From Paludibaculum fermentans (GTDB taxonomy: Bacteria; Acidobacteriota; Terriglobia; Bryobacterales; Bryobacteraceae), in the NCBI RefSeq assembly GCF_015277775.1, contig NZ_CP063849.1:3844001-3908000 (forward strand): a stretch of DNA of 64,000 bases, given 5' to 3'. The notes beneath the pieces were generated by a model. It saw only the letters and a program-made list of their open reading frames with translations. It was not told the DNA's origin and searched no databases. Shown one piece after another: positions 1-64,000 of this stretch (position 1 is the stretch's first letter; each line of letters begins with the position of its first letter). A program made the translations under genes and the position numbers.

Positions 1-128
1 TCGATTGAGCGGGGTTGGAGGGCTGTAGCCCTATGACAGTGAACGGCTTAGATCGGGTGGCGGGATGGGGGGGGCACGGGTTCTCCGATTCTTCCTGACG
101 CGAATGATAGAATGAGGCGTTCCTTCTC

Positions 129-1979
129 ATGTCTGCCGCCCGAGTCTCCCAGTATTTGGAAAAGGTCCTGGCAACCTCCCTGTTCCGGCGCGCCGATCGG
201 CAAAGCCGGTTTCTGCGCCATATAGTGGAACAAAGCGCGCTTGGCGACGAACAATCCCTCAAAGAATACGCCATCGGAATAGCCGTCTACGGCCGTCCCG
301 CCGACTACGATCCGCGTGCGGATCCCATCGTCCGGGTGGAGGCCTCGCGGTTGCGCGCCCGCTTGCGCGAATATTACGAGTCGGAAGGAACGGCAGACGC
401 GATTCGTTTCGAGATTCCCAAAGGAACCTACGGTGTCCGCGTGATCGAGGAGGAAACCGCCCCGGCGGTTCGCGAACCGGCCTCCGCCCCATTTAGCGTT
501 CCCGCGGCGCGCGCGCCCCTCTGGATCGCCGCTGCGGCGACCGGTTTAGTGGTAATGGTTGCGTGCGTTTTGGCGTTCGTCTGGCAACAGCGACGGCAGG
601 CCGGCGCGATTCGCTCGCTAGTGGTCCTACCATTCGCCGACCTTTCTGAAAATAGAGATCTGGAATACCTGGGCGCGGGCCTTTCGGAACAGATCATCGA
701 CCAACTGGTTCGCATACCTGGATTGCGTGTGCTGGGCCAGTCTTCGCAGTCGCCCCGCCAGTCTCTCCCGGCCGATCCTGAAAAGGTGGCGCGCGAGTTG
801 GGTGCTTCCGCCGTGCTGGAAGGCAGTGTGCGAAGCGATGGACCCCGGATTCGGATTACCGCCCGGCTGCGCGACGCGGCCGACGGACAAGCGCTTTGGT
901 CGGATGTGTTCGAGGGCGACCGGCACGCTTTGTTCCTGCTGCAGGACCGGATTGCGGCCGCACTCTCGCAACGGCTGCAGGTGCAACTAGCCGTTGAAAG
1001 GGAAGACCCTAGCCTGCGCCGCGCTCCCCAGCGGATGCTCGCCTATGAGCATACCCTGCGCGCCAGCGAAGTCTTTACCCGAGGCGAAGGCGCCAAAATG
1101 CCCGATATGCTGGCGGAAGCTGAAGCCGCCGTCCAGGCGGACCCTACGTATGCCGATGGCCGCGCCATGCTGGCCCAGGCTTACGCCACGACTGGCCATC
1201 GCGATCGCGCCGAGGCCGAGGCGCACGAGGCAATCCGTCTGGACCCCGGATCCGGCCGCGGATACGGCGCGCTGCTGCGTGTCTACCGCGACTACGACTT
1301 GAACTGGAGGGCCGCTCAAGCCACTTGCGGGCGAGCTCTCAGGGAACTCCCCAACTCCGCGCCGCTGCTACGCTCCTGCTCGATCATCGAATCGATGGTG
1401 GGCGACTACCATGTCGCGCTCCGTATGGCGCGCCGCTCGGTGGATCTGGATCCGCTTTCGCCCGACCACCACAGTGATCTGGGCCTTCTGCTGCATCGTG
1501 TGGGGTACTTTCAGGAGGCGGCTGTGGAACTGCAGCGGGCCTGTGATCTGGCGCCGCGGGCGGTACGTTACAGGCGTTACCTGGCTCTCATGGTGTACCA
1601 GAAGGGGGATCCGGCCGGCGCCCTCAAGGTTGTCGAAGAGGGCCGCAAACTGGGCGGCGGACCGCTGGAATGGAACCCCGTCGCCGGTTACCTGCTGGGG
1701 AGGACGGGCCGGAAGGCGGAAGCCATCGCGCTGCGCGATGAGCTCGATGGCCTGCTGAGACAACCGGCCACGGCGGCGGCCCTGATCGAACTGGGCCTGG
1801 GAAATTATGACGCGGCGCTGACGCGTTTCGAACGGGCGCCGGCGGATGACCGCGGTTCAGTGGCGGTGATGCTGTGTCATTACCATTGCCGTGTCCTGGC
1901 CGGCAATCCGCGGTATGGGAAGCTGAGGACCAGCTTGGGGCTGCCCCCCATTCAACCCCTTCTGCAGCCCGGCGAGTAG
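129..1979 (+). CDS. TolB-like / TPR membrane signalling protein
   Basis: 616 aa. Residues about 5-105 form a conserved cytoplasmic N-terminal module (FRRADRQSRFLRHIVEQ, then DPRADPIVRVEASRLRARL) found in acidobacterial proteins often misnamed adenylate cyclases; it may bind DNA or partners. A single membrane segment follows at about 130-152 (LWIAAAATGLVVMVACVLAF). Residues 160-280 resemble the FlgO/TolB-like module of CadC-type regulators (VVLPFADLSEN, then AGLSEQIIDQLVRIPGLRVLG). The rest is tetratricopeptide repeats (for example AEAEAHEAIRLDPGSGRGYG and RRSVDLDPLSPDHHSDLG). The architecture suggests a one-component membrane sensor or scaffold. The first 128 bases of the window contain no recognisable gene. 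Start is the ATG at 129; no strong Shine-Dalgarno sequence is visible. Function is inferred from domains only. Confidence 0.75.
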   Translation: MSAARVSQYLEKVLATSLFRRADRQSRFLRHIVEQSALGDEQSLKEYAIGIAVYGRPADYDPRADPIVRVEASRLRARLREYYESEGTADAIRFEIPKGTYGVRVIEEETAPAVREPASAPFSVPAARAPLWIAAAATGLVVMVACVLAFVWQQRRQAGAIRSLVVLPFADLSENRDLEYLGAGLSEQIIDQLVRIPGLRVLGQSSQSPRQSLPADPEKVARELGASAVLEGSVRSDGPRIRITARLRDAADGQALWSDVFEGDRHALFLLQDRIAAALSQRLQVQLAVEREDPSLRRAPQRMLAYEHTLRASEVFTRGEGAKMPDMLAEAEAAVQADPTYADGRAMLAQAYATTGHRDRAEAEAHEAIRLDPGSGRGYGALLRVYRDYDLNWRAAQATCGRALRELPNSAPLLRSCSIIESMVGDYHVALRMARRSVDLDPLSPDHHSDLGLLLHRVGYFQEAAVELQRACDLAPRAVRYRRYLALMVYQKGDPAGALKVVEEGRKLGGGPLEWNPVAGYLLGRTGRKAEAIALRDELDGLLRQPATAAALIELGLGNYDAALTRFERAPADDRGSVAVMLCHYHCRVLAGNPRYGKLRTSLGLPPIQPLLQPGE

Positions 1980-2147
1980 CTCGTAACCTCTAAGTAACCG
2001 GCTGAAGGCAAAGGGGAAATGCACGTATCCAGGTAGTTACCGGAAACTTGCTTCCACAATCCAGCCTGCGCGCTGCATGATTGACACTCGGGCCTTTCCC
2101 CGCGATTCGGCGGACGCCTAATGTCACCAAGGAGGGAATCTCCACCC

Positions 2148-2672
2148 ATGCAAAATACCACCCAAAGACTCAAATTCGGCCTCGGCCTCGCCCTTGCACT
2201 CGGGCTTGCGGGCACCGCCCACGCGCAGTACTCTTCCCCGGTTCGCGAAGTTACCAATCCGGTAAACACCCTGGTAGCGGCACGATGCTCCCTGAATTGG
2301 ACCTCTGGACAGACAGGGAACAGAAGCTGCGGACAGCAGATCGGAGAAATCGATAAGCGAGTCATCCTCAACACGGTTACAGTGCAATGCGAAGGCGCCA
2401 GCGGCGCCAAGTTCGTCAAAGCGCGCCTGGACTTTTCGATACCGCCCGAAGGCTCCGATCAAACCGGCCTCTACTTTCCTCTTACCAAGAGCGACGAGGC
2501 ACCGTCGGACGATCTTCCCGCCGCCGCGAGCACGGTAGTGACCGGCCTGATGCTGGACCTGAAGCCGCCATTCTCAGCTACCAAGCCGTATCTGACGTTC
2601 GTCGCCTATAAGGAAGGTAGCGGGGCCGGCCGCTGCAATGCGATCTTCTATGGCAATGTGCAGCCGAAGTAA
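2148..2672 (+). CDS. Secreted hypothetical protein
   Basis: 174 aa if started at ATG 2148, which lies 12 nt after a strong AAGGAGG (2129-2135). An in-frame ATG at 2121 lies upstream of that site and is unlikely. The N-terminus is a signal peptide (LKFGLGLALALGLAGTAHAQ, cleavage after AHA). The mature chain has four Cys residues (RCSLNW, RSCGQQ, VQCEGA, GRCNAIF), compatible with two disulfides in the periplasm or outside. No family is recognised. It sits 12 nt before the PEP-CTERM gene and may be co-transcribed with it. Confidence 0.7.
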   Translation: MQNTTQRLKFGLGLALALGLAGTAHAQYSSPVREVTNPVNTLVAARCSLNWTSGQTGNRSCGQQIGEIDKRVILNTVTVQCEGASGAKFVKARLDFSIPPEGSDQTGLYFPLTKSDEAPSDDLPAAASTVVTGLMLDLKPPFSATKPYLTFVAYKEGSGAGRCNAIFYGNVQPK

Positions 2673-2684
2673 GCGTAGCTCACC

Positions 2685-3518
2685 ATGAAGACACTGATTC
2701 TGCTGCTGGGCGGGGCACTCACCACCTGGGCCGGCCCCCTTCTCTACACCATCGGGGCCGATGCCAACGGAGTCCCGAACCAACTCACGATGCTGGACGT
2801 GGCGGCGCAAACAGTCACGCCGCTGGCGACTCTGGGAATCGGCAATACCAGCTTTGCCGGAGGGCTGGTGTTTGTCACGGTCAACGGACCCCTGCTATCG
2901 TTTATCGGCGTGGAGTCGGACAGCCTGGGGGACGCCAGTCTGCGCGGCTTCTATTCGGACGGTACATTCGGCAGCCCGCAGACCCCGATCGGCGCCGGCC
3001 AGTTTGGCGGCATCGTGTACGACGGGACTACCAGCATCGTGCGCAACGATCTTCTGGGTGCGTCCACCCTGGAATCCGTGCCGCCGGCCAGCCTGGTGAG
3101 TCTCGGCTTCGGATTCAACGGCGGCGCGACGGACTCACCGGGGGGACTCTATCTACTGGGGAACGATTCCTTCGGGGTCTCCTCGCTCTACTGGTTCGAC
3201 CCGAGTACCCAGACCGCCATCGCGCAACCGATCGCACTGGGCAGCGGGTTCTATGGCGGACTTGCGTGGGATTCGGGTAGCTCCCGCCTCTACGCGATCC
3301 AAAATGATGGAAGGGGGGGCTCGGCGCTGTGGAGCTTTCTGGCCTCCGACAGTTCTCCCACATTCGAATACGAATTGGGTGGCCCTTACGGTTTCGCCGC
3401 TCTCACAGCAGGCCCAGCCTCCCCGGCGGCGCCTGGCCCGAGTGAGGTACCGGAGCCGTCCTCCCTGTTGCTTTGTGCCACCGCATTGGCAGCAGCGCTC
3501 GTGATCCGCCGCAAGTAA
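2685..3518 (+). CDS. PEP-CTERM sorted secreted protein
   Basis: 277 aa. It has an N-terminal signal peptide (LILLLGGALTTWAGP) and a C-terminal PEP-CTERM tripartite signal: EVPEPSSL, a hydrophobic stretch (LLLCATALAAALVI) and basic RRK. Such signals are processed by exosortase, which is typically linked to exopolysaccharide export. The body is low-complexity, Gly/Ser/Leu-rich and repetitive (recurrent FGG/YGG and LGxGxxGG units), suggesting a beta-propeller-like fold, but no catalytic motif is visible. The substrate is unknown. No exosortase gene is in the window. It ends just before a strong hairpin shared with the convergent globin gene. Confidence 0.8.
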   Translation: MKTLILLLGGALTTWAGPLLYTIGADANGVPNQLTMLDVAAQTVTPLATLGIGNTSFAGGLVFVTVNGPLLSFIGVESDSLGDASLRGFYSDGTFGSPQTPIGAGQFGGIVYDGTTSIVRNDLLGASTLESVPPASLVSLGFGFNGGATDSPGGLYLLGNDSFGVSSLYWFDPSTQTAIAQPIALGSGFYGGLAWDSGSSRLYAIQNDGRGGSALWSFLASDSSPTFEYELGGPYGFAALTAGPASPAAPGPSEVPEPSSLLLCATALAAALVIRRK

Positions 3519-3526
3519 GCAGTACG

Positions 3527-3556
3527 GTGGGGCCGCCGATGGCTCGGCGGCCCCAC
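3527..3556. terminator. Bidirectional hairpin terminator between convergent genes
   Basis: A perfect 13-bp inverted repeat (GTGGGGCCGCCGA / TCGGCGGCCCCAC) with a TGGC loop lies between the stop of the PEP-CTERM gene (3518) and the stop of the convergent globin gene (3560). There is no long T-run, only AATTCAAT, so it may act as a bidirectional or Rho-assisted terminator or a 3'-end stabiliser. Confidence 0.65.
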
Positions 3557-3559
3557 AAT

Positions 3560-4018
3560 TCAATCTGCCTCCATCATGCGCGAAACCAGCGTATACAACT
3601 GGATCCAGTCTTCCTTCGCCTCTTCGGTGAATTCGTCGCCTAACTCCTGCTCCAGAGTCCAAATCAGCGCCGAGCCCACCACCGCGTAGTGGTCCGCCAC
3701 CGCCCCGTAGCTTTTGTGTCTGCGTCCCAATTCCCGCAACACCGGCACCAGTTCGTGCAGCCGATCCAGGCTTGCCACCAGGAGCTTTAACGTCTGGAAC
3801 AGTTTGCCCGCTTGCGGCCCCATCGCGGCAGGAAACATCGGCCGCACCTGTGGGGCCAGTTCGAACAGACGCGCGTAGAACTTGGCGCCCGCCTGTTCGG
3901 GCGATAGCTTCACCTTGGCGAACGTGCCGCGGAGCACCTCGATTTCGCGGGCCGGCCGCTCGACCAGGTGGCTCCGTGGAGGATCTAGACCATGCGCAAC
4001 AGGGGCCTCTCGCCTCAT
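3560..4018 (-). CDS. Single-domain bacterial globin
   Basis: 152 aa from ATG 4018. The fold resembles the Vitreoscilla haemoglobin/flavohaemoglobin globin domain: FYARLFELAPQVRPMF corresponds to the B/C helices with the distal-pocket Tyr, and GRRHKSYGAV carries the proximal F8 His. The following HYAVVGSALIWTLEQELG matches the G helix. It lacks an FAD/NAD reductase domain, so it would bind haem and handle O2 or NO using a separate reductase. The open frame continues 64 codons upstream to 4210, but that stretch is Pro/Arg-rich with no homology. ATG 4018 has a GAGGAAG about 12 nt upstream and gives the usual globin length. Confidence 0.8.
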   Translation of the reverse strand: MRREAPVAHGLDPPRSHLVERPAREIEVLRGTFAKVKLSPEQAGAKFYARLFELAPQVRPMFPAAMGPQAGKLFQTLKLLVASLDRLHELVPVLRELGRRHKSYGAVADHYAVVGSALIWTLEQELGDEFTEEAKEDWIQLYTLVSRMMEAD

Positions 4019-4662
4019 CGGGTGCCCATCTTCCTCGTCTCTTTGATCTTCCTGTGTCACCGGGCACCCGCAGGTCGTTGAATGGTGCTGAGGGCCGTTG
4101 GAATTGCGACGGGCCTCCGGCAATGCCGGAGGGAATGCTGGGGGAGCAGTTTGCGGTGTTGGGACTTCGCCTTGAGCAGCTTCCGTTGGCAGGGGGCGGT
4201 CTACCCGCATCCCGTTTGGGTTGCGCCGGGCCGGCGGCGGCGCTCACCCACTGTCCAATTCGAGACAGAGATGAGCATCCTCATCCGGAGTTAACGCCGC
4301 CGTGAGGAAGGTGGTCTTCGCTTCGCCTTCGATGGGGCGGAATCCTGAACGGGCTGAATCCGTGGGCGTTGCCCATCGTGGGGCAGGCATCCTCGAGCGT
4401 CTGCTGTCAGATCTGATGGCCCTTGGTGTTGCTTCTGTGCGGGTATGTCGAGAGCCGAGCTCTTCTGCTCTTGATCTTCACATCTTGACAATCAAGAGGA
4501 AGCGCGATACGGTGAGGTTGCCGGGCTCTGGTTCCCCTTATGGCCTCACCGCACACTCACATCCTTCCGGAGAAGCTGGACTTGCCCACTTTCCCGACTT
4601 ACAGCTTGGCGTCCCTGGCTGTGTTTCCGAATGCTCGCATACGTAAGGCGGGGGAATAACTC
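4019..4662. other. Intergenic region, no convincing gene
   Basis: About 640 bases between the divergent globin and ADOP genes. Short frames on both strands lack homology and ribosome binding sites. A TTGACA at 4485-4490 with TACGGT 17 nt downstream (4508-4513) is a weak sigma70-like promoter that could drive the ADOP permease. Nothing else is supported. Confidence 0.4.
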
Positions 4663-7353
4663 ATGTCCCTTTGGCGGCAGTTGACTCGCGGGTTGCGGGC
4701 TTTGGGGCGACGGCGGGCGGTGGAGCAGGAGATTGAGGCCGAGGTGGAGCATTTCCTCGACGAGGCTACGCAGGAGCATGTGCGGCGCGGGTTGTCCCTG
4801 GAAGACGCACGGCGGGCGGCTTCCGTTGAGATGGGCAGCCGGACGGCCGTGGTGGAAGAGGTGCGTGAGTACGGGTGGGAGAACCGGATCGAAATGCTGG
4901 CTGGCGATGTGCGGTATGCACTGCGGCGGCTGCGGGGCAATCCGGGTTTCACTGTTGTTAGCGTGCTGATGCTGGCGCTCGGGATTGGGGCTAGCGCGAC
5001 GATCTTCAGCGTGATCGACGGCGTGCTGCTGAAACCGTTGCCCTATCCGGAGGCGGAGCGGCTGGTGGCGTTGCGGCACACGGCTCCGGGGCTCAACATC
5101 CCGGATATGAATCTGGCGGTCTCACTGTTCCTGACCTATCGCGAGGAGAATCGCGCGTTTCAGGATCTGGGTATGTATGCGGCGACCTCGTGGACGGTGA
5201 CCGGGCTGGGCACACCGGAAGAGGTGCCCGGGCTGGTGGTGACACAGGGGTTTCTGTCCACGCTGGAGGCCCGTCCGGCAATGGGTCGCGGCTTCACGCG
5301 AGAAGACGAAGACCCGGCGCACGAACAGACCGTGATGCTTTCGGACGGGTACTGGCAATCAAGGTTTGGCGGAGACAGGGCCGTGTTAGGGCGGCGCATT
5401 GTGTTGGATGGTAAGGCGCACGAGGTGATCGGCGTGCTGGCCCCGTCGTTCCAGTTTCTGGATCGCAAAGTGTCGATGCTGGCGCCGCTGCGATTCCGGC
5501 GCTCCGAGGTCCAGCTGATCAGCTTCTGTTGCCAGGGGATCGCGCGGATGAAGCCGGGGATCACTGTGGAGCAGGCGAATGCGGACGTCTCGCGCATGCT
5601 GCCGATGGCCGCCAGGAAGTTCGTGGTGAACCCGGGTTTCAGTTCGAATGCCTTTGCGGAGGCGCGCTTCGCGCCGCGGCTGCGGTCGCTGAAGGAATAC
5701 CTGGTGGGCGACCTCGGGAGCACGCTGTGGGTGTTGATGGGGACGGTGGGGCTGGTGCTGGTGATCGCGTGCGCGAACGTGGCGAACCTGATGCTGGTGC
5801 GGGCAGAAGGGCGGCGGCCGGAACTGGCGGTGCGCGTGGCGTTGGGGGCTCCGCGGGCCCGGATTGCGCGGGAGTTGCTGCTGGAGAGTGTGCTGCTGGG
5901 GGTGGGCGGGGGCGTGGCTGGTTGGGGTTTTGCCGCGGCGGCGCTGCGGGCGCTGCTGGCCCTGGAATGGGTGCATGTGCCGCGAGTCCAGGAGATCGGC
6001 ATGGACCCGCGGGTGCTGCTGTTCACGGTGTGCGTGTCGCTGGTGGCGAGTGTGGTGTTCGGGCTGATTCCGGTCTTCAAGTATGTGCGGCCGGAGGGCG
6101 TGCATGACCTGCGGGCGGGCAGCCGGTCAGTGACTGGCAACCGGGAGCGGCAGCGGACGCGGAGCGCGCTGGTGGCGGTGCAGGTGGCGTTGGCGCTGGT
6201 GCTGCTGGTGGGGTCGGGGCTGATGATCCGCACGTTCCAGGCATTGCTGCACGTGGACCCGGGGTTTTCGGGCGCGGAGCACCTGGAGACGGTGCGGGTG
6301 AGCATTCCGGGATCCCTGGTGGAGTCACCGGAGCGGGTGGCGCGCATGGAGGAAGAGATTCTGCGCCGGATGTCGGAAGTGGGCGGAGTGGAGCGCGTGG
6401 GCGCAATCGATTCGCTGCCGCTGGAGGGCGGCTCGAACGATCCGGTGTATGCGCAGGACCGGCCTTCGCAGGACGGGCGGATTCCGGTGGTGCGGCGGTT
6501 CAAGTATGTTTCGCCGGGGTACTTCGCGGCGGCGGGCAGCCGGATGATTGCGGGGCGCGACCTGACGTGGGCGGAAGTGTACCAGCGGGCTCCGGTGGCG
6601 TTGGTGTCCGAGAACCTGGCGCGGGCGTTCTGGAGCGAGCCGCGAGCGGCGCTTGGGAAGAGGATCCGGCCGACGTTGAAGGACGACTGGCGCGAGGTGA
6701 TTGGGGTGGTGGCGGATGTGCACGACGACGGGATTGAGCAGCCGGCTCCGACTACGGCGTACTGGCCGCTGTTGAGCAGGAACTTCGAGTCCCAGGCTGA
6801 GTTTGAGGTGCGGAGCCTGACATATGTGATCAGGACGACGAGAGCGGGGACTCAGGCTTTGCGGGAGGAGATCCAGCAGGCGGTTTCGAAGGTGAATGCG
6901 AGTCTGCCGGCGGCGGATGGGAAGACATTGGGGTCAGTGTATGAGCAGTCGCTGGCCCGCAGTTCGCTGGCGCTGCTGCTGCTGGTGATCGCGGGGAGCA
7001 TGGCGCTGCTGCTGGGCGCGGTGGGGCTGTATGCGGTGATCTCGTACTCTGTGTCGCAACGGACGAAGGAGATTGGCATCCGGCTGGCGCTGGGGGCGGT
7101 GCCGCGTGTGGTGGCAGGGCAGTTTGTGCGGCATGGGTTGCGGATGGCAGCTTTCGGGGCGTTGGGCGGGCTGGCGGCGGCACTGGGATTGTCGCGGCTG
7201 ATGCGGTCGATGCTGTATGCGGTTAGTCCGGCGGATCCGGTGACGTATGGGGTGGCGTTGGTGGTGCTGACGCTCGCGGCGGTGGCGGGGAGTTACCTGC
7301 CGGCGCGGAGGGCGGCGCGGGTGGATCCGGTGAAGGCGTTGCGTGCGGAGTAG
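4663..7353 (+). CDS. ADOP-family MacB/FtsX-like permease
   Basis: 896 aa, the usual size of an acidobacterial duplicated orphan permease. Residues 1-80 are the cytoplasmic permease-prefix helical domain (RRRAVEQEIEAEVEHFLDEA). TM1 follows (GFTVVSVLMLALGIGASATIFSVIDGVLL), then a periplasmic MacB-type domain and three TMs with the FtsX motif (VIACANVANLMLVRAEGRRPELAVRVALGA). A second MacB periplasmic domain and a second FtsX core (TKEIGIRLALGAVP) complete the duplication. No ATPase gene is adjacent, as is typical of ADOPs. The coding strand is unusually G-rich at third positions (runs such as GTGGGGCTGGTGCTGGTG) compared with the C-ending codons of many neighbours. The exported substrate is unknown. 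Confidence 0.88.
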   Translation: MSLWRQLTRGLRALGRRRAVEQEIEAEVEHFLDEATQEHVRRGLSLEDARRAASVEMGSRTAVVEEVREYGWENRIEMLAGDVRYALRRLRGNPGFTVVSVLMLALGIGASATIFSVIDGVLLKPLPYPEAERLVALRHTAPGLNIPDMNLAVSLFLTYREENRAFQDLGMYAATSWTVTGLGTPEEVPGLVVTQGFLSTLEARPAMGRGFTREDEDPAHEQTVMLSDGYWQSRFGGDRAVLGRRIVLDGKAHEVIGVLAPSFQFLDRKVSMLAPLRFRRSEVQLISFCCQGIARMKPGITVEQANADVSRMLPMAARKFVVNPGFSSNAFAEARFAPRLRSLKEYLVGDLGSTLWVLMGTVGLVLVIACANVANLMLVRAEGRRPELAVRVALGAPRARIARELLLESVLLGVGGGVAGWGFAAAALRALLALEWVHVPRVQEIGMDPRVLLFTVCVSLVASVVFGLIPVFKYVRPEGVHDLRAGSRSVTGNRERQRTRSALVAVQVALALVLLVGSGLMIRTFQALLHVDPGFSGAEHLETVRVSIPGSLVESPERVARMEEEILRRMSEVGGVERVGAIDSLPLEGGSNDPVYAQDRPSQDGRIPVVRRFKYVSPGYFAAAGSRMIAGRDLTWAEVYQRAPVALVSENLARAFWSEPRAALGKRIRPTLKDDWREVIGVVADVHDDGIEQPAPTTAYWPLLSRNFESQAEFEVRSLTYVIRTTRAGTQALREEIQQAVSKVNASLPAADGKTLGSVYEQSLARSSLALLLLVIAGSMALLLGAVGLYAVISYSVSQRTKEIGIRLALGAVPRVVAGQFVRHGLRMAAFGALGGLAAALGLSRLMRSMLYAVSPADPVTYGVALVVLTLAAVAGSYLPARRAARVDPVKALRAE

Positions 7354-7543
7354 GAGTGGGGGCAGCCAAGCGGAAGGGCTCTGTCACTGGTGGTGGAGGA
7401 GCACGACTGGCTGAGAGGTGTAGTGGTGGGTGCCCGCTTGCTGGCGCGCGCGGCTCTATTCGCGGGTCCGGGCTCGAAGGCGGCGCACCGGCCAGACAGC
7501 GGCTGCGTCACTTCGGACGGGACGGGCCCCTTCTCCGAATACC
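7354..7543. other. Short intergenic region
   Basis: The ADOP gene and the next gene on the minus strand converge here. Small frames are present on both strands without support. No terminator hairpin with a T-tract was recognised. Confidence 0.3.
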
Positions 7544-8254
7544 TCACTCTCGACTCACGGCGCCATATGATCGCGTTATTTGACATCCCTGTTCGACATT
7601 GATTGTCACGTACCTCTCCCCGGGCTGGTCCCAGGGACTCGCGAGACTGAGGCTCTTCGTACAGACGAGCTTGCCGGTTGCCAGCACCAGGAGAACATGA
7701 TCACCGGGTGTAGCCACTACGATATCGGCGACCCCGTCCCTGCCGACTTTCGCCACTGCGACCTCGTTGAGGAAGGTGCCGACCAGCTTCACCCACAATG
7801 ACCCAGAGGTATCGAAGGCCCCTTCTATTCGGACCTGAAGGCGGGGGCCACCGTCTTGATAATGCATGATATGCCGGTGAGAGGAAATGACAAGAAACTC
7901 CGACCTGTGCTGGACCCGTACGCTCGAAGCAACCCCATTTGTGATCGAACGAACACCCTTCGGAACGTCGCAGGTTAGATAAGCCAGATATGGCCCGAAA
8001 GGGACGGCCTTCCCAACGAGACCATTAAAGAGAGATCGACGTTCGACATTCCGGTGTTGGGGGGCGCCCTGGAAGAGGAAGCTCGCTACCTTGCAGTTGT
8101 CGAGCTTCTCGCCATAGGGTCCCACCGGCATGAGAACGACTTCTTCGGCGGCGGAGGGGTCCGCGTCCCGGATCTGCGCGGCCACACTGACTGGTAAAAC
8201 CATCAGAACACCCAGCAGGATCATGACTGCGGATCTTTGAAATCGTTGCGACAT
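7544..8254 (-). CDS. Secreted hypothetical protein
   Basis: 236 aa. ATG 8254 is preceded by AAGGAGCTGA on the minus strand, a good ribosome binding site. It has an N-terminal signal peptide (VMILLGVLMVLPVSVAAQ). The mature protein has a Cys pair in the first half (DNCKVASF and LTCDVPKG) and another in the second half (KLVCTKSL and EQGCQITR), suggesting two disulfides in an exported beta-rich protein. The GDHVLLVLATGKLVCTKSL segment resembles an extracellular beta-sandwich strand pair but is not diagnostic. Base composition is slightly less GC-rich than its neighbours. No family is recognised. Confidence 0.6.
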   Translation of the reverse strand: MSQRFQRSAVMILLGVLMVLPVSVAAQIRDADPSAAEEVVLMPVGPYGEKLDNCKVASFLFQGAPQHRNVERRSLFNGLVGKAVPFGPYLAYLTCDVPKGVRSITNGVASSVRVQHRSEFLVISSHRHIMHYQDGGPRLQVRIEGAFDTSGSLWVKLVGTFLNEVAVAKVGRDGVADIVVATPGDHVLLVLATGKLVCTKSLSLASPWDQPGERYVTINVEQGCQITRSYGAVSRE

Positions 8255-8819
8255 CTCTGAGTCAGCTCCTTGCTGATGTTCGACATATCTTGCTGAACGC
8301 CAGATGGACCGAATGAACTGGCCGGAAGGGCAGCCTCACTCAAACCCATTCTATTGAGGTGTGCTAACCCGTGCGCTACTGAGCCTGGCAAATCTGAAAA
8401 ATGCGTTTGCCCGAAATTCTCCGATTCATAGTACACACTTATCGGTTGTGAAAGGCTCGGCTTGATTGACCGTCACCGACCCCGAAACCTCGCCGTACGG
8501 GTATACCCGGCCGTGCGTGCCGTCCGGGCACCCCAACCGGCCCGGCTTCACACCCGTCCACGCATTTTGAATCAGACGGCTTCCAAAATACACGCGCAGG
8601 CGGGCATCGCACAGAAACGACGGCCGGGCTGCCGTGCACATCGTGATCTGGGTCATGCGGCTGTGATGCCATATGAAGCCGTCACTGAGCCGGACGGCAT
8701 CGTCCAGTCCGTGATGGTCGCGGTGGAGACTCGCCGGCTCCCTCATCGCTGGACAGTCCCGGCCCGGAATCCTTGTTCCCAATCTCAAGGTCCTCACCAT
8801 TCCCGCCGATATCACGAGA
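8255..8819. other. Intergenic region between divergent genes
   Basis: About 565 bases between the minus-strand secreted protein and the M23 peptidase. Overlapping minus-strand frames (8221-8436 and 8426-9028) have no ribosome binding site or recognisable motif and run into the two real genes. The segment presumably holds both promoters, but no clear -35/-10 pair was found. Confidence 0.35.
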
Positions 8820-10247
8820 GTGAGGATCGTCCTTTTTGCGCTGCTGCTGCCCCTGGCGGCGGAGGCGGCTACGGTTGGCGGGTTGCGCTTGGGCTCCGCG
8901 GCGAGCGAGTCATCGTGCGCGATCACGCGTCCGGCGGTTCGGTTTACGGCCGATTCAGAGCAGGCGTTCGTGCAGTTTGTGGCGCGCGGAGTGCGGGCGG
9001 GCGACCGGTTGCGGATCGAGTGGGTCACCCCGGGCGGCGCGGTTTCGTCGTCTGTTCCCTATGACACCCTGCCCACCACAGCCAACCTCTGCTTTCTCAG
9101 CGCTTTGCCGATTGGCGGATTCGAGCCGGCGACTCAACCGGGCAACTGGACGGTCCGGGTGGTTTTGAATGACGCCGTGGTGCAGCAGAGTCGTTTTGAG
9201 GTGCAGGGGAGCGCCACCAACCTGGCGGCGCGCGTGGTGCAGGTGACGGACAAGGAACTGGTGATCGACGCGACCGGCGCGACCTCCGACACCTCCATCA
9301 ATATCGCCCGCTATTCGCCTTCCGGCGGGTGGCAGTACATCGCTCCACTGCTGGCCGAACACCAGGAGGGCAACCGGATCACGGCGCCGATTCCGAAGCT
9401 GGAGGCGGCGGAGTACCTGGTGATCCTGCGGAATCCGGATGGCAGCCAGAGTCCGCCCTCGCGGTTTGTGGTTTCGACGGGGGGCGGATATGCGATGCCC
9501 ATCCTGGCGAATGAGCACTGGCGGATCTCCCAGCGGCCGTATGGGTCCTATTCCCATTGGGGCCGGAGCATTCACGCCTATGATATTGCCCCGATCGACG
9601 CGCGGTTTGTGACCGCCATGCGGGGCGGAATCGTCTCGGCCCACGACCTGGGCTTCGGCCAGACTCCGAACCTGCGGATCTTTGGTAACTACATTACGAT
9701 TCAACACGATGACGGCGAGTTCTCACACTACGCGCACCTGAAGACGGGGACGTTCCGGGTACGCAGCGGGCAGCGCGTGGATGCGGGCGAGGTGCTGGCC
9801 GAGGTGGGGACCAGCGGGTATTCCTTCGGACGGCATGTCCATGTTCATGTGACGAAGTCAGCTTCGATCTCCTCCCAGAGCATTCCGTTCCGGTTCGAGG
9901 AGAAGTCCGCTGTTCTCACCAAGGCAATCACTCCGGGCCGGCCGCAGGTGGCCAAGGCGCCCCCAGCGCGCCCGCGCTGGAGCGGAGAGGTGGGGTTCTC
10001 GGAGTGGTGGACGCGGATTCTGGCGGTACCGCGCGGGGCCAAAGCGCTGGAGGTCAAACTGGGCTGGGAAGACCGGGGGGCCGACTTCGATTTGTATGTG
10101 GTGAGCCCGAGCGGCCAGACCTACCGGCCGGAATCGGAGGCGGTACGGATTGAGACTCCGGAACCGGGACCGTGGAGAGTGTCGGTTCAGGCCGTCCGTG
10201 GGGCAGGAAACAGCCTATCTTTTTGGGTGGAACCGTCCACCCGGTAA
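8820..10247 (+). CDS. M23-family (LytM/Peptidase_M23) metallopeptidase
   Basis: 475 aa with a signal peptide (VLFALLLPLAAEA). Residues about 20-225 form two beta-sandwich-like modules. The Zn peptidase domain spans about 228-355. Likely ligands are H246 and D255 (SHWGRSIHAYDIAP, the spaced H...D arrangement seen in the SHxG...YxxDF subgroup) and the HxH of RHVHVHV at 339-343. The C-terminal region (about 390-475) resembles a bacterial pre-peptidase (PPC-like) beta-domain: ADFDLYVVSPSGQTY then GPWRVSVQAV. It would cleave peptidoglycan cross-links or Gly-rich peptides in the periplasm or outside. The start has no strong Shine-Dalgarno, but the signal peptide fixes it approximately. Confidence 0.85.
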   Translation: MRIVLFALLLPLAAEAATVGGLRLGSAASESSCAITRPAVRFTADSEQAFVQFVARGVRAGDRLRIEWVTPGGAVSSSVPYDTLPTTANLCFLSALPIGGFEPATQPGNWTVRVVLNDAVVQQSRFEVQGSATNLAARVVQVTDKELVIDATGATSDTSINIARYSPSGGWQYIAPLLAEHQEGNRITAPIPKLEAAEYLVILRNPDGSQSPPSRFVVSTGGGYAMPILANEHWRISQRPYGSYSHWGRSIHAYDIAPIDARFVTAMRGGIVSAHDLGFGQTPNLRIFGNYITIQHDDGEFSHYAHLKTGTFRVRSGQRVDAGEVLAEVGTSGYSFGRHVHVHVTKSASISSQSIPFRFEEKSAVLTKAITPGRPQVAKAPPARPRWSGEVGFSEWWTRILAVPRGAKALEVKLGWEDRGADFDLYVVSPSGQTYRPESEAVRIETPEPGPWRVSVQAVRGAGNSLSFWVEPSTR

Positions 10248-10392
10248 CCCATTGCCAAAATAGGACTTGTTAGTCCGATATAGCCGTTTTGGGGCTGTCT
10301 GGAGCGCTGCCCCGCGCGGCTTTTCTTACTTCATATCAACGTATTAGCGGCATTCCTGAACGGATTGCCGTATACTGGGGGCAAGGTGACGC

Positions 10393-10842
10393 ATGAAGAC
10401 CTACGCTAAGTTTACTCTTCTCGTGGTTGCGATCGTTGGCACGTTGGCCTGGTTGGCGGCCAGTGGGATTAACGAATCGAAGACCTACTACAAAACGATC
10501 TCCGAATTGAAGCAACTGCCGGGCGGTGAGGCCACGAAGCGGGTCCGCGTTACCGGAGACGTTGTACCGGGTTCGATCAAGCGCGACGGGGAGCGAGTGC
10601 ATTTCCAGATCGTGGAGAAGGGCCAGCCGCAGATCCTGAATGTGGTCTACACGGGCAAAGACCCGCTGCCCGATACGTTCCGCGACAATGCCCAGGCGAT
10701 GGCCGACGGCAAGTTGCAGGCCGATGGCAGTTTCCAGGCCAGTTCCATCGCCGCCAAGTGTCCCTCTAAGTATGAGGCGGCTCCGGGCGGCAAACCGGCC
10801 GCGCAGCCGCTCAACGGCGCGAAGCCGCCGTCGATGTCGTAA
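10393..10842 (+). CDS. ccmE: CcmE haem chaperone, Cys variant
   Basis: 149 aa. It has an N-terminal membrane anchor (FTLLVVAIVGTLAWLAASG) and the OB-fold CcmE domain (KRVRVTGDVVPGSI and HFQIVEKGQPQILNVVYTGKDPLPDTF). In the E. coli protein haem is bound covalently by His in an HxxxY motif. Here the equivalent motif is C123-P-S-K-Y127, the CxxxY variant known from archaea and some deltaproteobacteria. It is the first gene of the cytochrome c maturation operon. The 145-base gap upstream holds a small GGACT/AGTCC hairpin (10263-10276) and a TATACT at 10371-10376 that could be a -10 element, without a clear -35. Confidence 0.9.
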   Translation: MKTYAKFTLLVVAIVGTLAWLAASGINESKTYYKTISELKQLPGGEATKRVRVTGDVVPGSIKRDGERVHFQIVEKGQPQILNVVYTGKDPLPDTFRDNAQAMADGKLQADGSFQASSIAAKCPSKYEAAPGGKPAAQPLNGAKPPSMS

Positions 10843-10869
10843 CACTCCGGTATAAGGGAGCAACACTTC

Positions 10870-12885
10870 ATGGAGACTCTCGGCGCATTCGCCATCCTGC
10901 TGGCCTTCTGTCTCGCCATCTACGCGTTCTCCGCCTCTTTGGTCGGCTCGATCCGCAAAAAGGCATTTCTGGTCGTGAGTGGCGAGCGCGCCGTGTATGC
11001 CGTGTGGGTGCTGATGAGCACGGCGGCCGGCATCCTGGTGTACTCCCTGATGACCAGCGACTTCCGGCTGGCGTATGTCGCCGCGCGGTCGAACCGGGCG
11101 ATGCCGCTGGTGTATAAGTTCGCGGCCTGGTGGGGCGGGCAGGAAGGCTCGCTGCTGCTGTGGTCGTGGCTGCTCTCCACCTTCTCCGTGATGGTGTTGT
11201 GGACGAACCGCCGCAAGTTCCGCGACATGATGCCCTATGTCATCGCGGTGCTGAGTTTCACCCAGATCTTCTTCTGCACCCTGAATGCCTTCATTGAGCC
11301 GCCCTTCCAGGTGCTGGCCGTGGGCAAGGGCGTGCAGGCCGTCGCGGACGGCAACGGACTGAACCCGCTGCTGCAGCATCCGGCGATGGCCATCCACCCG
11401 CCGATGCTGTACCTGGGCTACGTCGGCTTCATTGTTCCCTTCGCTTTTGCGTTCGCCTCGCTGGTGACGAAACAACCGGGTGAGGCGTGGATCGCCACGA
11501 CGCGCCGGTGGTCGCTGATCACCTGGGCGTTCCAATCGACAGGCATCCTGCTGGGCGCCGGCTGGGCGTACGCGGTGCTGGGTTGGGGCGGCTACTGGGG
11601 TTGGGATCCGGTGGAAAACGCTTCGCTGCTGCCCTGGATCACGGCCACGGCCTTCCTGCATTCAGTAATGATGCAGGAGAAGAAGGGCATGATGAAGGTC
11701 TGGAACATGGTGCTGATCTCAGCCACCTTCTTCCTCTGTATCTTCGGCACGTTCCTCACGCGGTCGGGTGTAGTTTCCAGCGTGCACGCCTTCGCACAGA
11801 GTTCGTTGGGCTCCTGGTTCCTGGGCTTCCTGTCCATTGCCGTGGGTGTCACGACGTTCATGATCATCAAGCGGCTGGACTATTTGAAGTCCGAGGCGCA
11901 CCTCGAGAGTGTGTTGAGCCGCGAATCCAGTTTCCTGTTCAACAACCTGATCCTGCTTGCGTCGAGCTTCGCAGTGCTGTGGGGCACGCTGTTCCCGGTG
12001 CTGACCGAGGCTGTGATGGGCGAGAAGATCACGGTGGGCGCGCCGTTCTTCAACAAGGTGAACATTCCGATCGGGCTGTTCCTGCTGTTGCTGACGGGCG
12101 TGGGTCCGCTGATCGCGTGGCGGCGCAGTTCCTTCGACAGCCTCAAGAGGGCATTCCGCTGGCCGACTGTCTTCTTCCTGGTCACCGTACTGGGGCTGGT
12201 AGCGACGGGTGTTCATCACATCTACGCGCTGATCAGCTTCGGGCTGTGCGCCTTCGTCACGGTCACCATCGTGATGGAGTTCTTCAAGGGGTCGCGTGCG
12301 ATCTCCATCAAGAACCAGATGAACCTGCTGCGGGCAATGGTCGAGTTGACTCACCGGAACACGCGCCGCTACGGCGGGTATCTGGTGCACATGGGCATCG
12401 TGATCATGTTCATCGGCTTCACCGGCGCGGCCTTCAATAAGGACACGACGAAGGAAGTGAAGATCGGCGAACACATCCAGCTTGGGAATTACGACCTGCA
12501 GGTGAAGCAGGTGCTGGATGGCGACAATCCGAATTACTCGTGGCAGCGGGCTGTCATTGCCGTTACGAAGCACGGTGAATCGCTGGGCGAGCTGACTCCG
12601 GAGCGGCGGGTGTATGTGTCGAGCCAGCAGCCGACATCGCAGGTATCGATCCGCCGGCGGCTGAACGAAGACCTCTATTTGAATTTCGCGAGCATGAGCC
12701 AGACCGACCCGACGGCGGCGATCATCCAGGTGTACATCTTCCCCCTGGTGAGCTGCATCTGGGTTGGCTTCTACGTGCTGCTCTTTGGCACGCTGATCTG
12801 CCTGGTTCCGAGCAAGGTGAAGTACTCCTACGCTCGTACGGAAGTGGTTGGTGTTTATGCAAAACAAGCTCAACCTACGAAATAA
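10870..12885 (+). CDS. ccmF: CcmF cytochrome c haem lyase subunit
   Basis: 671 aa polytopic membrane protein of normal CcmF length. The WWD haem-handling signature is at residues 239-249 (WGGYWGWDPVE, then NASLLPW). Conserved CcmF segments include KFAAWWGGQEGSLLLWSWLLS, HPAMAIHPPMLYLGYVG and FGTFLTRSGVVSSVHAFA. The C-terminal periplasmic part (KEVKIGEHIQLGNYDL) and the last TM are present. With CcmH it should accept haem from CcmE and attach it to the CxxCH motif of apocytochromes. It starts 27 nt after ccmE and its end overlaps ccmH. Confidence 0.95.
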   Translation: METLGAFAILLAFCLAIYAFSASLVGSIRKKAFLVVSGERAVYAVWVLMSTAAGILVYSLMTSDFRLAYVAARSNRAMPLVYKFAAWWGGQEGSLLLWSWLLSTFSVMVLWTNRRKFRDMMPYVIAVLSFTQIFFCTLNAFIEPPFQVLAVGKGVQAVADGNGLNPLLQHPAMAIHPPMLYLGYVGFIVPFAFAFASLVTKQPGEAWIATTRRWSLITWAFQSTGILLGAGWAYAVLGWGGYWGWDPVENASLLPWITATAFLHSVMMQEKKGMMKVWNMVLISATFFLCIFGTFLTRSGVVSSVHAFAQSSLGSWFLGFLSIAVGVTTFMIIKRLDYLKSEAHLESVLSRESSFLFNNLILLASSFAVLWGTLFPVLTEAVMGEKITVGAPFFNKVNIPIGLFLLLLTGVGPLIAWRRSSFDSLKRAFRWPTVFFLVTVLGLVATGVHHIYALISFGLCAFVTVTIVMEFFKGSRAISIKNQMNLLRAMVELTHRNTRRYGGYLVHMGIVIMFIGFTGAAFNKDTTKEVKIGEHIQLGNYDLQVKQVLDGDNPNYSWQRAVIAVTKHGESLGELTPERRVYVSSQQPTSQVSIRRRLNEDLYLNFASMSQTDPTAAIIQVYIFPLVSCIWVGFYVLLFGTLICLVPSKVKYSYARTEVVGVYAKQAQPTK

Positions 12886-13348
12886 GATCGTTCTTGGGTT
12901 GGCGTTAAGCGCCGCGCTGGTGCAGGGCACGGTACCCCTGACGAACGAGCGCGTGCGGCGGCTGGGCGATCAGATGCAGTGCAAGTGCGGATGCTATGCC
13001 AGCATCACGGGCTGCAACATGATCAACTGCCATTTTTCGGATCCAGTGCGGACCCAGTTGTTGAAGCTGATCGATGAGGGCAAGAGTGACGATGCCATCA
13101 TCGCCGACATGGTCGCGGCCTACGGCAAGGACATCCTGCTGAAACCGCCGGCCGAGGGGTTCTACCTGCTGAGCTGGTTGATGCCCTTCGTATGGATCAG
13201 CGGCGGCCTGGGGGCCATTTATCTCGTTCTGCGCAGTTATCTCAGAAAGCGCCCGGCCGCCGAGGGTCCCGGGCAGATCGTTGTGGAGTCGGCTGACCTG
13301 GCCCGCTATCGCGATCGCATTGACAAGGATCTCTCGGACTTGGAATAA
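12857..13348 (+). CDS. ccmH: CcmH-like cytochrome c maturation thiol protein
   Basis: 163 aa from ATG 12857, overlapping the 3' end of ccmF by 29 nt; an in-frame TTG lies at 12848. It has a signal anchor (IVLGLALSAALVQG), then the CcmH helical domain with a Cys-rich motif, QMQCKCGCYASITGCNMINC, instead of the canonical LRCxxC. A TM segment (LLSWLMPFVWISGGLGAIYLVL) and a short cytoplasmic tail follow. The role is to hold or reduce the CxxCH thiols for CcmF. The CxCxC cluster with two further Cys is unusual and is discussed as a finding. Confidence 0.85.
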   Translation: MQNKLNLRNKIVLGLALSAALVQGTVPLTNERVRRLGDQMQCKCGCYASITGCNMINCHFSDPVRTQLLKLIDEGKSDDAIIADMVAAYGKDILLKPPAEGFYLLSWLMPFVWISGGLGAIYLVLRSYLRKRPAAEGPGQIVVESADLARYRDRIDKDLSDLE

Positions 13349-13363
13349 AGTGGTCCACGGCTC

Positions 13364-13846
13364 ATGATTTTCGCCGCTTCTATCCTGCTAACAGTGGGTG
13401 TTCTCGCTTTCGTATTGTTCGTCCGTCCCCAAGACTTACCCGAACCCGAAGCCGCCTCGCCCATTCAACACCTGGAAGACCGCAAAGCTGTCATCTACGA
13501 CAACCTGCGCGATCTGAACTTTGAATACCGGCTCGGGAAGCTTTCCGAGGCGGATTACGCCAAAACCAAGCTGACCCTGCAGAACGAACTCGCCGGCGTG
13601 CTGGCCGAGATCGACCGTGTGTTGAAGGGTATGAAGCCGGCTGCCGTGGCCGGTAAGCCGGCGAAGGCCGAGGCGGCTGTCCAGGCCGTCAAGGCCGCGG
13701 CGCCCGCGAAGGCGGAACCGGTCAAAACCGAGGAAGCACCACCACCGGCCGAACCTCTGGTCTGCCCGCACTGCGGCGCGCGGTTCGACAAGCCGATGAA
13801 GTTCTGCGGCGAATGCGGCAAATCGATGTCGGGGGCCGCCGAATGA
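13364..13846 (+). CDS. CcmI-like membrane protein with C-terminal zinc ribbon
   Basis: 160 aa. It has an N-terminal TM (IFAASILLTVGVLAFVLFV) and a short helical hairpin (HLEDRKAVIYDNLRDLNFEYRLGKLSEADY) like the cytoplasmic loop of CcmI/CycH. An Ala/Lys/Pro linker (about 90-130) leads to a double-CxxC zinc ribbon (CPHCGARFDKPMKFCGECG). The periplasmic TPR domain of proteobacterial CcmI is missing. Position between ccmH and the rest of the operon supports an apocytochrome-handling or assembly role, but the zinc ribbon is cytoplasmic or topology-dependent and its role is unknown. Its stop overlaps the next start (ATGA). Confidence 0.7.
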   Translation: MIFAASILLTVGVLAFVLFVRPQDLPEPEAASPIQHLEDRKAVIYDNLRDLNFEYRLGKLSEADYAKTKLTLQNELAGVLAEIDRVLKGMKPAAVAGKPAKAEAAVQAVKAAAPAKAEPVKTEEAPPPAEPLVCPHCGARFDKPMKFCGECGKSMSGAAE

Positions 13847-14865
13847 AATCCGTCCTGTTCTTTCTCACTGCTCTTCCGCTGCTGGCCGCCATCGACGGAA
13901 CTGTCGTCAACAAGACGACGGGCCAGCCGCAACCCGGCGTGACCGTCAGTCTCACGAAATTAGGCCAGAACGGCATGGAACCGGCGGGATCCGCCAAGTC
14001 CGGGGCCGATGGGAAGTTCTCGATCGAGGCTCCGGCCGGGTCAGTGCATCTGCTGCAGGCGACGTACCAGGGTGTCGCGTACAACATGCAGTTGCAGCCG
14101 AATGCGCCCACGACGGGCCTGCAGGTGCAGGTGTTCGACGCGCTGCCCAAGCTGAGCGCGATTGACATGTCGCAGCACATGATCCTGGTGGAGTCCGACG
14201 GCAAGGAACTGGTGGTCAACGAGACGGTGATCTTCCAGAACGACAGCCAGACGACGTGGTATGACCCGAAGGCGGGCACGCTGCATTTCACGGCGCCGCC
14301 GGAAGCCGGCAAGGACGTGAAGGCGCGAGTGATTGCGCCGGGCGGAATGCCGGTGGAGCGGGATCCGAAGCCGATGGGCGGCAAGGGCGAGTACGCTGTC
14401 GATTTCCCGGTGAAGCCGGGCGAGACCCGTTTCGACATCAGCTACAAGATGCCGATCAAGGAGCCGATGGTGCTCAGCGGCCGGATCCTGCACGATCCGG
14501 GCCCGGTGCGGCTGATCGTCCCCAAGGGGATCACGGTGGAAGGCGACGGCCTCGCTTCGCTGGGGAATGAACCGCGCAGCGGCGCGGCGATCTTTGACGT
14601 CAAGGGCAATACCTATGCGGTAAAGATCAGCGGCGCGGGGACGTTGCGGTCTTCGGAACCGGAGCCACAGGCCTCGGGCACGGCCCCGGAAGCGACGGCG
14701 CAGGAAGAGGACGGGCCGCGCATCCAGCAGATCATGCCTCCGGGCTATGAGCGCGAATGGAAATGGGCGCTGGGGCTGATTCTGGCCATCCTTGCTTTGA
14801 GCTTCGCGGCGCAGTATATGAAGTCGGCACCGGCCGATTCCTCCGGGGGCAAGCCGAAGGCATGA
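13843..14865 (+). CDS. Membrane protein with carboxypeptidase-regulatory-like domain, in ccm operon
   Basis: 340 aa from ATG 13843, which overlaps the previous stop as ATGA; an earlier in-frame start (13813) would overlap further. It has a signal peptide (SVLFFLTALPLLAA), then a Pro/Gly beta-sandwich of the carboxypeptidase-regulatory type (DGTVVNKTTGQPQPGVTVSL through GKFSIEAPAGSV). A longer beta-rich periplasmic region follows (for example LVVNETVIFQNDSQTTWY). A single C-terminal TM is at about 310-327 (WALGLILAILALSFAAQYM). No Cys or haem motif is visible. It is not a known Ccm component, but it is translationally coupled both up- and downstream (ATGA overlaps), which argues for a role in cytochrome maturation or export. 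Confidence 0.7.
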   Translation: MKSVLFFLTALPLLAAIDGTVVNKTTGQPQPGVTVSLTKLGQNGMEPAGSAKSGADGKFSIEAPAGSVHLLQATYQGVAYNMQLQPNAPTTGLQVQVFDALPKLSAIDMSQHMILVESDGKELVVNETVIFQNDSQTTWYDPKAGTLHFTAPPEAGKDVKARVIAPGGMPVERDPKPMGGKGEYAVDFPVKPGETRFDISYKMPIKEPMVLSGRILHDPGPVRLIVPKGITVEGDGLASLGNEPRSGAAIFDVKGNTYAVKISGAGTLRSSEPEPQASGTAPEATAQEEDGPRIQQIMPPGYEREWKWALGLILAILALSFAAQYMKSAPADSSGGKPKA

Positions 14866-15560
14866 AGGCGCTGGCCGTCGAAGGAGTCTGGAAATTCTAC
14901 GGCGACTACGCGGCCCTTCGTGAAGTCTCGTTCGATATCGAACCCGGGCAGTGCGTAGCCCTGCTGGGCCGCAACGGCGCGGGCAAGACGACTCTCATCC
15001 GGATCCTGGCCGGACTTTCGCGCCCCTCGCGCGGGGTCGTGAAGGTGTTCGACACCGACTTCCAGAACAGGACCACGCGGAACCGCATCGGGATTCTGGG
15101 CCACGGCATCGCCATCTACGACGAACTGTCGGCCTATGAGAACCTGCGGCTGTTCGCTTCGCTCTACGGCCTGGAGAAGCCGGATGCCGCGGCCAATCAC
15201 TGGCTGGAGCGCACGGGCCTCGATCGCGTGAAGGATAGCCTGGTGCGTGAGTTTTCGCGCGGCATGAGGCAGCGGCTGGCGGTGGCGCGCGCGTTCCTGC
15301 ACGACCCGCAGATGCTGCTGCTGGACGAACCGTTCACCGCGCTGGACGATCGCGCGATTGCGCTGCTGCAGAATCTGCTGCGCGATGCGTTGAAGGAAGG
15401 GCGGACAGTGCTGATGTCCACCCACCAGTTGCGCGAGGCGTTGGAACTGGCGACTCACGTGGTGCTGATCAATCGCGGAAAGCTGGCGCACCGCGGGCTG
15501 CGCACGCAGGAGATGCTGGACGATCCGGGCTATCTCTACCGCACGTATGGAGAGGCGTGA
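14862..15560 (+). CDS. ccmA: CcmA haem-exporter ATPase
   Basis: 232 aa ABC ATPase. Walker A is G36-RNGAGKT (36-43), the signature loop is FSRGMRQRL, Walker B is MLLLDEPFTALDD, and the H-loop is STHQLREA. ATG 14862 overlaps the stop of the upstream gene (ATGA). With CcmB and CcmC it forms the CcmABCD complex that releases holo-CcmE using ATP. A longer frame from 14757 is only read-through into the upstream gene. Confidence 0.92.
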   Translation: MKALAVEGVWKFYGDYAALREVSFDIEPGQCVALLGRNGAGKTTLIRILAGLSRPSRGVVKVFDTDFQNRTTRNRIGILGHGIAIYDELSAYENLRLFASLYGLEKPDAAANHWLERTGLDRVKDSLVREFSRGMRQRLAVARAFLHDPQMLLLDEPFTALDDRAIALLQNLLRDALKEGRTVLMSTHQLREALELATHVVLINRGKLAHRGLRTQEMLDDPGYLYRTYGEA

Positions 15561-16240
15561 TGCTGTTCCTGCGCCAGGTCTTCACCATCGCCGCCAAGGA
15601 TCTGCGGAGTGAGCTGCGCACGAAAGAGGCCTTGAACGCCTCGCTGGCTTTCGCACTGGTGATCCTGCTGCTGTTCAGCTTTGCGTTCGATGCGAATCCT
15701 GAGATGATGCGCGAGATCTCGGGGGGCCTGCTGTGGCTGGTCTTTGCTTTCGCCGGCGCGCTGATCCTGAATCGAAGTTTCGCACGGGAACTCGTCAACG
15801 ACTGCCTGGATGCCCTGATCTCCTCGCCCGTACCCGGCGCGGCGCTCTTTCTCGGGAAGGTGCTGGCCAACTACGTGTTGCTGCTGGGCATCGAGGTGGT
15901 CTGCCTGCCCATTTTCGGAGTGTTCTACAACGTGCGCTGGGCGCAGCAGCCGCTGTGGCTGGCGCTGGTTCTGGTTCTGGCCACGTGGGGTGTGTGCGTC
16001 GTGGGCACCATCTTCTCTGCGCTGACGGTAAACCTGCGACTGAGGGAACTGATGTTGCCCATGCTGGTGTATCCGATGCTGATTCCGTGCCTGATGGCGG
16101 CCATGATGCTGACCACTCCGCTGCTGGCCGGCCAGCCGATTCAGGGCGACATGTTTGCCTGGCTGCGTCTGCTGGTCGGCTTCGATATCATCTTTACTTC
16201 GCTGGCGGTTGTGCTCATCGACACCGTCCTGATTGGATAG
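15560..16240 (+). CDS. ccmB: CcmB haem-exporter permease
   Basis: 226 aa with six predicted TM segments, the normal CcmB size. Conserved features include RTKEALNASLAFALVILLLF near the N-terminus, LNRSFARELVNDCLDALISSPV, and the LRELMLPMLVYPMLIPCLMA segment. The start ATG 15560 overlaps the ccmA stop by one base (TGATG); a GTG immediately upstream is also in frame. It is the membrane partner of CcmA. Confidence 0.92.
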   Translation: MLFLRQVFTIAAKDLRSELRTKEALNASLAFALVILLLFSFAFDANPEMMREISGGLLWLVFAFAGALILNRSFARELVNDCLDALISSPVPGAALFLGKVLANYVLLLGIEVVCLPIFGVFYNVRWAQQPLWLALVLVLATWGVCVVGTIFSALTVNLRLRELMLPMLVYPMLIPCLMAAMMLTTPLLAGQPIQGDMFAWLRLLVGFDIIFTSLAVVLIDTVLIG

Positions 16241-16250
16241 CAGGAGAGCC

Positions 16251-16928
16251 ATGAGAGAAAAGACTCTGTACGGCCTGGGGGCACTGGCTATCGCCTTGCT
16301 CACCCACAATATCTGGAAGATGCTGGTCAATCTCCCGGATGAGGCATTTCAAGGGGCGATCTTCCGCATCATCTTCTTCCATGTTCCGGCTGCGTTCACC
16401 TGCTTCACGTGCTTCCTGGTTTCCCTCATTGCGGGAATTTCGTACCTGAAGACGAGGGATTTGAAATGGGATGCGCTGGGTGTCTCGACCACCGAGGTGG
16501 GCCTGGCCTTCGGCGCCGCGAATCTGCTCACCGGCATGATCTGGGCGCGCATCATCTGGGGCATCTGGTGGACCTGGGACTGGCGTCTCACTTCCATGCT
16601 GATCTGCTGGCTGCTGTACGGCGGCTACCTGGTGTTGCGGCGCGCGATCGAGGAGCCCACGGAACGCGCCCGCCTTTCGGCCGTGATGTCCATCCTCAGC
16701 TTCTCCGTCGTCCCGTTCGTCTTCTTCTCCATCAAGTGGTTCCGAACGCAGCATCCGCAACCGGTGCTGTATGGAGACGGAAAGATGGACTCGGGCTACC
16801 GGTCGATGCTGTATGGCAACTGGGTTCCGATTCTGATGGTCGCCTTTGTGCTCGTCGCCGTCCGCATGATGCAGGAGCGGCGCCAGCGCGAGGTGGATGC
16901 GTTGCGCCGGTCGGCGCACGCCTTCTAG
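16251..16928 (+). CDS. ccmC: CcmC haem-handling membrane protein
   Basis: 225 aa from ATG 16251, with AGGAGA 3 nt upstream. It is six-TM, with the WWD signature (WGIWWTWDWRLTSMLI) and flanking His in FFHVPAAFTCF and in the C-terminal half (RTQHPQPVLYG). CcmC loads haem onto CcmE. It is the same haem-handling superfamily as CcmF. The gene is 10 nt after ccmB and is followed by the small ccmD. Confidence 0.92.
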   Translation: MREKTLYGLGALAIALLTHNIWKMLVNLPDEAFQGAIFRIIFFHVPAAFTCFTCFLVSLIAGISYLKTRDLKWDALGVSTTEVGLAFGAANLLTGMIWARIIWGIWWTWDWRLTSMLICWLLYGGYLVLRRAIEEPTERARLSAVMSILSFSVVPFVFFSIKWFRTQHPQPVLYGDGKMDSGYRSMLYGNWVPILMVAFVLVAVRMMQERRQREVDALRRSAHAF

Positions 16929-16942
16929 GAGATTAGCTCACC

Positions 16943-17107
16943 ATGAACGACGCCGCTGCTCGCAATTTTGAATACCTTGCCTACGGGCTCATAACCGCTT
17001 GGCTCGTCCTGGTGGTCTACGTGCTGACTCTCGTCAGCCGCGAAGGCCGAATTCGCCGCCAGATGGAGAGCCTACAGCGAATGCTCGAGGACAAGGAGAA
17101 ACGTTAA
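16943..17107 (+). CDS. ccmD: CcmD-like small membrane protein
   Basis: 54 aa, short and easily missed. ATG 16943 has AGGAG (16927-16931) upstream, beginning within the ccmC stop. The sequence has one TM (GLITAWLVLVVYVLTLVS), preceded by an aromatic-rich NFEYLAYG and followed by a basic cytoplasmic tail (REGRIRRQMESLQRML). Size, topology and position right after ccmC match CcmD, which stabilises CcmABC and helps release holo-CcmE. Identity rests on synteny and topology, since CcmD sequences are poorly conserved. Confidence 0.8.
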   Translation: MNDAAARNFEYLAYGLITAWLVLVVYVLTLVSREGRIRRQMESLQRMLEDKEKR

Positions 17108-17111
17108 CCCA

Positions 17112-18446
17112 ATGAATCGCCGCAGCCTGCTGCAGATGGTAGGCGCGGGGGCCCTGTCCGCCCGCGAGATGGCCGCGCAAGAAACGGTTGCGCGCGCCAC
17201 GCGGGCCACGCCCTCGCCCAAGATCAAGGACGTCCAGGTGATCGCCACCGCACCGGTTGGCTTGCGCCTGGTTGTCGTAAAGGTCATTACCGACCAGGAT
17301 GGCCTCTATGGCTATGGCTGCGGGACGTATACCCAGCGGGCAGATCTGGTGGTCAGCGCCGTCGAGCGCTATTTGAAGCCGTTTCTCATCGGCCAGAAGG
17401 CTGATCGCATTGACGATCTCTGGCAGGCGATGTACAACTCCAGCTACTGGCGCAATGGCCCGGTGCTGAACAACGCGATCAGCGGTGTCGACCAGGCCTT
17501 GTGGGATATCAAGGGGCGCCAGGCGGGGATGCCCGTGTACCAGTTGCTGGGCGGCAAGTGCCGTGAGGCGGTGGACTGTTATGGCCACGCCTCGGGCGCC
17601 GACTTCCCGCAACTGGTCGCCAACGCCAGGAAGTTCATTGAACGCGGCTTCCGTCATATCCGTGTCCAGATCGGCGTACCCGGCCAGGCCGGCTATGGCT
17701 CCGGCGGCAGCGAAGTGAAGGTGGAGAAGCTCCACGACAAGCCGGTTTTCGAGCCCGAAGACTACATCCGCCGCGCGCTCAAGATGTTCGAGTACTGCCG
17801 GAAAGAGCTGGGCGACGAGATCGAACTGCTGCACGACGTGCACGAGCGCATCTCGCCCATCCAGGCCGTGCGTCTCGCCAAGGAAGTGGAGAAGTTCCGC
17901 CTGTTCTTCCTGGAAGACGCCCTGTCTCCCGAGGACATCACCTGGTTCCGCCAGATCCGCCAGCAGTGCTCCACGCCTCTGGCCATGGGCGAACTGTTCA
18001 ACAGTCCGCACGAATGGACGCCGCTGATCGCGGAGCGGCTCATTGACTTCATCCGGATCCACGTCACGCAGGCCGGCGGCCTGACGCCTTGCCGCAAGAT
18101 TGCGGCGATGGGCGAGATGATGGGCGTCAAGACGGCCTGGCACGGTCCGGGCGACGTGTCCCCCATCGGCCACGCGGCGAACATCACACTCGACCTGGTT
18201 TGCCAAAACTTCGGCATCCAGGAAAGCTATGAGTTCCCCGAGCGGGTGAAGGAAGTCTTCTCGGGCTGCCCCGAGATCCGCAACGGCTACTACTACATCA
18301 CCGAGGCGCCCGGCTGGGGCATCGAAGTGAATGAAGCAGCCGCCAAGAAGTATCCCTTCGGGTACGGCGAACGCGGCGAACGGCAGAAGATGAACGGCGG
18401 TTGGGGCGAAGTCCGGCGGCGCGACGGAACCGTTATCAAACAGTAA
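17112..18446 (+). CDS. Enolase-superfamily sugar-acid dehydratase (ManD/RspA-like)
   Basis: 444 aa. A twin-Arg start (MNRRSLLQMVGAGALSA) suggests Tat export. It is a mandelate-racemase/enolase fold of the ManD (D-mannonate / D-gluconate dehydratase) subgroup: SSYWRNGPVLNNAISGVDQALWDIKG and GMPVYQLLGG in the N-terminal half. Metal ligands fall in LLHDVHER, FLEDALSPED and MGELFNSPHEW. The ManD hallmark AWHGPGDVSPIGHAAN is present. The expected reaction is dehydration of an aldonate to 2-keto-3-deoxy acid; whether it uses mannonate or another sugar acid cannot be told. It begins 4 nt after ccmD with AAGGAG inside ccmD, so it may be read from the ccm transcript by chance. Confidence 0.85.
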   Translation: MNRRSLLQMVGAGALSAREMAAQETVARATRATPSPKIKDVQVIATAPVGLRLVVVKVITDQDGLYGYGCGTYTQRADLVVSAVERYLKPFLIGQKADRIDDLWQAMYNSSYWRNGPVLNNAISGVDQALWDIKGRQAGMPVYQLLGGKCREAVDCYGHASGADFPQLVANARKFIERGFRHIRVQIGVPGQAGYGSGGSEVKVEKLHDKPVFEPEDYIRRALKMFEYCRKELGDEIELLHDVHERISPIQAVRLAKEVEKFRLFFLEDALSPEDITWFRQIRQQCSTPLAMGELFNSPHEWTPLIAERLIDFIRIHVTQAGGLTPCRKIAAMGEMMGVKTAWHGPGDVSPIGHAANITLDLVCQNFGIQESYEFPERVKEVFSGCPEIRNGYYYITEAPGWGIEVNEAAAKKYPFGYGERGERQKMNGGWGEVRRRDGTVIKQ

Positions 18447-18507
18447 AGATTTCTTGGAAACCAGGGGATCCGTGGCGCTATCCTGTCCTCAATAGAGGAG
18501 GCTTGCC

Positions 18508-19536
18508 ATGCAACCTGGGATTGCCATGGATCCCGCCCCCAATCCGGGGCTGATTTTCGAGAACCTGAATGCGCACCAACGTTCCGCCGCGTTGCGCACC
18601 GCAATCGAACTGGATTTGTTCCGCGCGGTCGGACAGGGTCCAGCCGACGCACTCACCCTGGCCGCACGCTGCTCGGCGTCGCCGCGTGGCACGCGCATCC
18701 TCTGCGACTTCCTGGTGATCATGGGCCTGCTGCAGAAGGCCGACGGGATTTACAGCCATACGCCTACCAGCGCGTTGTTCCTGGATCCCAATTCGCCGAC
18801 GTCGCTCCATTCCACAGCCCGCTTCCTGGGACTGTCCGAGATGAAGGCCTCGTACGACAATCTCACGGAGATCGTACGTAGCGGACGAACGACCCTGCCA
18901 GGCGAAGGCAGCGTCGAACCGGACAATCCGATCTGGGTGGAGTTTGCGCACAGCATGGCGCCGATGATGGCGCCACTGGCCGGGCCGCTGGGCACCGTTG
19001 TCCTGAACGGACGCACTGGACCTTTGCGGATTCTCGATATTGCCGCGGGCCACGGACTATTCGGCATCGAGATCGCGAAAAGGCATCCCGAGGCGAAGAT
19101 TGTCGCCTGCGACTGGCCCAAGGTGCTCGACGTAGCGGAGGAGAATGCGCGGAAGGCCGGCGTGGCCCACCAGTTTGAACGGCTGCCGGGCAGCGCATTC
19201 GACGTGGACTTCGGCGGACCGTATGATGCCGTTCTCCTCACCAATTTCCTGCATCACTTCGACACCCCCACGTGTACGGAGTTGCTGAAGAAGGTGCGGG
19301 CGGCGCTCAAGCCGGGCGGCCTCTCCGCGACGCTGGAGTTCGTTCCGAATGAGGATCGGGTGACTCCGCCGATGCCGGCGGCGTTCAGCATGGTCATGCT
19401 GATCTCCACGCCGGGCGGAGACGCCTATACGTTTAGAGAGTACGAGGCCATGCACCGGGCCGCGGGTTTCACCCAGATCGAGGCGCACCCCGTGCCGCAC
19501 TCGCCGCACACGGTGGTCACAGGGATCGCACGATAG
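18508..19536 (+). CDS. SAM-dependent O-methyltransferase-like protein
   Basis: 342 aa. It has an N-terminal helical dimerisation/winged-helix region (HQRSAALRTAIELDLFRAVG and ASPRGTRILCDFLVIMGLL), as in plant-type and antibiotic O-methyltransferases. The Rossmann domain has the SAM-binding motif ILDIAAGHGLFGIEIAK, the acidic CDWPKVL and the post-motif YDAVLLTNFLHHF. GAGGAGG lies 8 nt before ATG 18508. The substrate is unknown; related enzymes methylate hydroxyls of aromatic or polyketide compounds. Confidence 0.85.
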   Translation: MQPGIAMDPAPNPGLIFENLNAHQRSAALRTAIELDLFRAVGQGPADALTLAARCSASPRGTRILCDFLVIMGLLQKADGIYSHTPTSALFLDPNSPTSLHSTARFLGLSEMKASYDNLTEIVRSGRTTLPGEGSVEPDNPIWVEFAHSMAPMMAPLAGPLGTVVLNGRTGPLRILDIAAGHGLFGIEIAKRHPEAKIVACDWPKVLDVAEENARKAGVAHQFERLPGSAFDVDFGGPYDAVLLTNFLHHFDTPTCTELLKKVRAALKPGGLSATLEFVPNEDRVTPPMPAAFSMVMLISTPGGDAYTFREYEAMHRAAGFTQIEAHPVPHSPHTVVTGIAR

Positions 19537-19552
19537 GCGATACAATCGCCGC

Positions 19553-20467
19553 ATGCGCCGGCGAGAGTTCATTATGGGGGCCGTGATGGCACAATCCGGG
19601 CCAACGGTCCCCGGCAATGTGTTGGTCCACGAACACATTCTGGTTGATTTCATTGGAGCCGCGAAGGCGTCGCCGTCGCGATATGACGCGGACGAGGTGT
19701 TCCGACTCGCCAAGCCGAAGCTCGAGGAGCTGAAGCAATTCGGCTGCGTGCGGCTGCATGAGTGTACGCCCAACTATCTGGGCCGGGACGGGCGGCTTTG
19801 CGCGCGACTGCAGGAGGCCTCCGGCATCGAGATCTGGACCAACACGGGCATCTACGGGGCCGCGAACCGTTCGGGTGTGCCGGAGTTCGCGAAACAGGAA
19901 TCCGCTCGTGAGCTGGCGAAGCGCTATGTGGCGGAGTGGAAGGGCGGGATCAACGGGCTGAAGCCGCGGTTCATCAAGACGGCGGTGAACGGCTACCCTC
20001 TGGAGCCGCTCGACCGGAAACTTGTGGAGGCGGCAGCGATCGCGTGCCTGGAGACCGGACTGCCGATCGCCTCGCATACGAATGGCGGCGGACCGGCGGC
20101 CGAAGCTCAACTGGAGATCCTGGCAGGCCTGCATTGCCCGGCCTCGAAGTTCATCTGGGTGCACGCCCACAGCGAGAAGGATCACAAGTTCCACGAAGCC
20201 GTGGCGCGGGCGGGCGCCTGGGTGGAGTTCGACGGCATCAGCGAATCCTCGGCGCAGTGGCATCGTGAATGTGTCGAGTGGATGCAGGGCCGCGGCTTGC
20301 TCCGGCAGGTGTTGATCTCGCAGGATGCCGGCTGGTATCACGTGGGCGAGAAGGGCGGAGGCGACTACCGGGGCTACACGTATCTGTACAGCGGCTTTCT
20401 GCCCCTGCTGCCGTCTCCCTACTGGCGCACGCTGCTGGTCGAAAACCCTGGCCGGGCGTTTGCCTGA
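19553..20467 (+). CDS. Phosphotriesterase-family amidohydrolase
   Basis: 304 aa. The N-terminus (MRRREFIMGAVMA) looks like a short Tat-type leader. Binuclear-metal motifs in order are H26-E-H28 (VLVHEHI), Lys in FIKTAV, His in ASHTNGG, HAH in WVHAHSEKD and Asp in SQDAGWYH. This matches the phosphotriesterase/lactonase branch of the amidohydrolase superfamily, most of whose members are lactonases or esterases rather than true phosphotriesterases. It is 16 nt after the methyltransferase and probably in the same transcript. The substrate is unknown. Confidence 0.82.
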   Translation: MRRREFIMGAVMAQSGPTVPGNVLVHEHILVDFIGAAKASPSRYDADEVFRLAKPKLEELKQFGCVRLHECTPNYLGRDGRLCARLQEASGIEIWTNTGIYGAANRSGVPEFAKQESARELAKRYVAEWKGGINGLKPRFIKTAVNGYPLEPLDRKLVEAAAIACLETGLPIASHTNGGGPAAEAQLEILAGLHCPASKFIWVHAHSEKDHKFHEAVARAGAWVEFDGISESSAQWHRECVEWMQGRGLLRQVLISQDAGWYHVGEKGGGDYRGYTYLYSGFLPLLPSPYWRTLLVENPGRAFA

Positions 20468-20521
20468 GTAGTTCGCAAGAACGGTCAAGACTCCGGCAAC
20501 GGGAAGCCGTATCGTAGGTGC

Positions 20522-21085
20522 ATGGCTAAGCTGAATTGCTCTAAAAAGCCCACAATCGTCGAGATTCCAGCCACGCACTATCTCTCCATTGCCGGTCACG
20601 GTCAACCGGGCGGACCGGAGTTCCAGGACGCTATCGGCGCTTTGTACCCCATGGTGTACACGATCAAGATGACCCGTAAGTTCAGCGGGCGGGAGACGTT
20701 TCCGGTGGCGCCGCTGGAGAGTGTCTACACGGCTATCACCGACTGGCAACTACTGATGCCGGTGCCGGCTGCGATCGGTAAACAGGAGGTGCGGCAGACC
20801 GCCGCCCAACTCATCGGGAAAGGCAAAACGGAGACCGTCCAGCGGGTCGAACTGGTCACCCGCAGGGAAGGCCGCTGCCTGCAGGCGCTTCACGTTGGTC
20901 CTTACGACCAGGTGGCGGAGACGATTGCCGTGCTGAAACAGCATGCGGATGCGAACGGACTGGAACTGGTAGGCCCGCACCACGAGATCTACCTGTCGGA
21001 CCCGCGGCGAACCGCTCCTGAGAAGCTCAAGACCGTGGTCCGCTATCCGGTGAAGAAGGCCTCGGCGCCGGTCCAGCTTGCATGA
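20522..21085 (+). CDS. GyrI-like small-molecule-binding protein
   Basis: 187 aa, a standalone GyrI/SOUL-type effector-binding fold: VEIPATHYLSIAGHG at the N-terminus, then QALHVGPYDQVAETIAVL, ending in the family-typical YLSDPRRTAPEKLKTVVRYPV. Such proteins bind hydrophobic or cationic small molecules and can hydrolyse some of them. Its stop overlaps the start of the AraC-GyrI gene (ATGA), so both are made together. It may sequester or pre-bind the regulator's ligand; that is inference. Confidence 0.8.
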   Translation: MAKLNCSKKPTIVEIPATHYLSIAGHGQPGGPEFQDAIGALYPMVYTIKMTRKFSGRETFPVAPLESVYTAITDWQLLMPVPAAIGKQEVRQTAAQLIGKGKTETVQRVELVTRREGRCLQALHVGPYDQVAETIAVLKQHADANGLELVGPHHEIYLSDPRRTAPEKLKTVVRYPVKKASAPVQLA

Positions 21086-21861
21086 GCTACCAACAGCGGG
21101 TACTGCGCGTGATGCGCTACATCGAAGACCACCTCGACGAGGAGCTGTCACTGGATCATCTGGCCGGGGTGGCCTGCTTCTCGCCCTTCCACTTCCACCG
21201 CATCTTCCGCGGGATGACCGGCGAACCGGTGAAGGAGCACGTCCGGAGGCTGCGGTTGGAGCGCGCGGCCGGCCGGCTGCAGCAGGGCGCCGGGCCCATC
21301 ATCGACATCGCCCTGGAGGCGGGCTATGAAAGCCACGAGGGCTTCACGCGCGCGTTTCATGCCCGCTATGGCGAGTCGCCGGCCGAGTTCCGGGAGGCCC
21401 AGTCCGTGCACTTGCTGCGCTTGCCGGCGCGCTGGGCCGTTGCCGCCCGCCACACGGGGCCCTACGCCGAAGTGGGCGAAGCGTGGCAGCGCCTGTTCGC
21501 GCTGGCGGGCCCGGCGCGGCTGCTGGGTCCGGGGCTGGAATACTTCGGCATCGTTCACGACGATCCGGACGCCACCGAACCGGCCGCGCAGCGCTACGAC
21601 GCCGCCTTGAAGGTAAAGCCAGGCACGGCGCCGCCTGCCGGACTGGATGTGGTCGAACTGCCGGAGCGGGAATTTGCCGTCCTGCGGCACTCCGGTCCCT
21701 ACCATCTGTTGGGACTGACCTACGCCCGGCTGTGCGGCGAATGGCTGCCCCAAAGCGGCCGCGAAGCCGCCTGGACCGCCTCGATTGAGTATTACCGCAA
21801 TGATCCGCGCAGCACGCCGCCCGAGCGTTTGATTACCGATATCTACCTACCGCTGGAGTAG
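21082..21861 (+). CDS. AraC-type regulator with GyrI-like ligand domain (Rob/MarA class)
   Basis: 259 aa. Residues 1-105 carry two helix-turn-helix motifs of the AraC family (LSLDHLAGVACFSPFHFHRIFRGMTG and IIDIALEAGYESHEGFTRAFHARYGESPAEFR). Residues 115-259 form a GyrI-like effector domain (RHTGPYAEVGEAWQRLFALAG, ending YYRNDPRSTPPERLITDIYLPLE). Rob-like proteins activate efflux and stress genes on binding amphipathic compounds. It is coupled by ATGA overlap to the upstream standalone GyrI-like protein. No target promoter was identified. Confidence 0.88.
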   Translation: MSYQQRVLRVMRYIEDHLDEELSLDHLAGVACFSPFHFHRIFRGMTGEPVKEHVRRLRLERAAGRLQQGAGPIIDIALEAGYESHEGFTRAFHARYGESPAEFREAQSVHLLRLPARWAVAARHTGPYAEVGEAWQRLFALAGPARLLGPGLEYFGIVHDDPDATEPAAQRYDAALKVKPGTAPPAGLDVVELPEREFAVLRHSGPYHLLGLTYARLCGEWLPQSGREAAWTASIEYYRNDPRSTPPERLITDIYLPLE

Positions 21862-21925
21862 TCCGGCGGGGCTTTGTGACATAAGTCCTATCGCCGGGAT
21901 ACGAATCTGGACAAACTTAGGCTGT

Positions 21926-23941
21926 ATGGCAGCCAGAGCAGATTCCCTCCCCGTGATCGTCCCCCACGACGTCACCCTTGAACTCTACCGGCGTATGCTC
22001 ACTGTGTCGCTGGTGGAAGCTCGGCTGAAGGTCTTCGCCAAACAGGGCAAGTGCACCTTCCAGGCCTCGACGAGAGGCCACGAGAAGCTGCAGATCGGCA
22101 TGACCATGCTGCTGCGGCCGGGCCACGACTGGTTCTTCCCCTACTACCGGTCGAAGGCGCTGGCGATTGGCCTGGGCGTGCCGCTGAAGGACATCTTCCT
22201 GGCGATGCTGAGCCGGAGCGGCGATCCGAGTTCGAACGGCCGCAACATGCCGGAGCACTTCAGTGATCCCGCTCTCCATCTGGTTGCCCAGACTGCGGTT
22301 ACCGGCAGCCAGTATCTGCCGGCGGTCGGGCTGGCTCGATCCCTGCAGCTCGACGGCTCCGACCAGGTGGTGCACGTCTCCTCGGGCGAAGGCGCTACGA
22401 GCGAGGGCGAGTTCTTCGAGGCCCTCAACTGGGCTTCCCGCGAGAGCCTGCCGGTCGTCTTCACGGTGCAGAACAACGGCTTTGCGATCAGTACCCGCCA
22501 GCAAGTGCAGACCGGCTCCACGGTGCGGCAGATCGCACGCGGCTTTGGCGTGCGCACCTTCCACATCGACGGCACATGGTATGAGGACATGTACCGCGAC
22601 CTGCCCCCAGCCATTCAACAGGTACGCGACGGCGCGGGTCCGATCCTGATTGAAGCAGACGTGGTCCGGCTGGATCCGCATTCCTCCTCCGACGATCACC
22701 GGAAGTACCGCGGCGAAGTAGAACTGGCGGCGGTTCAGGAGAGGGATCCGATCCAGCGCACGGAGCTCTATCTCTTGCGTCATGGGGTCATTACCCGGGA
22801 AGAGATCGACCGGCAACGCGAAGCCGTCCGCGCGGAGGTGGACAAAGCCGCCCTGGAAGCCGATGCCGCGCCGCAACCAACCGGGGACGACCTGATGGCG
22901 CACATCTATTCGCCGGTCCCCACCCCGATAGCCGCTCCACCCCAGCCGATTTCGGCGGAGCCGGTCACAATGATCGATGCCATCAACCACGCGTTGCGCG
23001 AAGAGATGGCGGCCAATCCCCGGGTCGTTATGTTTGGCGAGGACATTGCCGACCCGAAGGGCGGCGTCTTCGGAGTGACGCGCGGGCTGGCCGGCGCCTT
23101 TCCGGGCCGGGTGGAGAACGCTCCGCTGGCCGAAGCCAGCATCATTGGCGTAGCGAGCGGCATGGCCATGCGCGGCTTCGTGCCCGTGGTGGAGATCCAG
23201 TTCGCGGATTATATCTGGCCGGCCATGATGCAGTTGCGCAACGAGGTCCCGACGGTCCGCTGGCGCAGCCAGGGCCAGTGGTCCAATCCGATGGTGGTGC
23301 GCGTGGCGGCGGGCGGATATATCAAGGGCGGCCCCTGGCACTCGGCCTGTATCGAGGCGACCTTCGCTCACATTCCCGGTTGGCGCGTGGTGTTCCCCAG
23401 TTCGGCCGACGACGCGAAGGGCCTGCTGAAGACGGCCATGCGATGCGGCGACCCGGTACTCTTCCTGGAGCACAAAGGGCTCTACCGGAAGATGCAGGCG
23501 AAGGCCCTGGAGCCGGATGCCAACTACGCCATCCCCTTCGGCCAGGGGCGGATCCGCAGGAAAGGCAGTGACCTGACGATCGTCACCTGGGGCAGTACGG
23601 TCTACCAGGCGCTGGAACTGGCCCGGCAGATGGAGAGCGAGGGCGTGTCGCTCGAGGTGGTGGACCTGCGGACCATCGCCCCATTCGACGAGGAGATGGT
23701 CTATCGCAGCGTCCGCAAGACCAGCCGCGTGGTCGTGGCTCACGAGGATTCGCTCACCGGCGGATTCGGCGGCGAGATCGTGGCGCGCATCGCCCAGAAC
23801 GTGCTGGATTCGCTGGATGCGCCGGTGGTGAGAGTCGCGGCCAAAGACACATTTGTGCCTTCCGCCGCCAACCTCGAACTGATGGCGCTGCCGAGTGTCC
23901 AGGACCTTCGGGATGCGGTGGAGAAAGTGCTGCGCTACTGA
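21926..23941 (+). CDS. 2-oxoacid dehydrogenase E1, fused alpha and beta subunits
   Basis: 671 aa. Residues 1-310 are the E1 alpha part with the ThDP motif: GEGATSEGEFFEALNWAS then NNGFAIS, and the phosphorylation-loop-like HSSSDDHRKYR. A Pro/Ala linker (PVPTPIAAPPQPIS) leads to the E1 beta part (MIDAINHALREEMAANPRVVMFGEDIADPKGGVFGVTRGL, then EASIIGVASGMAMRG and the C-terminal transketolase domain ending VKDTFVPSA-like AAKDTFVPSAANLELMALPS). The fusion and sequence fit branched-chain 2-oxoisovalerate or 2-oxoglutarate-type E1. No E2 or E3 gene is adjacent, so partners must be elsewhere. Confidence 0.9.
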   Translation: MAARADSLPVIVPHDVTLELYRRMLTVSLVEARLKVFAKQGKCTFQASTRGHEKLQIGMTMLLRPGHDWFFPYYRSKALAIGLGVPLKDIFLAMLSRSGDPSSNGRNMPEHFSDPALHLVAQTAVTGSQYLPAVGLARSLQLDGSDQVVHVSSGEGATSEGEFFEALNWASRESLPVVFTVQNNGFAISTRQQVQTGSTVRQIARGFGVRTFHIDGTWYEDMYRDLPPAIQQVRDGAGPILIEADVVRLDPHSSSDDHRKYRGEVELAAVQERDPIQRTELYLLRHGVITREEIDRQREAVRAEVDKAALEADAAPQPTGDDLMAHIYSPVPTPIAAPPQPISAEPVTMIDAINHALREEMAANPRVVMFGEDIADPKGGVFGVTRGLAGAFPGRVENAPLAEASIIGVASGMAMRGFVPVVEIQFADYIWPAMMQLRNEVPTVRWRSQGQWSNPMVVRVAAGGYIKGGPWHSACIEATFAHIPGWRVVFPSSADDAKGLLKTAMRCGDPVLFLEHKGLYRKMQAKALEPDANYAIPFGQGRIRRKGSDLTIVTWGSTVYQALELARQMESEGVSLEVVDLRTIAPFDEEMVYRSVRKTSRVVVAHEDSLTGGFGGEIVARIAQNVLDSLDAPVVRVAAKDTFVPSAANLELMALPSVQDLRDAVEKVLRY

Positions 23942-24014
23942 CGGCGGACCACAGGCTTGGCCGCCCGTGAATGCGGTCGAATTGCGTGTAAGCTGATTCT
24001 GGAGGCGCCCAGGC

Positions 24015-26474
24015 ATGAAAGGTAAAACGTCCGGAAAAGGCATCACACGCAGGACTCTTCTCAGCGACGCGGGCAGGACCGCGGTGGCAGGTGCGGTCCT
24101 CGCCCCACTCCTGAATACCGCCATTATCTCGTGCGCGTCGGCCGCCGATGCTCCGGCGCTGAACATTGAAGCCGGCCTCGACCGGGTCACGATCCTGCCA
24201 GGCAAGACGTACCTGCGCGGCTGGGCCGGCTATGGCCCCGTTCCGCATCCGGGCCGGCCGGTCCGGCGGGGCGCCCCTCCTCCAGCCGCACCGACGGGTC
24301 CGCCGGTGACGATTGCCTGGAGCAAGGATTCGGGTCCGGGATCCATCTCGTTTGCCGATCCCAAGGCGCCGATCACCACAGCAACCTTCACGACACCCGG
24401 AGCCTACGTCCTAAAACTGACAGCCAACAACGGCCAGGCGCAGTCCATCTCCACCCTGCACGTACTGGTGGAGACGCCGCCTCCGGCGCAGCAGTTGGGC
24501 GCTGTCTATACCCGCAACTTCAAGATCTCCAGCCCGCTGTGGAACGCGCGAGCGAAGGCGCTGATCGTCAACTGGATTCCGCACTGCATCGATCAGATCA
24601 ACCGCACCGACATCCAGGTAGGGCCTGGCGGAATCGACAATTTCGTGGAGGCCGGCAAGGCCTTGCGCGGTGAGCCGCACGGCCTGCACAAGGGCTATGT
24701 GTTCTCGAACGCCTGGGTCCACCAGACCGTGGAAGCGATGAGCATCGCCCTGATGGTGGACCCGCAGGGAGACGCCGAAATCCTCGCGGCGCACCGCAAG
24801 ATGCGCGCCACGCTCGACGACTGGATTCCCAAGATCCTCGCCGCTCAGGAGCCGGACGGGTACCTGCAGACCGCGTTCACGCTGTCGAGGGAAGGCCGCG
24901 ACGGCAAGGTGGTCGACACAACAGGCTACAAGCATTGGGACCCGGCGCATCGAGGCGACCACGAAGGCTACGTCGCCGGCTACTTCCTGGAATCGGCCAT
25001 CAACCACTACCTGATGACGGAGCGGAAGGACGCCCGTTTGTACAATGCCGCCAAGAAACTGGCAGACTGCTGGTACAACAATCTGGGCCCCGCTCCGAAG
25101 AAACCGTGGTTCGACGGGCATCAGCAGATCGAGCAGGGCCTGGTCCGCTTTGGCCGCTTTGTGAACGACATGGAGGGCGGCGGCAAGGGCGACAACTACA
25201 TCCAACTCGCGAAGTACCTCTTGGATTCGCGCTATGCCACGGCAACCGGTCCGCGCGAGCAGCAGGAGTACGACCAGAGCCACCTGCCGGTGACCCAGCA
25301 GTATGAGGCCGTGGGCCATGCGGTGCGCGCGGCCTACACTTACTCGGGTATGGCGGATGTAGCCGTGGAGACACACGATCCCGATTACCAGAGCGCGGTG
25401 AAGTCGCTGTGGCACAACCTGGTGAACCGCAAGTATTACCTGACGGGCGGCATCGGCAGCGGCGAGACCGATGAGGGCTTCGGCCCCAACTATTCGCTGC
25501 GGAACCAGGGCTACTGCGAAGCGTGCTCCAGTTGCGGAGCGATCTTCTTCCACTGGAAGATGCACCTGGCCTATCACGAAGCGAAGTATGTCGACGTCTA
25601 TGAAGACACGCTGTACAACGCCCTGCTGGGCTCAGTCGATCTCTCGGGCAAGTACTTCTACTACGACAATCCGCTCGACGAAGTGGTGCCCAGATACGCG
25701 TGGCACGTCTGCCCCTGCTGTGTCGGCAACATCCCGCGCACGCTGCTGATGCTGCCCACATGGACGTATTCAAGGACCCCCGATTCCGTCTACGTCAATC
25801 TCTTCGTCGGCAGCACCATTGTTTTGGAGAAGGTCGCCGGCACCGATGTGGAGATGGTGCAGGAAACCAACTATCCGTGGAGCGGCAAGGTGGCCATCAC
25901 GGTGAATCCCAAGGAGTCGAAGCAGTTCAGTGTGCGCATCCGGATGCCCGACCGGGGCGTGAGCGAATTGTACAAGCCCTCACCGGACTCGAACGGAATC
26001 ACCTCGATCCTGGTGAATGGCAAGGCGGTGAAAGCCTCGAAGGAGAAGGGCTATGCGGTGATCGCCCGGACCTGGAAGGCGGGCGACCGGATCGAACTGG
26101 AGCTACCTCTCAAACCCCAGCGCGTCAAGGCTATCGAGAAGATCGAGGCCACGCGCGGCAAGGTGGCGCTTCGCTACGGACCGCTCATCTACAACATCGA
26201 GCGGGATGACCAGGACATCACAAAGAAGCTGGGCCCGGCGTCGCCGCTCACTCCGGAGTGGAAGGGCGACATGCTTGGCGGGATTGTCGTACTGAACGGG
26301 AAGTTCGCCGACGGCAGCCCGATGCTGGCGATCCCGAACTTCGCCCGCAAGAACAGGGAGCCCGGCTTGCCGCTGCCTCCAGAGGAGCCCCGGCCCGATG
26401 CGAGCGGACGCCGGCCGCAACCGCCGGAGCCTACGTCCATCGTGTGGATCAGGGAGGAATCCGGCAAAGCCTGA
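24015..26474 (+). CDS. GH127 (DUF1680) beta-L-arabinofuranosidase-like enzyme
   Basis: 819 aa with a Tat-type leader (ITRRTLLSDAGRTAVAGAVLAPLL). Residues about 45-150 form an added PKD/Ig-like beta domain (PVTIAWSKDSGPGSISFADP ending ISTLHVLVE). The GH127 (alpha/alpha)6 barrel follows (for example QEPDGYLQTAFTLSREG). The family's zinc site is visible: E502-A-C504 and C568-C569 (CPCCVGN), matching the Glu, Cys, Cys-Cys cluster of HypBA1, where the first Cys of the pair is the nucleophile. TGGIGSGETDEGFG supplies the likely acid residue. It would release terminal L-arabinofuranose or a related sugar from plant polysaccharide. GGAGG is 9 nt before ATG 24015. Confidence 0.88.
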   Translation: MKGKTSGKGITRRTLLSDAGRTAVAGAVLAPLLNTAIISCASAADAPALNIEAGLDRVTILPGKTYLRGWAGYGPVPHPGRPVRRGAPPPAAPTGPPVTIAWSKDSGPGSISFADPKAPITTATFTTPGAYVLKLTANNGQAQSISTLHVLVETPPPAQQLGAVYTRNFKISSPLWNARAKALIVNWIPHCIDQINRTDIQVGPGGIDNFVEAGKALRGEPHGLHKGYVFSNAWVHQTVEAMSIALMVDPQGDAEILAAHRKMRATLDDWIPKILAAQEPDGYLQTAFTLSREGRDGKVVDTTGYKHWDPAHRGDHEGYVAGYFLESAINHYLMTERKDARLYNAAKKLADCWYNNLGPAPKKPWFDGHQQIEQGLVRFGRFVNDMEGGGKGDNYIQLAKYLLDSRYATATGPREQQEYDQSHLPVTQQYEAVGHAVRAAYTYSGMADVAVETHDPDYQSAVKSLWHNLVNRKYYLTGGIGSGETDEGFGPNYSLRNQGYCEACSSCGAIFFHWKMHLAYHEAKYVDVYEDTLYNALLGSVDLSGKYFYYDNPLDEVVPRYAWHVCPCCVGNIPRTLLMLPTWTYSRTPDSVYVNLFVGSTIVLEKVAGTDVEMVQETNYPWSGKVAITVNPKESKQFSVRIRMPDRGVSELYKPSPDSNGITSILVNGKAVKASKEKGYAVIARTWKAGDRIELELPLKPQRVKAIEKIEATRGKVALRYGPLIYNIERDDQDITKKLGPASPLTPEWKGDMLGGIVVLNGKFADGSPMLAIPNFARKNREPGLPLPPEEPRPDASGRRPQPPEPTSIVWIREESGKA

Positions 26475-26497
26475 GCAGCAGACCGCACCCCACCGAC

Positions 26498-28543
26498 TCA
26501 TTGCCGGACGTTGCTCGCCGCCGCCTCCCGGATCAGCCGGTCCGCGTCCTCCTTGAGGAGGAATCGGTCGCGGACCAGCCGGGAGGCCGCCGCACGCACG
26601 GCCTCGACAAACGACTCATGCGTGGGATAGCGCTCTTCCAGCGATGGGCGCGGATCTCCGGAGGCCGACCGCTCCGCACGAGTCGCGGCAAACGGAACGA
26701 AGCCACCCACAAAGCCGCAGCCCCGTCCCTGGTAGAAGCCGGCCGCGGTCACGTTCCAGCCCAGGTACGTACCCAGCGGCGCCTGATGCTGCAAAGATGG
26801 CACGCCGCCCACCTCGTTTCCATCCGCATCCACCCTGGGCACCAGTCCCGGAATGATCTGCTTCCTGGCTGGAGGTTGAACGGCAATCACTCCCGAGAGG
26901 TCGTTGTAGTTGAACTGCGAGCCGAAGTCATAGTCGTAGAACGTGTTGAGCAACTGGTCTGGCAAGGGACGCCCGGGGATCGCAGGAAAGCCCATGGCCC
27001 CGTGCTCGGCGCGCACGAGTTGTCCCTGGTCCAGCCTTGGATAGCGGCTGGGCGGAGGCTCAACCTCCTTGGTCACCCACTCTACCAGGGCGTCGAGCAG
27101 GGCGCGCATCGAGTCCGACTGTGGATTGGGATTCTCGGGCAGCACACAGCGCCCACCGCCAGGCGGGATCGAGACATTGAACCCGCCTCGACCTCCACCA
27201 TGCGTCGTGCCCGGGAAGTAATAACGCCGTACCTGCGGAGGCAGAGGAATGTCCGCCTTCGCTGCCGTGCCTACCAGCCCCGGCGACATCTTCAGGCCCC
27301 AGAATTCGGCCGAACCGAATGTCTCGAAGATTTTCGGACACGTCGCCGAGAGACTGCACCGGTGAAGCAGTCCATCGGTCTTCCGGCCGCGCACCGGATC
27401 CGGCGTATCCGCCCACCACAGCACAGCCTCGCTGCCCGGCTCAAACATTCCGGCCGACCCTCCGGGCACCGCGAAGCGGAAATTCATCGGAGTCTGGCGG
27501 GCGGCGATGTGATCATCCGCGCCGTCCCAGACCCGCCGGCCCTGCTCGTCCTGGTTGAAGCCCAGATGGATAAACGACTTCACAAAGTTGCCCGACTGTG
27601 AGATGCCCAGCGACACTACGTTCCGGATCCGGCCGGCCATCGGATTTGCCGTGCCGGCCCCATCTATGGTTTCGCGGCGGAAGAACGAAACCGTATCGCG
27701 CGTGGCCGCGAAGCCGATGCCGAGAACCAGCGGGTCCTTCGCGGTGTAGGTAAGTTCGTAGAGCTGGCCGGGCTCAAACCCCTGCTTCAGGCAGAGAAAG
27801 CCGGGATCCGGCACTCCGGGAAACGGCTGTGCCGCGCAGTTCGAGAAGGCCCACTCCGTAGGCGCGAGCGGGATCACTGCCCCTTCTTCCGAAGCTCGTT
27901 TCGTCAGCAGCGCCTTCGAGGTATCCAGGCTGGCGGCAAGGTAAGGACGCCGCGGCATCTGCCCCGTCACCGGCATGCTGGCCGTGCCGGCCGGCAGGTC
28001 GCTGAAGCGCGCCAGCACCGGACCGGTAATGCTGGATCCGTCGGGGTTCTTCGCCACCGGCACAAGCAGGCTCTGCACGCCGGCTCTGGGGAGGACGTCG
28101 CCCTGCCAGCCGCTGGCCAGGATGGCGTGCCCGCGGCGGAAGAGAAAACCATCGCCGGGTTCCCCGCCCTGCAGCGCGCCCAGCAACAGGCGGCTGCCGC
28201 GATTCGGAACGTCGTAGATCAGGACCCCGCTCGCCTTGGCCGGGTCGATGGGTTGGAGCAGCGTGAAGGTAGCGGAGTACTCCACCATCCCCCGCGCATT
28301 GCGCGGCGCGAACTGGAGGTCGGTGATGATCGCGTTCCTTGGGTCCGACGGATCCAACTCGCCGAAGACGTGCCCCGAGAGGCGCTCATAGGGCCCGGCG
28401 CCGAAGTCCCTGCCTCCGTAGGCCGGTGATTCCCGCTCTTCGACGGAGATGCGGACGATCTTGGCGGCGGCCTGTGGGCCCAGCGCCAGCAGGAATAGGG
28501 CAAACGCCAGGGTCTCGAACCACAAACGCAGGAATCGCAGCAT
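26498..28543 (-). CDS. Secreted alpha/beta-hydrolase domain protein (Abhydrolase_10-like)
   Basis: 681 aa from ATG 28543; the frame stays open to 28633, but the extra 30 codons cross the promoter region. It has a signal peptide (LWFETLAFALFLLALGPQAAA). The domain contains RISVEERESPAYGGRDFGAGPYERL, the nucleophile elbow GISQSGNF and the late His region FPGTTHGGGRGG. This is typical of large uncharacterised secreted esterases/hydrolases in Acidobacteria. It is transcribed divergently from the LysR regulator over a shared AT-rich operator, so it is a likely target of that regulator. A possible -35/-10 (TTGCCT-N17-TACTGT on the minus strand, 28578 to 28550) would make the transcript almost leaderless. 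Confidence 0.75.
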   Translation of the reverse strand: MLRFLRLWFETLAFALFLLALGPQAAAKIVRISVEERESPAYGGRDFGAGPYERLSGHVFGELDPSDPRNAIITDLQFAPRNARGMVEYSATFTLLQPIDPAKASGVLIYDVPNRGSRLLLGALQGGEPGDGFLFRRGHAILASGWQGDVLPRAGVQSLLVPVAKNPDGSSITGPVLARFSDLPAGTASMPVTGQMPRRPYLAASLDTSKALLTKRASEEGAVIPLAPTEWAFSNCAAQPFPGVPDPGFLCLKQGFEPGQLYELTYTAKDPLVLGIGFAATRDTVSFFRRETIDGAGTANPMAGRIRNVVSLGISQSGNFVKSFIHLGFNQDEQGRRVWDGADDHIAARQTPMNFRFAVPGGSAGMFEPGSEAVLWWADTPDPVRGRKTDGLLHRCSLSATCPKIFETFGSAEFWGLKMSPGLVGTAAKADIPLPPQVRRYYFPGTTHGGGRGGFNVSIPPGGGRCVLPENPNPQSDSMRALLDALVEWVTKEVEPPPSRYPRLDQGQLVRAEHGAMGFPAIPGRPLPDQLLNTFYDYDFGSQFNYNDLSGVIAVQPPARKQIIPGLVPRVDADGNEVGGVPSLQHQAPLGTYLGWNVTAAGFYQGRGCGFVGGFVPFAATRAERSASGDPRPSLEERYPTHESFVEAVRAAASRLVRDRFLLKEDADRLIREAAASNVRQ

Positions 28544-28574
28544 CCCCGCACAGTATCTCAGCGGGGCTGATGAG

Positions 28575-28596
28575 GCAATTGAATAATTCAGATTGC
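28575..28596. promoter_or_regulatory. Divergent LysR-type operator (site A)
   Basis: GCAAT...ATTGC arms flank the odd palindrome GAATAATTC (28581-28589). The segment CAATTGAATAATTC (28576-28589) is a 13/14 match, in inverted orientation, to GAATAATTCAATTG before atuA. It overlaps a candidate -35 for lysR (TTGAAT 28579-28584, N17, TAATGT 28602-28607) and lies next to the -35 of the divergent hydrolase. Position and dyad symmetry fit a LysR autoregulatory box. Confidence 0.55.
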
Positions 28597-28613
28597 AGTA
28601 ATAATGTACGCTG

Positions 28614-29552
28614 ATGGCCATGACGAATCTCAACCTCCGTCACTTTGAAGCGTTCGCCGCCATCGCCGCCGCCGGCAACTTCACCCGCGCGGCCCAGGCA
28701 CTGCACGTCTCGCAGCCCGCCTTGACCGTGCAGATCCGCCAACTGGAGGAGACGATTGGGGTTCGCCTGCTCGATCGCAACACACGTTCCGTCAAACTGA
28801 CGCGCATCGGCCAGCAACTGTCCCCGGTGATCCAGCGCCTGCTGCGGGAGATCGACTCGGTGATCCTCAACGCCCGGGAGCTCGCCACAGGCGACCGGGG
28901 CTCAGTCAGCGTCACCGGCCTGCCTTCCGTCTGTTCGACCATCCTGCCGCGGATCATCGCGGAGTTCCGCCAGCAACAACCGGGCATCACCGTCTCGCTG
29001 CGCGATGCCGTCGCCCAGGTGGTGCTGGCGCAGGTCAAGAACGAAGAGGTGGACTTCGGCATCGGCAGCTTCGCCGATGCCGAGCCGGCCATTCAGGTGG
29101 TCCCGCTGTTCAACGACCAGATGCGGGTCGTCTTCCCGCCCGGCTCGCCGCTGGGGAAGCGACGGTCCATCCAATTGAAGCAGCTCATCACCGAACCGAT
29201 GATCCTCATGAGCCAGCAGAGCAGCGTGCGCATCCTGGTGGATCGCGCCTTCCAGTCGATGGGCCATTTTCCCGTGCCGGCCTATGAGGCGACCTACATG
29301 TCCACCGCAATCGGCATGGTGAAAGCGGGACTGGGCATCACCTTCCTGCCGACCTCCGCGTTCGAAGCCTCCGAGTTGGGCGGACTGGGCTCACGCATCC
29401 TCAAGGAACCGGGCCTCACGAGACGGATCGTCGCCATCCAGAAGTCGGGCCGCACCCTGTCTCCCGCGGCTACGGCCTTCCTGAGAGCCCTGATCGCCGG
29501 CTGCAAGGCGCTGCGGCCGGCGCCGCGAATTCGCCACGTGGATTCCGAGTGA
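28614..29552 (+). CDS. LysR-family transcriptional regulator
   Basis: 312 aa. The N-terminal winged HTH (NLRHFEAFAAIAAAGNFTRAAQALHVSQPALTVQIRQLEE) is followed by the linker helix and a periplasmic-binding-like effector domain (about 90-300). Position next to an AtuA/CoA-transferase/CitMHS operon suggests the effector is that pathway's organic acid. It is divergent from the alpha/beta-hydrolase, the classic LysR arrangement. Start ATG 28614 is followed in frame by another ATG at 28620. Confidence 0.9.
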   Translation: MAMTNLNLRHFEAFAAIAAAGNFTRAAQALHVSQPALTVQIRQLEETIGVRLLDRNTRSVKLTRIGQQLSPVIQRLLREIDSVILNARELATGDRGSVSVTGLPSVCSTILPRIIAEFRQQQPGITVSLRDAVAQVVLAQVKNEEVDFGIGSFADAEPAIQVVPLFNDQMRVVFPPGSPLGKRRSIQLKQLITEPMILMSQQSSVRILVDRAFQSMGHFPVPAYEATYMSTAIGMVKAGLGITFLPTSAFEASELGGLGSRILKEPGLTRRIVAIQKSGRTLSPAATAFLRALIAGCKALRPAPRIRHVDSE

Positions 29553-29581
29553 TTCATAACACAACCGGATCACTGGGATAG

Positions 29582-29621
29582 GAATAATTCAATTGTTATA
29601 AAGCCACGCCCGCACTATGGT
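29582..29621 (+). promoter_or_regulatory. atuA operon promoter with LysR-type box (site B)
   Basis: GAATAATTCAATTG at 29582-29595 repeats the motif found upstream of lysR. It overlaps a -35-like TTGTTA (29593-29598), 17 nt before a -10-like TATGGT (29616-29621). The expected transcription start near 29628 sits directly at the ATG of a 13-codon leader frame (29629-29670), whose stop overlaps the AtuA ATG at 29667. Confidence 0.5.
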
Positions 29622-29666
29622 GGAGCTTATGCGTTTTCGACGCGGCCACGACACCGAGTGTGGGCA

Positions 29667-31046
29667 ATGACCGGCGCGGACACGATCCGTGTGGCCAACG
29701 CCCAGGGATTCTGGGGCGACTCGCTGGAGGCTCCCCTGCTGCAGATGCGGCAGGGCCCCATCGACTACCTGACTCTCGACTACCTGGCCGAGGTCACGAT
29801 GTCCATCCTGCAGAAGCAACGCGCGCGGGACGGAAACGCGGGATACGCCCGTGATTTTGTCGAAATGATCGGGCGCGGCGCTCGCGATATCGTCGAGCGC
29901 GGCATCAAGGTGGTGGCCAACGCCGGAGGGGTCCATCCAATAGCCTGTGCGGAGGCCGCCGCCTTGGCGTTACAGCGGGCCGGCGTTTCCAACGGCGTGA
30001 AGATCGGAGTGGTGCTGGGTGACGACATCTTGCCCCGCTTGGATGAACTGCTCGACCGCGGAGTGCCCCTGTGCAACATGGACACCGGCGAACCCCTCGC
30101 GGTCATCCGTTCCCGGGTGCAGAGCGCGAATGTCTACCTGGGGGCGGCGCCCATCGCGGAGGCACTGGGCCGCGGGGCGCAAATCGTGATCACCGGCCGT
30201 TGCGCCGACGCAGCGCTGACGCTGGGTCCAGCCATCCACGAGTTCGGCTGGCGGATGGACGACTGGGCCCGCCTCGCCGCCGGCACCGTGGCCGGACACG
30301 CGATTGAATGCGGGACGCAGTCTACCGGCGGCAACTGCCAGTACGACTGGGAGTCCATTCCCGAGTTCGACAACATCGGCTACCCCATCGCGGAGATCGG
30401 GCGAGAGGGCGGCGTGGTCATCACCAAGCACCAGGGCACTGGCGGCAGGGTGAACGTGCCGGGCGTCACTGAGCAGTTGCTCTATGAGATTGGCGACCCC
30501 AGTACCTACATCACGCCCGATGTGATTGCCGACTTCACCTCCATCGACCTTGAACAGGACGGAACCGATCGCGTCCGCCTCAGCGGCGCGGCCGGGCGCC
30601 CAGCGACTGACTTCTCCAAGGTCTCCATCAGTTACACCAGCGGGTTCCGGGCCATCGGCCTGCTGGTCTACGGCTGGCCCGACGCAGCCAGAAAGGCACG
30701 CAAAGCGGAGGAGATCCTGCGCGCCAGGCTGGACCATCTCGGCCTCACCTTTGATGCCATCCACGCCGAATACATCGGAGCCAACGCCTGCCACGGCGAT
30801 GCGCTGTCCGGCCCCTCCCATCCGGATACGCCGGAAGTCGCCTTGCGCGTCGGCGTGCGCGGCAAGGATCGCAAAGCAGTGGAGCGCTTCACACGGGAGA
30901 TCGCACCCCTGGCGCTGAACGGACCGCCCGTTGTAACGTATGTCGGCGGCCGGCCCAAGGTGGAAGAGGTTGTCGCTTACTGGCCGGCGCTGATTCCGAA
31001 AGCGGAAGTCTCCTGGAACGTCGTCATGAAGGAAGTCCATGCCTAG
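29667..31046 (+). CDS. AtuA-family protein (DUF1446), acyclic terpene utilisation-like
   Basis: 459 aa from ATG 29667 (an in-frame GTG lies at 29658). DUF1446/AtuA core motifs: RVANAQGFWGDSLEAP, IDYLTLDYLAEVTMSIL, IKVVANAGGVHPIACAEA and GRCADAALTLGPAIHEFGW. The ECGTQSTGGNCQYDW segment carries two conserved Cys. AtuA proteins are required for acyclic terpene (citronellol/geraniol) growth in Pseudomonas, and homologues occur in organic-acid clusters; the reaction is not established. This copy lacks the C-terminal domain, which is encoded by the next gene. First structural gene of a four-gene operon after lysR. Confidence 0.85.
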   Translation: MTGADTIRVANAQGFWGDSLEAPLLQMRQGPIDYLTLDYLAEVTMSILQKQRARDGNAGYARDFVEMIGRGARDIVERGIKVVANAGGVHPIACAEAAALALQRAGVSNGVKIGVVLGDDILPRLDELLDRGVPLCNMDTGEPLAVIRSRVQSANVYLGAAPIAEALGRGAQIVITGRCADAALTLGPAIHEFGWRMDDWARLAAGTVAGHAIECGTQSTGGNCQYDWESIPEFDNIGYPIAEIGREGGVVITKHQGTGGRVNVPGVTEQLLYEIGDPSTYITPDVIADFTSIDLEQDGTDRVRLSGAAGRPATDFSKVSISYTSGFRAIGLLVYGWPDAARKARKAEEILRARLDHLGLTFDAIHAEYIGANACHGDALSGPSHPDTPEVALRVGVRGKDRKAVERFTREIAPLALNGPPVVTYVGGRPKVEEVVAYWPALIPKAEVSWNVVMKEVHA

Positions 31047-31356
31047 AGTGCGCCTGTTGGAGGTGGCCCACGCCCGCTCAGGCGATAAGGGCGACTGTAC
31101 AAATATCGGCCTGATCGCACTGCGGCCGGAGCTTTACCCACTGCTCGTCGAACAGGTCACCGCCGATCGCGTGAAGGAGCACTTCCGTGAGTTGTGCAAA
31201 GGGCGGGTCGATCGCTTTGAGTTGCCCAAGTTGCACGCGTTGAACTTCCTGCTGCATCAGTCCCTGGACGGAGGCGGCACCGTTTCCCTGCGGACCGATG
31301 CCCAGGGGAAAACGTATAGCGCCGCCCTGCTGCGAATGGAGATCGATGTCCCGTAA
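31039..31356 (+). CDS. AtuA C-terminal-domain protein (separate subunit)
   Basis: 105 aa. It corresponds to the C-terminal ferredoxin-like domain of fused AtuA proteins: VAHARSGDKGDCTNIGLIAL, then LHALNFLLHQSLDGGGTVSLRTDAQGKTYS. It overlaps the end of the AtuA gene by 8 nt, so the two are translated together and very likely form one complex. The SGDKGD/TNIG motif is strongly conserved in the family and may bind a phosphate or CoA moiety; this is inference. Confidence 0.82.
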   Translation: MPRVRLLEVAHARSGDKGDCTNIGLIALRPELYPLLVEQVTADRVKEHFRELCKGRVDRFELPKLHALNFLLHQSLDGGGTVSLRTDAQGKTYSAALLRMEIDVP

Positions 31357-31376
31357 CCAGGAGTCCCTGTTTAGCC

Positions 31377-32630
31377 ATGCCCGATAATCCGGCCACTCCG
31401 CCCCTCGCCGCGCTGCAGGGCATTCGCGTGCTCGATTTTTCCCACGCCCTGGCCGGCCCGTACTGCACTTTGCTTCTGGCCGATTTCGGCGCGGAAGTCT
31501 ACAAATTGGAGAGCCCGTCCGGCGGCGACATGGGCCGCGGTTGGGGGCCGCCCTTCGCAGGCACAGACTCGTCCTTCTTCTTCGGCCTGAACCGGGGCAA
31601 ACGCGGCATCTCCATCGATCTCAAACGCCCGGAGGGCCTGGAACTCTGCCGCCGGCTGATCGACAGGATGGATGTCCTGATTGAGAATTTCCGGCCCGGC
31701 ACGATGGACCGGCTCGGCCTCGGCTACGCGGCCGTTGCCCTTCGCAACCCTCGCCTGGTCTACTGCTCCATCTCCGGCTACGGCCAGGCCGGCCCGTCCC
31801 GCGACGAAGCCGCCATGGACCTGATCGTGGAGTGCTCCAGCGGCTTCCTGAGCATCACAGGCACCGAAGACGGGGAGCAGGTGCGCAGCGGCTACGCCGT
31901 CGCCGATATCAATGCCGGGCTGTTCTCGGTCATCGGGATCCTGATGGCCTTGAGAGCCCGGGAACAGACAGGCCGCGGCCAGTATGTCGATGTCTCGATG
32001 CTGGACTCAATGATCTCGGCCATGAGTTCGAACTACATGTCGTTCCTGGGTTCAGGCAAGATCCCCGCGCCCTTGGGCAGCGGATTCCCGACAGTTGTGC
32101 CTTACCGCGTGTTCCAGGCCAAGGATCGCGCCTTCTCCATTGCGGTCGGCAGCCCCAAGCTTTGGAGTGCTTTCTGCCAGGTCATCGGCCGGCAGGATCT
32201 GGAGTGTCATCCAGACTACTCCACGAATGCGCGCCGGGTGGACAACCGGCATGCCCTGGAAGCGATCCTGGCGGCCATCTTTCTCCAACAGGACGCCGCA
32301 CACTGGGTCGCCCTGCTGCATTCAGTCGGGATCCCCTGCTCCCCCGTTCGCAATTTCCTGGAGGTGTCCCAGGATCCCCAGGCGGCCCTGCGCGGCATGT
32401 TTCCTGTCGTGGAATGCCCGAAGGCGGGCGCTCACCGCGTGACGGGTCCACCAGTCAAGTTGTCGGCGACACCGGCGCGCGTAAGCGAACCCGCTCCGGG
32501 CCTGGGCGAGCACAGCGCCGCGGTCCTGGCTGAAGTTCTCGGGCTGTCCCAGGGCGAGATTGAGGCCCTCGCCGCCAGTCACATCATTTGGCCTGCGTGC
32601 CCGGACGGCTCGCCGGAAGCGCACCCCTGA
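31377..32630 (+). CDS. CaiB/BaiF family (class III) CoA-transferase
   Basis: 417 aa. Signature: GIRVLDFSHALAGPYCTLLLADFGAEVYKLE; the catalytic Asp lies in EAAMDLIVECSSGF (equivalent to Asp169 of formyl-CoA transferase), followed by SGYAVADINAGLFSVIGILMAL. It moves CoA from an acyl-CoA donor (often succinyl-CoA) to a carboxylic acid. In this operon it would activate the acid imported by the CitMHS transporter. Starts 20 nt after the AtuA C-terminal gene, with its stop overlapping the next start (TGATG). Confidence 0.9.
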   Translation: MPDNPATPPLAALQGIRVLDFSHALAGPYCTLLLADFGAEVYKLESPSGGDMGRGWGPPFAGTDSSFFFGLNRGKRGISIDLKRPEGLELCRRLIDRMDVLIENFRPGTMDRLGLGYAAVALRNPRLVYCSISGYGQAGPSRDEAAMDLIVECSSGFLSITGTEDGEQVRSGYAVADINAGLFSVIGILMALRAREQTGRGQYVDVSMLDSMISAMSSNYMSFLGSGKIPAPLGSGFPTVVPYRVFQAKDRAFSIAVGSPKLWSAFCQVIGRQDLECHPDYSTNARRVDNRHALEAILAAIFLQQDAAHWVALLHSVGIPCSPVRNFLEVSQDPQAALRGMFPVVECPKAGAHRVTGPPVKLSATPARVSEPAPGLGEHSAAVLAEVLGLSQGEIEALAASHIIWPACPDGSPEAHP

Positions 32631-33928
32631 TGCTTGCGCTGGCAGGCCTGCTCACCATCCTCGTTCTGCTCGCGCTGATTATCAGCAAGCGCATGTCGCC
32701 CCTGGTGGCATTGATTCTCGTTCCGGTGGGTGCGGCGCTAGTGAGCGGATTTGGCCTGCAGACCGGCTCCTTCATCCTGAAGGGCATCCAGAATGTCGCA
32801 CCCGTTGCCGGCATGTTCCTGTTCGCGATCCTGTATTTCGGGATCATGACCGACGCCGGAATGATCGACCCGCTCATCGATCGCATCCTGCAAGTGGTCG
32901 GCAGCCGGCCGGCGCTCATCGTGCCTGGCACCGCGCTGCTGGCGCTGCTCGTCCACCTGGATGGCTCGGGCGCGGTGACCTTCCTCGTCACGATTCCCGT
33001 GATGCTTCCGCTTTACGAACGAGTGGGCATCGACCGGCGGATTCTCGCCTGTGCCGCTTCGCTCGCGGCAGGCGTCAATTTTCTCCCCTGGACCGGTCCC
33101 ACCTTGCGTGCCTCCGCGGCGCTGCACGTGCCGGTAACAGATCTCTTCAATCCGCTGATTCCCGTCCAACTCGTTGGCCTGCTCTACGTCTTCGTGACCG
33201 CCTGGATTCTGGGAGTCAGGGAGGAGCGGCGCCTCCACATCGACTCAACAGTAGCCGGGGTGCTCGTCCTGCGTCGTGAACTCACCCTGGAGGAGCAGGC
33301 CCTGCGGCGGCCGGGCAAAGTCTGGCTGAATGCGGGCCTCACCGTGATCCTGATCGGGATCATGATCAGTGGAATCCTGCCACCGGTCGTGGTCTTTATG
33401 ATCGGAGCCGCGATCGCCCTGGTCCTGAACTACCCGGGCATCGAAGTCCAACGCGTCCGTGTGGAAGCCCATGCGAAGACGGCATTCATGATGGCGGGGA
33501 TTCTGTTCGCGGCGGGCGTTTTCACGGGCATCCTGAAGGAATCGGGCATGCTCACGGAAATGGCGAAGTTCTCCATCCGGCTGGTCTCGGCCGAGATGGC
33601 GAGGCACATCCCCGTCGTGCTGGGGGTCCTCTCCATGCCGCTGAGCCTGCTCTTCGACCCGGATTCGTTCTACTTCGGTGTGATGCCGGTGATTGCGGAC
33701 GCCGGCAGGATGCTGGGTGTCGCTCCAGTGCACGTGGCGCAGGCCTCGCTGCTGGGGCAGATGACAACGGGTTTCCCGGTGAGCCCCCTGACGCCGGCCA
33801 CTTTCCTCATCGTTGGTTTGGCCGGGGTAGATCTAGCGGAACACCAGCGATTCACGGCGCCCCTGCTGTTGGGCGCGTCGGTCCTGATGACTCTGGCGTG
33901 CCTCGTGTTCGGAGTCTTTCCTCTCTGA
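32630..33928 (+). CDS. CitMHS-family organic acid transporter
   Basis: 432 aa with about 11-12 TM segments. Features of the CitMHS (metal-citrate/H+ symport) family: SPLVALILVPVGAAL, GSGAVTFLVTIPVMLPLYERVG, LFDPDSFYFGVMPVIADAG and LLGQMTTGFPVSPLTPATFL. ATG 32630 overlaps the stop of the CoA-transferase gene; an in-frame TTG at 32588 is less likely. It would import a di- or tricarboxylate (citrate-like, or hydroxy- or methyl-substituted), possibly as a metal complex. It closes the operon. Confidence 0.85.
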   Translation: MLALAGLLTILVLLALIISKRMSPLVALILVPVGAALVSGFGLQTGSFILKGIQNVAPVAGMFLFAILYFGIMTDAGMIDPLIDRILQVVGSRPALIVPGTALLALLVHLDGSGAVTFLVTIPVMLPLYERVGIDRRILACAASLAAGVNFLPWTGPTLRASAALHVPVTDLFNPLIPVQLVGLLYVFVTAWILGVREERRLHIDSTVAGVLVLRRELTLEEQALRRPGKVWLNAGLTVILIGIMISGILPPVVVFMIGAAIALVLNYPGIEVQRVRVEAHAKTAFMMAGILFAAGVFTGILKESGMLTEMAKFSIRLVSAEMARHIPVVLGVLSMPLSLLFDPDSFYFGVMPVIADAGRMLGVAPVHVAQASLLGQMTTGFPVSPLTPATFLIVGLAGVDLAEHQRFTAPLLLGASVLMTLACLVFGVFPL

Positions 33929-33977
33929 CACAGGGGGAGGCGGATGGATTGTTTCGCCTCGGTTATTACTGTTATTC

Positions 33978-34017
33978 GATTGATTCAATTGCCGGAGCAA
34001 CCTCCGGAGAGTATTAT
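33978..34017 (+). promoter_or_regulatory. GH3 promoter with third LysR-like motif (site C)
   Basis: GATTGATTCAATTG (33978-33991) matches 12 of 14 positions of site B. It overlaps -35 TTGCCG (33989-33994), 17 nt before -10 TATTAT (34012-34017). The spacer contains a perfect CCGGAG-CAAC-CTCCGG inverted repeat (33992-34007). The gene starts about 75 nt downstream (34092). Confidence 0.5.
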
Positions 34018-34091
34018 CGGAACGCGCACGCGCACACAGCCCGGCCGGGACGCCGGCGGTAACCGGTTCAACGTAGATCTGGAGCAGTCAT

Positions 34092-36371
34092 ATGAAGTAC
34101 TTCGTCGCAGGAATCGCCCTGATGGCCGCAAGCCTGGCCTTCATGGCGCAGGCACAACCGGCCGGAAGGCCGAACGTCACCGCCAAGGCCGACGCTCTAC
34201 TGGGACGCATGACGCTGGAAGAAAAGATCGGCCAGCTCGCCCAGATTGGGGGCATTGCCTTTGTACCCGGCTCGCCGAAGCCCGAGGATGCCATTCGCAA
34301 GGGACAGGCCGGATCCATCCTGTGGATCTCGAAACCGGGGGATATCAACCGGCTCCAGAAAGTCGCGATGGAAGAGACGCGTCTACACATCCCGCTGATC
34401 TTCGGGCTTGATGTCATCCATGGCTTCAAGACGCTGTTTCCGATGCCATTGGCGCTGGCTGCCTCCTGGGACGCCTCACTGATCGAACGGGTGCATGGAG
34501 TGGCCGCCAAAGAGGCGCGGGCTTCAGGCATCACCTGGACCTTCGCGCCGATGCTGGACATTGCCCGAGATCCGCGCTGGGGCCGCATGATCGAGGGCGC
34601 GGGTGAGGATCCATTCCTCGGCGCGATGGTGGCCCGTGCACAAGTGCGTGGATTCCAGGGGAACGACCTGACCAGCCAGGATCACATCCTGGCCTGCGCG
34701 AAGCACTTTGCTGGATATGGCGCGGCGGATGGGGGCCGTGATTACGACTCCTCGTACATCTCCGACTCTGAACTCTGGAACGTCTATTTCCCGCCCTTCA
34801 AAGCAGCGCTGGATGCGGGCGTCTCCACCTTCATGAGCGCCTACATGGATCTCAATGACGTACCGGCCACGGGCAATTCCTTCCTGCTGCAGGATGTGTT
34901 GCGGAAGACCTGGAAGTTCCAGGGGTTTGTGGTGAGCGACGCCAATTCGATTGGCGACCTGGTAACGCACGGCTTTGCCCGCGACCGCAAGGACGCAGCC
35001 TTCCGCGCGTTCACCGCCGGCGTCAACATGGACATGGCCAGCGGAACCTACAACGAGAACCTCCTCGCGCTGGTGAAGGCCGGCAGGATCACTGAAGCCC
35101 AGGTGGAGCAGGCGGTGCGGCCGATCCTGGCCGCGAAGTACCAACTCGGCCTCTTCGACCATCCCTATGTGGACGAGGAGCGGTCCAAGGCGGTCGTCGG
35201 CGCGGCGGAGTACCGCCCGATTGCGAGAGAAGCCGCACAGAGGACAGCCGTCCTCCTGCGCAACGAAGGCGGTTTGCTGCCCCTGTCGAAGGACGCAGTG
35301 AAGTCCATCGCCGTCATCGGTCCTCTGGCCGACGCCAAGCGCGACATGTTGACCATGTGGAGCGGCTTTGACGTCGATGCCAGCACCACCGTCACGGTTC
35401 TGGAGGGGATCCGGACCAAGCTCGGCGGCAGTGCCAGGGTCGAGTCCGCCGCCGGCGTTCAGATTGCCAAGCAGTTCCGCTCGATGTTCGAAGATCTCTT
35501 CGGCATGAAGAGCGCAGAGCCCTGGACGGAAGCGCAAGCCCGGCAGGAGTTCTCAAAGGCCGTCGACTTGGCCAAGCGCTCTGACGTTGTCGTCCTGGCG
35601 CTGGGCGAAGGGGCGATGATGAGCGGCGAACTCGCGTCGCAGAGTTCGCTCGAGATGCCCGGCAGGCAGCAGGAACTGATGGAGGCGGTCGCTGCCACAG
35701 GCAAGCCGGTTGTTCTCGTTCTGGTGAACGGCCGTCCGCTGAACATCACCTGGGCATCGACGCACATTCCGGCGATCCTCGAGGCCTGGCATTCCGGCAA
35801 TGAGGGTGGAAACGCCATCGCCGACATTCTCTTCGGCGACGCCAATCCGGGCGGCAAACTGCCCATCACCTGGCCGCGCAATGCGGGCCAGATCCCCATC
35901 TACTACGCCCACAACACAACCCATCAACCGGAAGGAGGCCGCGGCTTCTCCTCCCGCTACTGGGACCAGTCCGGTGCTCCGCTGTACCCCTTCGGCCATG
36001 GCTTGAGCTACACGAAATTCGCGGTGTCCAATCTCAAGATCGCGAACACCCAGGTGAAGCTGGGCACGCCGGTCGAAGTCTCAGTGGATATCGAGAACAC
36101 GGGCGCGCGGGCAGGCACCGAGGTAGTCCAGCTCTACATCCATCAGCGAGCCGGCGGCGCCTCGCGGCCGGTGCGTGAACTGAAGGGCTTCGAAAAGGTA
36201 GGGCTCAAGGCGGGCGAGAAGAAGACGGTCCGGTTCTCGCTGGGCAAAGCCGAACTTAGCTATTGGAGCTCGGCGTCGAAAGGCTGGGTTCTTGACGCCG
36301 AGAACTTTGACGTCTGGGTGGGCCAGGATGCATCCGCGTCCCTGCATGCGGAGTTCATCGTTCAGCCATGA
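34092..36371 (+). CDS. GH3 beta-glucosidase (BglX-like)
   Basis: 759 aa, close to BglX length (765). It has a signal peptide (YFVAGIALMAASLAFMAQAQ). Motifs: TLEEKIGQLAQIGG, FAPMLDIARDPRWGRMIEGAGEDPFL, KHFAGYG, and nucleophile D283 in GFVVSDANS. The second domain and C-terminal fibronectin-III-like domain (DIENTGARAGTEVVQLYIHQRAG) are complete. It is a periplasmic exo-acting beta-glycosidase. Its stop overlaps a frame of the next gene; the functional start of that gene is slightly downstream. Its own LysR-like site suggests shared control with the acid-catabolic operon, or a chance motif. Confidence 0.92.
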   Translation: MKYFVAGIALMAASLAFMAQAQPAGRPNVTAKADALLGRMTLEEKIGQLAQIGGIAFVPGSPKPEDAIRKGQAGSILWISKPGDINRLQKVAMEETRLHIPLIFGLDVIHGFKTLFPMPLALAASWDASLIERVHGVAAKEARASGITWTFAPMLDIARDPRWGRMIEGAGEDPFLGAMVARAQVRGFQGNDLTSQDHILACAKHFAGYGAADGGRDYDSSYISDSELWNVYFPPFKAALDAGVSTFMSAYMDLNDVPATGNSFLLQDVLRKTWKFQGFVVSDANSIGDLVTHGFARDRKDAAFRAFTAGVNMDMASGTYNENLLALVKAGRITEAQVEQAVRPILAAKYQLGLFDHPYVDEERSKAVVGAAEYRPIAREAAQRTAVLLRNEGGLLPLSKDAVKSIAVIGPLADAKRDMLTMWSGFDVDASTTVTVLEGIRTKLGGSARVESAAGVQIAKQFRSMFEDLFGMKSAEPWTEAQARQEFSKAVDLAKRSDVVVLALGEGAMMSGELASQSSLEMPGRQQELMEAVAATGKPVVLVLVNGRPLNITWASTHIPAILEAWHSGNEGGNAIADILFGDANPGGKLPITWPRNAGQIPIYYAHNTTHQPEGGRGFSSRYWDQSGAPLYPFGHGLSYTKFAVSNLKIANTQVKLGTPVEVSVDIENTGARAGTEVVQLYIHQRAGGASRPVRELKGFEKVGLKAGEKKTVRFSLGKAELSYWSSASKGWVLDAENFDVWVGQDASASLHAEFIVQP

Positions 36372-36409
36372 TCTTGTCGCGAACAGATTTCTGGAAAGGT
36401 ATTCCGAAG

Positions 36410-37969
36410 ATGCGCTCTCTCCTTGTGTTTTCGCTGTTGACTGCGACGGCCGCGTTCGCCGCGTCCGATGAAGTGAAGGTCGATACCGGCCGGCTGAAGG
36501 GCTCCGTCAAAGACGGAGTGGCTTCCTTCAAGGGCATCCCGTTCGCCGCGCCTCCGGTGGGCGACTTGCGTTGGCGCGCTCCCCAGCCGGCCAAAAGCTG
36601 GACCGGAGTCCGGCCGGCCGTCGAATACGGCGCCGATTGCATGCAGAAGCCGTTCCCGGGCGACGCTGCGCCGCTGGGCGTCACGCCCGCGGAAGACTGC
36701 CTGTATGTGAACGTGTGGCTGCCTGAGAAGCCGGCGGCGAAGAAGCTCCCCGTGATGGTCTGGATCTACGGCGGCGGATTCGTGAACGGTGGCAGTTCCC
36801 CGGCCGTCTACGACGGGTCACAGTTCGCAAAGCACGGGATTGTGTTCATCAGCTTCAACTACCGCCTGGGCCGGTTCGGCTTCTTTGCGCACCCGGCGTT
36901 GAGCAAGGAGAACCCCAACGAGCCGTTGGGCAACTACGGCTACATGGATCAGATCGCGGCGCTGAAGTGGGTTCGCCGGAACGCGGCCGCCTTCGGTGGC
37001 GACCCCGGCAACGTCACTCTCTTTGGTGAGTCTGCCGGCGGCGGGTCGGTGCTCACGATGATGACTTCACCCCTGGCTGCTGGTCTCATTCAGAAGGCGG
37101 TAATCGAATCCGGCGGAGGCCGCTCGTCGCTGATGGGTGACCGCTATGTCGATCGCCAGGGACCAACCGGAATGCCCTCTGGAGAATCAGTGGGACTCGC
37201 GTTTGCCAAGAGCGCGGGCATTGAAGGCAGCGACGCAGCCGCACTCGCCGCGCTAAGAAAGCTCCCGGCGGAGGCCATAGTAGCGGGCCTGAACATGGCC
37301 TCCATGGGCACGCCAACCTACGCCGGTCCCATGCTAGATGGGAAAGTCGTGGTCGAGTCGCCCGGCGCAGCCTATGCAGCGGGCCGCGGTGCGAAGATCC
37401 CCATCATGGCCGGCGCCAACAGCGCGGACATCGGCTTCCCGCGGGGCCGGACGATGGAGGATCTGCTGGCTCCATTTGGAGCCAACAGCGCCAAGGCCAA
37501 GGCAGCCTACGATCCGGACGGCACGGGCAAGGTGATGGAAGTCGGCATCTCGATGGCGGCTGATCAGATGATGGTGGAGCCCGCCCGGTATACTGTGCGA
37601 TCGCTCGTCCAGGCCGGCCAGAAGGCATATGAGTTCCGCTTCTCCTATGTCGCGGAATCGATGAGGAATCAGTGGAAGCGCGGCGCCCCTCATGCCACTG
37701 AGATCCCCTTTGTGTTCGACACCGTCGCTGCCCGCTACGGGAAGGACCTGACAGCCGCCGATCAGGCGATTGCCCGTGCAGCCAACGCTTACTGGGCGAA
37801 CTTCGCCAAGACCGGCAATCCCAACGGAGCCGGCCTGCCCGAATGGCCCGCCTATAAACCGGAGTCGGATCAGTTGATGGATTTCACCACCGGCGGGCCG
37901 GCGGCTAAACCGGATCCGCTGAAGACGCGCCTCGATCTGATTGAGGGCCTCGCTCAGGCAAAGAAGTAA
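36410..37969 (+). CDS. Type-B carboxylesterase (PnbA-like)
   Basis: 519 aa from ATG 36410 (GGAAAGG about 10 nt upstream; an earlier in-frame ATG at 36368 overlaps the GH3 stop but precedes no signal). Signal peptide RSLLVFSLLTATAAFAA. Catalytic nucleophile S208 in GESAGG; oxyanion-hole IYGGGFVNG. The acid residue lies near GANSADIGF and the late His in GAPHATEIPFVF, as in the type-B carboxylesterase family. The substrate may be acylated sugars or lignin esters, consistent with the GH neighbours. Confidence 0.88.
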   Translation: MRSLLVFSLLTATAAFAASDEVKVDTGRLKGSVKDGVASFKGIPFAAPPVGDLRWRAPQPAKSWTGVRPAVEYGADCMQKPFPGDAAPLGVTPAEDCLYVNVWLPEKPAAKKLPVMVWIYGGGFVNGGSSPAVYDGSQFAKHGIVFISFNYRLGRFGFFAHPALSKENPNEPLGNYGYMDQIAALKWVRRNAAAFGGDPGNVTLFGESAGGGSVLTMMTSPLAAGLIQKAVIESGGGRSSLMGDRYVDRQGPTGMPSGESVGLAFAKSAGIEGSDAAALAALRKLPAEAIVAGLNMASMGTPTYAGPMLDGKVVVESPGAAYAAGRGAKIPIMAGANSADIGFPRGRTMEDLLAPFGANSAKAKAAYDPDGTGKVMEVGISMAADQMMVEPARYTVRSLVQAGQKAYEFRFSYVAESMRNQWKRGAPHATEIPFVFDTVAARYGKDLTAADQAIARAANAYWANFAKTGNPNGAGLPEWPAYKPESDQLMDFTTGGPAAKPDPLKTRLDLIEGLAQAKK

Positions 37970-38003
37970 CCGCCAGCCAGTGGTTTCGGACTTGGAGGCA
38001 ACA

Positions 38004-39602
38004 GTGCATAGAGCAGTAGATTCTGCACGCGGCACCATCCGGCATCATGCCAGGTGGGCCTTGCTGGTGCTGGCAATTCCAGCGCTACCCTTGTCGGCGG
38101 CGGACCCAATCGCCATCGCTCCGGCAAAGATGCAGCGCATTGGGTCAGTAGATGAACGCTTCCAGTCGTTCAACGTAGAGATGGTGGAGGTGACAGGGGG
38201 ACGCTTCTGGGCGCCCTACCGCAAGCCATCCGGAGCGGCGGCGGAATCAGCCGCGGCAGCGCCTTCAGTCCCCGGACTCGACCCCACCGCATTCCGCATG
38301 CGGCAACCCATCGACCTGTCCAATCCCAGATTGCGCAAGTTGGCGGCGGCTCTCGGGCCGGCCTATGTGCGCGTCAGCGGCACCTGGGCCAACTCCACTT
38401 ACTTCCACGACGCCGATACTCCGGCTCCTGCAACGCCGCCCACGGGCTTCGGAGGCATTCTGACCCGTGGCCAATGGCGGGGTGTCGTCGACTTCGCCCG
38501 CGCCTCCGATGCGCGCATCATCACCTCGTTCGCCGTCAGCGATGGGGTACGCGACAGCCATGGCGTTTGGACCCCTGACCAGGCTCGCAAGTTCGCGGCG
38601 TTCACCAAGGCAGCAGGCGGCCGCATCGCCGCGGCCGAACTCTTCAATGAACCCAACTTCGCAGCCATCGGCGGCGCTCCGAAGGGCTACGACGCGGCGG
38701 CCTATGGGCGCGACTTCGCGGCCTTCAAAGCCTTCGCGAAGGAGTCGCTGCCGGAGATGATCATCCTGGGACCCGGCTCGGTCGGAGAAGGAGCACTCGC
38801 GGCCACCGGCTTCTCGGGCCTCAGCACGAAGGACATCCTTCAGGCCACGGGCCGTGGTGTCGATGGCTTCTCCTATCACTTCTATGGCGGCGTCTCCAAG
38901 CGATGCGGCGCGATGAAAGGCGCGCCCCAGACGAGCCCGGAAGCAGCGCTGACGCCGGAGTGGCTCGCTCTCACGGATCGCGAAGCCGCCTACTACACCA
39001 AGCTGCGCGACCAGTTCGAGCCCGGTAAGCCGCTCTGGCTCACGGAAACCGGCGAGACGGCATGCGGTGGGAATCCCTGGGCCGCCGGCTTCCTGGATAC
39101 GTTCCGCTATCTGAATCAGTTGGGCAGCCTCGCCAAACGGGGCGTACAGGTGGTGGCCCACAATACTCTCGCCGCCAGCGACTATGCGCTCATCGATGAG
39201 GAAACCCTGACGCCCAGGCCCAGCTACTGGGGTGCGTTGGCGTGGCGCAAGCTCATGGGCACCACGGTCCTGGAAGCCGGCACCTCCAGTTCGCCCGACG
39301 TGCATCTCTATAGTCACTGCCTGCGTGGTCAGCCGGGTGGAGTTGCCGTTCTGGCGATCAATGCGGACCGGGCGACAGCCTTCGAACTGCTTACACCGCT
39401 GCCCTCCAGCCGTTATGAACTCAAGGCGGACGATCTCACGGGTTCGGCGGTCCAACTGAACGGCCGCGAGCTCAAGCTCGGGGCGGATGATTCCTTGCCG
39501 GCGATCACAGGACAACCTACCGCGGCCGGCAAGATCCGGCTGGCTCCGGCCAGCATCACGTTTCTGGCATTCCCGAACGCCGGCAATGCGAGTTGCCGCT
39601 AG
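38004..39602 (+). CDS. GH79-family glycosidase (heparanase/beta-glucuronidase-like)
   Basis: 532 aa. GTG 38004 is chosen because GGAGG (37994-37998) lies 5 nt upstream; an upstream in-frame TTG (37941) would overlap the esterase. Signal peptide WALLVLAIPALPLSA. The (beta/alpha)8 barrel carries the acid/base in AELFNEPNF (E216) and the nucleophile in WLTETGETACGGNP (E348), closely echoing the LGETSSAYGGG nucleophile loop of heparanase. It likely cleaves beta-glucuronides or related acidic glycans in the periplasm. The gene ends in a 4-nt overlap (CTAG) with the convergent FRG gene. Confidence 0.8.
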   Translation: MHRAVDSARGTIRHHARWALLVLAIPALPLSAADPIAIAPAKMQRIGSVDERFQSFNVEMVEVTGGRFWAPYRKPSGAAAESAAAAPSVPGLDPTAFRMRQPIDLSNPRLRKLAAALGPAYVRVSGTWANSTYFHDADTPAPATPPTGFGGILTRGQWRGVVDFARASDARIITSFAVSDGVRDSHGVWTPDQARKFAAFTKAAGGRIAAAELFNEPNFAAIGGAPKGYDAAAYGRDFAAFKAFAKESLPEMIILGPGSVGEGALAATGFSGLSTKDILQATGRGVDGFSYHFYGGVSKRCGAMKGAPQTSPEAALTPEWLALTDREAAYYTKLRDQFEPGKPLWLTETGETACGGNPWAAGFLDTFRYLNQLGSLAKRGVQVVAHNTLAASDYALIDEETLTPRPSYWGALAWRKLMGTTVLEAGTSSSPDVHLYSHCLRGQPGGVAVLAINADRATAFELLTPLPSSRYELKADDLTGSAVQLNGRELKLGADDSLPAITGQPTAAGKIRLAPASITFLAFPNAGNASCR

Positions 39603-40432
39603 CTCTCCCCGTCGGTGGGATCGTAAGCGTAGTGGTACTCCAGTTCGAACGCCAGCGAGCGGGCCAGGCCGTCCAGGTCTGGGAATAGCGTCGCATTCGT
39701 GATGTTCATGCGATAGAGTTCGCCCAGTGCCCGCTTTCTGAGGGCACGGCCGCGCAATACGAATTTGGCGATGACCCCCTCCTGACTGGCCAGGATTTCA
39801 TCGATGGGCCGCTCAATATCCCAGGGGAAGGCGAAGGTTCCGGACTGGGCAATGACGCGGCGGTTCTTGAAATAGGGCTCGCCGATCGCCACGGCATCCT
39901 TGCCTCGGACGCCGATGCTGTTCAGCACCTCCTGCGGGCTAGGCGGGCGTTGCGCCGGAGCAAACTCCGGCCCGTACGCGAAGGTGCCCAACTGCGGAGC
40001 ATTGATGGCCCAGACGGCGGCATCTTCCACGCTCGACTCCAATGCGAAGAACGCCGCCACATAGGGCGACCACGTGAAATCCACAAGACGCGTCGGAGCG
40101 CCGTGATGCTGCATCAGCGCCATCCAGTGCGGGGTATCGGCGACGACAGGCAGGTTCTCCAGAAAGCCGCTGGCCTTCCTTTGGAAGATCCAGATCAGGC
40201 GGTGTTCCTGCGATGTCCAATAGCGGGGCGCCACGTGCCGGCTGCGCAGTTCGCGGCTGACGGTGGACCATACCTGCCAACTGGCATCGCGTTGCCCACG
40301 GAAGGCCCAGTGCCGGAAGGGATCGGCCGAAACGAGCTGGAGAAAGTCTTCCCAGCTATCAACGACCTTCTCAAACAGATAGGACTTCTTTACCCGCCGC
40401 CGCGTACCGGCGGTCGATTTCGCCGCACTCAT
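39599..40432 (-). CDS. FRG-domain protein
   Basis: 277 aa from ATG 40432, with AAGGAGGAG 5-9 nt upstream; the longer frame from 40603 adds an unsupported Pro/Arg-rich 57 residues. FRG motifs: the WAFRGQRDASW signature in the first third, and MQHHGAPTRLVDFTWSPYVAAFFALES in the middle. The C-terminal region is unique. FRG proteins occur in mobile and defence contexts but their biochemical activity is unsettled. No partner gene is adjacent. Convergent with GH79, sharing CTAG across their stop codons. Confidence 0.75.
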   Translation of the reverse strand: MSAAKSTAGTRRRVKKSYLFEKVVDSWEDFLQLVSADPFRHWAFRGQRDASWQVWSTVSRELRSRHVAPRYWTSQEHRLIWIFQRKASGFLENLPVVADTPHWMALMQHHGAPTRLVDFTWSPYVAAFFALESSVEDAAVWAINAPQLGTFAYGPEFAPAQRPPSPQEVLNSIGVRGKDAVAIGEPYFKNRRVIAQSGTFAFPWDIERPIDEILASQEGVIAKFVLRGRALRKRALGELYRMNITNATLFPDLDGLARSLAFELEYHYAYDPTDGES

Positions 40433-40706
40433 CCGGCTCCTCCTTGGCACTCCGAACCTCTCAGCCAATGCGATCGGTTCGCGATGCCCTCTCGGGATTG
40501 TGAGAGGGACCATCCCCATTATCCCCGGTGGGACCGGATTCGGGCGCTGGTGTACGCCAGGGGAAAGGTGCAGTGAGTGAGGGCGGGGGCGGCGGGTATG
40601 CACGCGTCACGGGCAGCGGGCCGCTGCTGGGCGCGGCCACCCGATTGGGTAGGTACGTCCAGTATCAGCCCGCTGCCCGTCGACAGGCACAGGATCCTCG
40701 ATGCCG

Positions 40707-41159
40707 TTACTCGCCGGCGGTACGCCGCGCTCGTGTTTTGGCCGCTTTCATCGCCGCCTGGTGAAGTCCCTCGGCGCCCTTCGTGCGAACGGCCTTGGCT
40801 GCGGCCCGGCTCAGGCTCCCTGGCCCCCGGCGCTTGGCACTGCCGCGGGCCTGCCTGGAAAGAGACTCGTGGGAAGCCGCACTCGTCCCTTCCCGCTCCA
40901 AAGCCGCCTGGGTGGCTTTGGAGCGTGCCGGATCCGGCTTCCGCCTGGTCGCTTTCGTGGCCTTCTGTCCCGGCGGGGGCGGAATATCCACTCCAGCCCG
41001 GCGGGCCCTCGACAGACCGATGGCGATGATCTGCTTGGCGGAGCGCGCGCCGTGCTCACCTTTACGCACGTGCTCGATCTCCTCCCGCACATACTCGCCA
41101 GCCTGCGTGGAGGGCAAGGCCTGCTTCTTCGCCGGTTTTGCTCCGCGTTTCCCAGGCAT
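40707..41159 (-). CDS. Lys/Arg-rich basic protein (DUF6496-like)
   Basis: 150 aa, start ATG 41159, 2 nt after the stop of the PRC-barrel gene. N-terminus (MPGKRGAKPAKKQALPSTQAG) with the EEIEHVRKGEHGARSAKQIIAIGLSRARRAG module; the rest is Lys/Arg/Ala-rich (for example KAVRTKGAEGLHQAAMKAAKTRARR), histone-H1-like. It probably binds nucleic acid or organises chromatin under stress. Basic tails of this kind are often seen in small acidobacterial and proteobacterial proteins encoded with PRC-barrel partners. Confidence 0.65.
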   Translation of the reverse strand: MPGKRGAKPAKKQALPSTQAGEYVREEIEHVRKGEHGARSAKQIIAIGLSRARRAGVDIPPPPGQKATKATRRKPDPARSKATQAALEREGTSAASHESLSRQARGSAKRRGPGSLSRAAAKAVRTKGAEGLHQAAMKAAKTRARRTAGE

Positions 41160-41161
41160 GG

Positions 41162-41590
41162 CTACGGCCTGTTGGAGGCGCTCCACTGCTTCGTTTCGGT
41201 GTCGTCCCAGTACGGCGTGGCACGGTAGTACTTGAATACTTCCGCACCCCAGGTAGTGTCCGCCATATCGGGCCAGTTGTCCTTGTCGAACCCGGGCGCA
41301 CTCTCAAGGGTCCGGCTGTCCACATCAAGGATGAAGCACTTCTCGTCCTCATCCACTCTGAGCGCGCTCCAAGGCACCGCGAACAGCTTGTTCCCCATGC
41401 GCAGGATTCCGCCGAAGGACAGGACCGCATAGGCGATCCGCCCGGTTGGAATATCGATCATAATCTCGTCGATCTTGCCGAGGTCTTCGCCTACGGCGTT
41501 CCGCACCTTGTCTCCGGCGAGTGTACTGGCCGCCAGAACCCGGCGAAACTTCTTGTCTGGATCGATCTTCTTGATTTTGCTTGCTTGCAT
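41162..41590 (-). CDS. PRC-barrel domain protein
   Basis: 142 aa from ATG 41590, preceded by AAGGAGCTTT on the minus strand. PRC-barrel core: RVLAASTLAGDKVRNAVGEDLGKIDEIMIDIPTGRIAYAVLSFGG, then LFAVPWSALRVDEDEKCFILDV. Such stand-alone PRC proteins are often stress-induced and cytoplasmic. It forms a two-gene operon with the basic protein 2 nt downstream. The frame upstream to 41665 is not supported. Confidence 0.78.
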   Translation of the reverse strand: MQASKIKKIDPDKKFRRVLAASTLAGDKVRNAVGEDLGKIDEIMIDIPTGRIAYAVLSFGGILRMGNKLFAVPWSALRVDEDEKCFILDVDSRTLESAPGFDKDNWPDMADTTWGAEVFKYYRATPYWDDTETKQWSASNRP

Positions 41591-41962
41591 GGTAAAGCTC
41601 CTTATGAAGTTAAACCATTGCAGCTTTGCGGCCTTTCTCGATTTCCCCACACAAATCCAGACCATTTTTATGACCAGCCGGGACGACCAGAATCATGAAT
41701 ATCCGTCGCCACGGCCATCTATCTACCTCAAAACAATCAAATCCTGGCACTGGCTCGAAGGGCTGTGCCGCAGGCGAACAAGCATCTGGCATGGAGGCCC
41801 GGCCGGAACCGGACGCCACAGAAATCCTCAAACCAAAAGGCAAAAGCTCCAGGTGCCGCGCTGTGGCTCGACGGTAAAAGGTTCCACCATCGGCGGCAAG
41901 AAATGCCGCGATTCGAAAGGGCACGCCCTTTCTTCGTTCCCCCTGTCGCACCTGACTACCCG
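41591..41962. other. Intergenic region with inverted-repeat terminator
   Basis: About 370 bases between the PRC gene and the stop of ADOP2. It contains GAAAGGG-CACG-CCCTTTC (41915-41932), a 7-bp stem with 4-nt loop, placed where a terminator for ADOP2 (minus strand) would be expected; no U-run follows. The rest holds no supported gene. Confidence 0.45.
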
Positions 41963-44410
41963 TCATTCGCTGCGGAGCGCTGTTGTCGGAGCGGTCGTCG
42001 CGGCGCGTCCCGCCGGCAGCAAAGTAGCGGCCATTGCGACAACGGCCAGGAAGCCGGCGGCGGCGGCGAAGGTGGGAGGATCCACGGCCGTCATCCGGAT
42101 GAGCAGCGAGTTCACCCACGGAGCGAGCGCCAACGCACAGCCCGCCCCCAAGCCCAGGCCAGCGGCCGTCAGCGCCAAGCCTTCCTTCAACACTGCGCCC
42201 AGGATCTGGGTGGGCCGCGCGCCGAGCGCTACGCGAATGCCCATCTCGCGTGTCCGCTGGCTGACCGCATAGTTCATGACGCTGTAGAGCCCGATGCCCG
42301 CCAGCAGCAGGCACACCGTGCCCAGGAACCCCAACAGCATGGCGGCCACCCGCTGCGGATAGAGCGAACCTTCAATCGACTGCGTAAACGAAGTCGTCGT
42401 GAAGATCGCATCCCGGTTCAGCTTGAGCGCCTCACGCTGCATCGCCTGCGCGACGGCCGCCTGGTTTCCCGCGGTCTTCACGTAGAAGCTGAAATTGAGA
42501 CCCGGCTGGAATCGCTGCCGGAATGGCAGATAGAAGAACGGCATGCCGCGTTCGGTCAGGCTGTTGTACTTGCAGTCCGCCACCACCCCGACGACCGTCG
42601 CCCACACTTTCTCCACCTGCACCCTGGCGCCGATCGCCGCCCCGCTGCGCAGATAGCGCCGCACGAAGGACTCGTTCACCAGCATCACCAGCGGCGTCTT
42701 CTCATCATCGGACTCTTTGAAATCACGCCCTTCCCGCAACGCGATGCCCAGCAGGGACGTGAATCCCGGAGCCACGAACATCCGGCTGACATTCATGTCC
42801 TCATCGGGCGGGGCCACATAGCCCGGGATCGTCAGCGGGTGCACCGGCATCGGTCCCAGGCTCATTGGTATCTGGTCTGCATAACTAACCGCCACCACGC
42901 CCGGGACGCTCTCCAGGCGCTCCCGCAGCGAGCGGCAGAACTGACGCTGCTCCGGCCCCGTGTATCCGCTGGCCGACAGGTAGAACTGGCTGACGTTCAC
43001 GTCGCGCGTGTCGAAGCCGGGACTGATCTGAGTCGCATTACGGAAACTGCGCAGGAACAGGCCGGCGCCGATCAGGGCGACGGAAGCCAGCGCGACCTCG
43101 CAGACCACCAGCGCCGCCCGCAAATGATGGGTCGAGCGGGAAGCCCCGCCGCGGCCGCTGGACTCCATGCTCTCCCGCAAGGAGGTCCGGATCGCGAGCA
43201 GTGCCGGAGCAACCCCGCAAATGACGGTTGCGGCGACACACAGCAAGGCCGTGAAGATCAGAGTCCGCCAGCCCAAATCCGATTCAAACCGGAGCGGCAC
43301 ATCGACAGGCGGCAGCAGGATGCGCAGCATCTGCATCATCCACGGTGAGACCAGCATGCCCGCGCAGGCGCCAATCGTGGCCAGCAGCAGCGTTTCAGTG
43401 AACACCTGCCGCAACACCTGCCCAGGCCGAGCGCCCATCGCCAGGCGGATACCAAACTCGCGGCGCCGGGCGACGCCCCGGGCCAGCAGCAGATTGGCGA
43501 CATTGGCGCACACAATCAACAGCAGCAATACGCTCACCGCGGCCAGAATGCGCAAGGGAGCCTGCAGCAGTTGCTGGGCGCCGGCGTGGCCGGAGTAACT
43601 AGGTATCAGGTGCGCAGTCAACCCACGATTCGTGTCGGGATAACCAGCCGCCAGCCGGAGGCTCAGGGCCGACATTTCCGCGCCAGCCTGGGCCAGGCTT
43701 ACTCCCGGACGCAGCCGGGCAATGGTCGTGGTCAGGTCCCGCGTGCCGCGATAACCCAAAGTACCGGTCCCGGTCCCCATGGCGGTAGCCATGTTCAGCG
43801 GGGCCCACAGATCGTACGCGAGCCCCGGCGTGGTGCCCGTGAAATCCTCGGGAGCGACACCGACCACCGTCAGTTCATGCCGGTTCACGCGCAGGCGCTT
43901 GCCCAGGACATTGGGATCCGCGCGGAAGTAGATCTTCCACAACGAGTGGCTGATCACCACCACGGGACCGGCGCCGGCCTGTCGCCGGCCTTCCTCGGGC
44001 GTGAACGCCCGGCCCAGCGCTGGTTTCACACCCAGCACATCAAAGTAGTTGCCGCTCACGAGTTCACCCCAGGCGCGCCGCGGGCGGCCGTCCCCGCCCA
44101 GGCTCAGCGGAGTGAAGCGCGCCACAGCCAGGCCCGCCAGCAGCTTGGCATTGTCCCGATAGTCCAGATAGTCGAGGAACGACATGCCGTTGCGGAACTC
44201 GCCGCTGGCGGTATGGATTTCCACCAGCGCCAGCGACTCCGGTTCCGCGATGCCCGGGAAGGGGCGCAGCAGCAGGTGGTCGATCCAACTGAAGACCGTG
44301 GTATTCACGCTGATGCCAAGGGCGAGCGTCAGCACTGCGACAAATGTGAAGCCTGGATGATTGCGCAGGATCCGAAGACCGTGCCGAAGATCGGAGAGTA
44401 CCGCATGCAT
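41963..44410 (-). CDS. ADOP-family MacB/FtsX-like permease, prefix-less
   Basis: 815 aa from ATG 44410 (a GTG at 44419 is also in frame). It starts directly at TM1 (HPGFTFVAVLTLALGISVNTTVFSWIDHLLL); the N-terminal prefix domain of the other ADOP in this window is absent. Two MacB periplasmic domains and two FtsX TM bundles are present (LLIVCANVANLLLARGVARRREFGIRLAMGA and TREMGIRVALGARPTQILG). It lacks a neighbouring ATPase. The substrate is unknown. Confidence 0.88.
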   Translation of the reverse strand: MHAVLSDLRHGLRILRNHPGFTFVAVLTLALGISVNTTVFSWIDHLLLRPFPGIAEPESLALVEIHTASGEFRNGMSFLDYLDYRDNAKLLAGLAVARFTPLSLGGDGRPRRAWGELVSGNYFDVLGVKPALGRAFTPEEGRRQAGAGPVVVISHSLWKIYFRADPNVLGKRLRVNRHELTVVGVAPEDFTGTTPGLAYDLWAPLNMATAMGTGTGTLGYRGTRDLTTTIARLRPGVSLAQAGAEMSALSLRLAAGYPDTNRGLTAHLIPSYSGHAGAQQLLQAPLRILAAVSVLLLLIVCANVANLLLARGVARRREFGIRLAMGARPGQVLRQVFTETLLLATIGACAGMLVSPWMMQMLRILLPPVDVPLRFESDLGWRTLIFTALLCVAATVICGVAPALLAIRTSLRESMESSGRGGASRSTHHLRAALVVCEVALASVALIGAGLFLRSFRNATQISPGFDTRDVNVSQFYLSASGYTGPEQRQFCRSLRERLESVPGVVAVSYADQIPMSLGPMPVHPLTIPGYVAPPDEDMNVSRMFVAPGFTSLLGIALREGRDFKESDDEKTPLVMLVNESFVRRYLRSGAAIGARVQVEKVWATVVGVVADCKYNSLTERGMPFFYLPFRQRFQPGLNFSFYVKTAGNQAAVAQAMQREALKLNRDAIFTTTSFTQSIEGSLYPQRVAAMLLGFLGTVCLLLAGIGLYSVMNYAVSQRTREMGIRVALGARPTQILGAVLKEGLALTAAGLGLGAGCALALAPWVNSLLIRMTAVDPPTFAAAAGFLAVVAMAATLLPAGRAATTAPTTALRSE

Positions 44411-44642
44411 GACAAACACACTTACACGTCGAGTGCCAAACCGCCCTCCCCGGGCAATCAGGCCCGAAAGGCTGTTATAGTGTCCGATTCCGGAGTAGAA
44501 TGACCGAATCCGGACGCCGCAACTGAGCCCTCCCGCTGCCCGGTGAAACCGTTAACGCGCGCACAGATTCCACGGGCCGGCGGCGACGGTCCCTTCCACC
44601 CAATCACTTCCAAACCACCGGCGGGATAGAATCAGTCCCATT

Positions 44643-45539
44643 ATGACTCGCCGCGAACTGTTGGCCCTGTCAGCCGCTGGAGTGGCGCTGGGCGCTCCCT
44701 CCGCACCGCTGATCGACACGCACATCCATCTGTTCGAACCCGCGGCGTTCCCCTACCATCCACAAGGAACCTACCAGGCCCCGCCCGAACTCCTGGCGCC
44801 CTATCTGGCCTTCGCCAAAGCGGCCGGAATCTCGCACGCCATTCTGGTCCACCCCGAGCCCTACCAGGACGACCACCGCTTCCTGTGGCATTGTTTCGAC
44901 AAAGAATCGCCGCGCGGCTTCTTCAAGGGGACGCTCCTCCTCGACCCGATCGATCCTAAGACGCTGGCCCGCATGGAAGAGATGGTCAAGGCACATCCGG
45001 GCAGGATCGCCGCCCTGCGAATCCATGCCATGAACGCACCCGGAGAACCGCCCGAGAGGACCGGGGCCATCCGCAACCGCGACCTCTCGGACCCGCGCAT
45101 CCAACAGGCCTGGCGCAAAGCGGCCGACCTGGACATCGCCATCCAGATGCACTTCCTGCCGCATCACGCACCCGAAATCGGGGCCCTCTGCAAAGCGTTC
45201 CCCCAGGTGACCGTCCTGCTCGACCACATGGGACGCACGGGCATGGGCACTGCGGCCGATCTGGACTCCGTGATGGCATTGGCCAAGTACCCGAAGGTCT
45301 ACTTCAAGTACTCCGGTTGGAGCTACTTCGCGAACCCGGCGATGCCGGTTGGGCCGGTCGTCCGGCGCGCATACCAGGAGTTCGGACCGGACCGAATCCT
45401 ATGGGGCGGCCTGGGCATGAACGCCAAGGCCCATGCCGAAGCGGAGCGCACCTTTACTGACCACTGGAGCTTCGCCACGGCAGGCGATCGCGAAAAGATC
45501 CGGGGCCGCAATGCTGCCCGGCTCTTCCGTTTCGCCTGA
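44643..45539 (+). CDS. Amidohydrolase_2-family metal-dependent hydrolase
   Basis: 298 aa with a short Tat-like leader (MTRRELLALSAAGVALGA). Metal-binding motif LIDTHIHLFEP; later His in MHFLPHH and VLLDHMGR; final RILWGGLGMNA in place of the common WGSDxP, so the terminal Asp ligand is not obvious. Family members include 2-pyrone-4,6-dicarboxylate lactonase and related lactonases/decarboxylases. The substrate is unknown. It converges with the M16 protease, with stops 8 nt apart. Confidence 0.78.
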   Translation: MTRRELLALSAAGVALGAPSAPLIDTHIHLFEPAAFPYHPQGTYQAPPELLAPYLAFAKAAGISHAILVHPEPYQDDHRFLWHCFDKESPRGFFKGTLLLDPIDPKTLARMEEMVKAHPGRIAALRIHAMNAPGEPPERTGAIRNRDLSDPRIQQAWRKAADLDIAIQMHFLPHHAPEIGALCKAFPQVTVLLDHMGRTGMGTAADLDSVMALAKYPKVYFKYSGWSYFANPAMPVGPVVRRAYQEFGPDRILWGGLGMNAKAHAEAERTFTDHWSFATAGDREKIRGRNAARLFRFA

Positions 45540-45546
45540 CCTGTTC

Positions 45547-48375
45547 CTACTGGTAAACCCCGGCGGCCTTGAAGTCGCCCGCCTTCACAATCGCCAGGCT
45601 GCCGGCGTTGATGTGCTTCCGGAAAGCGGCCGTGATCTGCTGCGGCGTCAGGCTCGCGATCTTCTGTTCCAGTTGCTCGTCCCACTTCATCGTGCGTCCA
45701 AGTTGCTCGTGGCTGGCCAGCATCGCCAGCAGGGCGGCATCCTGGGAGCGGCTCACCAGCCGCGCATCGAGATAGGCTTTTTTGGCGGCATCCACTTCCT
45801 TCGCCGTGAAGCCTTCCTTCAGGGTCCGCGCCAGTTCGTCGGTAAAGCTGAACTCCACCTTCGGACCGTTGGCCGGATTCAGGCTGACCGTGCCGGACAG
45901 CAGCGCGGCATCACCCTCGGCCGGAATCGCCACACGCGCATTCGCCCCGTAGCTCAGGCCTTCCCGGTTCCGGATCCGGTCGGAGATGTGCGAAGTGATG
46001 GGCCCGCCAAACATATACCCGGCCAACAGCATGGCCGGATAGTCCGCATCGCTGTCGGACAGGCGGAACCGCAAGCCCGCCTCGAACTGCGCGTTTGCCT
46101 TGTCCGGAGTCTCAATCTTCGTGTTCAGCGGAGCGGCCTGCTTGAACGCCGGTTTGATGGGCTGGTACGCCATGCTCGTATTCCAGGACCCCAGCAGTTC
46201 CGTGGCGGCCGCCAGCACGGCGGCCTTGTCCACGGGGCCCGTCACGGCAAACACCCCGTAGTTCGCTCCATAGAACCTGGCGTGGAACTGCTTCACGTCC
46301 TCCAGGGTCACCTTGTTCGTCTCGGCCAGTTGATCCTCGCGCGTCGCGGGATACAGTACATCGCCCGGCTTCCAGGGCGACAGGTGCCGTTGCAGATTCT
46401 CCGCCGCAAGTTGGGTTGGCTCCGTCTGGACATTCTCCAGCGCCTTGATGCGCGGCAGCCGGATCCGTTCGAACTCGTCCTGCGCAAAGGCGGGCTCCTT
46501 CAACATCTCCACCGCCAACCGCAGCGCGGCCACAAACTTATCCGCCGGAGCCGTGATGCTGGCCACGGCCGAATTGGGCGCACTCGACGGCCCGGCGGGC
46601 CCACGGCCGCGGCCGCCGGCAAAGCCGCCCCCACCGCCGCCGCTCACCTGGATGCGCGCATTCAGCACACGCATCTCATCCGCCAGTTGTTCCCGGTTCT
46701 TCGACCTGGTCCCGCGACTCAACAGCGCCCCGGCGAATTGCGCCGTCGTGTTCTTTCCGGCCAGCGTGGACTGGTCTCCAAAGCGCAGCTCGATGATGGC
46801 GGTCACCATCCCGGCATCGGTCTGCTTGGGCAGCATCACCACCCGCATCCCGTTGGGCAGCTTGGACCGCACCACCCGGCTCTCAATGTTCGCCGGAGCC
46901 GGATCGAAGGCCTCGCCCTGCTTCACGCTGATCGTGCTCCTGTAATCCTTCAGGATGCTCGACAGGTCGGGCGTGGCGGGGACCACCGTGCGGTCCGGCG
47001 CAGCCTCGGGGATGAAGTAACCCACGGTCCGGTTCGACGCCTTCAGATAAGCCTTGGCGACACGAACCACATCCGTCGCGGAGATATCCTTCAGCCGGTC
47101 GTGCTGGAGGAACATCAGCCGCCAGTCGCCCTGCGAGATCGCCGTATTCAGAGCCCCGGTCGCGATGGATTGCGGATCCGACAGGCTGTTCTCGAGGTTG
47201 CGCAGCAGCGGCGTGGTGACCCGCTCAATCTCCTCCTTGGAGGGTGGATTCGTGATGACCCCTTCCGCCGTGCTGATGAGCAGTTTGCGAACCTCGTCCA
47301 GCGACTGATCCTTATTCAGGCTGGCGGAGAGCGTGATCAGGCCGGGGTCATACAGCAGCGCCACTGACATGTTGGCCGCATCCGCCTTGTGCGTATCGAC
47401 GACCGCCTTGGTCAGGCGCCCTTCGCTCCCGCCGCCGCCCCGCGGACCCCGTCCGCCGGCCCCGCTCATGATCCCGGCCAGCACCTGCAACGCCGCCGAA
47501 TCAGGATGCCCGGCCGCCGGTCCGTGATAGGCAACGACGACGCTCTGCCCCTCTCCAACCCTGCGCAGTTCGACATACCGCTCGCCGTCCTGCGCGGGCT
47601 CCACGGTATAGGTCTGATCCAGCACGCGGGTGGGCCTTGGAATCCGGCCAAACGCCTCGTTCACCGCCGCCAGAGTAGCCGCTTCCTCCAACCGGCCCGT
47701 TATCACCAGCACCGCGTTATCCGGCTGGTAGTACTTCCGATAGAACGCCGCCAGCCGATCGACCGGAACCTTCTCCAGGTCGTCCTTCGACCCAATGGTC
47801 GACTTCCCGTAGTTGTGCCAGAGGTAAGCGGTCGCCTCGACCCGCTCGCGCAGGATGCTCTGCGGACTGTTCTCGCCGCGCTCAAACTCATTCCGCACGA
47901 CCGTCATCTCCGTATCGAGAATCTGCTTCGTGAACTTCACGTTGACCATGCGGTCCGCTTCCAGGCTCAGCGCCCACTTGAGATTCTCAGGCGTGGCAGG
48001 AACGGTCTCGAAATAGTTGGTGCGGTCGTTGGACGTGGTGCCATTCCACGCCGCACCCCGGCTGACGATCTCGTTCTTGATCTGCCGCCCGTTGGTCGTT
48101 TCGATGAAGTTCATGTGCTCCAGCAGGTGCGCCATGCCGGTCTCGCCATACCCTTCATGCCGCGAACCCACCAGGTAAGTCACGTTGATCGTGATCTTCG
48201 GGCTGGCCGGATTCGGGAACAGCAGCACGCGCAACCCGTTGGGATAGGCATACTCCGTGATCCCGCCCACGGACGCCTTATTCTGGACACCGGGCGGCAA
48301 AGACTGGGCGAACGAAACTGCCAGGGTGGCCGTCGAAGCAAGGGCGAAAGCGGCGGTAAGGATTCTGGTACGCAT
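45547..48375 (-). CDS. Secreted M16-family zinc metalloprotease, two tandem domains
   Basis: 942 aa from ATG 48375 (signal peptide ILTAAFALASTATLAVSFAQ). The frame stays open to 48810, but that extension lacks homology and overlaps the next gene. Active half: inverted zinc motif H83-LLE-H87 in GMAHLLEHMNF, third ligand region RNEFERGENSP. The C-terminal half is a second, inactive M16 repeat (PNGMRVVMLPKQTDAGMVT). Both halves carry Gly-rich insertions (SGAGGRGPRGGGGSEGRL and SGGGGGGFAGGRGRG). It is periplasmic and likely degrades peptides. No partner gene encoding the second chain of a two-subunit M16 is needed because both halves are fused. Confidence 0.88.
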   Translation of the reverse strand: MRTRILTAAFALASTATLAVSFAQSLPPGVQNKASVGGITEYAYPNGLRVLLFPNPASPKITINVTYLVGSRHEGYGETGMAHLLEHMNFIETTNGRQIKNEIVSRGAAWNGTTSNDRTNYFETVPATPENLKWALSLEADRMVNVKFTKQILDTEMTVVRNEFERGENSPQSILRERVEATAYLWHNYGKSTIGSKDDLEKVPVDRLAAFYRKYYQPDNAVLVITGRLEEAATLAAVNEAFGRIPRPTRVLDQTYTVEPAQDGERYVELRRVGEGQSVVVAYHGPAAGHPDSAALQVLAGIMSGAGGRGPRGGGGSEGRLTKAVVDTHKADAANMSVALLYDPGLITLSASLNKDQSLDEVRKLLISTAEGVITNPPSKEEIERVTTPLLRNLENSLSDPQSIATGALNTAISQGDWRLMFLQHDRLKDISATDVVRVAKAYLKASNRTVGYFIPEAAPDRTVVPATPDLSSILKDYRSTISVKQGEAFDPAPANIESRVVRSKLPNGMRVVMLPKQTDAGMVTAIIELRFGDQSTLAGKNTTAQFAGALLSRGTRSKNREQLADEMRVLNARIQVSGGGGGGFAGGRGRGPAGPSSAPNSAVASITAPADKFVAALRLAVEMLKEPAFAQDEFERIRLPRIKALENVQTEPTQLAAENLQRHLSPWKPGDVLYPATREDQLAETNKVTLEDVKQFHARFYGANYGVFAVTGPVDKAAVLAAATELLGSWNTSMAYQPIKPAFKQAAPLNTKIETPDKANAQFEAGLRFRLSDSDADYPAMLLAGYMFGGPITSHISDRIRNREGLSYGANARVAIPAEGDAALLSGTVSLNPANGPKVEFSFTDELARTLKEGFTAKEVDAAKKAYLDARLVSRSQDAALLAMLASHEQLGRTMKWDEQLEQKIASLTPQQITAAFRKHINAGSLAIVKAGDFKAAGVYQ

Positions 48376-48562
48376 GGTTGGGGCTACCTCAATTGCAGAC
48401 AAGGCGGTCGGAAGCAGGAAAGGCGTCGTTTGCGCAACAGATGTAACGCCGGGACCGGGAAATCCGCTCGGCCCAGCCGCACCCATCACGACATGTCCCA
48501 GCGGGCATTCCCCGCACCGGGCAGCTTTCAGCGGGCAACTGGGTTTGTTTCGGCGAAACCGG

Positions 48563-49228
48563 CTAAACCGCTGCTTCGGCCGCCAGCCGCTCTTTGCCGG
48601 CGACCTGGATCCAGGCGTCGGTCCAGGATTTGCTGAACTTGATGGCGGTTTTCGGTCCCGAAGTAAACCGGACTTGCGCCTGGACCTGCTCTGCGTTGTG
48701 TCCGGTGAAACATTCGCTGAGCCACGGCTGCAGTTTCGAGACTTCGGCCATGGGGGCGGCTTCGGTGAGGGCGTGGACAGCAAAGGGGCTCTGGAGTTGG
48801 AGCAGGGCACGTTCGGTCTGGAGTTTGCGGAGCTCGTTCATGGCGCGATAGAGGGCGCGTTCGAGGTCGCGGCGGTAGCGGGCGAAGTGGTTCAGGCGGG
48901 CGGCGTCGGTTTCGGAAAAGTCGATTGGGTCCGTTTCGGCGAGGATGGCGGACTCAAAGGTTTCGATGCGGCGGAGGTTCCAGGTATGGCTGAGGATGCG
49001 ATGGAAGACCTCTTCCTCGAGGCAGGACTTGGGGTGGGTCTCGCGGAGGAGGCGCGCTTCGAGGGCGGCGAACTCGGCGTGGTCTTCTTCCGAGATGTGG
49101 GGGTTGCGAGCAGTGAGTCCGTGGCGGCGGGCGTTCTGAGCGGTGCGAGCTTTGCCCTGGGCGGTGACAGGCCCGGTGGACAACTTGGCATTAGCCTGGT
49201 TGGCGGTGATCTGAGCAGCGGAAGCCAT
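48563..49228 (-). CDS. Conserved hypothetical protein, STGP-motif family
   Basis: 221 aa. ATG 49228 has AAGGAGATT about 10 nt upstream. N-terminus ANQANAKLSTGPVTAQGKARTAQNARRHGLTA defines a multi-copy family common in Acidobacteria/Planctomycetes, usually with a basic N-terminal segment and a helical acidic/leucine-rich C-terminus (NLRRIETFESAILAETD; RDLERALYRAMNELRKLQTERALL). Function unknown; the motif resembles DNA-associated or transposon-associated proteins, but no catalytic signature is visible. The leader contains a terminator-like hairpin (see separate feature). Confidence 0.6.
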   Translation of the reverse strand: MASAAQITANQANAKLSTGPVTAQGKARTAQNARRHGLTARNPHISEEDHAEFAALEARLLRETHPKSCLEEEVFHRILSHTWNLRRIETFESAILAETDPIDFSETDAARLNHFARYRRDLERALYRAMNELRKLQTERALLQLQSPFAVHALTEAAPMAEVSKLQPWLSECFTGHNAEQVQAQVRFTSGPKTAIKFSKSWTDAWIQVAGKERLAAEAAV

Positions 49229-49246
49229 GATGATGAATCTCCTTGG

Positions 49247-49274
49247 AAATAAAAAAGCCGGCGTGGAAGCCGGC
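49247..49274 (-). terminator. Intrinsic terminator/attenuator in 5' leader of STGP gene
   Basis: On the minus strand GCCGGC-TTCCAC-GCCGGC (49274 to 49257) is followed by TTTTTTATTT (49256 to 49247). It lies only about 10 nt before the Shine-Dalgarno of the gene starting at 49228. It could end transcription from upstream or attenuate this gene. Confidence 0.6.
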
Positions 49275-49957
49275 GCGATTCCAGGGTAAGGGGTGCGTCA
49301 AGGGGGAAAGGGCTGTTTGGGAGAGTGTCGTGTTGAAAACAAAGAGAAAAAAGAGTTTGAGATCTGGTGATGAAGAAAGCGCAATGGTGGAAATGGGGGG
49401 GGGGAGAAATGGGGGTGAGGCGAGGGGAAGAGTGTCGCTGGAGGTGGCATCCGGGGTAGCGGCGAAGGGCTCTCCTCTGGGGATTCCGGGCGATCGGCAG
49501 TGGGTAAATAGGATCAGCGCAGTGTTGAGGAAGGCTGGAGTTCTGGTAAGAGAGTTCGGGGCGGTCGCATGGCTGATCCCGCTCCTGGACGGCTCGCAAG
49601 GCTGGTGCGGCGGCGAGGAAGCGCGGGACACGTGCACCCGTCCCAACGGGGTTTTCGCCGTAGTGATTACGGACTCTCGAGTACGGCTTGCGGGATATGA
49701 CGCAGAGTTCGCCTTGTAGAGGAGTTGGCAGGGTGCTGTCGTGGGTTCGGCGCCAATTGGCACGACGGAATTGCAGCGACGGCCGAAGGTTGCAGGCGGG
49801 ATTTGGTGTGATTTGCCCCAAGTTGAGGCCGGGTTTTGGTGATTCGCAGTGGGACGGGTCAGGCTGTCGGCGTCCCGTAGGATCAGGGCGGGTGGGGGCG
49901 GCTCGTCGCTATTGCGGTGGAATGTGGGTTGAACTCGTGGAGAGGCGCGCCTGCTTG
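49275..49957. other. Intergenic region, no supported gene
   Basis: About 680 bases of plus-strand G-rich sequence, with a run of ten G near 49395 to 49405. Frames on both strands (for example 49243-49719 plus and 49191-49967 minus) lack homology, codon-quality or ribosome binding sites. It may hold the long leader of the STGP gene. The toxin-antitoxin promoter lies at its right edge. Confidence 0.35.
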
Positions 49958-49976
49958 TGAGATACAATGTATCTCA
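49958..49976 (+). promoter_or_regulatory. Toxin-antitoxin operator, perfect 19-bp palindrome
   Basis: TGAGATACAATGTATCTCA is a perfect 9-bp inverted repeat around a central A. It contains TACAAT (49963-49968), a good -10 hexamer, and ends against the AGAAGG ribosome-binding site of the antitoxin gene. The arrangement is typical of RelB/DinJ autorepression, in which antitoxin or antitoxin-toxin complex covers the promoter. Confidence 0.75.
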
Positions 49977-49986
49977 GAAGGCAATC

Positions 49987-50241
49987 ATGTCGACCACGAT
50001 GATCCACGTTCGCGTGGACGAGAAGACAAAGCAAAGAGCCACGAAGACACTTGCGGCCATGGGCATCTCCGTATCCGATGCGGTCCGCATGCTGTTGGTC
50101 CGGGTGGTGGCGGAGAAGGCGCTGCCCTTTGAAGTGAAGGTCCCGAACGCGACCACGGTGAAGGCGATGCGCGCTGCCGACAAGGGCCAGGGCAAACGCC
50201 AGAAGTCCGGCGATACGCTGTTCAAAGACCTGGGCATCTAG
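49987..50241 (+). CDS. RelB/DinJ-family antitoxin
   Basis: 84 aa from ATG 49987 (AGAAGG 5 nt upstream); an in-frame upstream start at 49957 would lie inside the operator. Ribbon-helix-helix N-terminus: MIHVRVDEKTKQRATKTLAAMGISVSDAVRMLLVRVVAEKALPF, as in DinJ. The C-terminal region (KGQGKRQKSGDTLFKDLGI) would wrap the toxin. It represses its own operon via the adjacent palindrome and neutralises the YafQ-like toxin encoded 3 nt downstream. Confidence 0.88.
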   Translation: MSTTMIHVRVDEKTKQRATKTLAAMGISVSDAVRMLLVRVVAEKALPFEVKVPNATTVKAMRAADKGQGKRQKSGDTLFKDLGI

Positions 50242-50244
50242 CTC

Positions 50245-50511
50245 GTGCGGAACCCGATCACGGGCGCACAGTTCGGGCGCGATGTGAAACTCGCTCGAAA
50301 GCGCGGCAAGGACATGGCGAAGTTGCACGACGTCATCCTGCTGCTGATTGAGGGAAGTCCGTTGCCGTCGCGCTACAAGGACCATACTCTTGGCGGAGAA
50401 TGGAAGCACTTCCGCGACTGCCACATCCAACCGGATTGGCTGCTGATCTACAAGATTGAGGGCGAGGACCTTTACCTCGTTCGCACGGGAACGCACTCGG
50501 ATCTGTTCTGA
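50245..50511 (+). CDS. YafQ-family mRNA interferase toxin
   Basis: 88 aa; start is GTG 50245, just after the antitoxin stop. RelE/YafQ fold: QFGRDVKLARKRGKDMAKLHDVILLLIEG, then LPSRYKDHTLGGEWKHFRDCHIQPDWLLIYKIEGEDLYLVRTGTHSDLF. The HxxDxHIQPDWLLIY block and C-terminal His/Asp match the catalytic and ribosome-contact residues of YafQ, which cleaves mRNA on the ribosome. Cognate of the upstream RelB/DinJ-like antitoxin. Confidence 0.88.
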   Translation: MRNPITGAQFGRDVKLARKRGKDMAKLHDVILLLIEGSPLPSRYKDHTLGGEWKHFRDCHIQPDWLLIYKIEGEDLYLVRTGTHSDLF

Positions 50512-50645
50512 AGGAGTCCCCGAGGCCCAGGTGCAGGGTAGGTACTCGTATAGCGACGGATGCGATGTTAAGGTGGAAGTCCTATTTTCGCAACTGATGC
50601 GGCCGCGGCCTTTACCGGGTCGGCTGAGTCCCACGGCATATCTTG

Positions 50646-53129
50646 TCAGGGCAGCAGCTTGGACGGTGTCGTGTGTTCGAAGAAGATGACCGCGTCAAAA
50701 TCACATGTCAGCGTGCCCGTCTGAGTCCAGAGCTGGGAGGGGTACAGGCCGGTACTGCGGATTTCCATATCTCGCAACAACCACGAAGATGCCGGATCGT
50801 CGGTGGCGACTTTTCGCAGGTCGAGTGCCAGCATCGGCATGCCGGTGGAATGCAGTACGTATTCCAGAGTGCCAGGGGTGGAAAGCTGGGCATAGTACGC
50901 ACCCGGGTCGCCCTCCGCCTTGGCGTTATAGTACCCGGAATGGAGGAGTTGAGCAATGGGTAGATAGTCGACACCGTGGGCTCGGTCCAGATAAGCCCCC
51001 AAGCGGGGCCCATAGGAACTCCTGGCAATGTGATTGTTGTGTGCCCACACCACCATTTTCGCACCGGGGTTCTGTTGCAGAATCCACTCAATATTCGCAG
51101 CCATGGCCTGTTCGCGCGATATCCCGCCGTATGCGATCTGCGTTGCCTGTTCGACGATGATCGCGTTTTGAAGGGCCCAATCGACGGTGCGGGCATCGAA
51201 GTTCATCAGGTAGTCCGAACGGTGCTCCTGGAGATGTTGCCGGACCGAGATAACCGCGGCCGCGACGGGAATTCCTCTGGTGCTGGAGATGACTTCCCGG
51301 TAGAAGGCGTCATTTAGCACCTGCGCTTCCGCATAGGCAGAGATGGCCGTCGAATAGAAAGCGGGGTCAGCCCGTTCCAGGAACGGCAGCACATTCCGGA
51401 TGGCGCCCGAGACGAGTTGCATATCAAACCCGGCAAACTGGAGCCGCCCTTTGCCAGATTCATTAAACTCACGCATCCACCGGACCATGTCCAGGATTTC
51501 CTCTGTGTTCCACCTCCAAACCTGCATCCCCCGAATCAGGCTCACCGGATCGCCGACGCCGTTGAGGAGGTAGTCGTTGAGCCGGTATGCCTCGGGCATG
51601 CCGGCTTCGACGGCCAGGACGGTGAAGCCCATGTTGGTTGCCAGGTACTCAAATAACCTGTGCTTCATGCGGAAGAACTCGCTGGTTCCGTGCGTGCTTT
51701 CTCCCAGGCCCACGATTTTGGCGTCTCCCACCAACCCCTTCACCCAGGCCAAGTCGTCGAAGCCGTTTCCGGCGTCGGCGGTCAGAAACGGACTTGCCGT
51801 CGATTGCACCCACTCCAACTGGTTGGTAGTAGGCTCGCCGCTGAGGGGTGGATTATCGGGGTACACCACATCGTCGACGGAGAATTCCAGATCGTCGAAC
51901 CACGCCGTGCCGTCGCCAGTTTGCGTAAGCACCAAATACCAGAAGGCCGCCTCGGGATCGACGATCCGCTCAATCGTGCAGAATTGCCAATCCGAAGTTC
52001 CGCTGGCACACGCGGCAGTGTCAGTCGAGAGCCGCTCGGAAGGACCGTCGATGAGGAGCATAAGCCCGGCCGAGCCTCGTGTCATTTTGGAGGTCTTGAT
52101 CCAGGCGCTGACGCGAAGATTCTTGCCGCGCGCCGCAACAATCGTGTTGTCCAGCGGCAGCACTTCATAGGCAAAGCCCATCGCGGGTTCGTTCGCGAAG
52201 GTGTTCTTGATCCGCAAGCTCTTCTTACCGGAACGATGCACGGAGCTGTCGAACGCCAGGCTATAGCCAGTTCCCGCATAGTTCCAATACCATGGTGTTC
52301 CGTTGAAAGTCACGTTCTCGAACCCGAGATTGGCGTACTGGTAGTGCAGCGCCGAGAGGGTCACGGAATTGGATGGCACGCCGTCGGCCGTCAACTGGAG
52401 GGAGGCCGTGCCGCGATTCGCCAGGCTGGGCGGAATGAGAATATCGACCTTATCCATGCCGGGGTGCCCGTCATAGGGAGCAAAGGCGATCACTTCGACA
52501 TCTTGGACGCCCAGCTTCGCCGTCAGTGTCTCGGCCGCGCGTGCGCCGGTCCCGTAGAGGGAGACAGTGATGCCTCCGTCCGAAGCGGTGAGATCCAGAG
52601 GGACGGTCCGGTATCGCCGATACGTCTCGTCGAACTGAACCACTGGCAGCGAGGTCTGCACCCCGCCGACGGAGCCGGTAGCATCGGCCATCGCCGGGCC
52701 TCTGCCGTTTTGATTGGCGGAGAAGAGCCCCGGCGCCACTTTCTGGACGAGCAGCGAGCCCTGAAGGGAGTCGCCGGCCGCGTTTCGCAGCACAATGGTG
52801 GCGATCCCGATGCTGGTCTCACTCGGGAGGACGAAGTCGACCTGAGACGGGGACGCGAACAGGATGCCAGCCATCCGCACGTCGCCGGCAGCGTCTTCCA
52901 CTGTCACCGAGGTCCCCGCAAGCGATTCCGCCAGTTGCGCGTGCGTTGCGGATTCCGTGGAAGCGGCAAGGTTCGTGCCGAAGGCGCTAACCCGGGAATC
53001 TGGAGCGGCGGTGGGCTGAAAGCTAGCTGCGGAGAGACAGGTAAGCCTGTTCGGCGCGTCATCGGCATGCGCGGGCGCCGCCAGCAGCAAGGCGACGGTG
53101 AAGAGGCAACTCTGTACCTTTTGAATCAT
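50646..53129 (-). CDS. Erythromycin-esterase domain protein with TIGR03437-type N-terminus
   Basis: 827 aa with a signal peptide (CLFTVALLLAAPAHA). Residues about 28-260 are a TIGR03437-like domain of the Solibacter paralogous family (SAASFQPTAAPDSRVSAFGTNLA, VAPGLFSANQNGRGPA). Residues about 265-400 resemble a carbohydrate-binding jelly roll (LGFENVTFNGTPWYWNYAG, WQFCTIERIVDPEAAFWYLVLT). Residues about 430-827 are the erythromycin-esterase fold: GLGESTHGTSEFFRMKHRLFEYL, LAVEAGMPEAYRLNDYLL and VWAHNNHIARS, which carry the Glu/His residues used by EreA/EreB to open macrolactones. The signal peptide implies extracellular or periplasmic action. True macrolide activity is unproven. Confidence 0.85.
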   Translation of the reverse strand: MIQKVQSCLFTVALLLAAPAHADDAPNRLTCLSAASFQPTAAPDSRVSAFGTNLAASTESATHAQLAESLAGTSVTVEDAAGDVRMAGILFASPSQVDFVLPSETSIGIATIVLRNAAGDSLQGSLLVQKVAPGLFSANQNGRGPAMADATGSVGGVQTSLPVVQFDETYRRYRTVPLDLTASDGGITVSLYGTGARAAETLTAKLGVQDVEVIAFAPYDGHPGMDKVDILIPPSLANRGTASLQLTADGVPSNSVTLSALHYQYANLGFENVTFNGTPWYWNYAGTGYSLAFDSSVHRSGKKSLRIKNTFANEPAMGFAYEVLPLDNTIVAARGKNLRVSAWIKTSKMTRGSAGLMLLIDGPSERLSTDTAACASGTSDWQFCTIERIVDPEAAFWYLVLTQTGDGTAWFDDLEFSVDDVVYPDNPPLSGEPTTNQLEWVQSTASPFLTADAGNGFDDLAWVKGLVGDAKIVGLGESTHGTSEFFRMKHRLFEYLATNMGFTVLAVEAGMPEAYRLNDYLLNGVGDPVSLIRGMQVWRWNTEEILDMVRWMREFNESGKGRLQFAGFDMQLVSGAIRNVLPFLERADPAFYSTAISAYAEAQVLNDAFYREVISSTRGIPVAAAVISVRQHLQEHRSDYLMNFDARTVDWALQNAIIVEQATQIAYGGISREQAMAANIEWILQQNPGAKMVVWAHNNHIARSSYGPRLGAYLDRAHGVDYLPIAQLLHSGYYNAKAEGDPGAYYAQLSTPGTLEYVLHSTGMPMLALDLRKVATDDPASSWLLRDMEIRSTGLYPSQLWTQTGTLTCDFDAVIFFEHTTPSKLLP

Positions 53130-53150
53130 GCTGATCTCAGCTTGGATAAT

Positions 53151-53166
53151 ATCAGGCCTGATTATA
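53151..53166 (-). promoter_or_regulatory. Promoter -10 and palindromic operator for the esterase gene
   Basis: On the minus strand a perfect TATAAT (53166 to 53161) lies about 30 nt before the ATG at 53129 and overlaps the 12-bp palindrome ATCAGGCCTGAT (53151-53162). No good -35 was found. The palindrome is in the right place for a repressor operator. Confidence 0.45.
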
Positions 53167-53636
53167 GTCTATTCAGAAGCATTAATCGGATACTCCCGTC
53201 ATCGGCATCCTTGTCAACTCACCAGCCTCCTGCCAAGGGTGGCGGAACCGATTGCGCCCCAGAAGTGATTTGGTGAGCATTCCGACAACTCAGCTCTTCC
53301 ACAAAGCTTGAGTCAGCGGTTCCACCGTTTTCGTTCCCATGACCGGAGAATGCGTGATTGAGGAGGATACGAGGACAGCCGGAGCGGCGGGCGAGTGCTG
53401 TGTGTGTTTGGGTGATCCGTCCCAGCGGCAGTTGGGCTTCAGGGAATGAGTACTCGCAGGCTCGGTATCGCGATTGGGCGGGACGCTTGCGGGACCGACA
53501 AGCGGCTTATATTCTGCTGGTTACGCAAGAAAAACACGGCAAGTGGTGGTACCGGTTCAGTTGTCAATGCATCATCGATTGAGCGGAGTCTCCACTGATA
53601 AGATACGTGCTTACAGCCATTTAGAATAGGTGTGCG
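53167..53636. other. Intergenic region, possible decayed coding sequence
   Basis: About 470 bases between the esterase promoter and the IS110 element. A 74-codon frame (53358-53582; C-terminal part AAYILLVTQEKHGKWWYRFS) and an overlapping one in another frame suggest a frameshifted relic, but no family is recognised. Confidence 0.3.
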
Positions 53637-53683
53637 TCATGGATGTTTGAATGAATAAGTAGGGGGCTTCCTGCGGCAAAATG

Positions 53684-53709
53684 CTGAGACCGGCGTGAAG
53701 CCGACTCAG
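53684..53709 (+). ncRNA. Candidate structured RNA in IS110 left end
   Basis: A hairpin with stems CTGAG/CTCAG and CGGC/GCCG around GTGAA lies 23 nt before the transposase ATG, just upstream of its CGAGGAG ribosome binding site. In IS110-group elements the left-end non-coding region encodes the guide (bridge) RNA; in IS1111-group elements it is in the right end. Assignment as bridge RNA is inference. Confidence 0.35.
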
Positions 53710-53732
53710 AAACCGAAACGAGGAGAACCCCC

Positions 53733-54803
53733 ATGAATACCTTGTACTATCTCGGCCTCGATGTGCACAAGAAGACCATCGGCTACTGCCTCAAACTTGT
53801 CGACGGCTCCATCGTCGCCGAGGGCACGGTGAGCACACAACGGAAATCACTGGAGGCTTGGCTTCGCCAACTCCCCAAACCTTGGTGTGGGGCGATGGAG
53901 GCAACCTTGTTTACGGGCTGGATCTACGACTTCCTGCTGCCTCATGCCAAGTCGCTCCAGGTCGCGCACCCGGCCATGCTGAAGGCAATTTCTGCTTCCA
54001 AGAAGAAGAACGACAAAGTCGATGCCCGCAAGCTGGCGGACCTGCTGCGATGCAACCTCCTGCCGGTATGCTACATGGCGCCACCGGGGTTGCGGGAACT
54101 GCGCCGTCTGCTCCGGTACCGGAGTTTGATGGTACGCCAGGCGGTCCGCATGAAGAACAAGACGGCGGGCCTGCTGATGGAAGTGGGGGCCGAGTACAAC
54201 AAAGAAAAGCTCCATCAAGCCGGCTATTTCCGAGACTTGCTGGAGACTGTCGAAGAAGTGCCCGATTCCGTGAAAGATCTGCTGAAGATCAGTCGCGGGG
54301 CTGCCGAGCTATTCGATGAGGCGCAACGGCGGCTGGTGCTGGGCCTTTTGCGCAATCCGCTTCTCAAGCAACGAGTCGAGCGGCTGAGGAGCATCCGCGG
54401 CGTCGGAGAGATTCTGGCATTGACCTGGGCGGTGGAGGTAGGGGAACCGAGCCGGTTCCCGACGGTGGGGCATGCTCTCAGTTACTGCGGGCTGACGAGC
54501 GCACAGATCAGCTCGGCCGGCAAAGAGCAGCGGGCTCCGATTTCGAAACAGCGCAACAAACATTTACAGACGATTTTGATTGAAGCCGCCAAGGTGGCCC
54601 CGCTGTGGAACCCGCAGCTCAAACTGGTGCACGAACGGGAAAAGAACCGGGGCAATCCCAACCGAGCCACGTTGGCCGTGGCTCGGAAGCTGGTGGCCTA
54701 CCTGTTGGCGGTGGATCGCAGCGGCCAGCAATTCCAGCCGCGCGCGATCGCGGAGAAAGAAAGCAGATGCCTGGAGGAGCAGGTTGAGATGCCAGCGAAA
54801 TAA
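53733..54803 (+). CDS. IS110-family transposase (DEDD recombinase)
   Basis: 356 aa, full length. The N-terminal RuvC-like DEDD domain has D10 (LGLDVHKKT), E56 (CGAMEAT), D94 and D97 (KNDKVDARKLADLL). The C-terminal Transposase_20 domain has the helix-hairpin-helix-like RSIRGVGEILALTWAVEVG and the catalytic Ser region GHALSYCGLTSAQISSAGKE. These are the features of bridge-RNA-guided IS110 recombinases. No frameshift or premature stop, so the copy looks active. CGAGGAG precedes ATG 53733. Confidence 0.93.
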   Translation: MNTLYYLGLDVHKKTIGYCLKLVDGSIVAEGTVSTQRKSLEAWLRQLPKPWCGAMEATLFTGWIYDFLLPHAKSLQVAHPAMLKAISASKKKNDKVDARKLADLLRCNLLPVCYMAPPGLRELRRLLRYRSLMVRQAVRMKNKTAGLLMEVGAEYNKEKLHQAGYFRDLLETVEEVPDSVKDLLKISRGAAELFDEAQRRLVLGLLRNPLLKQRVERLRSIRGVGEILALTWAVEVGEPSRFPTVGHALSYCGLTSAQISSAGKEQRAPISKQRNKHLQTILIEAAKVAPLWNPQLKLVHEREKNRGNPNRATLAVARKLVAYLLAVDRSGQQFQPRAIAEKESRCLEEQVEMPAK

Positions 54804-55099
54804 CAACCATTGAAGAACGAACAAAGAATCTGCTGTTGATGAGAGCCAGCACCGGCCGTTCCTCCCGGAACTCAGGACTGCGCAATGGGCCGCAAGGTTC
54901 GGATGCGCCACACAGGCTGTTTGAGGCCGGCCGGTAGTCCAAACTCAAACTTCCGCGAAGGCCCGAGACGGGCACGGATGTGGCCAATGGATGTCTGGCC
55001 ACGCCGGCATTCGGCGATGGTCCAACTTGAAGCTGGGGACGTCGACAGGGGAACGGACGGCACGAAAGAAGTTCCACCAAAGGGAGCGCGGGGGAGGGT

Positions 55100-55594
55100 G
55101 TGTTTTCCCTTGACAACTACTTATCATGGATCTCGCCGTCCGTCGCCGTCCCGTGCCTCGCTTTTTGTGGGCTTGGCCTTGCAGCCGAGGACAGGCCTGT
55201 TCGGATACAAGGGACAATTCCGGACTACACCGGTGGCAGTACGGAGCTTAAAGCATCGGTGACAGTCAGAAATGAGTCGACGCGACCAATTGTCGGCCTA
55301 GTTATTACCCTTCGAGAGGTCGGTGCCAAGAATCCGTTCGTTGCGCACAGGGAATTGTATGAGTCTGACGGTGCAAGGCGATGGCTGCGGCCGGCGGAGG
55401 GCAGGCAGGTGTTTATCCGTGTTGGCCGTAGCAAACATCGCCGAGCGTTTTTGCCGCCGGAGGTTGATTTAGTTCTCTTTGCAGACAATACAACATGGGG
55501 ACCTGATCGCCAACATAGCGCGGAATTTATGAAAGGTCTGCTGGCCGGTGTGCGAGTATCCTCATCGACGCCGGCACGTTCTCCGATAAACTGA
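55100..55594 (+). CDS. Hypothetical exported protein, 5' end altered by IS insertion
   Basis: The open frame from GTG 55100 begins inside the right end of the IS110 element; residues 1-9 (MFSLDNYLS) come from IS sequence. From there a hydrophobic segment (SVAVPCLAFCGLGLAA) resembles the end of a signal peptide, followed by a mature domain rich in beta-strand pattern (GSTELKASVTVRNESTRPIVGLVITLREVG), probably an Ig-like fold. The original start seems to have been removed by the insertion, so translation may now be lost or use an IS-derived start. No family is recognised. Confidence 0.5.
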   Translation: MFSLDNYLSWISPSVAVPCLAFCGLGLAAEDRPVRIQGTIPDYTGGSTELKASVTVRNESTRPIVGLVITLREVGAKNPFVAHRELYESDGARRWLRPAEGRQVFIRVGRSKHRRAFLPPEVDLVLFADNTTWGPDRQHSAEFMKGLLAGVRVSSSTPARSPIN

Positions 55595-55636
55595 GGATGC
55601 GTGCATCCTGGAGCAGTCTAAATCTTCGATCAATTT

Positions 55637-57337
55637 GTGATCCGCTTCATCTCCAACTTTGCCGTGCTGCTGCCAGTGGTCGTCTGCTGCGGCTTCCTCA
55701 CCTCCGCGGAGGTGGTCGAAATCTCCGGCCGTGTCGTCGAATCCGGATCCGGAACCCCCGTCGCCAACGCCCGCGTCGCACTCTTCCGCGTCACCCCGCG
55801 CAGCATCCAGGTGCCGGGCGGTTGGATGTCGCAGGTGCCGGCGGACGACGCCAACCCCGAGGGCAATGTCTTTCTCGCCGACACCGCCGTCGACGGCAGC
55901 TTCCATTTCCGCGTCTCCAGCCCCGCGCTGTTGCTCCCACTCGCCTACGCCAAGGGTTTCGCCATCTCCAGCGACTTCACTGACCGTTCAAAGGTCGTCG
56001 AGATCCCCGGCGCCGGAGCCGCGCCCTCTTCCCTCCTTCTCTCTCTGGAGCGCGAGTCCTCCCTCTCGGGCCGCGTTCTGGACAAGGAGACTGGCGATCC
56101 CCTCTCCGGCTTCGCCGTCACCGCCCGGCTTTGGGCCCACGGAGCCGGTTGGGGTGGCCGCACGGTCGCGGCCGCCACTACCGATTCCTCGGGTGCCTAC
56201 GTGCTCACCGGTCTCCGGGCCGGCCGGTACGCGCTCCTGGTCCGGCCGCCCGCGAAGCCGGCCTTCACCGAGCCCCTCGACGACCAGGAGTTCCGCGATC
56301 GCGTCTCCACCGGCTACGGCCGGGCCATCTACCCCGGCGTGGACGACTTTGCATTAGCCACCCCCCTGGACATCTCGCCGGGATCCACCCTCGAAAAGCT
56401 CGACTTTCGCCTTCGCCGGAGTCGGCGCGGCGCGCTCCGCGGTTCCATATCGGTGCCCGGCGACGCCCGCGGAGCCGCCTTTGAACTCCAACTCTTCGAG
56501 GATCAATCCACTCTCTCGTCGCTGCAATTCGACCCGCTGGCCCGCCGTCCCGCTCTCGGTGGGGAGCGTTTTCTCATCGAGGATCTCTCTCCGGGAGCGT
56601 ACACACTGTGCGCCTCGACCCCGCAGGGCGGGCGCACCGCGCCGCTTATGGCCTGTGTGAACCTCTCCATGGACCACACCACCCGCGAAACCGCCGACCT
56701 TCGGCCCTTGCCGGATGTCGAACTGCAGGGCGCCCTCCGCTTCGTGGAGCAGCCGCCGCCCACCCAAGCCAAAGGTTATGCGCTGTTGGCCCTGCGGCCG
56801 GTCGGGCGCCCCTCCTTCTGGTGGGACAGTCCGGTGAGTGTCCCTCTCGGCGCCAGCCCCGAAGGCCTCTTCCCTGTGCCGCCCGCCATGCCCGGGCGCT
56901 ACGACGTCGAAGTGAGCGGCCTGCCGCCCAGCCTGGCCGTAGCCGGAATCCGTTGGAACGGAGCAGCCGTCACCGGGCGCCGCATCACCATCGACGGTGC
57001 GGCGCCGCGACAGCAACTGGAGCTCGTGCTAACGGCGGCTCTGGCCACGCTCAAGGTCACGCTCAAGGAGGGAAGAAAGAGCGCGGGCGATTGGGTCCTA
57101 CTGGTACCGGATTCCACCCCACCAGAGCGCATCCTCTGGGAAAGCCGCTCCGCCAATGCCGATCTGGACGGCCGTGCCGTCTTTGCCGCTCTGCCGCCGG
57201 GCCGCTACCGTCTCGTGGCGCTCCCCAACGATGGGCGTCCGCTCAGAGACTATCCGATGGACGACCGCTTGCGCGCGGCCCGTGTCGTCGAACTCCGACC
57301 CAGCGAAACCGTCCAGGTCGAAGCATCACCCCATTAG
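55637..57337 (+). CDS. Exported protein with repeated carboxypeptidase-regulatory-like domains
   Basis: 566 aa; start GTG 55637, no clear ribosome binding site. Signal peptide (FAVLLPVVVCCGFLTSAE). Several carboxypeptidase-regulatory/CNA-B-like beta-sandwich units: VEISGRVVESGSGTPVANARVALF, SSLSGRVLDKETGDPLSGFAVTARL then DSSGAYVLTGLRAGRYALLV, and AMPGRYDVEVSGLPPSLAVAGIRWNGA toward the C-terminus. Acidobacterial genomes encode many such surface or periplasmic proteins of unknown function, some fused to TonB receptors; here no such fusion. C-rich codon use. Confidence 0.72.
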   Translation: MIRFISNFAVLLPVVVCCGFLTSAEVVEISGRVVESGSGTPVANARVALFRVTPRSIQVPGGWMSQVPADDANPEGNVFLADTAVDGSFHFRVSSPALLLPLAYAKGFAISSDFTDRSKVVEIPGAGAAPSSLLLSLERESSLSGRVLDKETGDPLSGFAVTARLWAHGAGWGGRTVAAATTDSSGAYVLTGLRAGRYALLVRPPAKPAFTEPLDDQEFRDRVSTGYGRAIYPGVDDFALATPLDISPGSTLEKLDFRLRRSRRGALRGSISVPGDARGAAFELQLFEDQSTLSSLQFDPLARRPALGGERFLIEDLSPGAYTLCASTPQGGRTAPLMACVNLSMDHTTRETADLRPLPDVELQGALRFVEQPPPTQAKGYALLALRPVGRPSFWWDSPVSVPLGASPEGLFPVPPAMPGRYDVEVSGLPPSLAVAGIRWNGAAVTGRRITIDGAAPRQQLELVLTAALATLKVTLKEGRKSAGDWVLLVPDSTPPERILWESRSANADLDGRAVFAALPPGRYRLVALPNDGRPLRDYPMDDRLRAARVVELRPSETVQVEASPH

Positions 57338-57529
57338 GTGGAAGAAAAGGACGGCCCTGAACCCGGAATGCAGCGTGGCCAGCATTAGGCTGCGGCCGCG
57401 CACGGAAAGACGCCAGCCTGAGAGCCTGCCGGAAACAGAGTACACTCCACCATCGATTCGCTGAGGCCACTTTGACCTTGGTTGCATCCATGCCGTCTCT
57501 CCATGACGTTATTCAGATCTTGTAATTCT

Positions 57530-57925
57530 GATTCACCCTCTCTGCTTCTTGCGTCACTCGAGGATTGGCTCCCGAGGGCCTCTCGCCCGCCTTGTCGCGA
57601 ATGTGGTCGACACCCTGGATCTGAGCTTCGTCCTTGTCGCGCAAACGCGGAAGGACGGCCGCGGTAAGGCCGCCTGCCACCCGATCCTGCCGGTCCGCCT
57701 TCTGGTCTACGGCTACGCCGTGGGGAAGCGGAGTTCTCGTCAGGTGGAGCGCGCCACCTAGGACGAAGTGCCCTTTCGCTACCTTGCCCGCCGATCAGCA
57801 TCCCGATCAGGACACGATCTCCGCGATCCGGCGGGTCCACCTACAGGAGCTCGCGAAATTGATTCTGCAGGTTCTCGCTCTACGCAGGAAGGCCGGCAGG
57901 AAGGTGGACGGCCCTTTTCCCCGTC
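57530..57925 (+). pseudogene. Degraded IS1182-like transposase (N-terminal remnant)
   Basis: Three frames in succession spell an IS1182/IS4-like transposase N-terminus: LEDWLP near 57558; then LARLVANVVDTLDLSFVLVA...GRGKAACHPILPVRLLVYGYAVGKRSSRQVERAT in the 57549-57761 frame, ended by a stop; then DEVPFRYLA and ADQHPDQDTISAIRRVHLQELAKLILQVLALRRKAG after a shift. The DWLP, YGYAVG, SSRxxERAT and ADQHPDxDTI motifs identify the family. The catalytic C-terminal two thirds are missing. It is an old relic in the spacer before the RtcB2 operon. Confidence 0.7.
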
Positions 57926-58066
57926 CCCTTTTCCACTCCTGAACCGGCTCCTCCCCCAGGTAAGGCGGACGCCCTCGTCCCCAACCGCCCACCTGGCCAC
58001 CCCTCCTCAATGCCACCGTATTTCCCTGCAAATTCCAACAAATCCCCGCAATCCCACACCTTCTCG

Positions 58067-58095
58067 TTGACAGCACCACCTTCACGTGGTACTCT
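58067..58095 (+). promoter_or_regulatory. Sigma70-like promoter of the RtcB2-PrfH operon
   Basis: Perfect -35 TTGACA (58067-58072), 17-nt spacer and TACTCT (58090-58095) with an extended -10 TGG just upstream (58087-58089). The expected start site near 58102 leads into GGAAAGGAG (58102-58110) before a short leader frame. Confidence 0.6.
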
Positions 58096-58115
58096 GCTTC
58101 TGGAAAGGAGCCATC

Positions 58116-58211
58116 GTGCGACAATTCAACTCGAATTTATCCACATATCCACGCCTTGGAAACGGCGCGGTGCCTGATGGCTCGTCTACGTTCCGTCTCG
58201 CCCGCGCTTAA
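58116..58211 (+). CDS. Possible 31-codon leader peptide
   Basis: GTG 58116 is 5 nt after a strong GGAAAGGAG. The frame encodes MRQFNSNLSTYPRLGNGA and ends at TAA 58209-58211, 34 nt before the ATG of the next gene. It has no homology and could be a translated upstream ORF coupling operon expression to ribosome state, or a fortuitous frame. Confidence 0.35.
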   Translation: MRQFNSNLSTYPRLGNGAVPDGSSTFRLARA

Positions 58212-58245
58212 CCCCTCAACCTCTCACAACCTGATTGAGGAGTTT

Positions 58246-58983
58246 ATGACGACCACAGACTCGCTGTGTCGGCATTTCTCCCGTATGGGCGCACGGCTCA
58301 AACTCCGACAGCCGGATGCGCGCCAGGGAGAGAAGATCCGCATAGACGTCGGCAGGGATCGTGTCGGCGAATTCTTCGATATTCGCTACCATGCCGGGAT
58401 CATCCCGGAAGTCCTGGACGTCCGGCCCGATATCCATCATCTCGTCTTGATGGTCCGGGACGGCCGCGCCAAGTACAAATACCTGCTCGGCCGCGATGAA
58501 CGTCACTGGTTCGCCGCCGCGGTGCCCGGTGACGGTGTTCGCGATGTACGTTCCGCCATGGCTAGCCTTCTACCCGCTGAGGTCGAAGGCCGCAGCTACA
58601 CCCGGCAGGGTGAGTGGTTCTTTGTTCGGGTACGGGATGTCCCTCCGGATGCCCTGTACTTTCGCCATGAACCGCTCAGCCGTGGCGCCGGCAGCAAGCC
58701 TCACCTCTGCGAAGAGCTCATGAGGCGCGGCGGCACCACCGTGATGGTCTCCCCGGCTCATCCCAATGGGATCGATGCCGTCGAATACCAGACGCTGATC
58801 GCCTCCGACCCCGACGCCTGGCGCCTGAACTGGCGGCAAATGGTGCGGGATGCCGAGGTATTTGCCCGTGGAGACATCCGCCATCGCGATCACAGAACCA
58901 TCCGTCTCAACGGATGGCATCGCGTCTACCTGAACCGGGAACGCTTCGCGGCCCACGCGCCGCAGATCGCGTTCCTGGACTAA
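58246..58983 (+). CDS. Conserved protein of unknown function, first gene of RtcB2-PrfH operon
   Basis: 245 aa from ATG 58246, preceded by TTGAGGAG; a longer frame from 58156 overlaps the leader ORF. Mixed alpha/beta protein without signal peptide or TM. Conserved-looking blocks: GEFFDIRY, DVRPDIHHLVLMVRDG, YLLGRDERHWFAAAVP (D84, E85, H87), RQGEWFFV (G122-E-W), and RHRDHRTIRLNGWHRVYLNRE near the C-terminus. Homologues seem widespread, but I recognise no assigned function. Its genomic position right before RtcB2 and PrfH suggests a role in RNA end-processing or ribosome repair. No nuclease or kinase motif such as Walker A is present. Confidence 0.75.
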   Translation: MTTTDSLCRHFSRMGARLKLRQPDARQGEKIRIDVGRDRVGEFFDIRYHAGIIPEVLDVRPDIHHLVLMVRDGRAKYKYLLGRDERHWFAAAVPGDGVRDVRSAMASLLPAEVEGRSYTRQGEWFFVRVRDVPPDALYFRHEPLSRGAGSKPHLCEELMRRGGTTVMVSPAHPNGIDAVEYQTLIASDPDAWRLNWRQMVRDAEVFARGDIRHRDHRTIRLNGWHRVYLNRERFAAHAPQIAFLD

Positions 58984-58988
58984 CCCCG

Positions 58989-59020
58989 GGGGGGTGCCCG
59001 CCATCCGGTGGGCGCCCCCC
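58989..59020 (+). promoter_or_regulatory. Very strong intercistronic RNA hairpin
   Basis: GGGGGGTGCCC (58989-58999) pairs with GGGCGCCCCCC (59010-59020) with a single U-G wobble, and inner GCC/GGT extends the stem to about 14 bp around an ATCC loop. It starts 5 nt after the stop of the first gene and lies 32 nt before the rtcB2 start. No T-run follows, so termination is unlikely; it may stabilise, process or attenuate the mRNA. Confidence 0.6.
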
Positions 59021-59052
59021 ACCCCACAACGGAATCTGACGGAAGGGATTGC

Positions 59053-60171
59053 TTGACTCACGAAACGTGTGAAGTCCGGCTCGTCGCCTCGCCATCCAAT
59101 TGGATCGAAGGCGCAGCCGTGCAGCAGTTGGAAAAGACGGCCACACTCCCGGGCATGCGGCTCGCAGTGGGCCTGCCGGATTTGCATCCGGGCAAGGGGA
59201 GCCCCATCGGGGCCACCTTCTTCGCCGAGGGATGTCTCTACCCGGCTTTGGTAGGCAATGACATCGGGTGCGGCATCGGTCTGTGGCAGACCGGGCTCAG
59301 CGCCCGCAACCGAAAACTCGAAACCTGGGCGGACCGCCTGCGCGACCTCGACCGGCCCTGGGATGGCGGCATCCCGCAGCTCCTCGCCGCGCGGGGCATC
59401 GCGCCCGGCCCGCAGGATCACACGCTGGGCACCATCGGCGGAGGCAACCACTTCGCCGAACTCCAGCAGCTCGAGAATCTCGTCCATCCGGCCGCCTGCG
59501 CGGAGCTCGGCCTGCAAGCGGGCGCGCTGTATCTGTGCGTGCACAGCGGCTCGCGCGGCCTGGGCGAGGCGATCCTGCGCGAGCACGTCGACCGGCACGG
59601 TTTCGGAGGGCTGCCGGAAGGCACCCCCGAGGCCGCGGCCTACCTCGCTCGGCACGATCAGGCCAGGCATTGGGCCTCGGCCAATCGCGAGGTCATCGCC
59701 GCTCGCATCCTGGAGTGCCTGCGCACCGAAGGAACCCGCCTGCTCGATCTCAGCCATAACTGGGTGGAGCGCGTGGATCTCGCCGGCACGTCCGGCTGGC
59801 TCCATCGCAAGGGCGCCGCGCCGTCCACGCAAGGCCCGGTCATCATCCCGGGCTCACGCGGAGCGTTCACCTATCTCGTCCGGCCGCTCCATCCCAGCGC
59901 AACGAGCGGCTACTCCCTGGCCCACGGAGCCGGCCGCAAATGGTCCCGCTCCGACAGCCGTGGACGGCTCGAGAAACGCTTCACCGCGAAGGACCTCACC
60001 CGCACGGAACTCGGCAGTCAGGTGATCTGCGAAGACAAGGAGTTGCTCTATGAAGAAGCGCCGCAGGCGTACAAGAACATCAATGTCGTCATCCAGGATC
60101 TGGTCGACGCCGGGCTGGCCGAGGTGCTGGCCATCCTGCGTCCTGTGATCACGTACAAGGTGCGCCGATGA
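59053..60171 (+). CDS. RtcB2 RNA ligase (RtcB-PrfH type)
   Basis: 372 aa from TTG 59053, preceded by GGAAGGG with 5-nt spacing; an earlier in-frame start would overlap the hairpin. RtcB family catalytic residues are all visible: C73 (NDIGCGIGLW), H133 (GGGNHFAEL), H164 (HSGSRGLG), H235 (SHNWV) and the guanylylated His H291 (AHGAGRKWSRS). PDLHPGKGSPIGA near residue 40 and YKNINVVIQDLVDAGLAEVLAILRPVITYK at the end match RtcB2, the short paralogue linked to PrfH. It uses GTP and Mn2+ to join 2',3'-cyclic or 3'-phosphate and 5'-OH ends, with the known E. coli homologue repairing cleaved 16S rRNA. Overlaps prfH (ATGA). Confidence 0.92.
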   Translation: MTHETCEVRLVASPSNWIEGAAVQQLEKTATLPGMRLAVGLPDLHPGKGSPIGATFFAEGCLYPALVGNDIGCGIGLWQTGLSARNRKLETWADRLRDLDRPWDGGIPQLLAARGIAPGPQDHTLGTIGGGNHFAELQQLENLVHPAACAELGLQAGALYLCVHSGSRGLGEAILREHVDRHGFGGLPEGTPEAAAYLARHDQARHWASANREVIAARILECLRTEGTRLLDLSHNWVERVDLAGTSGWLHRKGAAPSTQGPVIIPGSRGAFTYLVRPLHPSATSGYSLAHGAGRKWSRSDSRGRLEKRFTAKDLTRTELGSQVICEDKELLYEEAPQAYKNINVVIQDLVDAGLAEVLAILRPVITYKVRR

Positions 60172-60797
60172 CGCCCCATCCCTCTCACGCCTGGTTCCAG
60201 GTCAGCGCCGGCCAAGGCCCGGCGGAATGTGCCTGGGCCGTCGTCAAAACACTGGAAACCATGCAGGCTGAGGCACAAGCCGCCGGCCTCCAATGGAACC
60301 TCGTCGAACTCGAGGCGGGCCCCCAACCGGGAACCGCCTCTTCCGCCCTCGTCGCCCTCTCCGGCGAGCGCATCGACACCTTCGCCGCCGCCTGGTGCGG
60401 CACCGTTCAGTGGATCGCCCGGAGCCCGTTCCGCCCGGCCCACAAGCGCAAGAACTGGTTCGTGGCCATTGAACGGCTCCAACCGGTGGAGGAGTCCAGC
60501 CTCGACCCGAAGGACGTCCGCTGGGAGACCATGCGCGCCAGCGGTCCGGGCGGACAACACGTGAACCGCACGGAATCCGCGGTTCGTGTCACGCACCTGC
60601 CGACGGGCTTGCAGGCGGTCTCCGCCAATGAACGCTCGCAGCACCGCAACCGCCAGTTGGCGCTGGCCCGGCTCTCCGCCAGGCTCGCCGCCCTGGAGCA
60701 GGAGCGCCGCGCCCGCACTGGCCAACTGCGCTGGCAGGCCCACCAGAGCCTCGAGCGCGGGAACCCGGTCCGGGTTTTCCGAAGCCCCGGTGGCTGA
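60168..60797 (+). CDS. prfH: PrfH, RtcB2-associated peptide chain release factor
   Basis: 209 aa. Class I release-factor catalytic domain with GGQ at 128-130 (ASGPGGQHVNRTESAV) and the flanking conserved THLPTGLQAVSANERSQHRN. The N-terminal part is shorter than in RF1/RF2 and lacks their stop-codon-recognition motifs (PxT, SPF). PrfH proteins release nascent chains from ribosomes with damaged decoding centres so that RtcB2 can repair the rRNA. ATG 60168 overlaps the rtcB2 stop, so the two are translationally coupled. C-terminal tail is basic and Arg-rich (ARTGQLRWQAHQSLERG). Confidence 0.92.
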   Translation: MTPHPSHAWFQVSAGQGPAECAWAVVKTLETMQAEAQAAGLQWNLVELEAGPQPGTASSALVALSGERIDTFAAAWCGTVQWIARSPFRPAHKRKNWFVAIERLQPVEESSLDPKDVRWETMRASGPGGQHVNRTESAVRVTHLPTGLQAVSANERSQHRNRQLALARLSARLAALEQERRARTGQLRWQAHQSLERGNPVRVFRSPGG

Positions 60798-60979
60798 GGC
60801 CCGGCCCGCCGGCTCGCTGCGTTCGCGCGCCGGCGGGCTTCGACCAGGTGGCTGCGGAGGGGGCGGTCCCTGGCCGGCCGCTTTCCATCGCCGCTGCGCC
60901 TGGTGTGGTGGAGGTCTGGTTCGCGGCACTTCGCGGGCTCCAGCATCGGGAGGTCGGCTGCCGGCAGGCCAGCGGCGAC

Positions 60980-61705
60980 ACGCTGTGGAAGACGCGCGAG
61001 TTGGAGTATGGGCCTTTTCGCTGGTTGGTTCGAGGCTTGCCGTTGCTCCCCCGCTCCTTTTAGTCGCGGCTCTGAACTTGGCGTCCTCGGCCTTGGCGGG
61101 GCGGGGGCCATGGGTGGGGGACTCGATTGAAGACACGCTGGCAAAGGGTCGTGATCCTGCACTGAGTGGAATCTTTCGGTGGCTATCCGCTCATTTACAT
61201 TCGCGGCTCAATTTGCGCTTCCTCCACTTTGGCGGCCCACTGAGGCATGGTGAGACGCCGTTGAAGACGCGCTGGCCCAGGGTCGCGAGACTGCCGGTGG
61301 GAGGCTTGCCGTTGCTCCCCCGCTCCTTTTAGTCGCGGCTCCGAAAGCGGCTTCCCTCGCTCTGGCGGAGAGTCGGGCCATGCGGGATTCCCTTGAAGAG
61401 GCGCTGGTAACGGCTCGTCCGGAGGGGGTCGTTGCAGCTCTTCAGCGGGCTATCCGCTCATTTACATTCGCGGCTCAATGTGCGGCTTCCTCCGCTTTGG
61501 CGGCCAGGAGGGCCATGGGGACTCCTTCCCGGTCGCGGTTCTCAGCGCGGTGGGGCCCCCTCCGTTGAAGACGCGCTGGCAAAGCGTCGCGATACTGCCA
61601 AAGTGGAGCCTTTCGGTGGCTATCCGCTCATTTACATTCGCGGCTCCATGTGCGGCTTGCTTTGCTTTGGCGGCCCATGGGGCCATGAGGGGACTCCGTT
61701 GCGGT
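60980..61705. repeat. Imperfect tandem repeat array with hairpin units
   Basis: Five to six units of about 120-170 bp start near 60982, 61125, 61261, 61393 and 61565 with GTTGAAGACGCGCTGG-like sequence. Two alternating core types follow. Type alpha shares an identical 26-nt segment containing CTCATTTACATTCGCGGCTC at about 61185, 61450 and 61621. Type beta shares an identical 41-nt segment at 61032-61072 and 61301-61341 containing CCGCTCCTTTTAGTCGCGG. Each unit holds several small CCGC/GCGG hairpins such as CCGCTTTGGCGG. The array fills most of the spacer between prfH and the next gene. Frames across it (both strands) encode repetitive, non-conserved peptides. Confidence 0.75.
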
Positions 61706-61724
61706 ACGCTGTTGTACTAACAAC

Positions 61725-64000
61725 GTGCCGCCTCGAGTTCACGTTCTCCTCATTCCGGTTCTGGCTGGACTTGCTTTCCCCTTCCCGGCCAGCGCGCAGC
61801 ATGATGTCTACCTGCGCGGCAAAGTCGTCATGGAAGACGGTTCCGTCCCGGAATACATGGTGACCGTCCAGCGCATCTGTTATGGCATGCAACAGCCTGT
61901 GCGCGAAGGCCTCACCTCCCGCAAGACCGGCGAATTCGTACTGCGCCTCTTCGTGAACGAGTTGGGCCAAGTCTATTCCGGTACGAACGGCTACGCTGGC
62001 CTGCCGTGCAGCCTGGAAGCTTCCCATCCGGGTGTCATCTCATCCCGCATCGACCTCACGGACCGCCGCATCACCCTCAATCCGCGCCTGCCCGATCTCA
62101 TCCTGACACCGAAATCCCAGAGCGCCACCCTCCTCGTCAAGGCCAACGTCTCACTCCCGCGAGCCGCCTCCCGCAGTTGGGAGCTGGCCGTCAAACGCCT
62201 CACCTCGAACGACTGGGATGGCTCCGAAGCGCCGTTGCGCGCGACCGTGCAGGCGGCGCCCAAGTTCGCGCCCGCCTGGGCCGCGCTGGGCGGTGTCTCT
62301 TCGCGCCAGGGCAAGATGGACGAGGCACGCCGCACGCTGGAGCGCGCCGTCGAACTGGATCCTAAACCGATCGCTCCTTACCAGATGCTGGTGCAGGCCC
62401 AGGCTGGCCTGAAGGACTGGCCGGCCGTCGCGGCCACCTGCGATAAGCTCTTCGCGGTCGATACCAAGCACGCCTATCTGGAAGCCTACCTATACAGCGC
62501 CACGGCCCTCTACCAGTTGCACAACTACGATCAGGCCCTGGCGCGCATCGACGACGCGATCCGCTTCGATCGCCTGCACGAATTCAAACGAGCCGAGTAC
62601 ATCCGTGGCATCGTTCTCGAAGCCAAGGGCGACTATGACGCCGCCGCGAAGAATCTCCGCAGCTACCTCGCCGCGAACCCTCGCGCCAAAGAGGCGGCCG
62701 CTATCCACCAGAGAATCGAGAACCTCGGCAAGGAACCACCCGCGGACCTCTCAGAGGAACTCAGCAGCCTCGATCTCAACATGGCGGCTACGGGCGAGAC
62801 CCAGGTGCCCGGCGGCATCAAAGCGTTCTCCACCATCGCGCAGTTACCCGCCACGCCAACCCCGCACGATTTCTTCCTCGAGTACTGCCGTGCCATCACG
62901 GCCAGCCGTCTCGATCTGCCCAACAGGACCCTCGAGGACCAGGAGACCATCGTCGACTTCATCCCGACCATCGCCGCGCTGGAAAGCCTGGGCGAACGCA
63001 CCGAGCGCGGCTCGGTGATCCGCCTCTCCACCACCGGCGACGCCGCCCTGCGCAGAACCCGCGCCATTCTGGCGGAACTCGGCTGGAAGCTGGTCCCTTC
63101 CGGCGAAGGCTACGCCCTGGAAGAGGGTATCCGGAAAGACGGCGCGCTGCGGCAACGAGCCCTGGCCGGCCTGGGCGTGGAAGAACTGGATCTGCGCAAC
63201 GCTCTCCTCCACGCGCGTGAGTTCACTTTTGAAATCCCCAGGGAGACCGCCCGGCTGGTGGGTGGCGCCGCCTGGAGCCTGCTGCTGAAAGGTGTGCCCG
63301 AGGCTGCCGGCGGCCCCGCCGAAATCTTCCTCCGGGACAGGCGTTTCGCCAGGGTCTACGCCGGTCTCGGCGGCATGGATGGTGAATCGGCCGCCGCCCT
63401 TGTGTCGTCGGTGGGCCTGGCGAACCTGATCGTGAAATACTCCGCCATCACGGCCGCCTTTGCTGACTCCGTGGAGATCAGCGGCACGAAGGTAGTGGTC
63501 CCAGGCGGCGTCAAAGCCGAAGCGCTGTGGGCGAAACTGGCCGGTGCAAAACCGCAGGCCATCGCCCCGTTCCTGCGGGGGCTCTTTGAGAAGGACCAGG
63601 GCCGCCTGCTGGCCTTCTATCACGCCCTGGCGCATGCCGATGAGCGGCATCAGCAATTCTTCACGCAGACACCCGAACGCGTGGAGGCTTTCTACAAGTG
63701 GTATCACGACACTGCGCCTGTGCCGGGCTCCGTTTTGGCCTCCAAAGGCTGGCACGAAGAGATCCTGCAGTCGATACCGGTTGACGCTTCCGGCCGGGTT
63801 CAGTTCCCGGGCGGCCGCACCGCGTGGGGCAAGGACTCGGAGACAGACGACGAGATCCTGCTGCGACGCGCCCCACTGGAAGCCCTTGCGGCCCTGGTGC
63901 ACCTGGAGCAGAAGCGCGGCACACCCCTCAGCGGCCCGGCCGCCCAGTTGCTGGCCCGGAACTACGGCGAGTGGCGCAACCTCTTCGGCTACTTCGAGAA
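61725..64000 (+). CDS. Exported TPR protein, cut by window edge
   Basis: At least 758 codons, open to the end of the window. Start GTG 61725 gives a signal peptide (VHVLLIPVLAGLAFPFPASAQ). Residues about 26-150 form a beta-rich region. TPR-like repeats follow (AWAALGGVSSRQGKMDEARRTLERAVELDPKP; LHNYDQALARIDDAIRFDRLHEFKRAEYIRGIVLEAKGDYDAAAKNLR). The C-terminal part seen here (about 400-758) has no recognised motif. A GTTGT...ACAAC inverted repeat (61711-61724) abuts the start codon and may mask it. Begins about 20 nt after the repeat array. Confidence 0.75.
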   Translation, partial: MPPRVHVLLIPVLAGLAFPFPASAQHDVYLRGKVVMEDGSVPEYMVTVQRICYGMQQPVREGLTSRKTGEFVLRLFVNELGQVYSGTNGYAGLPCSLEASHPGVISSRIDLTDRRITLNPRLPDLILTPKSQSATLLVKANVSLPRAASRSWELAVKRLTSNDWDGSEAPLRATVQAAPKFAPAWAALGGVSSRQGKMDEARRTLERAVELDPKPIAPYQMLVQAQAGLKDWPAVAATCDKLFAVDTKHAYLEAYLYSATALYQLHNYDQALARIDDAIRFDRLHEFKRAEYIRGIVLEAKGDYDAAAKNLRSYLAANPRAKEAAAIHQRIENLGKEPPADLSEELSSLDLNMAATGETQVPGGIKAFSTIAQLPATPTPHDFFLEYCRAITASRLDLPNRTLEDQETIVDFIPTIAALESLGERTERGSVIRLSTTGDAALRRTRAILAELGWKLVPSGEGYALEEGIRKDGALRQRALAGLGVEELDLRNALLHAREFTFEIPRETARLVGGAAWSLLLKGVPEAAGGPAEIFLRDRRFARVYAGLGGMDGESAAALVSSVGLANLIVKYSAITAAFADSVEISGTKVVVPGGVKAEALWAKLAGAKPQAIAPFLRGLFEKDQGRLLAFYHALAHADERHQQFFTQTPERVEAFYKWYHDTAPVPGSVLASKGWHEEILQSIPVDASGRVQFPGGRTAWGKDSETDDEILLRRAPLEALAALVHLEQKRGTPLSGPAAQLLARNYGEWRNLFGYFE

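What the first reader, a model, noticed from the sequence alone, without database searches (positions are those of the whole stretch)
58067..60797. RtcB2-PrfH ribosome-repair operon with an additional undescribed gene
RtcB2 (all catalytic Cys/His present) and PrfH (GGQ present) are translationally coupled, as in the known pair that rescues ribosomes after 16S rRNA cleavage. Here a third gene of unknown function precedes them in the same orientation behind a single good promoter. Established knowledge covers RtcB2/PrfH only; a role for the third protein in sensing, trimming or delivering damaged rRNA is inference.
Basis: partly seen in the sequence, partly recalled or inferred. Interest (0 to 1): 0.88.

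Follow-up and report, generated by a model that had tools for sequence, protein, structure and literature searches.

The report
RNA-repair operon with unnamed widespread partner
A bacterial operon for repairing cut ribosomes starts with a third, unnamed gene whose relatives keep turning up in other bacteria and large viruses beside RNA-mending genes and long rows of tRNA genes, so it is probably a general helper in RNA repair whose function has not been tested.

Summary
The three genes are real: X (245 aa, 58246-58983), RtcB2 (59053-60171) and PrfH (60168-60797, overlapping RtcB2 by 4 bp). RtcB2 and PrfH pass the NCBI cut-offs for their families. X itself matches nothing in Pfam, NCBIfam, PADLOC, PHROGs or the PDB. 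X-RtcB2-PrfH recurs in related Acidobacteria (G002, G006, L047; L049 ends inside RtcB2). A promoter-like element with an inverted repeat occurs once in each of three congeneric genomes, always before X.

X is not specific to RtcB2-PrfH. A GTDB scan found 210 relatives and kept 80. Of those 80 loci, 24 hold Ro60/TROVE, RtcB, RtcA or PrfH genes and 27 hold at least three tRNAs within 4 kb (20 hold ten or more); 35 hold either. In viral contigs the figure is 31 of 77, some near-duplicates. Nearly all partners lie on X's strand. X is basic (median pI about 10) and all 155 recovered ORFs end in aspartate. In 43 of 80 genome loci I saw none of these partners, and one relative has RtcB2-PrfH without X.

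Best reading: X is an undescribed, broadly used accessory of RNA repair, here recruited to the ribosome-repair pair. An RNA-end-processing activity is inference; no structure could be predicted.

The parts
58067..58095 (+). promoter-like TTGACA-17-TACTCT of the operon
   Evidence: Sequence. The pattern TTGACA-N3-CCAC-N6-GTGGTA-N3-T, up to 1 mismatch, occurs once each in G000, G002 and G006, at X, and 0 times in four other genomes. Not passed by the consensus scan.
58075..58090 (.). inverted repeat ACCAC-N6-GTGGT between -35 and -10, candidate repressor operator
   Evidence: 2 matches in the 64-kb window against 0.03 expected for this pattern, chosen after seeing the site (the other, at 3678, lies inside an ORF). 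Seen in the 5 X-RtcB2 loci read, as GTGGT with ACCAC (3) or CCCAC (2); not in L045, L046 or L048, where no RtcB2 was found near X.
58116..58211 (+). candidate leader ORF, 31 codons, GTG start behind GGAAAGGAG
   Evidence: Open frame of 26-32 codons behind a matching ribosome site in 8 of 8 Acidobacterial X leaders; protein-level conservation is no better than in the other two frames, so coding is unproven.
58246..58983 (+). gene X, 245 aa, uncharacterised family ending in a conserved C-terminal Asp
58989..59020 (+). 14-bp GC-rich hairpin between X and RtcB2
   Evidence: -40.7 kcal/mol for the 69-nt intergenic stretch, z -2.70; GC hairpins also in L009 (z -1.50), L010 (z -2.22) and L047 (z -3.86), not in L049.
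59053..60171 (+). rtcB2, RNA ligase, TTG start
   Evidence: NF007153 520 bits, TIGR03073 475 bits, PF01139.
60168..60797 (+). prfH, release factor H, GGQ present
   Evidence: TIGR03072 263 bits, over cut-off; 4-bp overlap with rtcB2.

Best explanation
The locus is a three-gene RNA-repair operon. PrfH releases the stalled peptide and RtcB2 reseals cleaved 16S rRNA (established for the E. coli pair; here inferred from family membership). X is a basic accessory protein used across bacterial and phage RNA-repair and tRNA-replacement loci, not an rRNA-specific factor. I think it most likely that X binds broken tRNA or rRNA and processes or protects the cut ends so that an RtcB-type ligase can join them. 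Shown: the genes, the family, its neighbours, its conserved residues. Inferred: RNA binding (from high pI), catalysis on ends (from conserved Asp, Glu, Arg, His, Asn and the terminal Asp; about 0.35 on its own), and that X serves RtcB2 here. The operator-like repeat and leader suggest regulated expression; also inferred.
For: Neighbours: of 80 GTDB loci kept out of 210 relatives, TROVE occurs in 17, RtcB in 10, RtcA in 3, HNH in 9 and slipin in 5; TROVE/RtcB/RtcA/PrfH in 24 of 80, at least 3 tRNAs within 4 kb in 27 of 80, either in 35 of 80; viral 31 of 77. Orders include RtcB-X-RtcA (L083), RtcB-X-methylase-RtcA (L103), X-2 tRNAs-RtcB (L111), 20 tRNAs-X-HNH-12 tRNAs-TROVE (L051, L059). Strand: 61 of 62 partner genes and 715 of 726 tRNAs lie on X's strand. 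Over all 157 loci tRNA density falls from 0.81/kb (0-2 kb) to 0.167/kb (6-8 kb) from X; the window's own genome has 46 tRNAs in 9.5 Mb. Tree: the label 'repair gene or at least three tRNAs' changes at least 24 times (12 forced by starred branches), so the link was made or lost many times. Median pI 10.1 over 79 genome ORFs. Independent regulon: in Anabaena a 26-tRNA operon, rtcB, a slipin and HNH genes are co-repressed by TrcR (PMC10272220, passages). RtcB2-PrfH protects E. coli from colicin E3 (PMC9223846, passages).
Against: 43 of 80 genome and 46 of 77 viral loci show none of these partners (some loci are cut short by contig ends). In 20 hand-picked genomes TROVE, where present, lies within 5 kb of X in 8 of 13 and elsewhere in 5, and RtcB lies within 6 kb of X in only 4 of the 19 that have one (my reading). 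G512 has RtcB2-PrfH without X nearby. In the E. coli work overexpressed RtcB2 alone restored resistance, so the known pair needs no third protein. No fold, PDB match or annotated domain supports RNA binding or catalysis. Two motifs that look invariant (RQGEWFF, GxDExHxF) were also the search patterns, so their invariance is partly built in. The hairpin could weaken X-RtcB2 co-expression. X is frame-interrupted in G006 beside open RtcB2 and PrfH.
Confidence: 0.6

Rival explanations
1. X is a non-catalytic RNA-binding adaptor or sensor: it holds broken tRNA or rRNA, or reports damage to a regulator, without changing the ends.
For: High pI; frequent company of Ro60/TROVE, itself an RNA-binding scaffold.
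Against: His153, His213, His216, Glu123, Glu232, Arg120 and the terminal Asp are identical in 86 of 86 aligned rows, more polar invariance than I would expect of an adaptor; positions 120-126 are partly biased by the search pattern, and His213 varies in divergent phage members.
Confidence: 0.3
2. X is a hitch-hiker of tRNA arrays and repair islands, like the HNH genes beside it, moving with them but not acting in RNA repair.
For: HNH genes share many loci; HNH endonucleases are the most widespread coding genes in mycobacterial arrays, and array transfer is inferred there (PMC5966550, passages); X shows none of the partners in 43 of 80 loci.
Against: X also sits in compact RtcB-X-RtcA loci without arrays (L083, L103) and first in X-RtcB2-PrfH; single match in 18 of 20 hand-picked genomes; no consistent endonuclease domain among 86 members.
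Confidence: 0.15
3. X is itself an RNase (for instance one that clears damaged or host tRNA so that array tRNAs replace it), so the loci are attack-and-replace systems rather than repair.
For: Conserved His/Glu/Arg residues and basic charge would suit an RNase; presence in phage contigs with tRNA arrays.
Against: Beside RtcB2-PrfH and RtcB/RtcA, whose known role is rejoining RNA, a tRNA-destroying enzyme would work against the pair; X often stands without a constant partner, which argues against a toxin needing an antidote.
Confidence: 0.12
4. X is a dedicated third part of RtcB2-PrfH 16S rRNA repair.
For: Order X-RtcB2-PrfH kept in own genome, G002, G006 and L047; shared promoter element.
Against: 155 of 157 scanned X loci show no PrfH match. 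Close relatives L045, L046 and L048 (64-68% identity) keep X and its leader without RtcB2 or PrfH in the flanks fetched (8 kb each side; 5.8 kb downstream in L046). G512 has the pair without X.
Confidence: 0.06

Closest known systems
RtcB2-PrfH ribosome-repair module (E. coli ATCC25922)
   Same: Ligase and release factor in one operon, both over their NCBI family cut-offs, start-stop overlap.
   Different: An upstream third gene X with its own leader; hairpin between X and rtcB2. The passages of PMC9223846 that I read mention no third gene; the term 'third gene' occurs 0 times in its main text.
Accessory genes of RFH-RtcB operons (Burroughs and Aravind 2019, PMC6514570, passages)
   Same: Extra genes gathered around the RFH-RtcB pair.
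   Different: The listed accessories are a TPR protein, a Pol-beta nucleotidyltransferase, a zinc-ribbon protein with a charged helix, and a charged helical protein. X fits none of these descriptions as far as I can tell, but their supplementary list was not readable here.
Rtc and Ro60/TROVE RNA-repair loci
   Same: X lies between or beside RtcB, RtcA and TROVE genes in L083, L103, L111, L117, L104 and others.
   Different: X is not named in the passages I read (PMC7824862; PMC7790460 seen only as a search listing with the start of its abstract).
Bacterial and phage tRNA array units
   Same: X has at least 10 tRNAs within 4 kb in 20 of 80 genome loci, up to 42; HNH genes nearby, as in mycobacterial arrays, some of which also hold an RF-1-domain gene (PMC5966550, passages). 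Degenerate tRNA clusters are reported for Planctomycetes (PMC4807772, passages).
   Different: No protein recognisable as X is described in those passages, which mention unnamed hypothetical proteins. The window's own genome shows no array: of its 46 tRNAs at most three lie within 4 kb of each other (my reading).

Membership tests
RtcB2-PrfH module | RtcB2-type ligase over family cut-off | tested here: met
   NF007153 520 against 407 bits; TIGR03073 475 against 271.8
RtcB2-PrfH module | PrfH over family cut-off with GGQ, adjacent and coupled | tested here: met
   TIGR03072 263 against 166.65 bits; GGQ at 128-130; 4-bp overlap
RtcB2-PrfH module | Reseals colicin E3-cut 16S rRNA | not testable with these tools
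   Needs experiment
RtcB2-PrfH module | X is a constant part of it | tested here: not met
   G512 has RtcB2-PrfH without X in the 18 kb read
Ro60/TROVE or RtcBA RNA-repair locus (for the X family) | Recurrent co-directional neighbourhood with RtcB, RtcA or TROVE | tested here: met
   24 of 80 genome loci (PrfH included); 61 of 62 partner genes (HNH and slipin included, viral loci included) on X's strand
Ro60/TROVE or RtcBA RNA-repair locus (for the X family) | TROVE or RtcA within the window's own locus | tested here: not met
   TROVE: the own genome's one match lies at 4.729 Mb near another RtcB, 0.83 Mb from X. RtcA was not searched for; none of the ORFs listed in 55000-64000 was recognised as RtcA
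tRNA array unit | Dense tRNA cluster around the gene | tested here: not met
   For the window: no tRNA within 4 kb of X. Met for 27 of 80 relatives at three or more tRNAs
Any catalogued protein family (for X) | Match in Pfam, NCBIfam, PADLOC, PHROGs, PDB | tested here: not met
   Window X: none at E up to 1, none in the PDB at E up to 5. Of 86 aligned members, 2 reach phrog_29643 (unknown function), best E 4.7e-05

The most novel reading that the evidence does not exclude
X is the founding member of a new class of RNA-repair enzyme, with an active site that uses conserved histidines and the protein's own C-terminal aspartate, shared by ribosome repair (RtcB2-PrfH), tRNA repair (RtcB/RtcA, Ro60) and phage or mobile tRNA arrays: one tool for any broken translational RNA. 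In this operon it would be switched on by relief of a repressor at the promoter repeat and by leader translation that senses damaged ribosomes.
Probability: 0.25. Interest if true: 0.8.

Novelty: new variant of a known kind. Interest (0 to 1): 0.62.

Why it matters
It would add a missing component to bacterial RNA repair. The window's X matches no curated family, yet the neighbours of its relatives tie together three things usually studied apart: ribosome repair, Ro60/Rtc RNA repair and tRNA arrays. Which protein prepares or recognises broken RNA ends for RtcB in these loci is open, and X gives a concrete, testable candidate with named residues.

Tried and rejected
Remote homology of X: a profile of 86 members against the PDB gave only chance-level hits (best E 0.19, ribosomal L1). 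Pfam, NCBIfam and PHROGs on the 86 members gave nothing consistent. Divergent relatives in Microbacterium and Gordonia phages (24 records) were found with one viral query, L197; the two I translated match phrog_29643 and phrog_7247, both of unknown function, and lack the terminal Asp. Other queries found nothing: window X in plasmids and phages, L051 in plasmids, L126, L185 and L163 in phages.

An RNA family in the operon: none at E up to 1 in 56500-62500. A protein-coding leader: open in 8 of 8, but frames 1 and 2 score as well (22.28, 22.63, 21.33), so left unproven. G113's weak X match (E 8.5e-4) was not confirmed by tblastn and was dropped. My first operator pattern had one N too many and found nothing; corrected. 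HNH-like or 2H-phosphoesterase readings of X's motifs were considered from memory and not pursued for lack of a fold.

Limits of the counts: my first gene caller favoured antisense ORFs and was replaced; the second missed X in 5 of 157 loci and the PrfH of L010 and L047, so partner counts are lower bounds. The 77 viral loci hold near-duplicates (L131/L132, L140/L141, L144/L145, L170-L172, L199/L200 by their identical match figures). L120 and L122 were left out of the C-terminus count because their ORFs were not properly recovered. The alignment A2 holds the window and 85 of 118 relatives (one of any pair 72% or more alike, none beyond L165); the tree used 106 rows up to L152 without L054, L116, L120 and L122, with labels that I set by hand.
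Full report
What is there. Three genes run on the + strand: X (58246-58983, 245 aa), rtcB2 (TTG 59053-60171) and prfH (60168-60797), the last two overlapping by 4 bp. RtcB2 and PrfH exceed the NCBI cut-offs for PRK09588/TIGR03073 and TIGR03072 and carry the expected motifs (their catalytic meaning is recalled). X matches no family in Pfam, NCBIfam, PADLOC or PHROGs and no PDB sequence. The window lies in a 9.53-Mb genome in 2 contigs; X is single-copy there.

Conservation of the operon. Among 61 genomes (own plus 60 relatives) X occurs in 3: own, G002 and G006. In G002 and G006 it is followed by RtcB2 and PrfH; in G006 the X frame is interrupted and I left it so. The GTDB scan adds L047 (X-RtcB2-PrfH) and L049 (X-RtcB2, contig ends inside RtcB2). 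PrfH is rare in the phylum: over cut-off in 1 of 396 sampled genomes, and a close PrfH in 3 of 121 sampled genomes of the family. One of those three, G512, has RtcB2-PrfH at 65-66% identity with no X in the 18 kb read. So X is not obligatory for the pair.

X elsewhere. In 396 sampled genomes of the phylum a single-sequence search found X in 4, one of them doubtful. With a five-row alignment the GTDB scan found 210 relatives and kept the best 80 (L044-L123): Acidobacteria, Planctomycetes, Verrucomicrobia, Chloroflexi, Deinococci and Spirochaetes. The viral scan gave 77 loci, many on contigs over 100 kb, up to 533 kb, with some near-duplicates. I examined these 157 loci, not the other 130 genome relatives. 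In 20 hand-picked genomes X gives one match in 18.

Neighbours. Searching gene calls with seeds taken from the loci themselves, TROVE/Ro60 was found in 17 of 80 genome loci (13 within 3 kb), RtcB in 10 (8 within 3 kb), RtcA in 3, HNH in 9, slipin in 5; in viral loci TROVE in 4, RtcB in 2, HNH in 9 of 77. Pfam confirms the seeds I scanned as TROVE/vWA_Ro60, Band_7, HNH and RtcB, and identifies the small gene between X and RtcA as an N6-adenine-methyltransferase-like protein; RtcA itself I named from its sequence without a family scan. At least one of TROVE, RtcB, RtcA or PrfH lies in 24 of 80 genome loci and 6 of 77 viral loci. Partner genes, HNH and slipin included, lie on X's strand in 61 of 62 cases. 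For scale, 20 hand-picked genomes of 3.7-9.8 Mb had a TROVE match in 13; by my reckoning chance would put about 0.2 TROVE genes or fewer into 80 loci of this size. In those 20 genomes TROVE lies within 5 kb of X in 8 of 13, elsewhere in 5; RtcB lies within 6 kb of X in 4 of the 19 that have one (my reading). They were chosen partly for their neighbours, so these are not rates. PF05731 misses some TROVE-like genes that phmmer finds (G558/L120).

tRNA arrays. ARAGORN shows long one-strand tRNA arrays around X: at least 5 tRNAs within 4 kb in 25 of 80 genome loci and 22 of 77 viral loci; at least 10 in 20 and 10; 715 of 726 tRNAs on X's strand; density over all 157 loci 0.81/kb within 2 kb, falling to 0.167/kb at 6-8 kb. 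L051 and L059 read 20 tRNAs-X-HNH-12 tRNAs-TROVE; L104 reads 15 tRNAs-X-TROVE; L083 reads RtcB-X-RtcA; L103 RtcB-X-methylase-RtcA; L111 X-2 tRNAs-RtcB2-like-tRNAs, with TROVE beyond. Either a repair gene or at least three tRNAs is present in 35 of 80 genome and 31 of 77 viral loci. In 43 and 46 loci I saw none of these nor HNH or slipin, some because the contig ends. On a tree of 106 X proteins the label 'repair gene or at least three tRNAs' changes at least 24 times, 12 of them forced by starred branches, and is clustered (0 of 500 shuffles as low). The link has therefore been made or lost repeatedly.

The window's own context. No tRNA lies within 4 kb of X and the genome's 46 tRNAs show no array; at most three lie within 4 kb of each other (my reading). 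Its one TROVE match lies near another RtcB and near the lowest-scoring of the 46 tRNA matches (47.5 bits, still over Rfam's gathering score) at 4.727-4.731 Mb, 0.83 Mb from X.

The X protein. In 86 aligned members Leu80, Gly82, Asp84, Phe89, Ala104, Arg120-Glu123, Phe126, His153, Gly209, His213, His216, Trp224, Glu232 and the final Asp245 are identical in all; Asn230 in 83 and Asp215 in 82. RQGEWFF and the GxDExHxF motif were search patterns, so their invariance is partly built in; the His residues at 153, 213 and 216 and the C-terminal Asp were not. All 155 recovered ORFs of the 157 loci end in Asp. pI is 8.4-11.4 over 79 genome ORFs, median 10.1, and 9.9 at the median over 42 viral ORFs. In a 32-row alignment with more divergent viral members His216 and the final Asp persist while His213 varies. 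A catalytic, RNA-directed role is my inference from this pattern and the neighbourhood.

Regulation. The promoter-like element TTGACA-17-TACTCT encloses ACCAC-N6-GTGGT. Allowing one mismatch, the pattern occurs once each in G000, G002 and G006, always before X, and not in G512, G553, G547 or G548. L047 and L049 show close variants; L045, L046 and L048, where no RtcB2 was found near X, do not. All eight leaders share GGAAAGGAG (GGAAAGGA or GAAAGGAG in one each) and an open frame of 26-32 codons, but frame-specific conservation is not shown. Between X and rtcB2 a GC-rich hairpin occurs in 4 of 5 loci with differing sequence; z-scores are -2.70, -1.50, -2.22 and -3.86.

Literature. RtcB2-PrfH: PMC9223846 (passages); there overexpressed RtcB2 alone also restored resistance. 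Accessory genes of RFH-RtcB: PMC6514570 (passages). Jumbo-phage RNA repair with TROVE: PMC7824862 (passages). Anabaena TrcR regulon (26-tRNA operon, rtcB, slipin with a hypothetical neighbour alr0739, HNH genes): PMC10272220 (passages); whether alr0739 is an X is untested. tRNA clusters: PMC4807772, PMC5966550, PMC12803027 (passages). A review of RNA repair systems cited by these papers (PMC5062991) is not held. Nine searches listed no paper whose title or abstract start describes X; I could not search by its sequence, and this library lacks most subscription papers.

Verdict. The third gene belongs to a widespread, apparently undescribed family tied to RNA repair in general. The module itself is known; the accessory is a new variant.

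Noticed in passing
window 61122-61690: Four diverged tandem copies of a unit, spaced 132-172 bp, downstream of prfH.
   Followed up: partly
G000:C1:4726798-4730844 (outside the window): Separate RtcB + TROVE/Ro60 locus with the lowest-scoring of the genome's tRNA matches beside it; G002 and G006 keep RtcB with a tRNA match beside it but have no TROVE match.
   Followed up: no
L103:8852-9391, L117:10605-11105: N6-adenine-methyltransferase-like gene directly before RtcA in two X loci, possibly an RNA methylase of the repair locus.
   Followed up: no
L205:3514-5037, L206:4360-5631: Microbacterium and Gordonia phage proteins in which an X-like C-terminal half follows an N-terminal phrog_7247 match of unknown function.
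   Followed up: partly
L072, L163, L168, L170-L172: A protein of 508-557 aa that looks TROVE/vWA-like to me and a second protein of 327-455 aa recur together near X in one genome locus and five viral loci, three of them near-identical; families not checked.
   Followed up: no
L068, L081, L086, L094, L122: Slipin-like genes downstream of X in five Planctomycete loci (Band_7 confirmed for L068 only), echoing the slipin in the Anabaena TrcR regulon.
   Followed up: partly
L010:8731-9472 (G006): X is frame-interrupted near codon 218 while rtcB2 and prfH are open: assembly error or decay.
   Followed up: no
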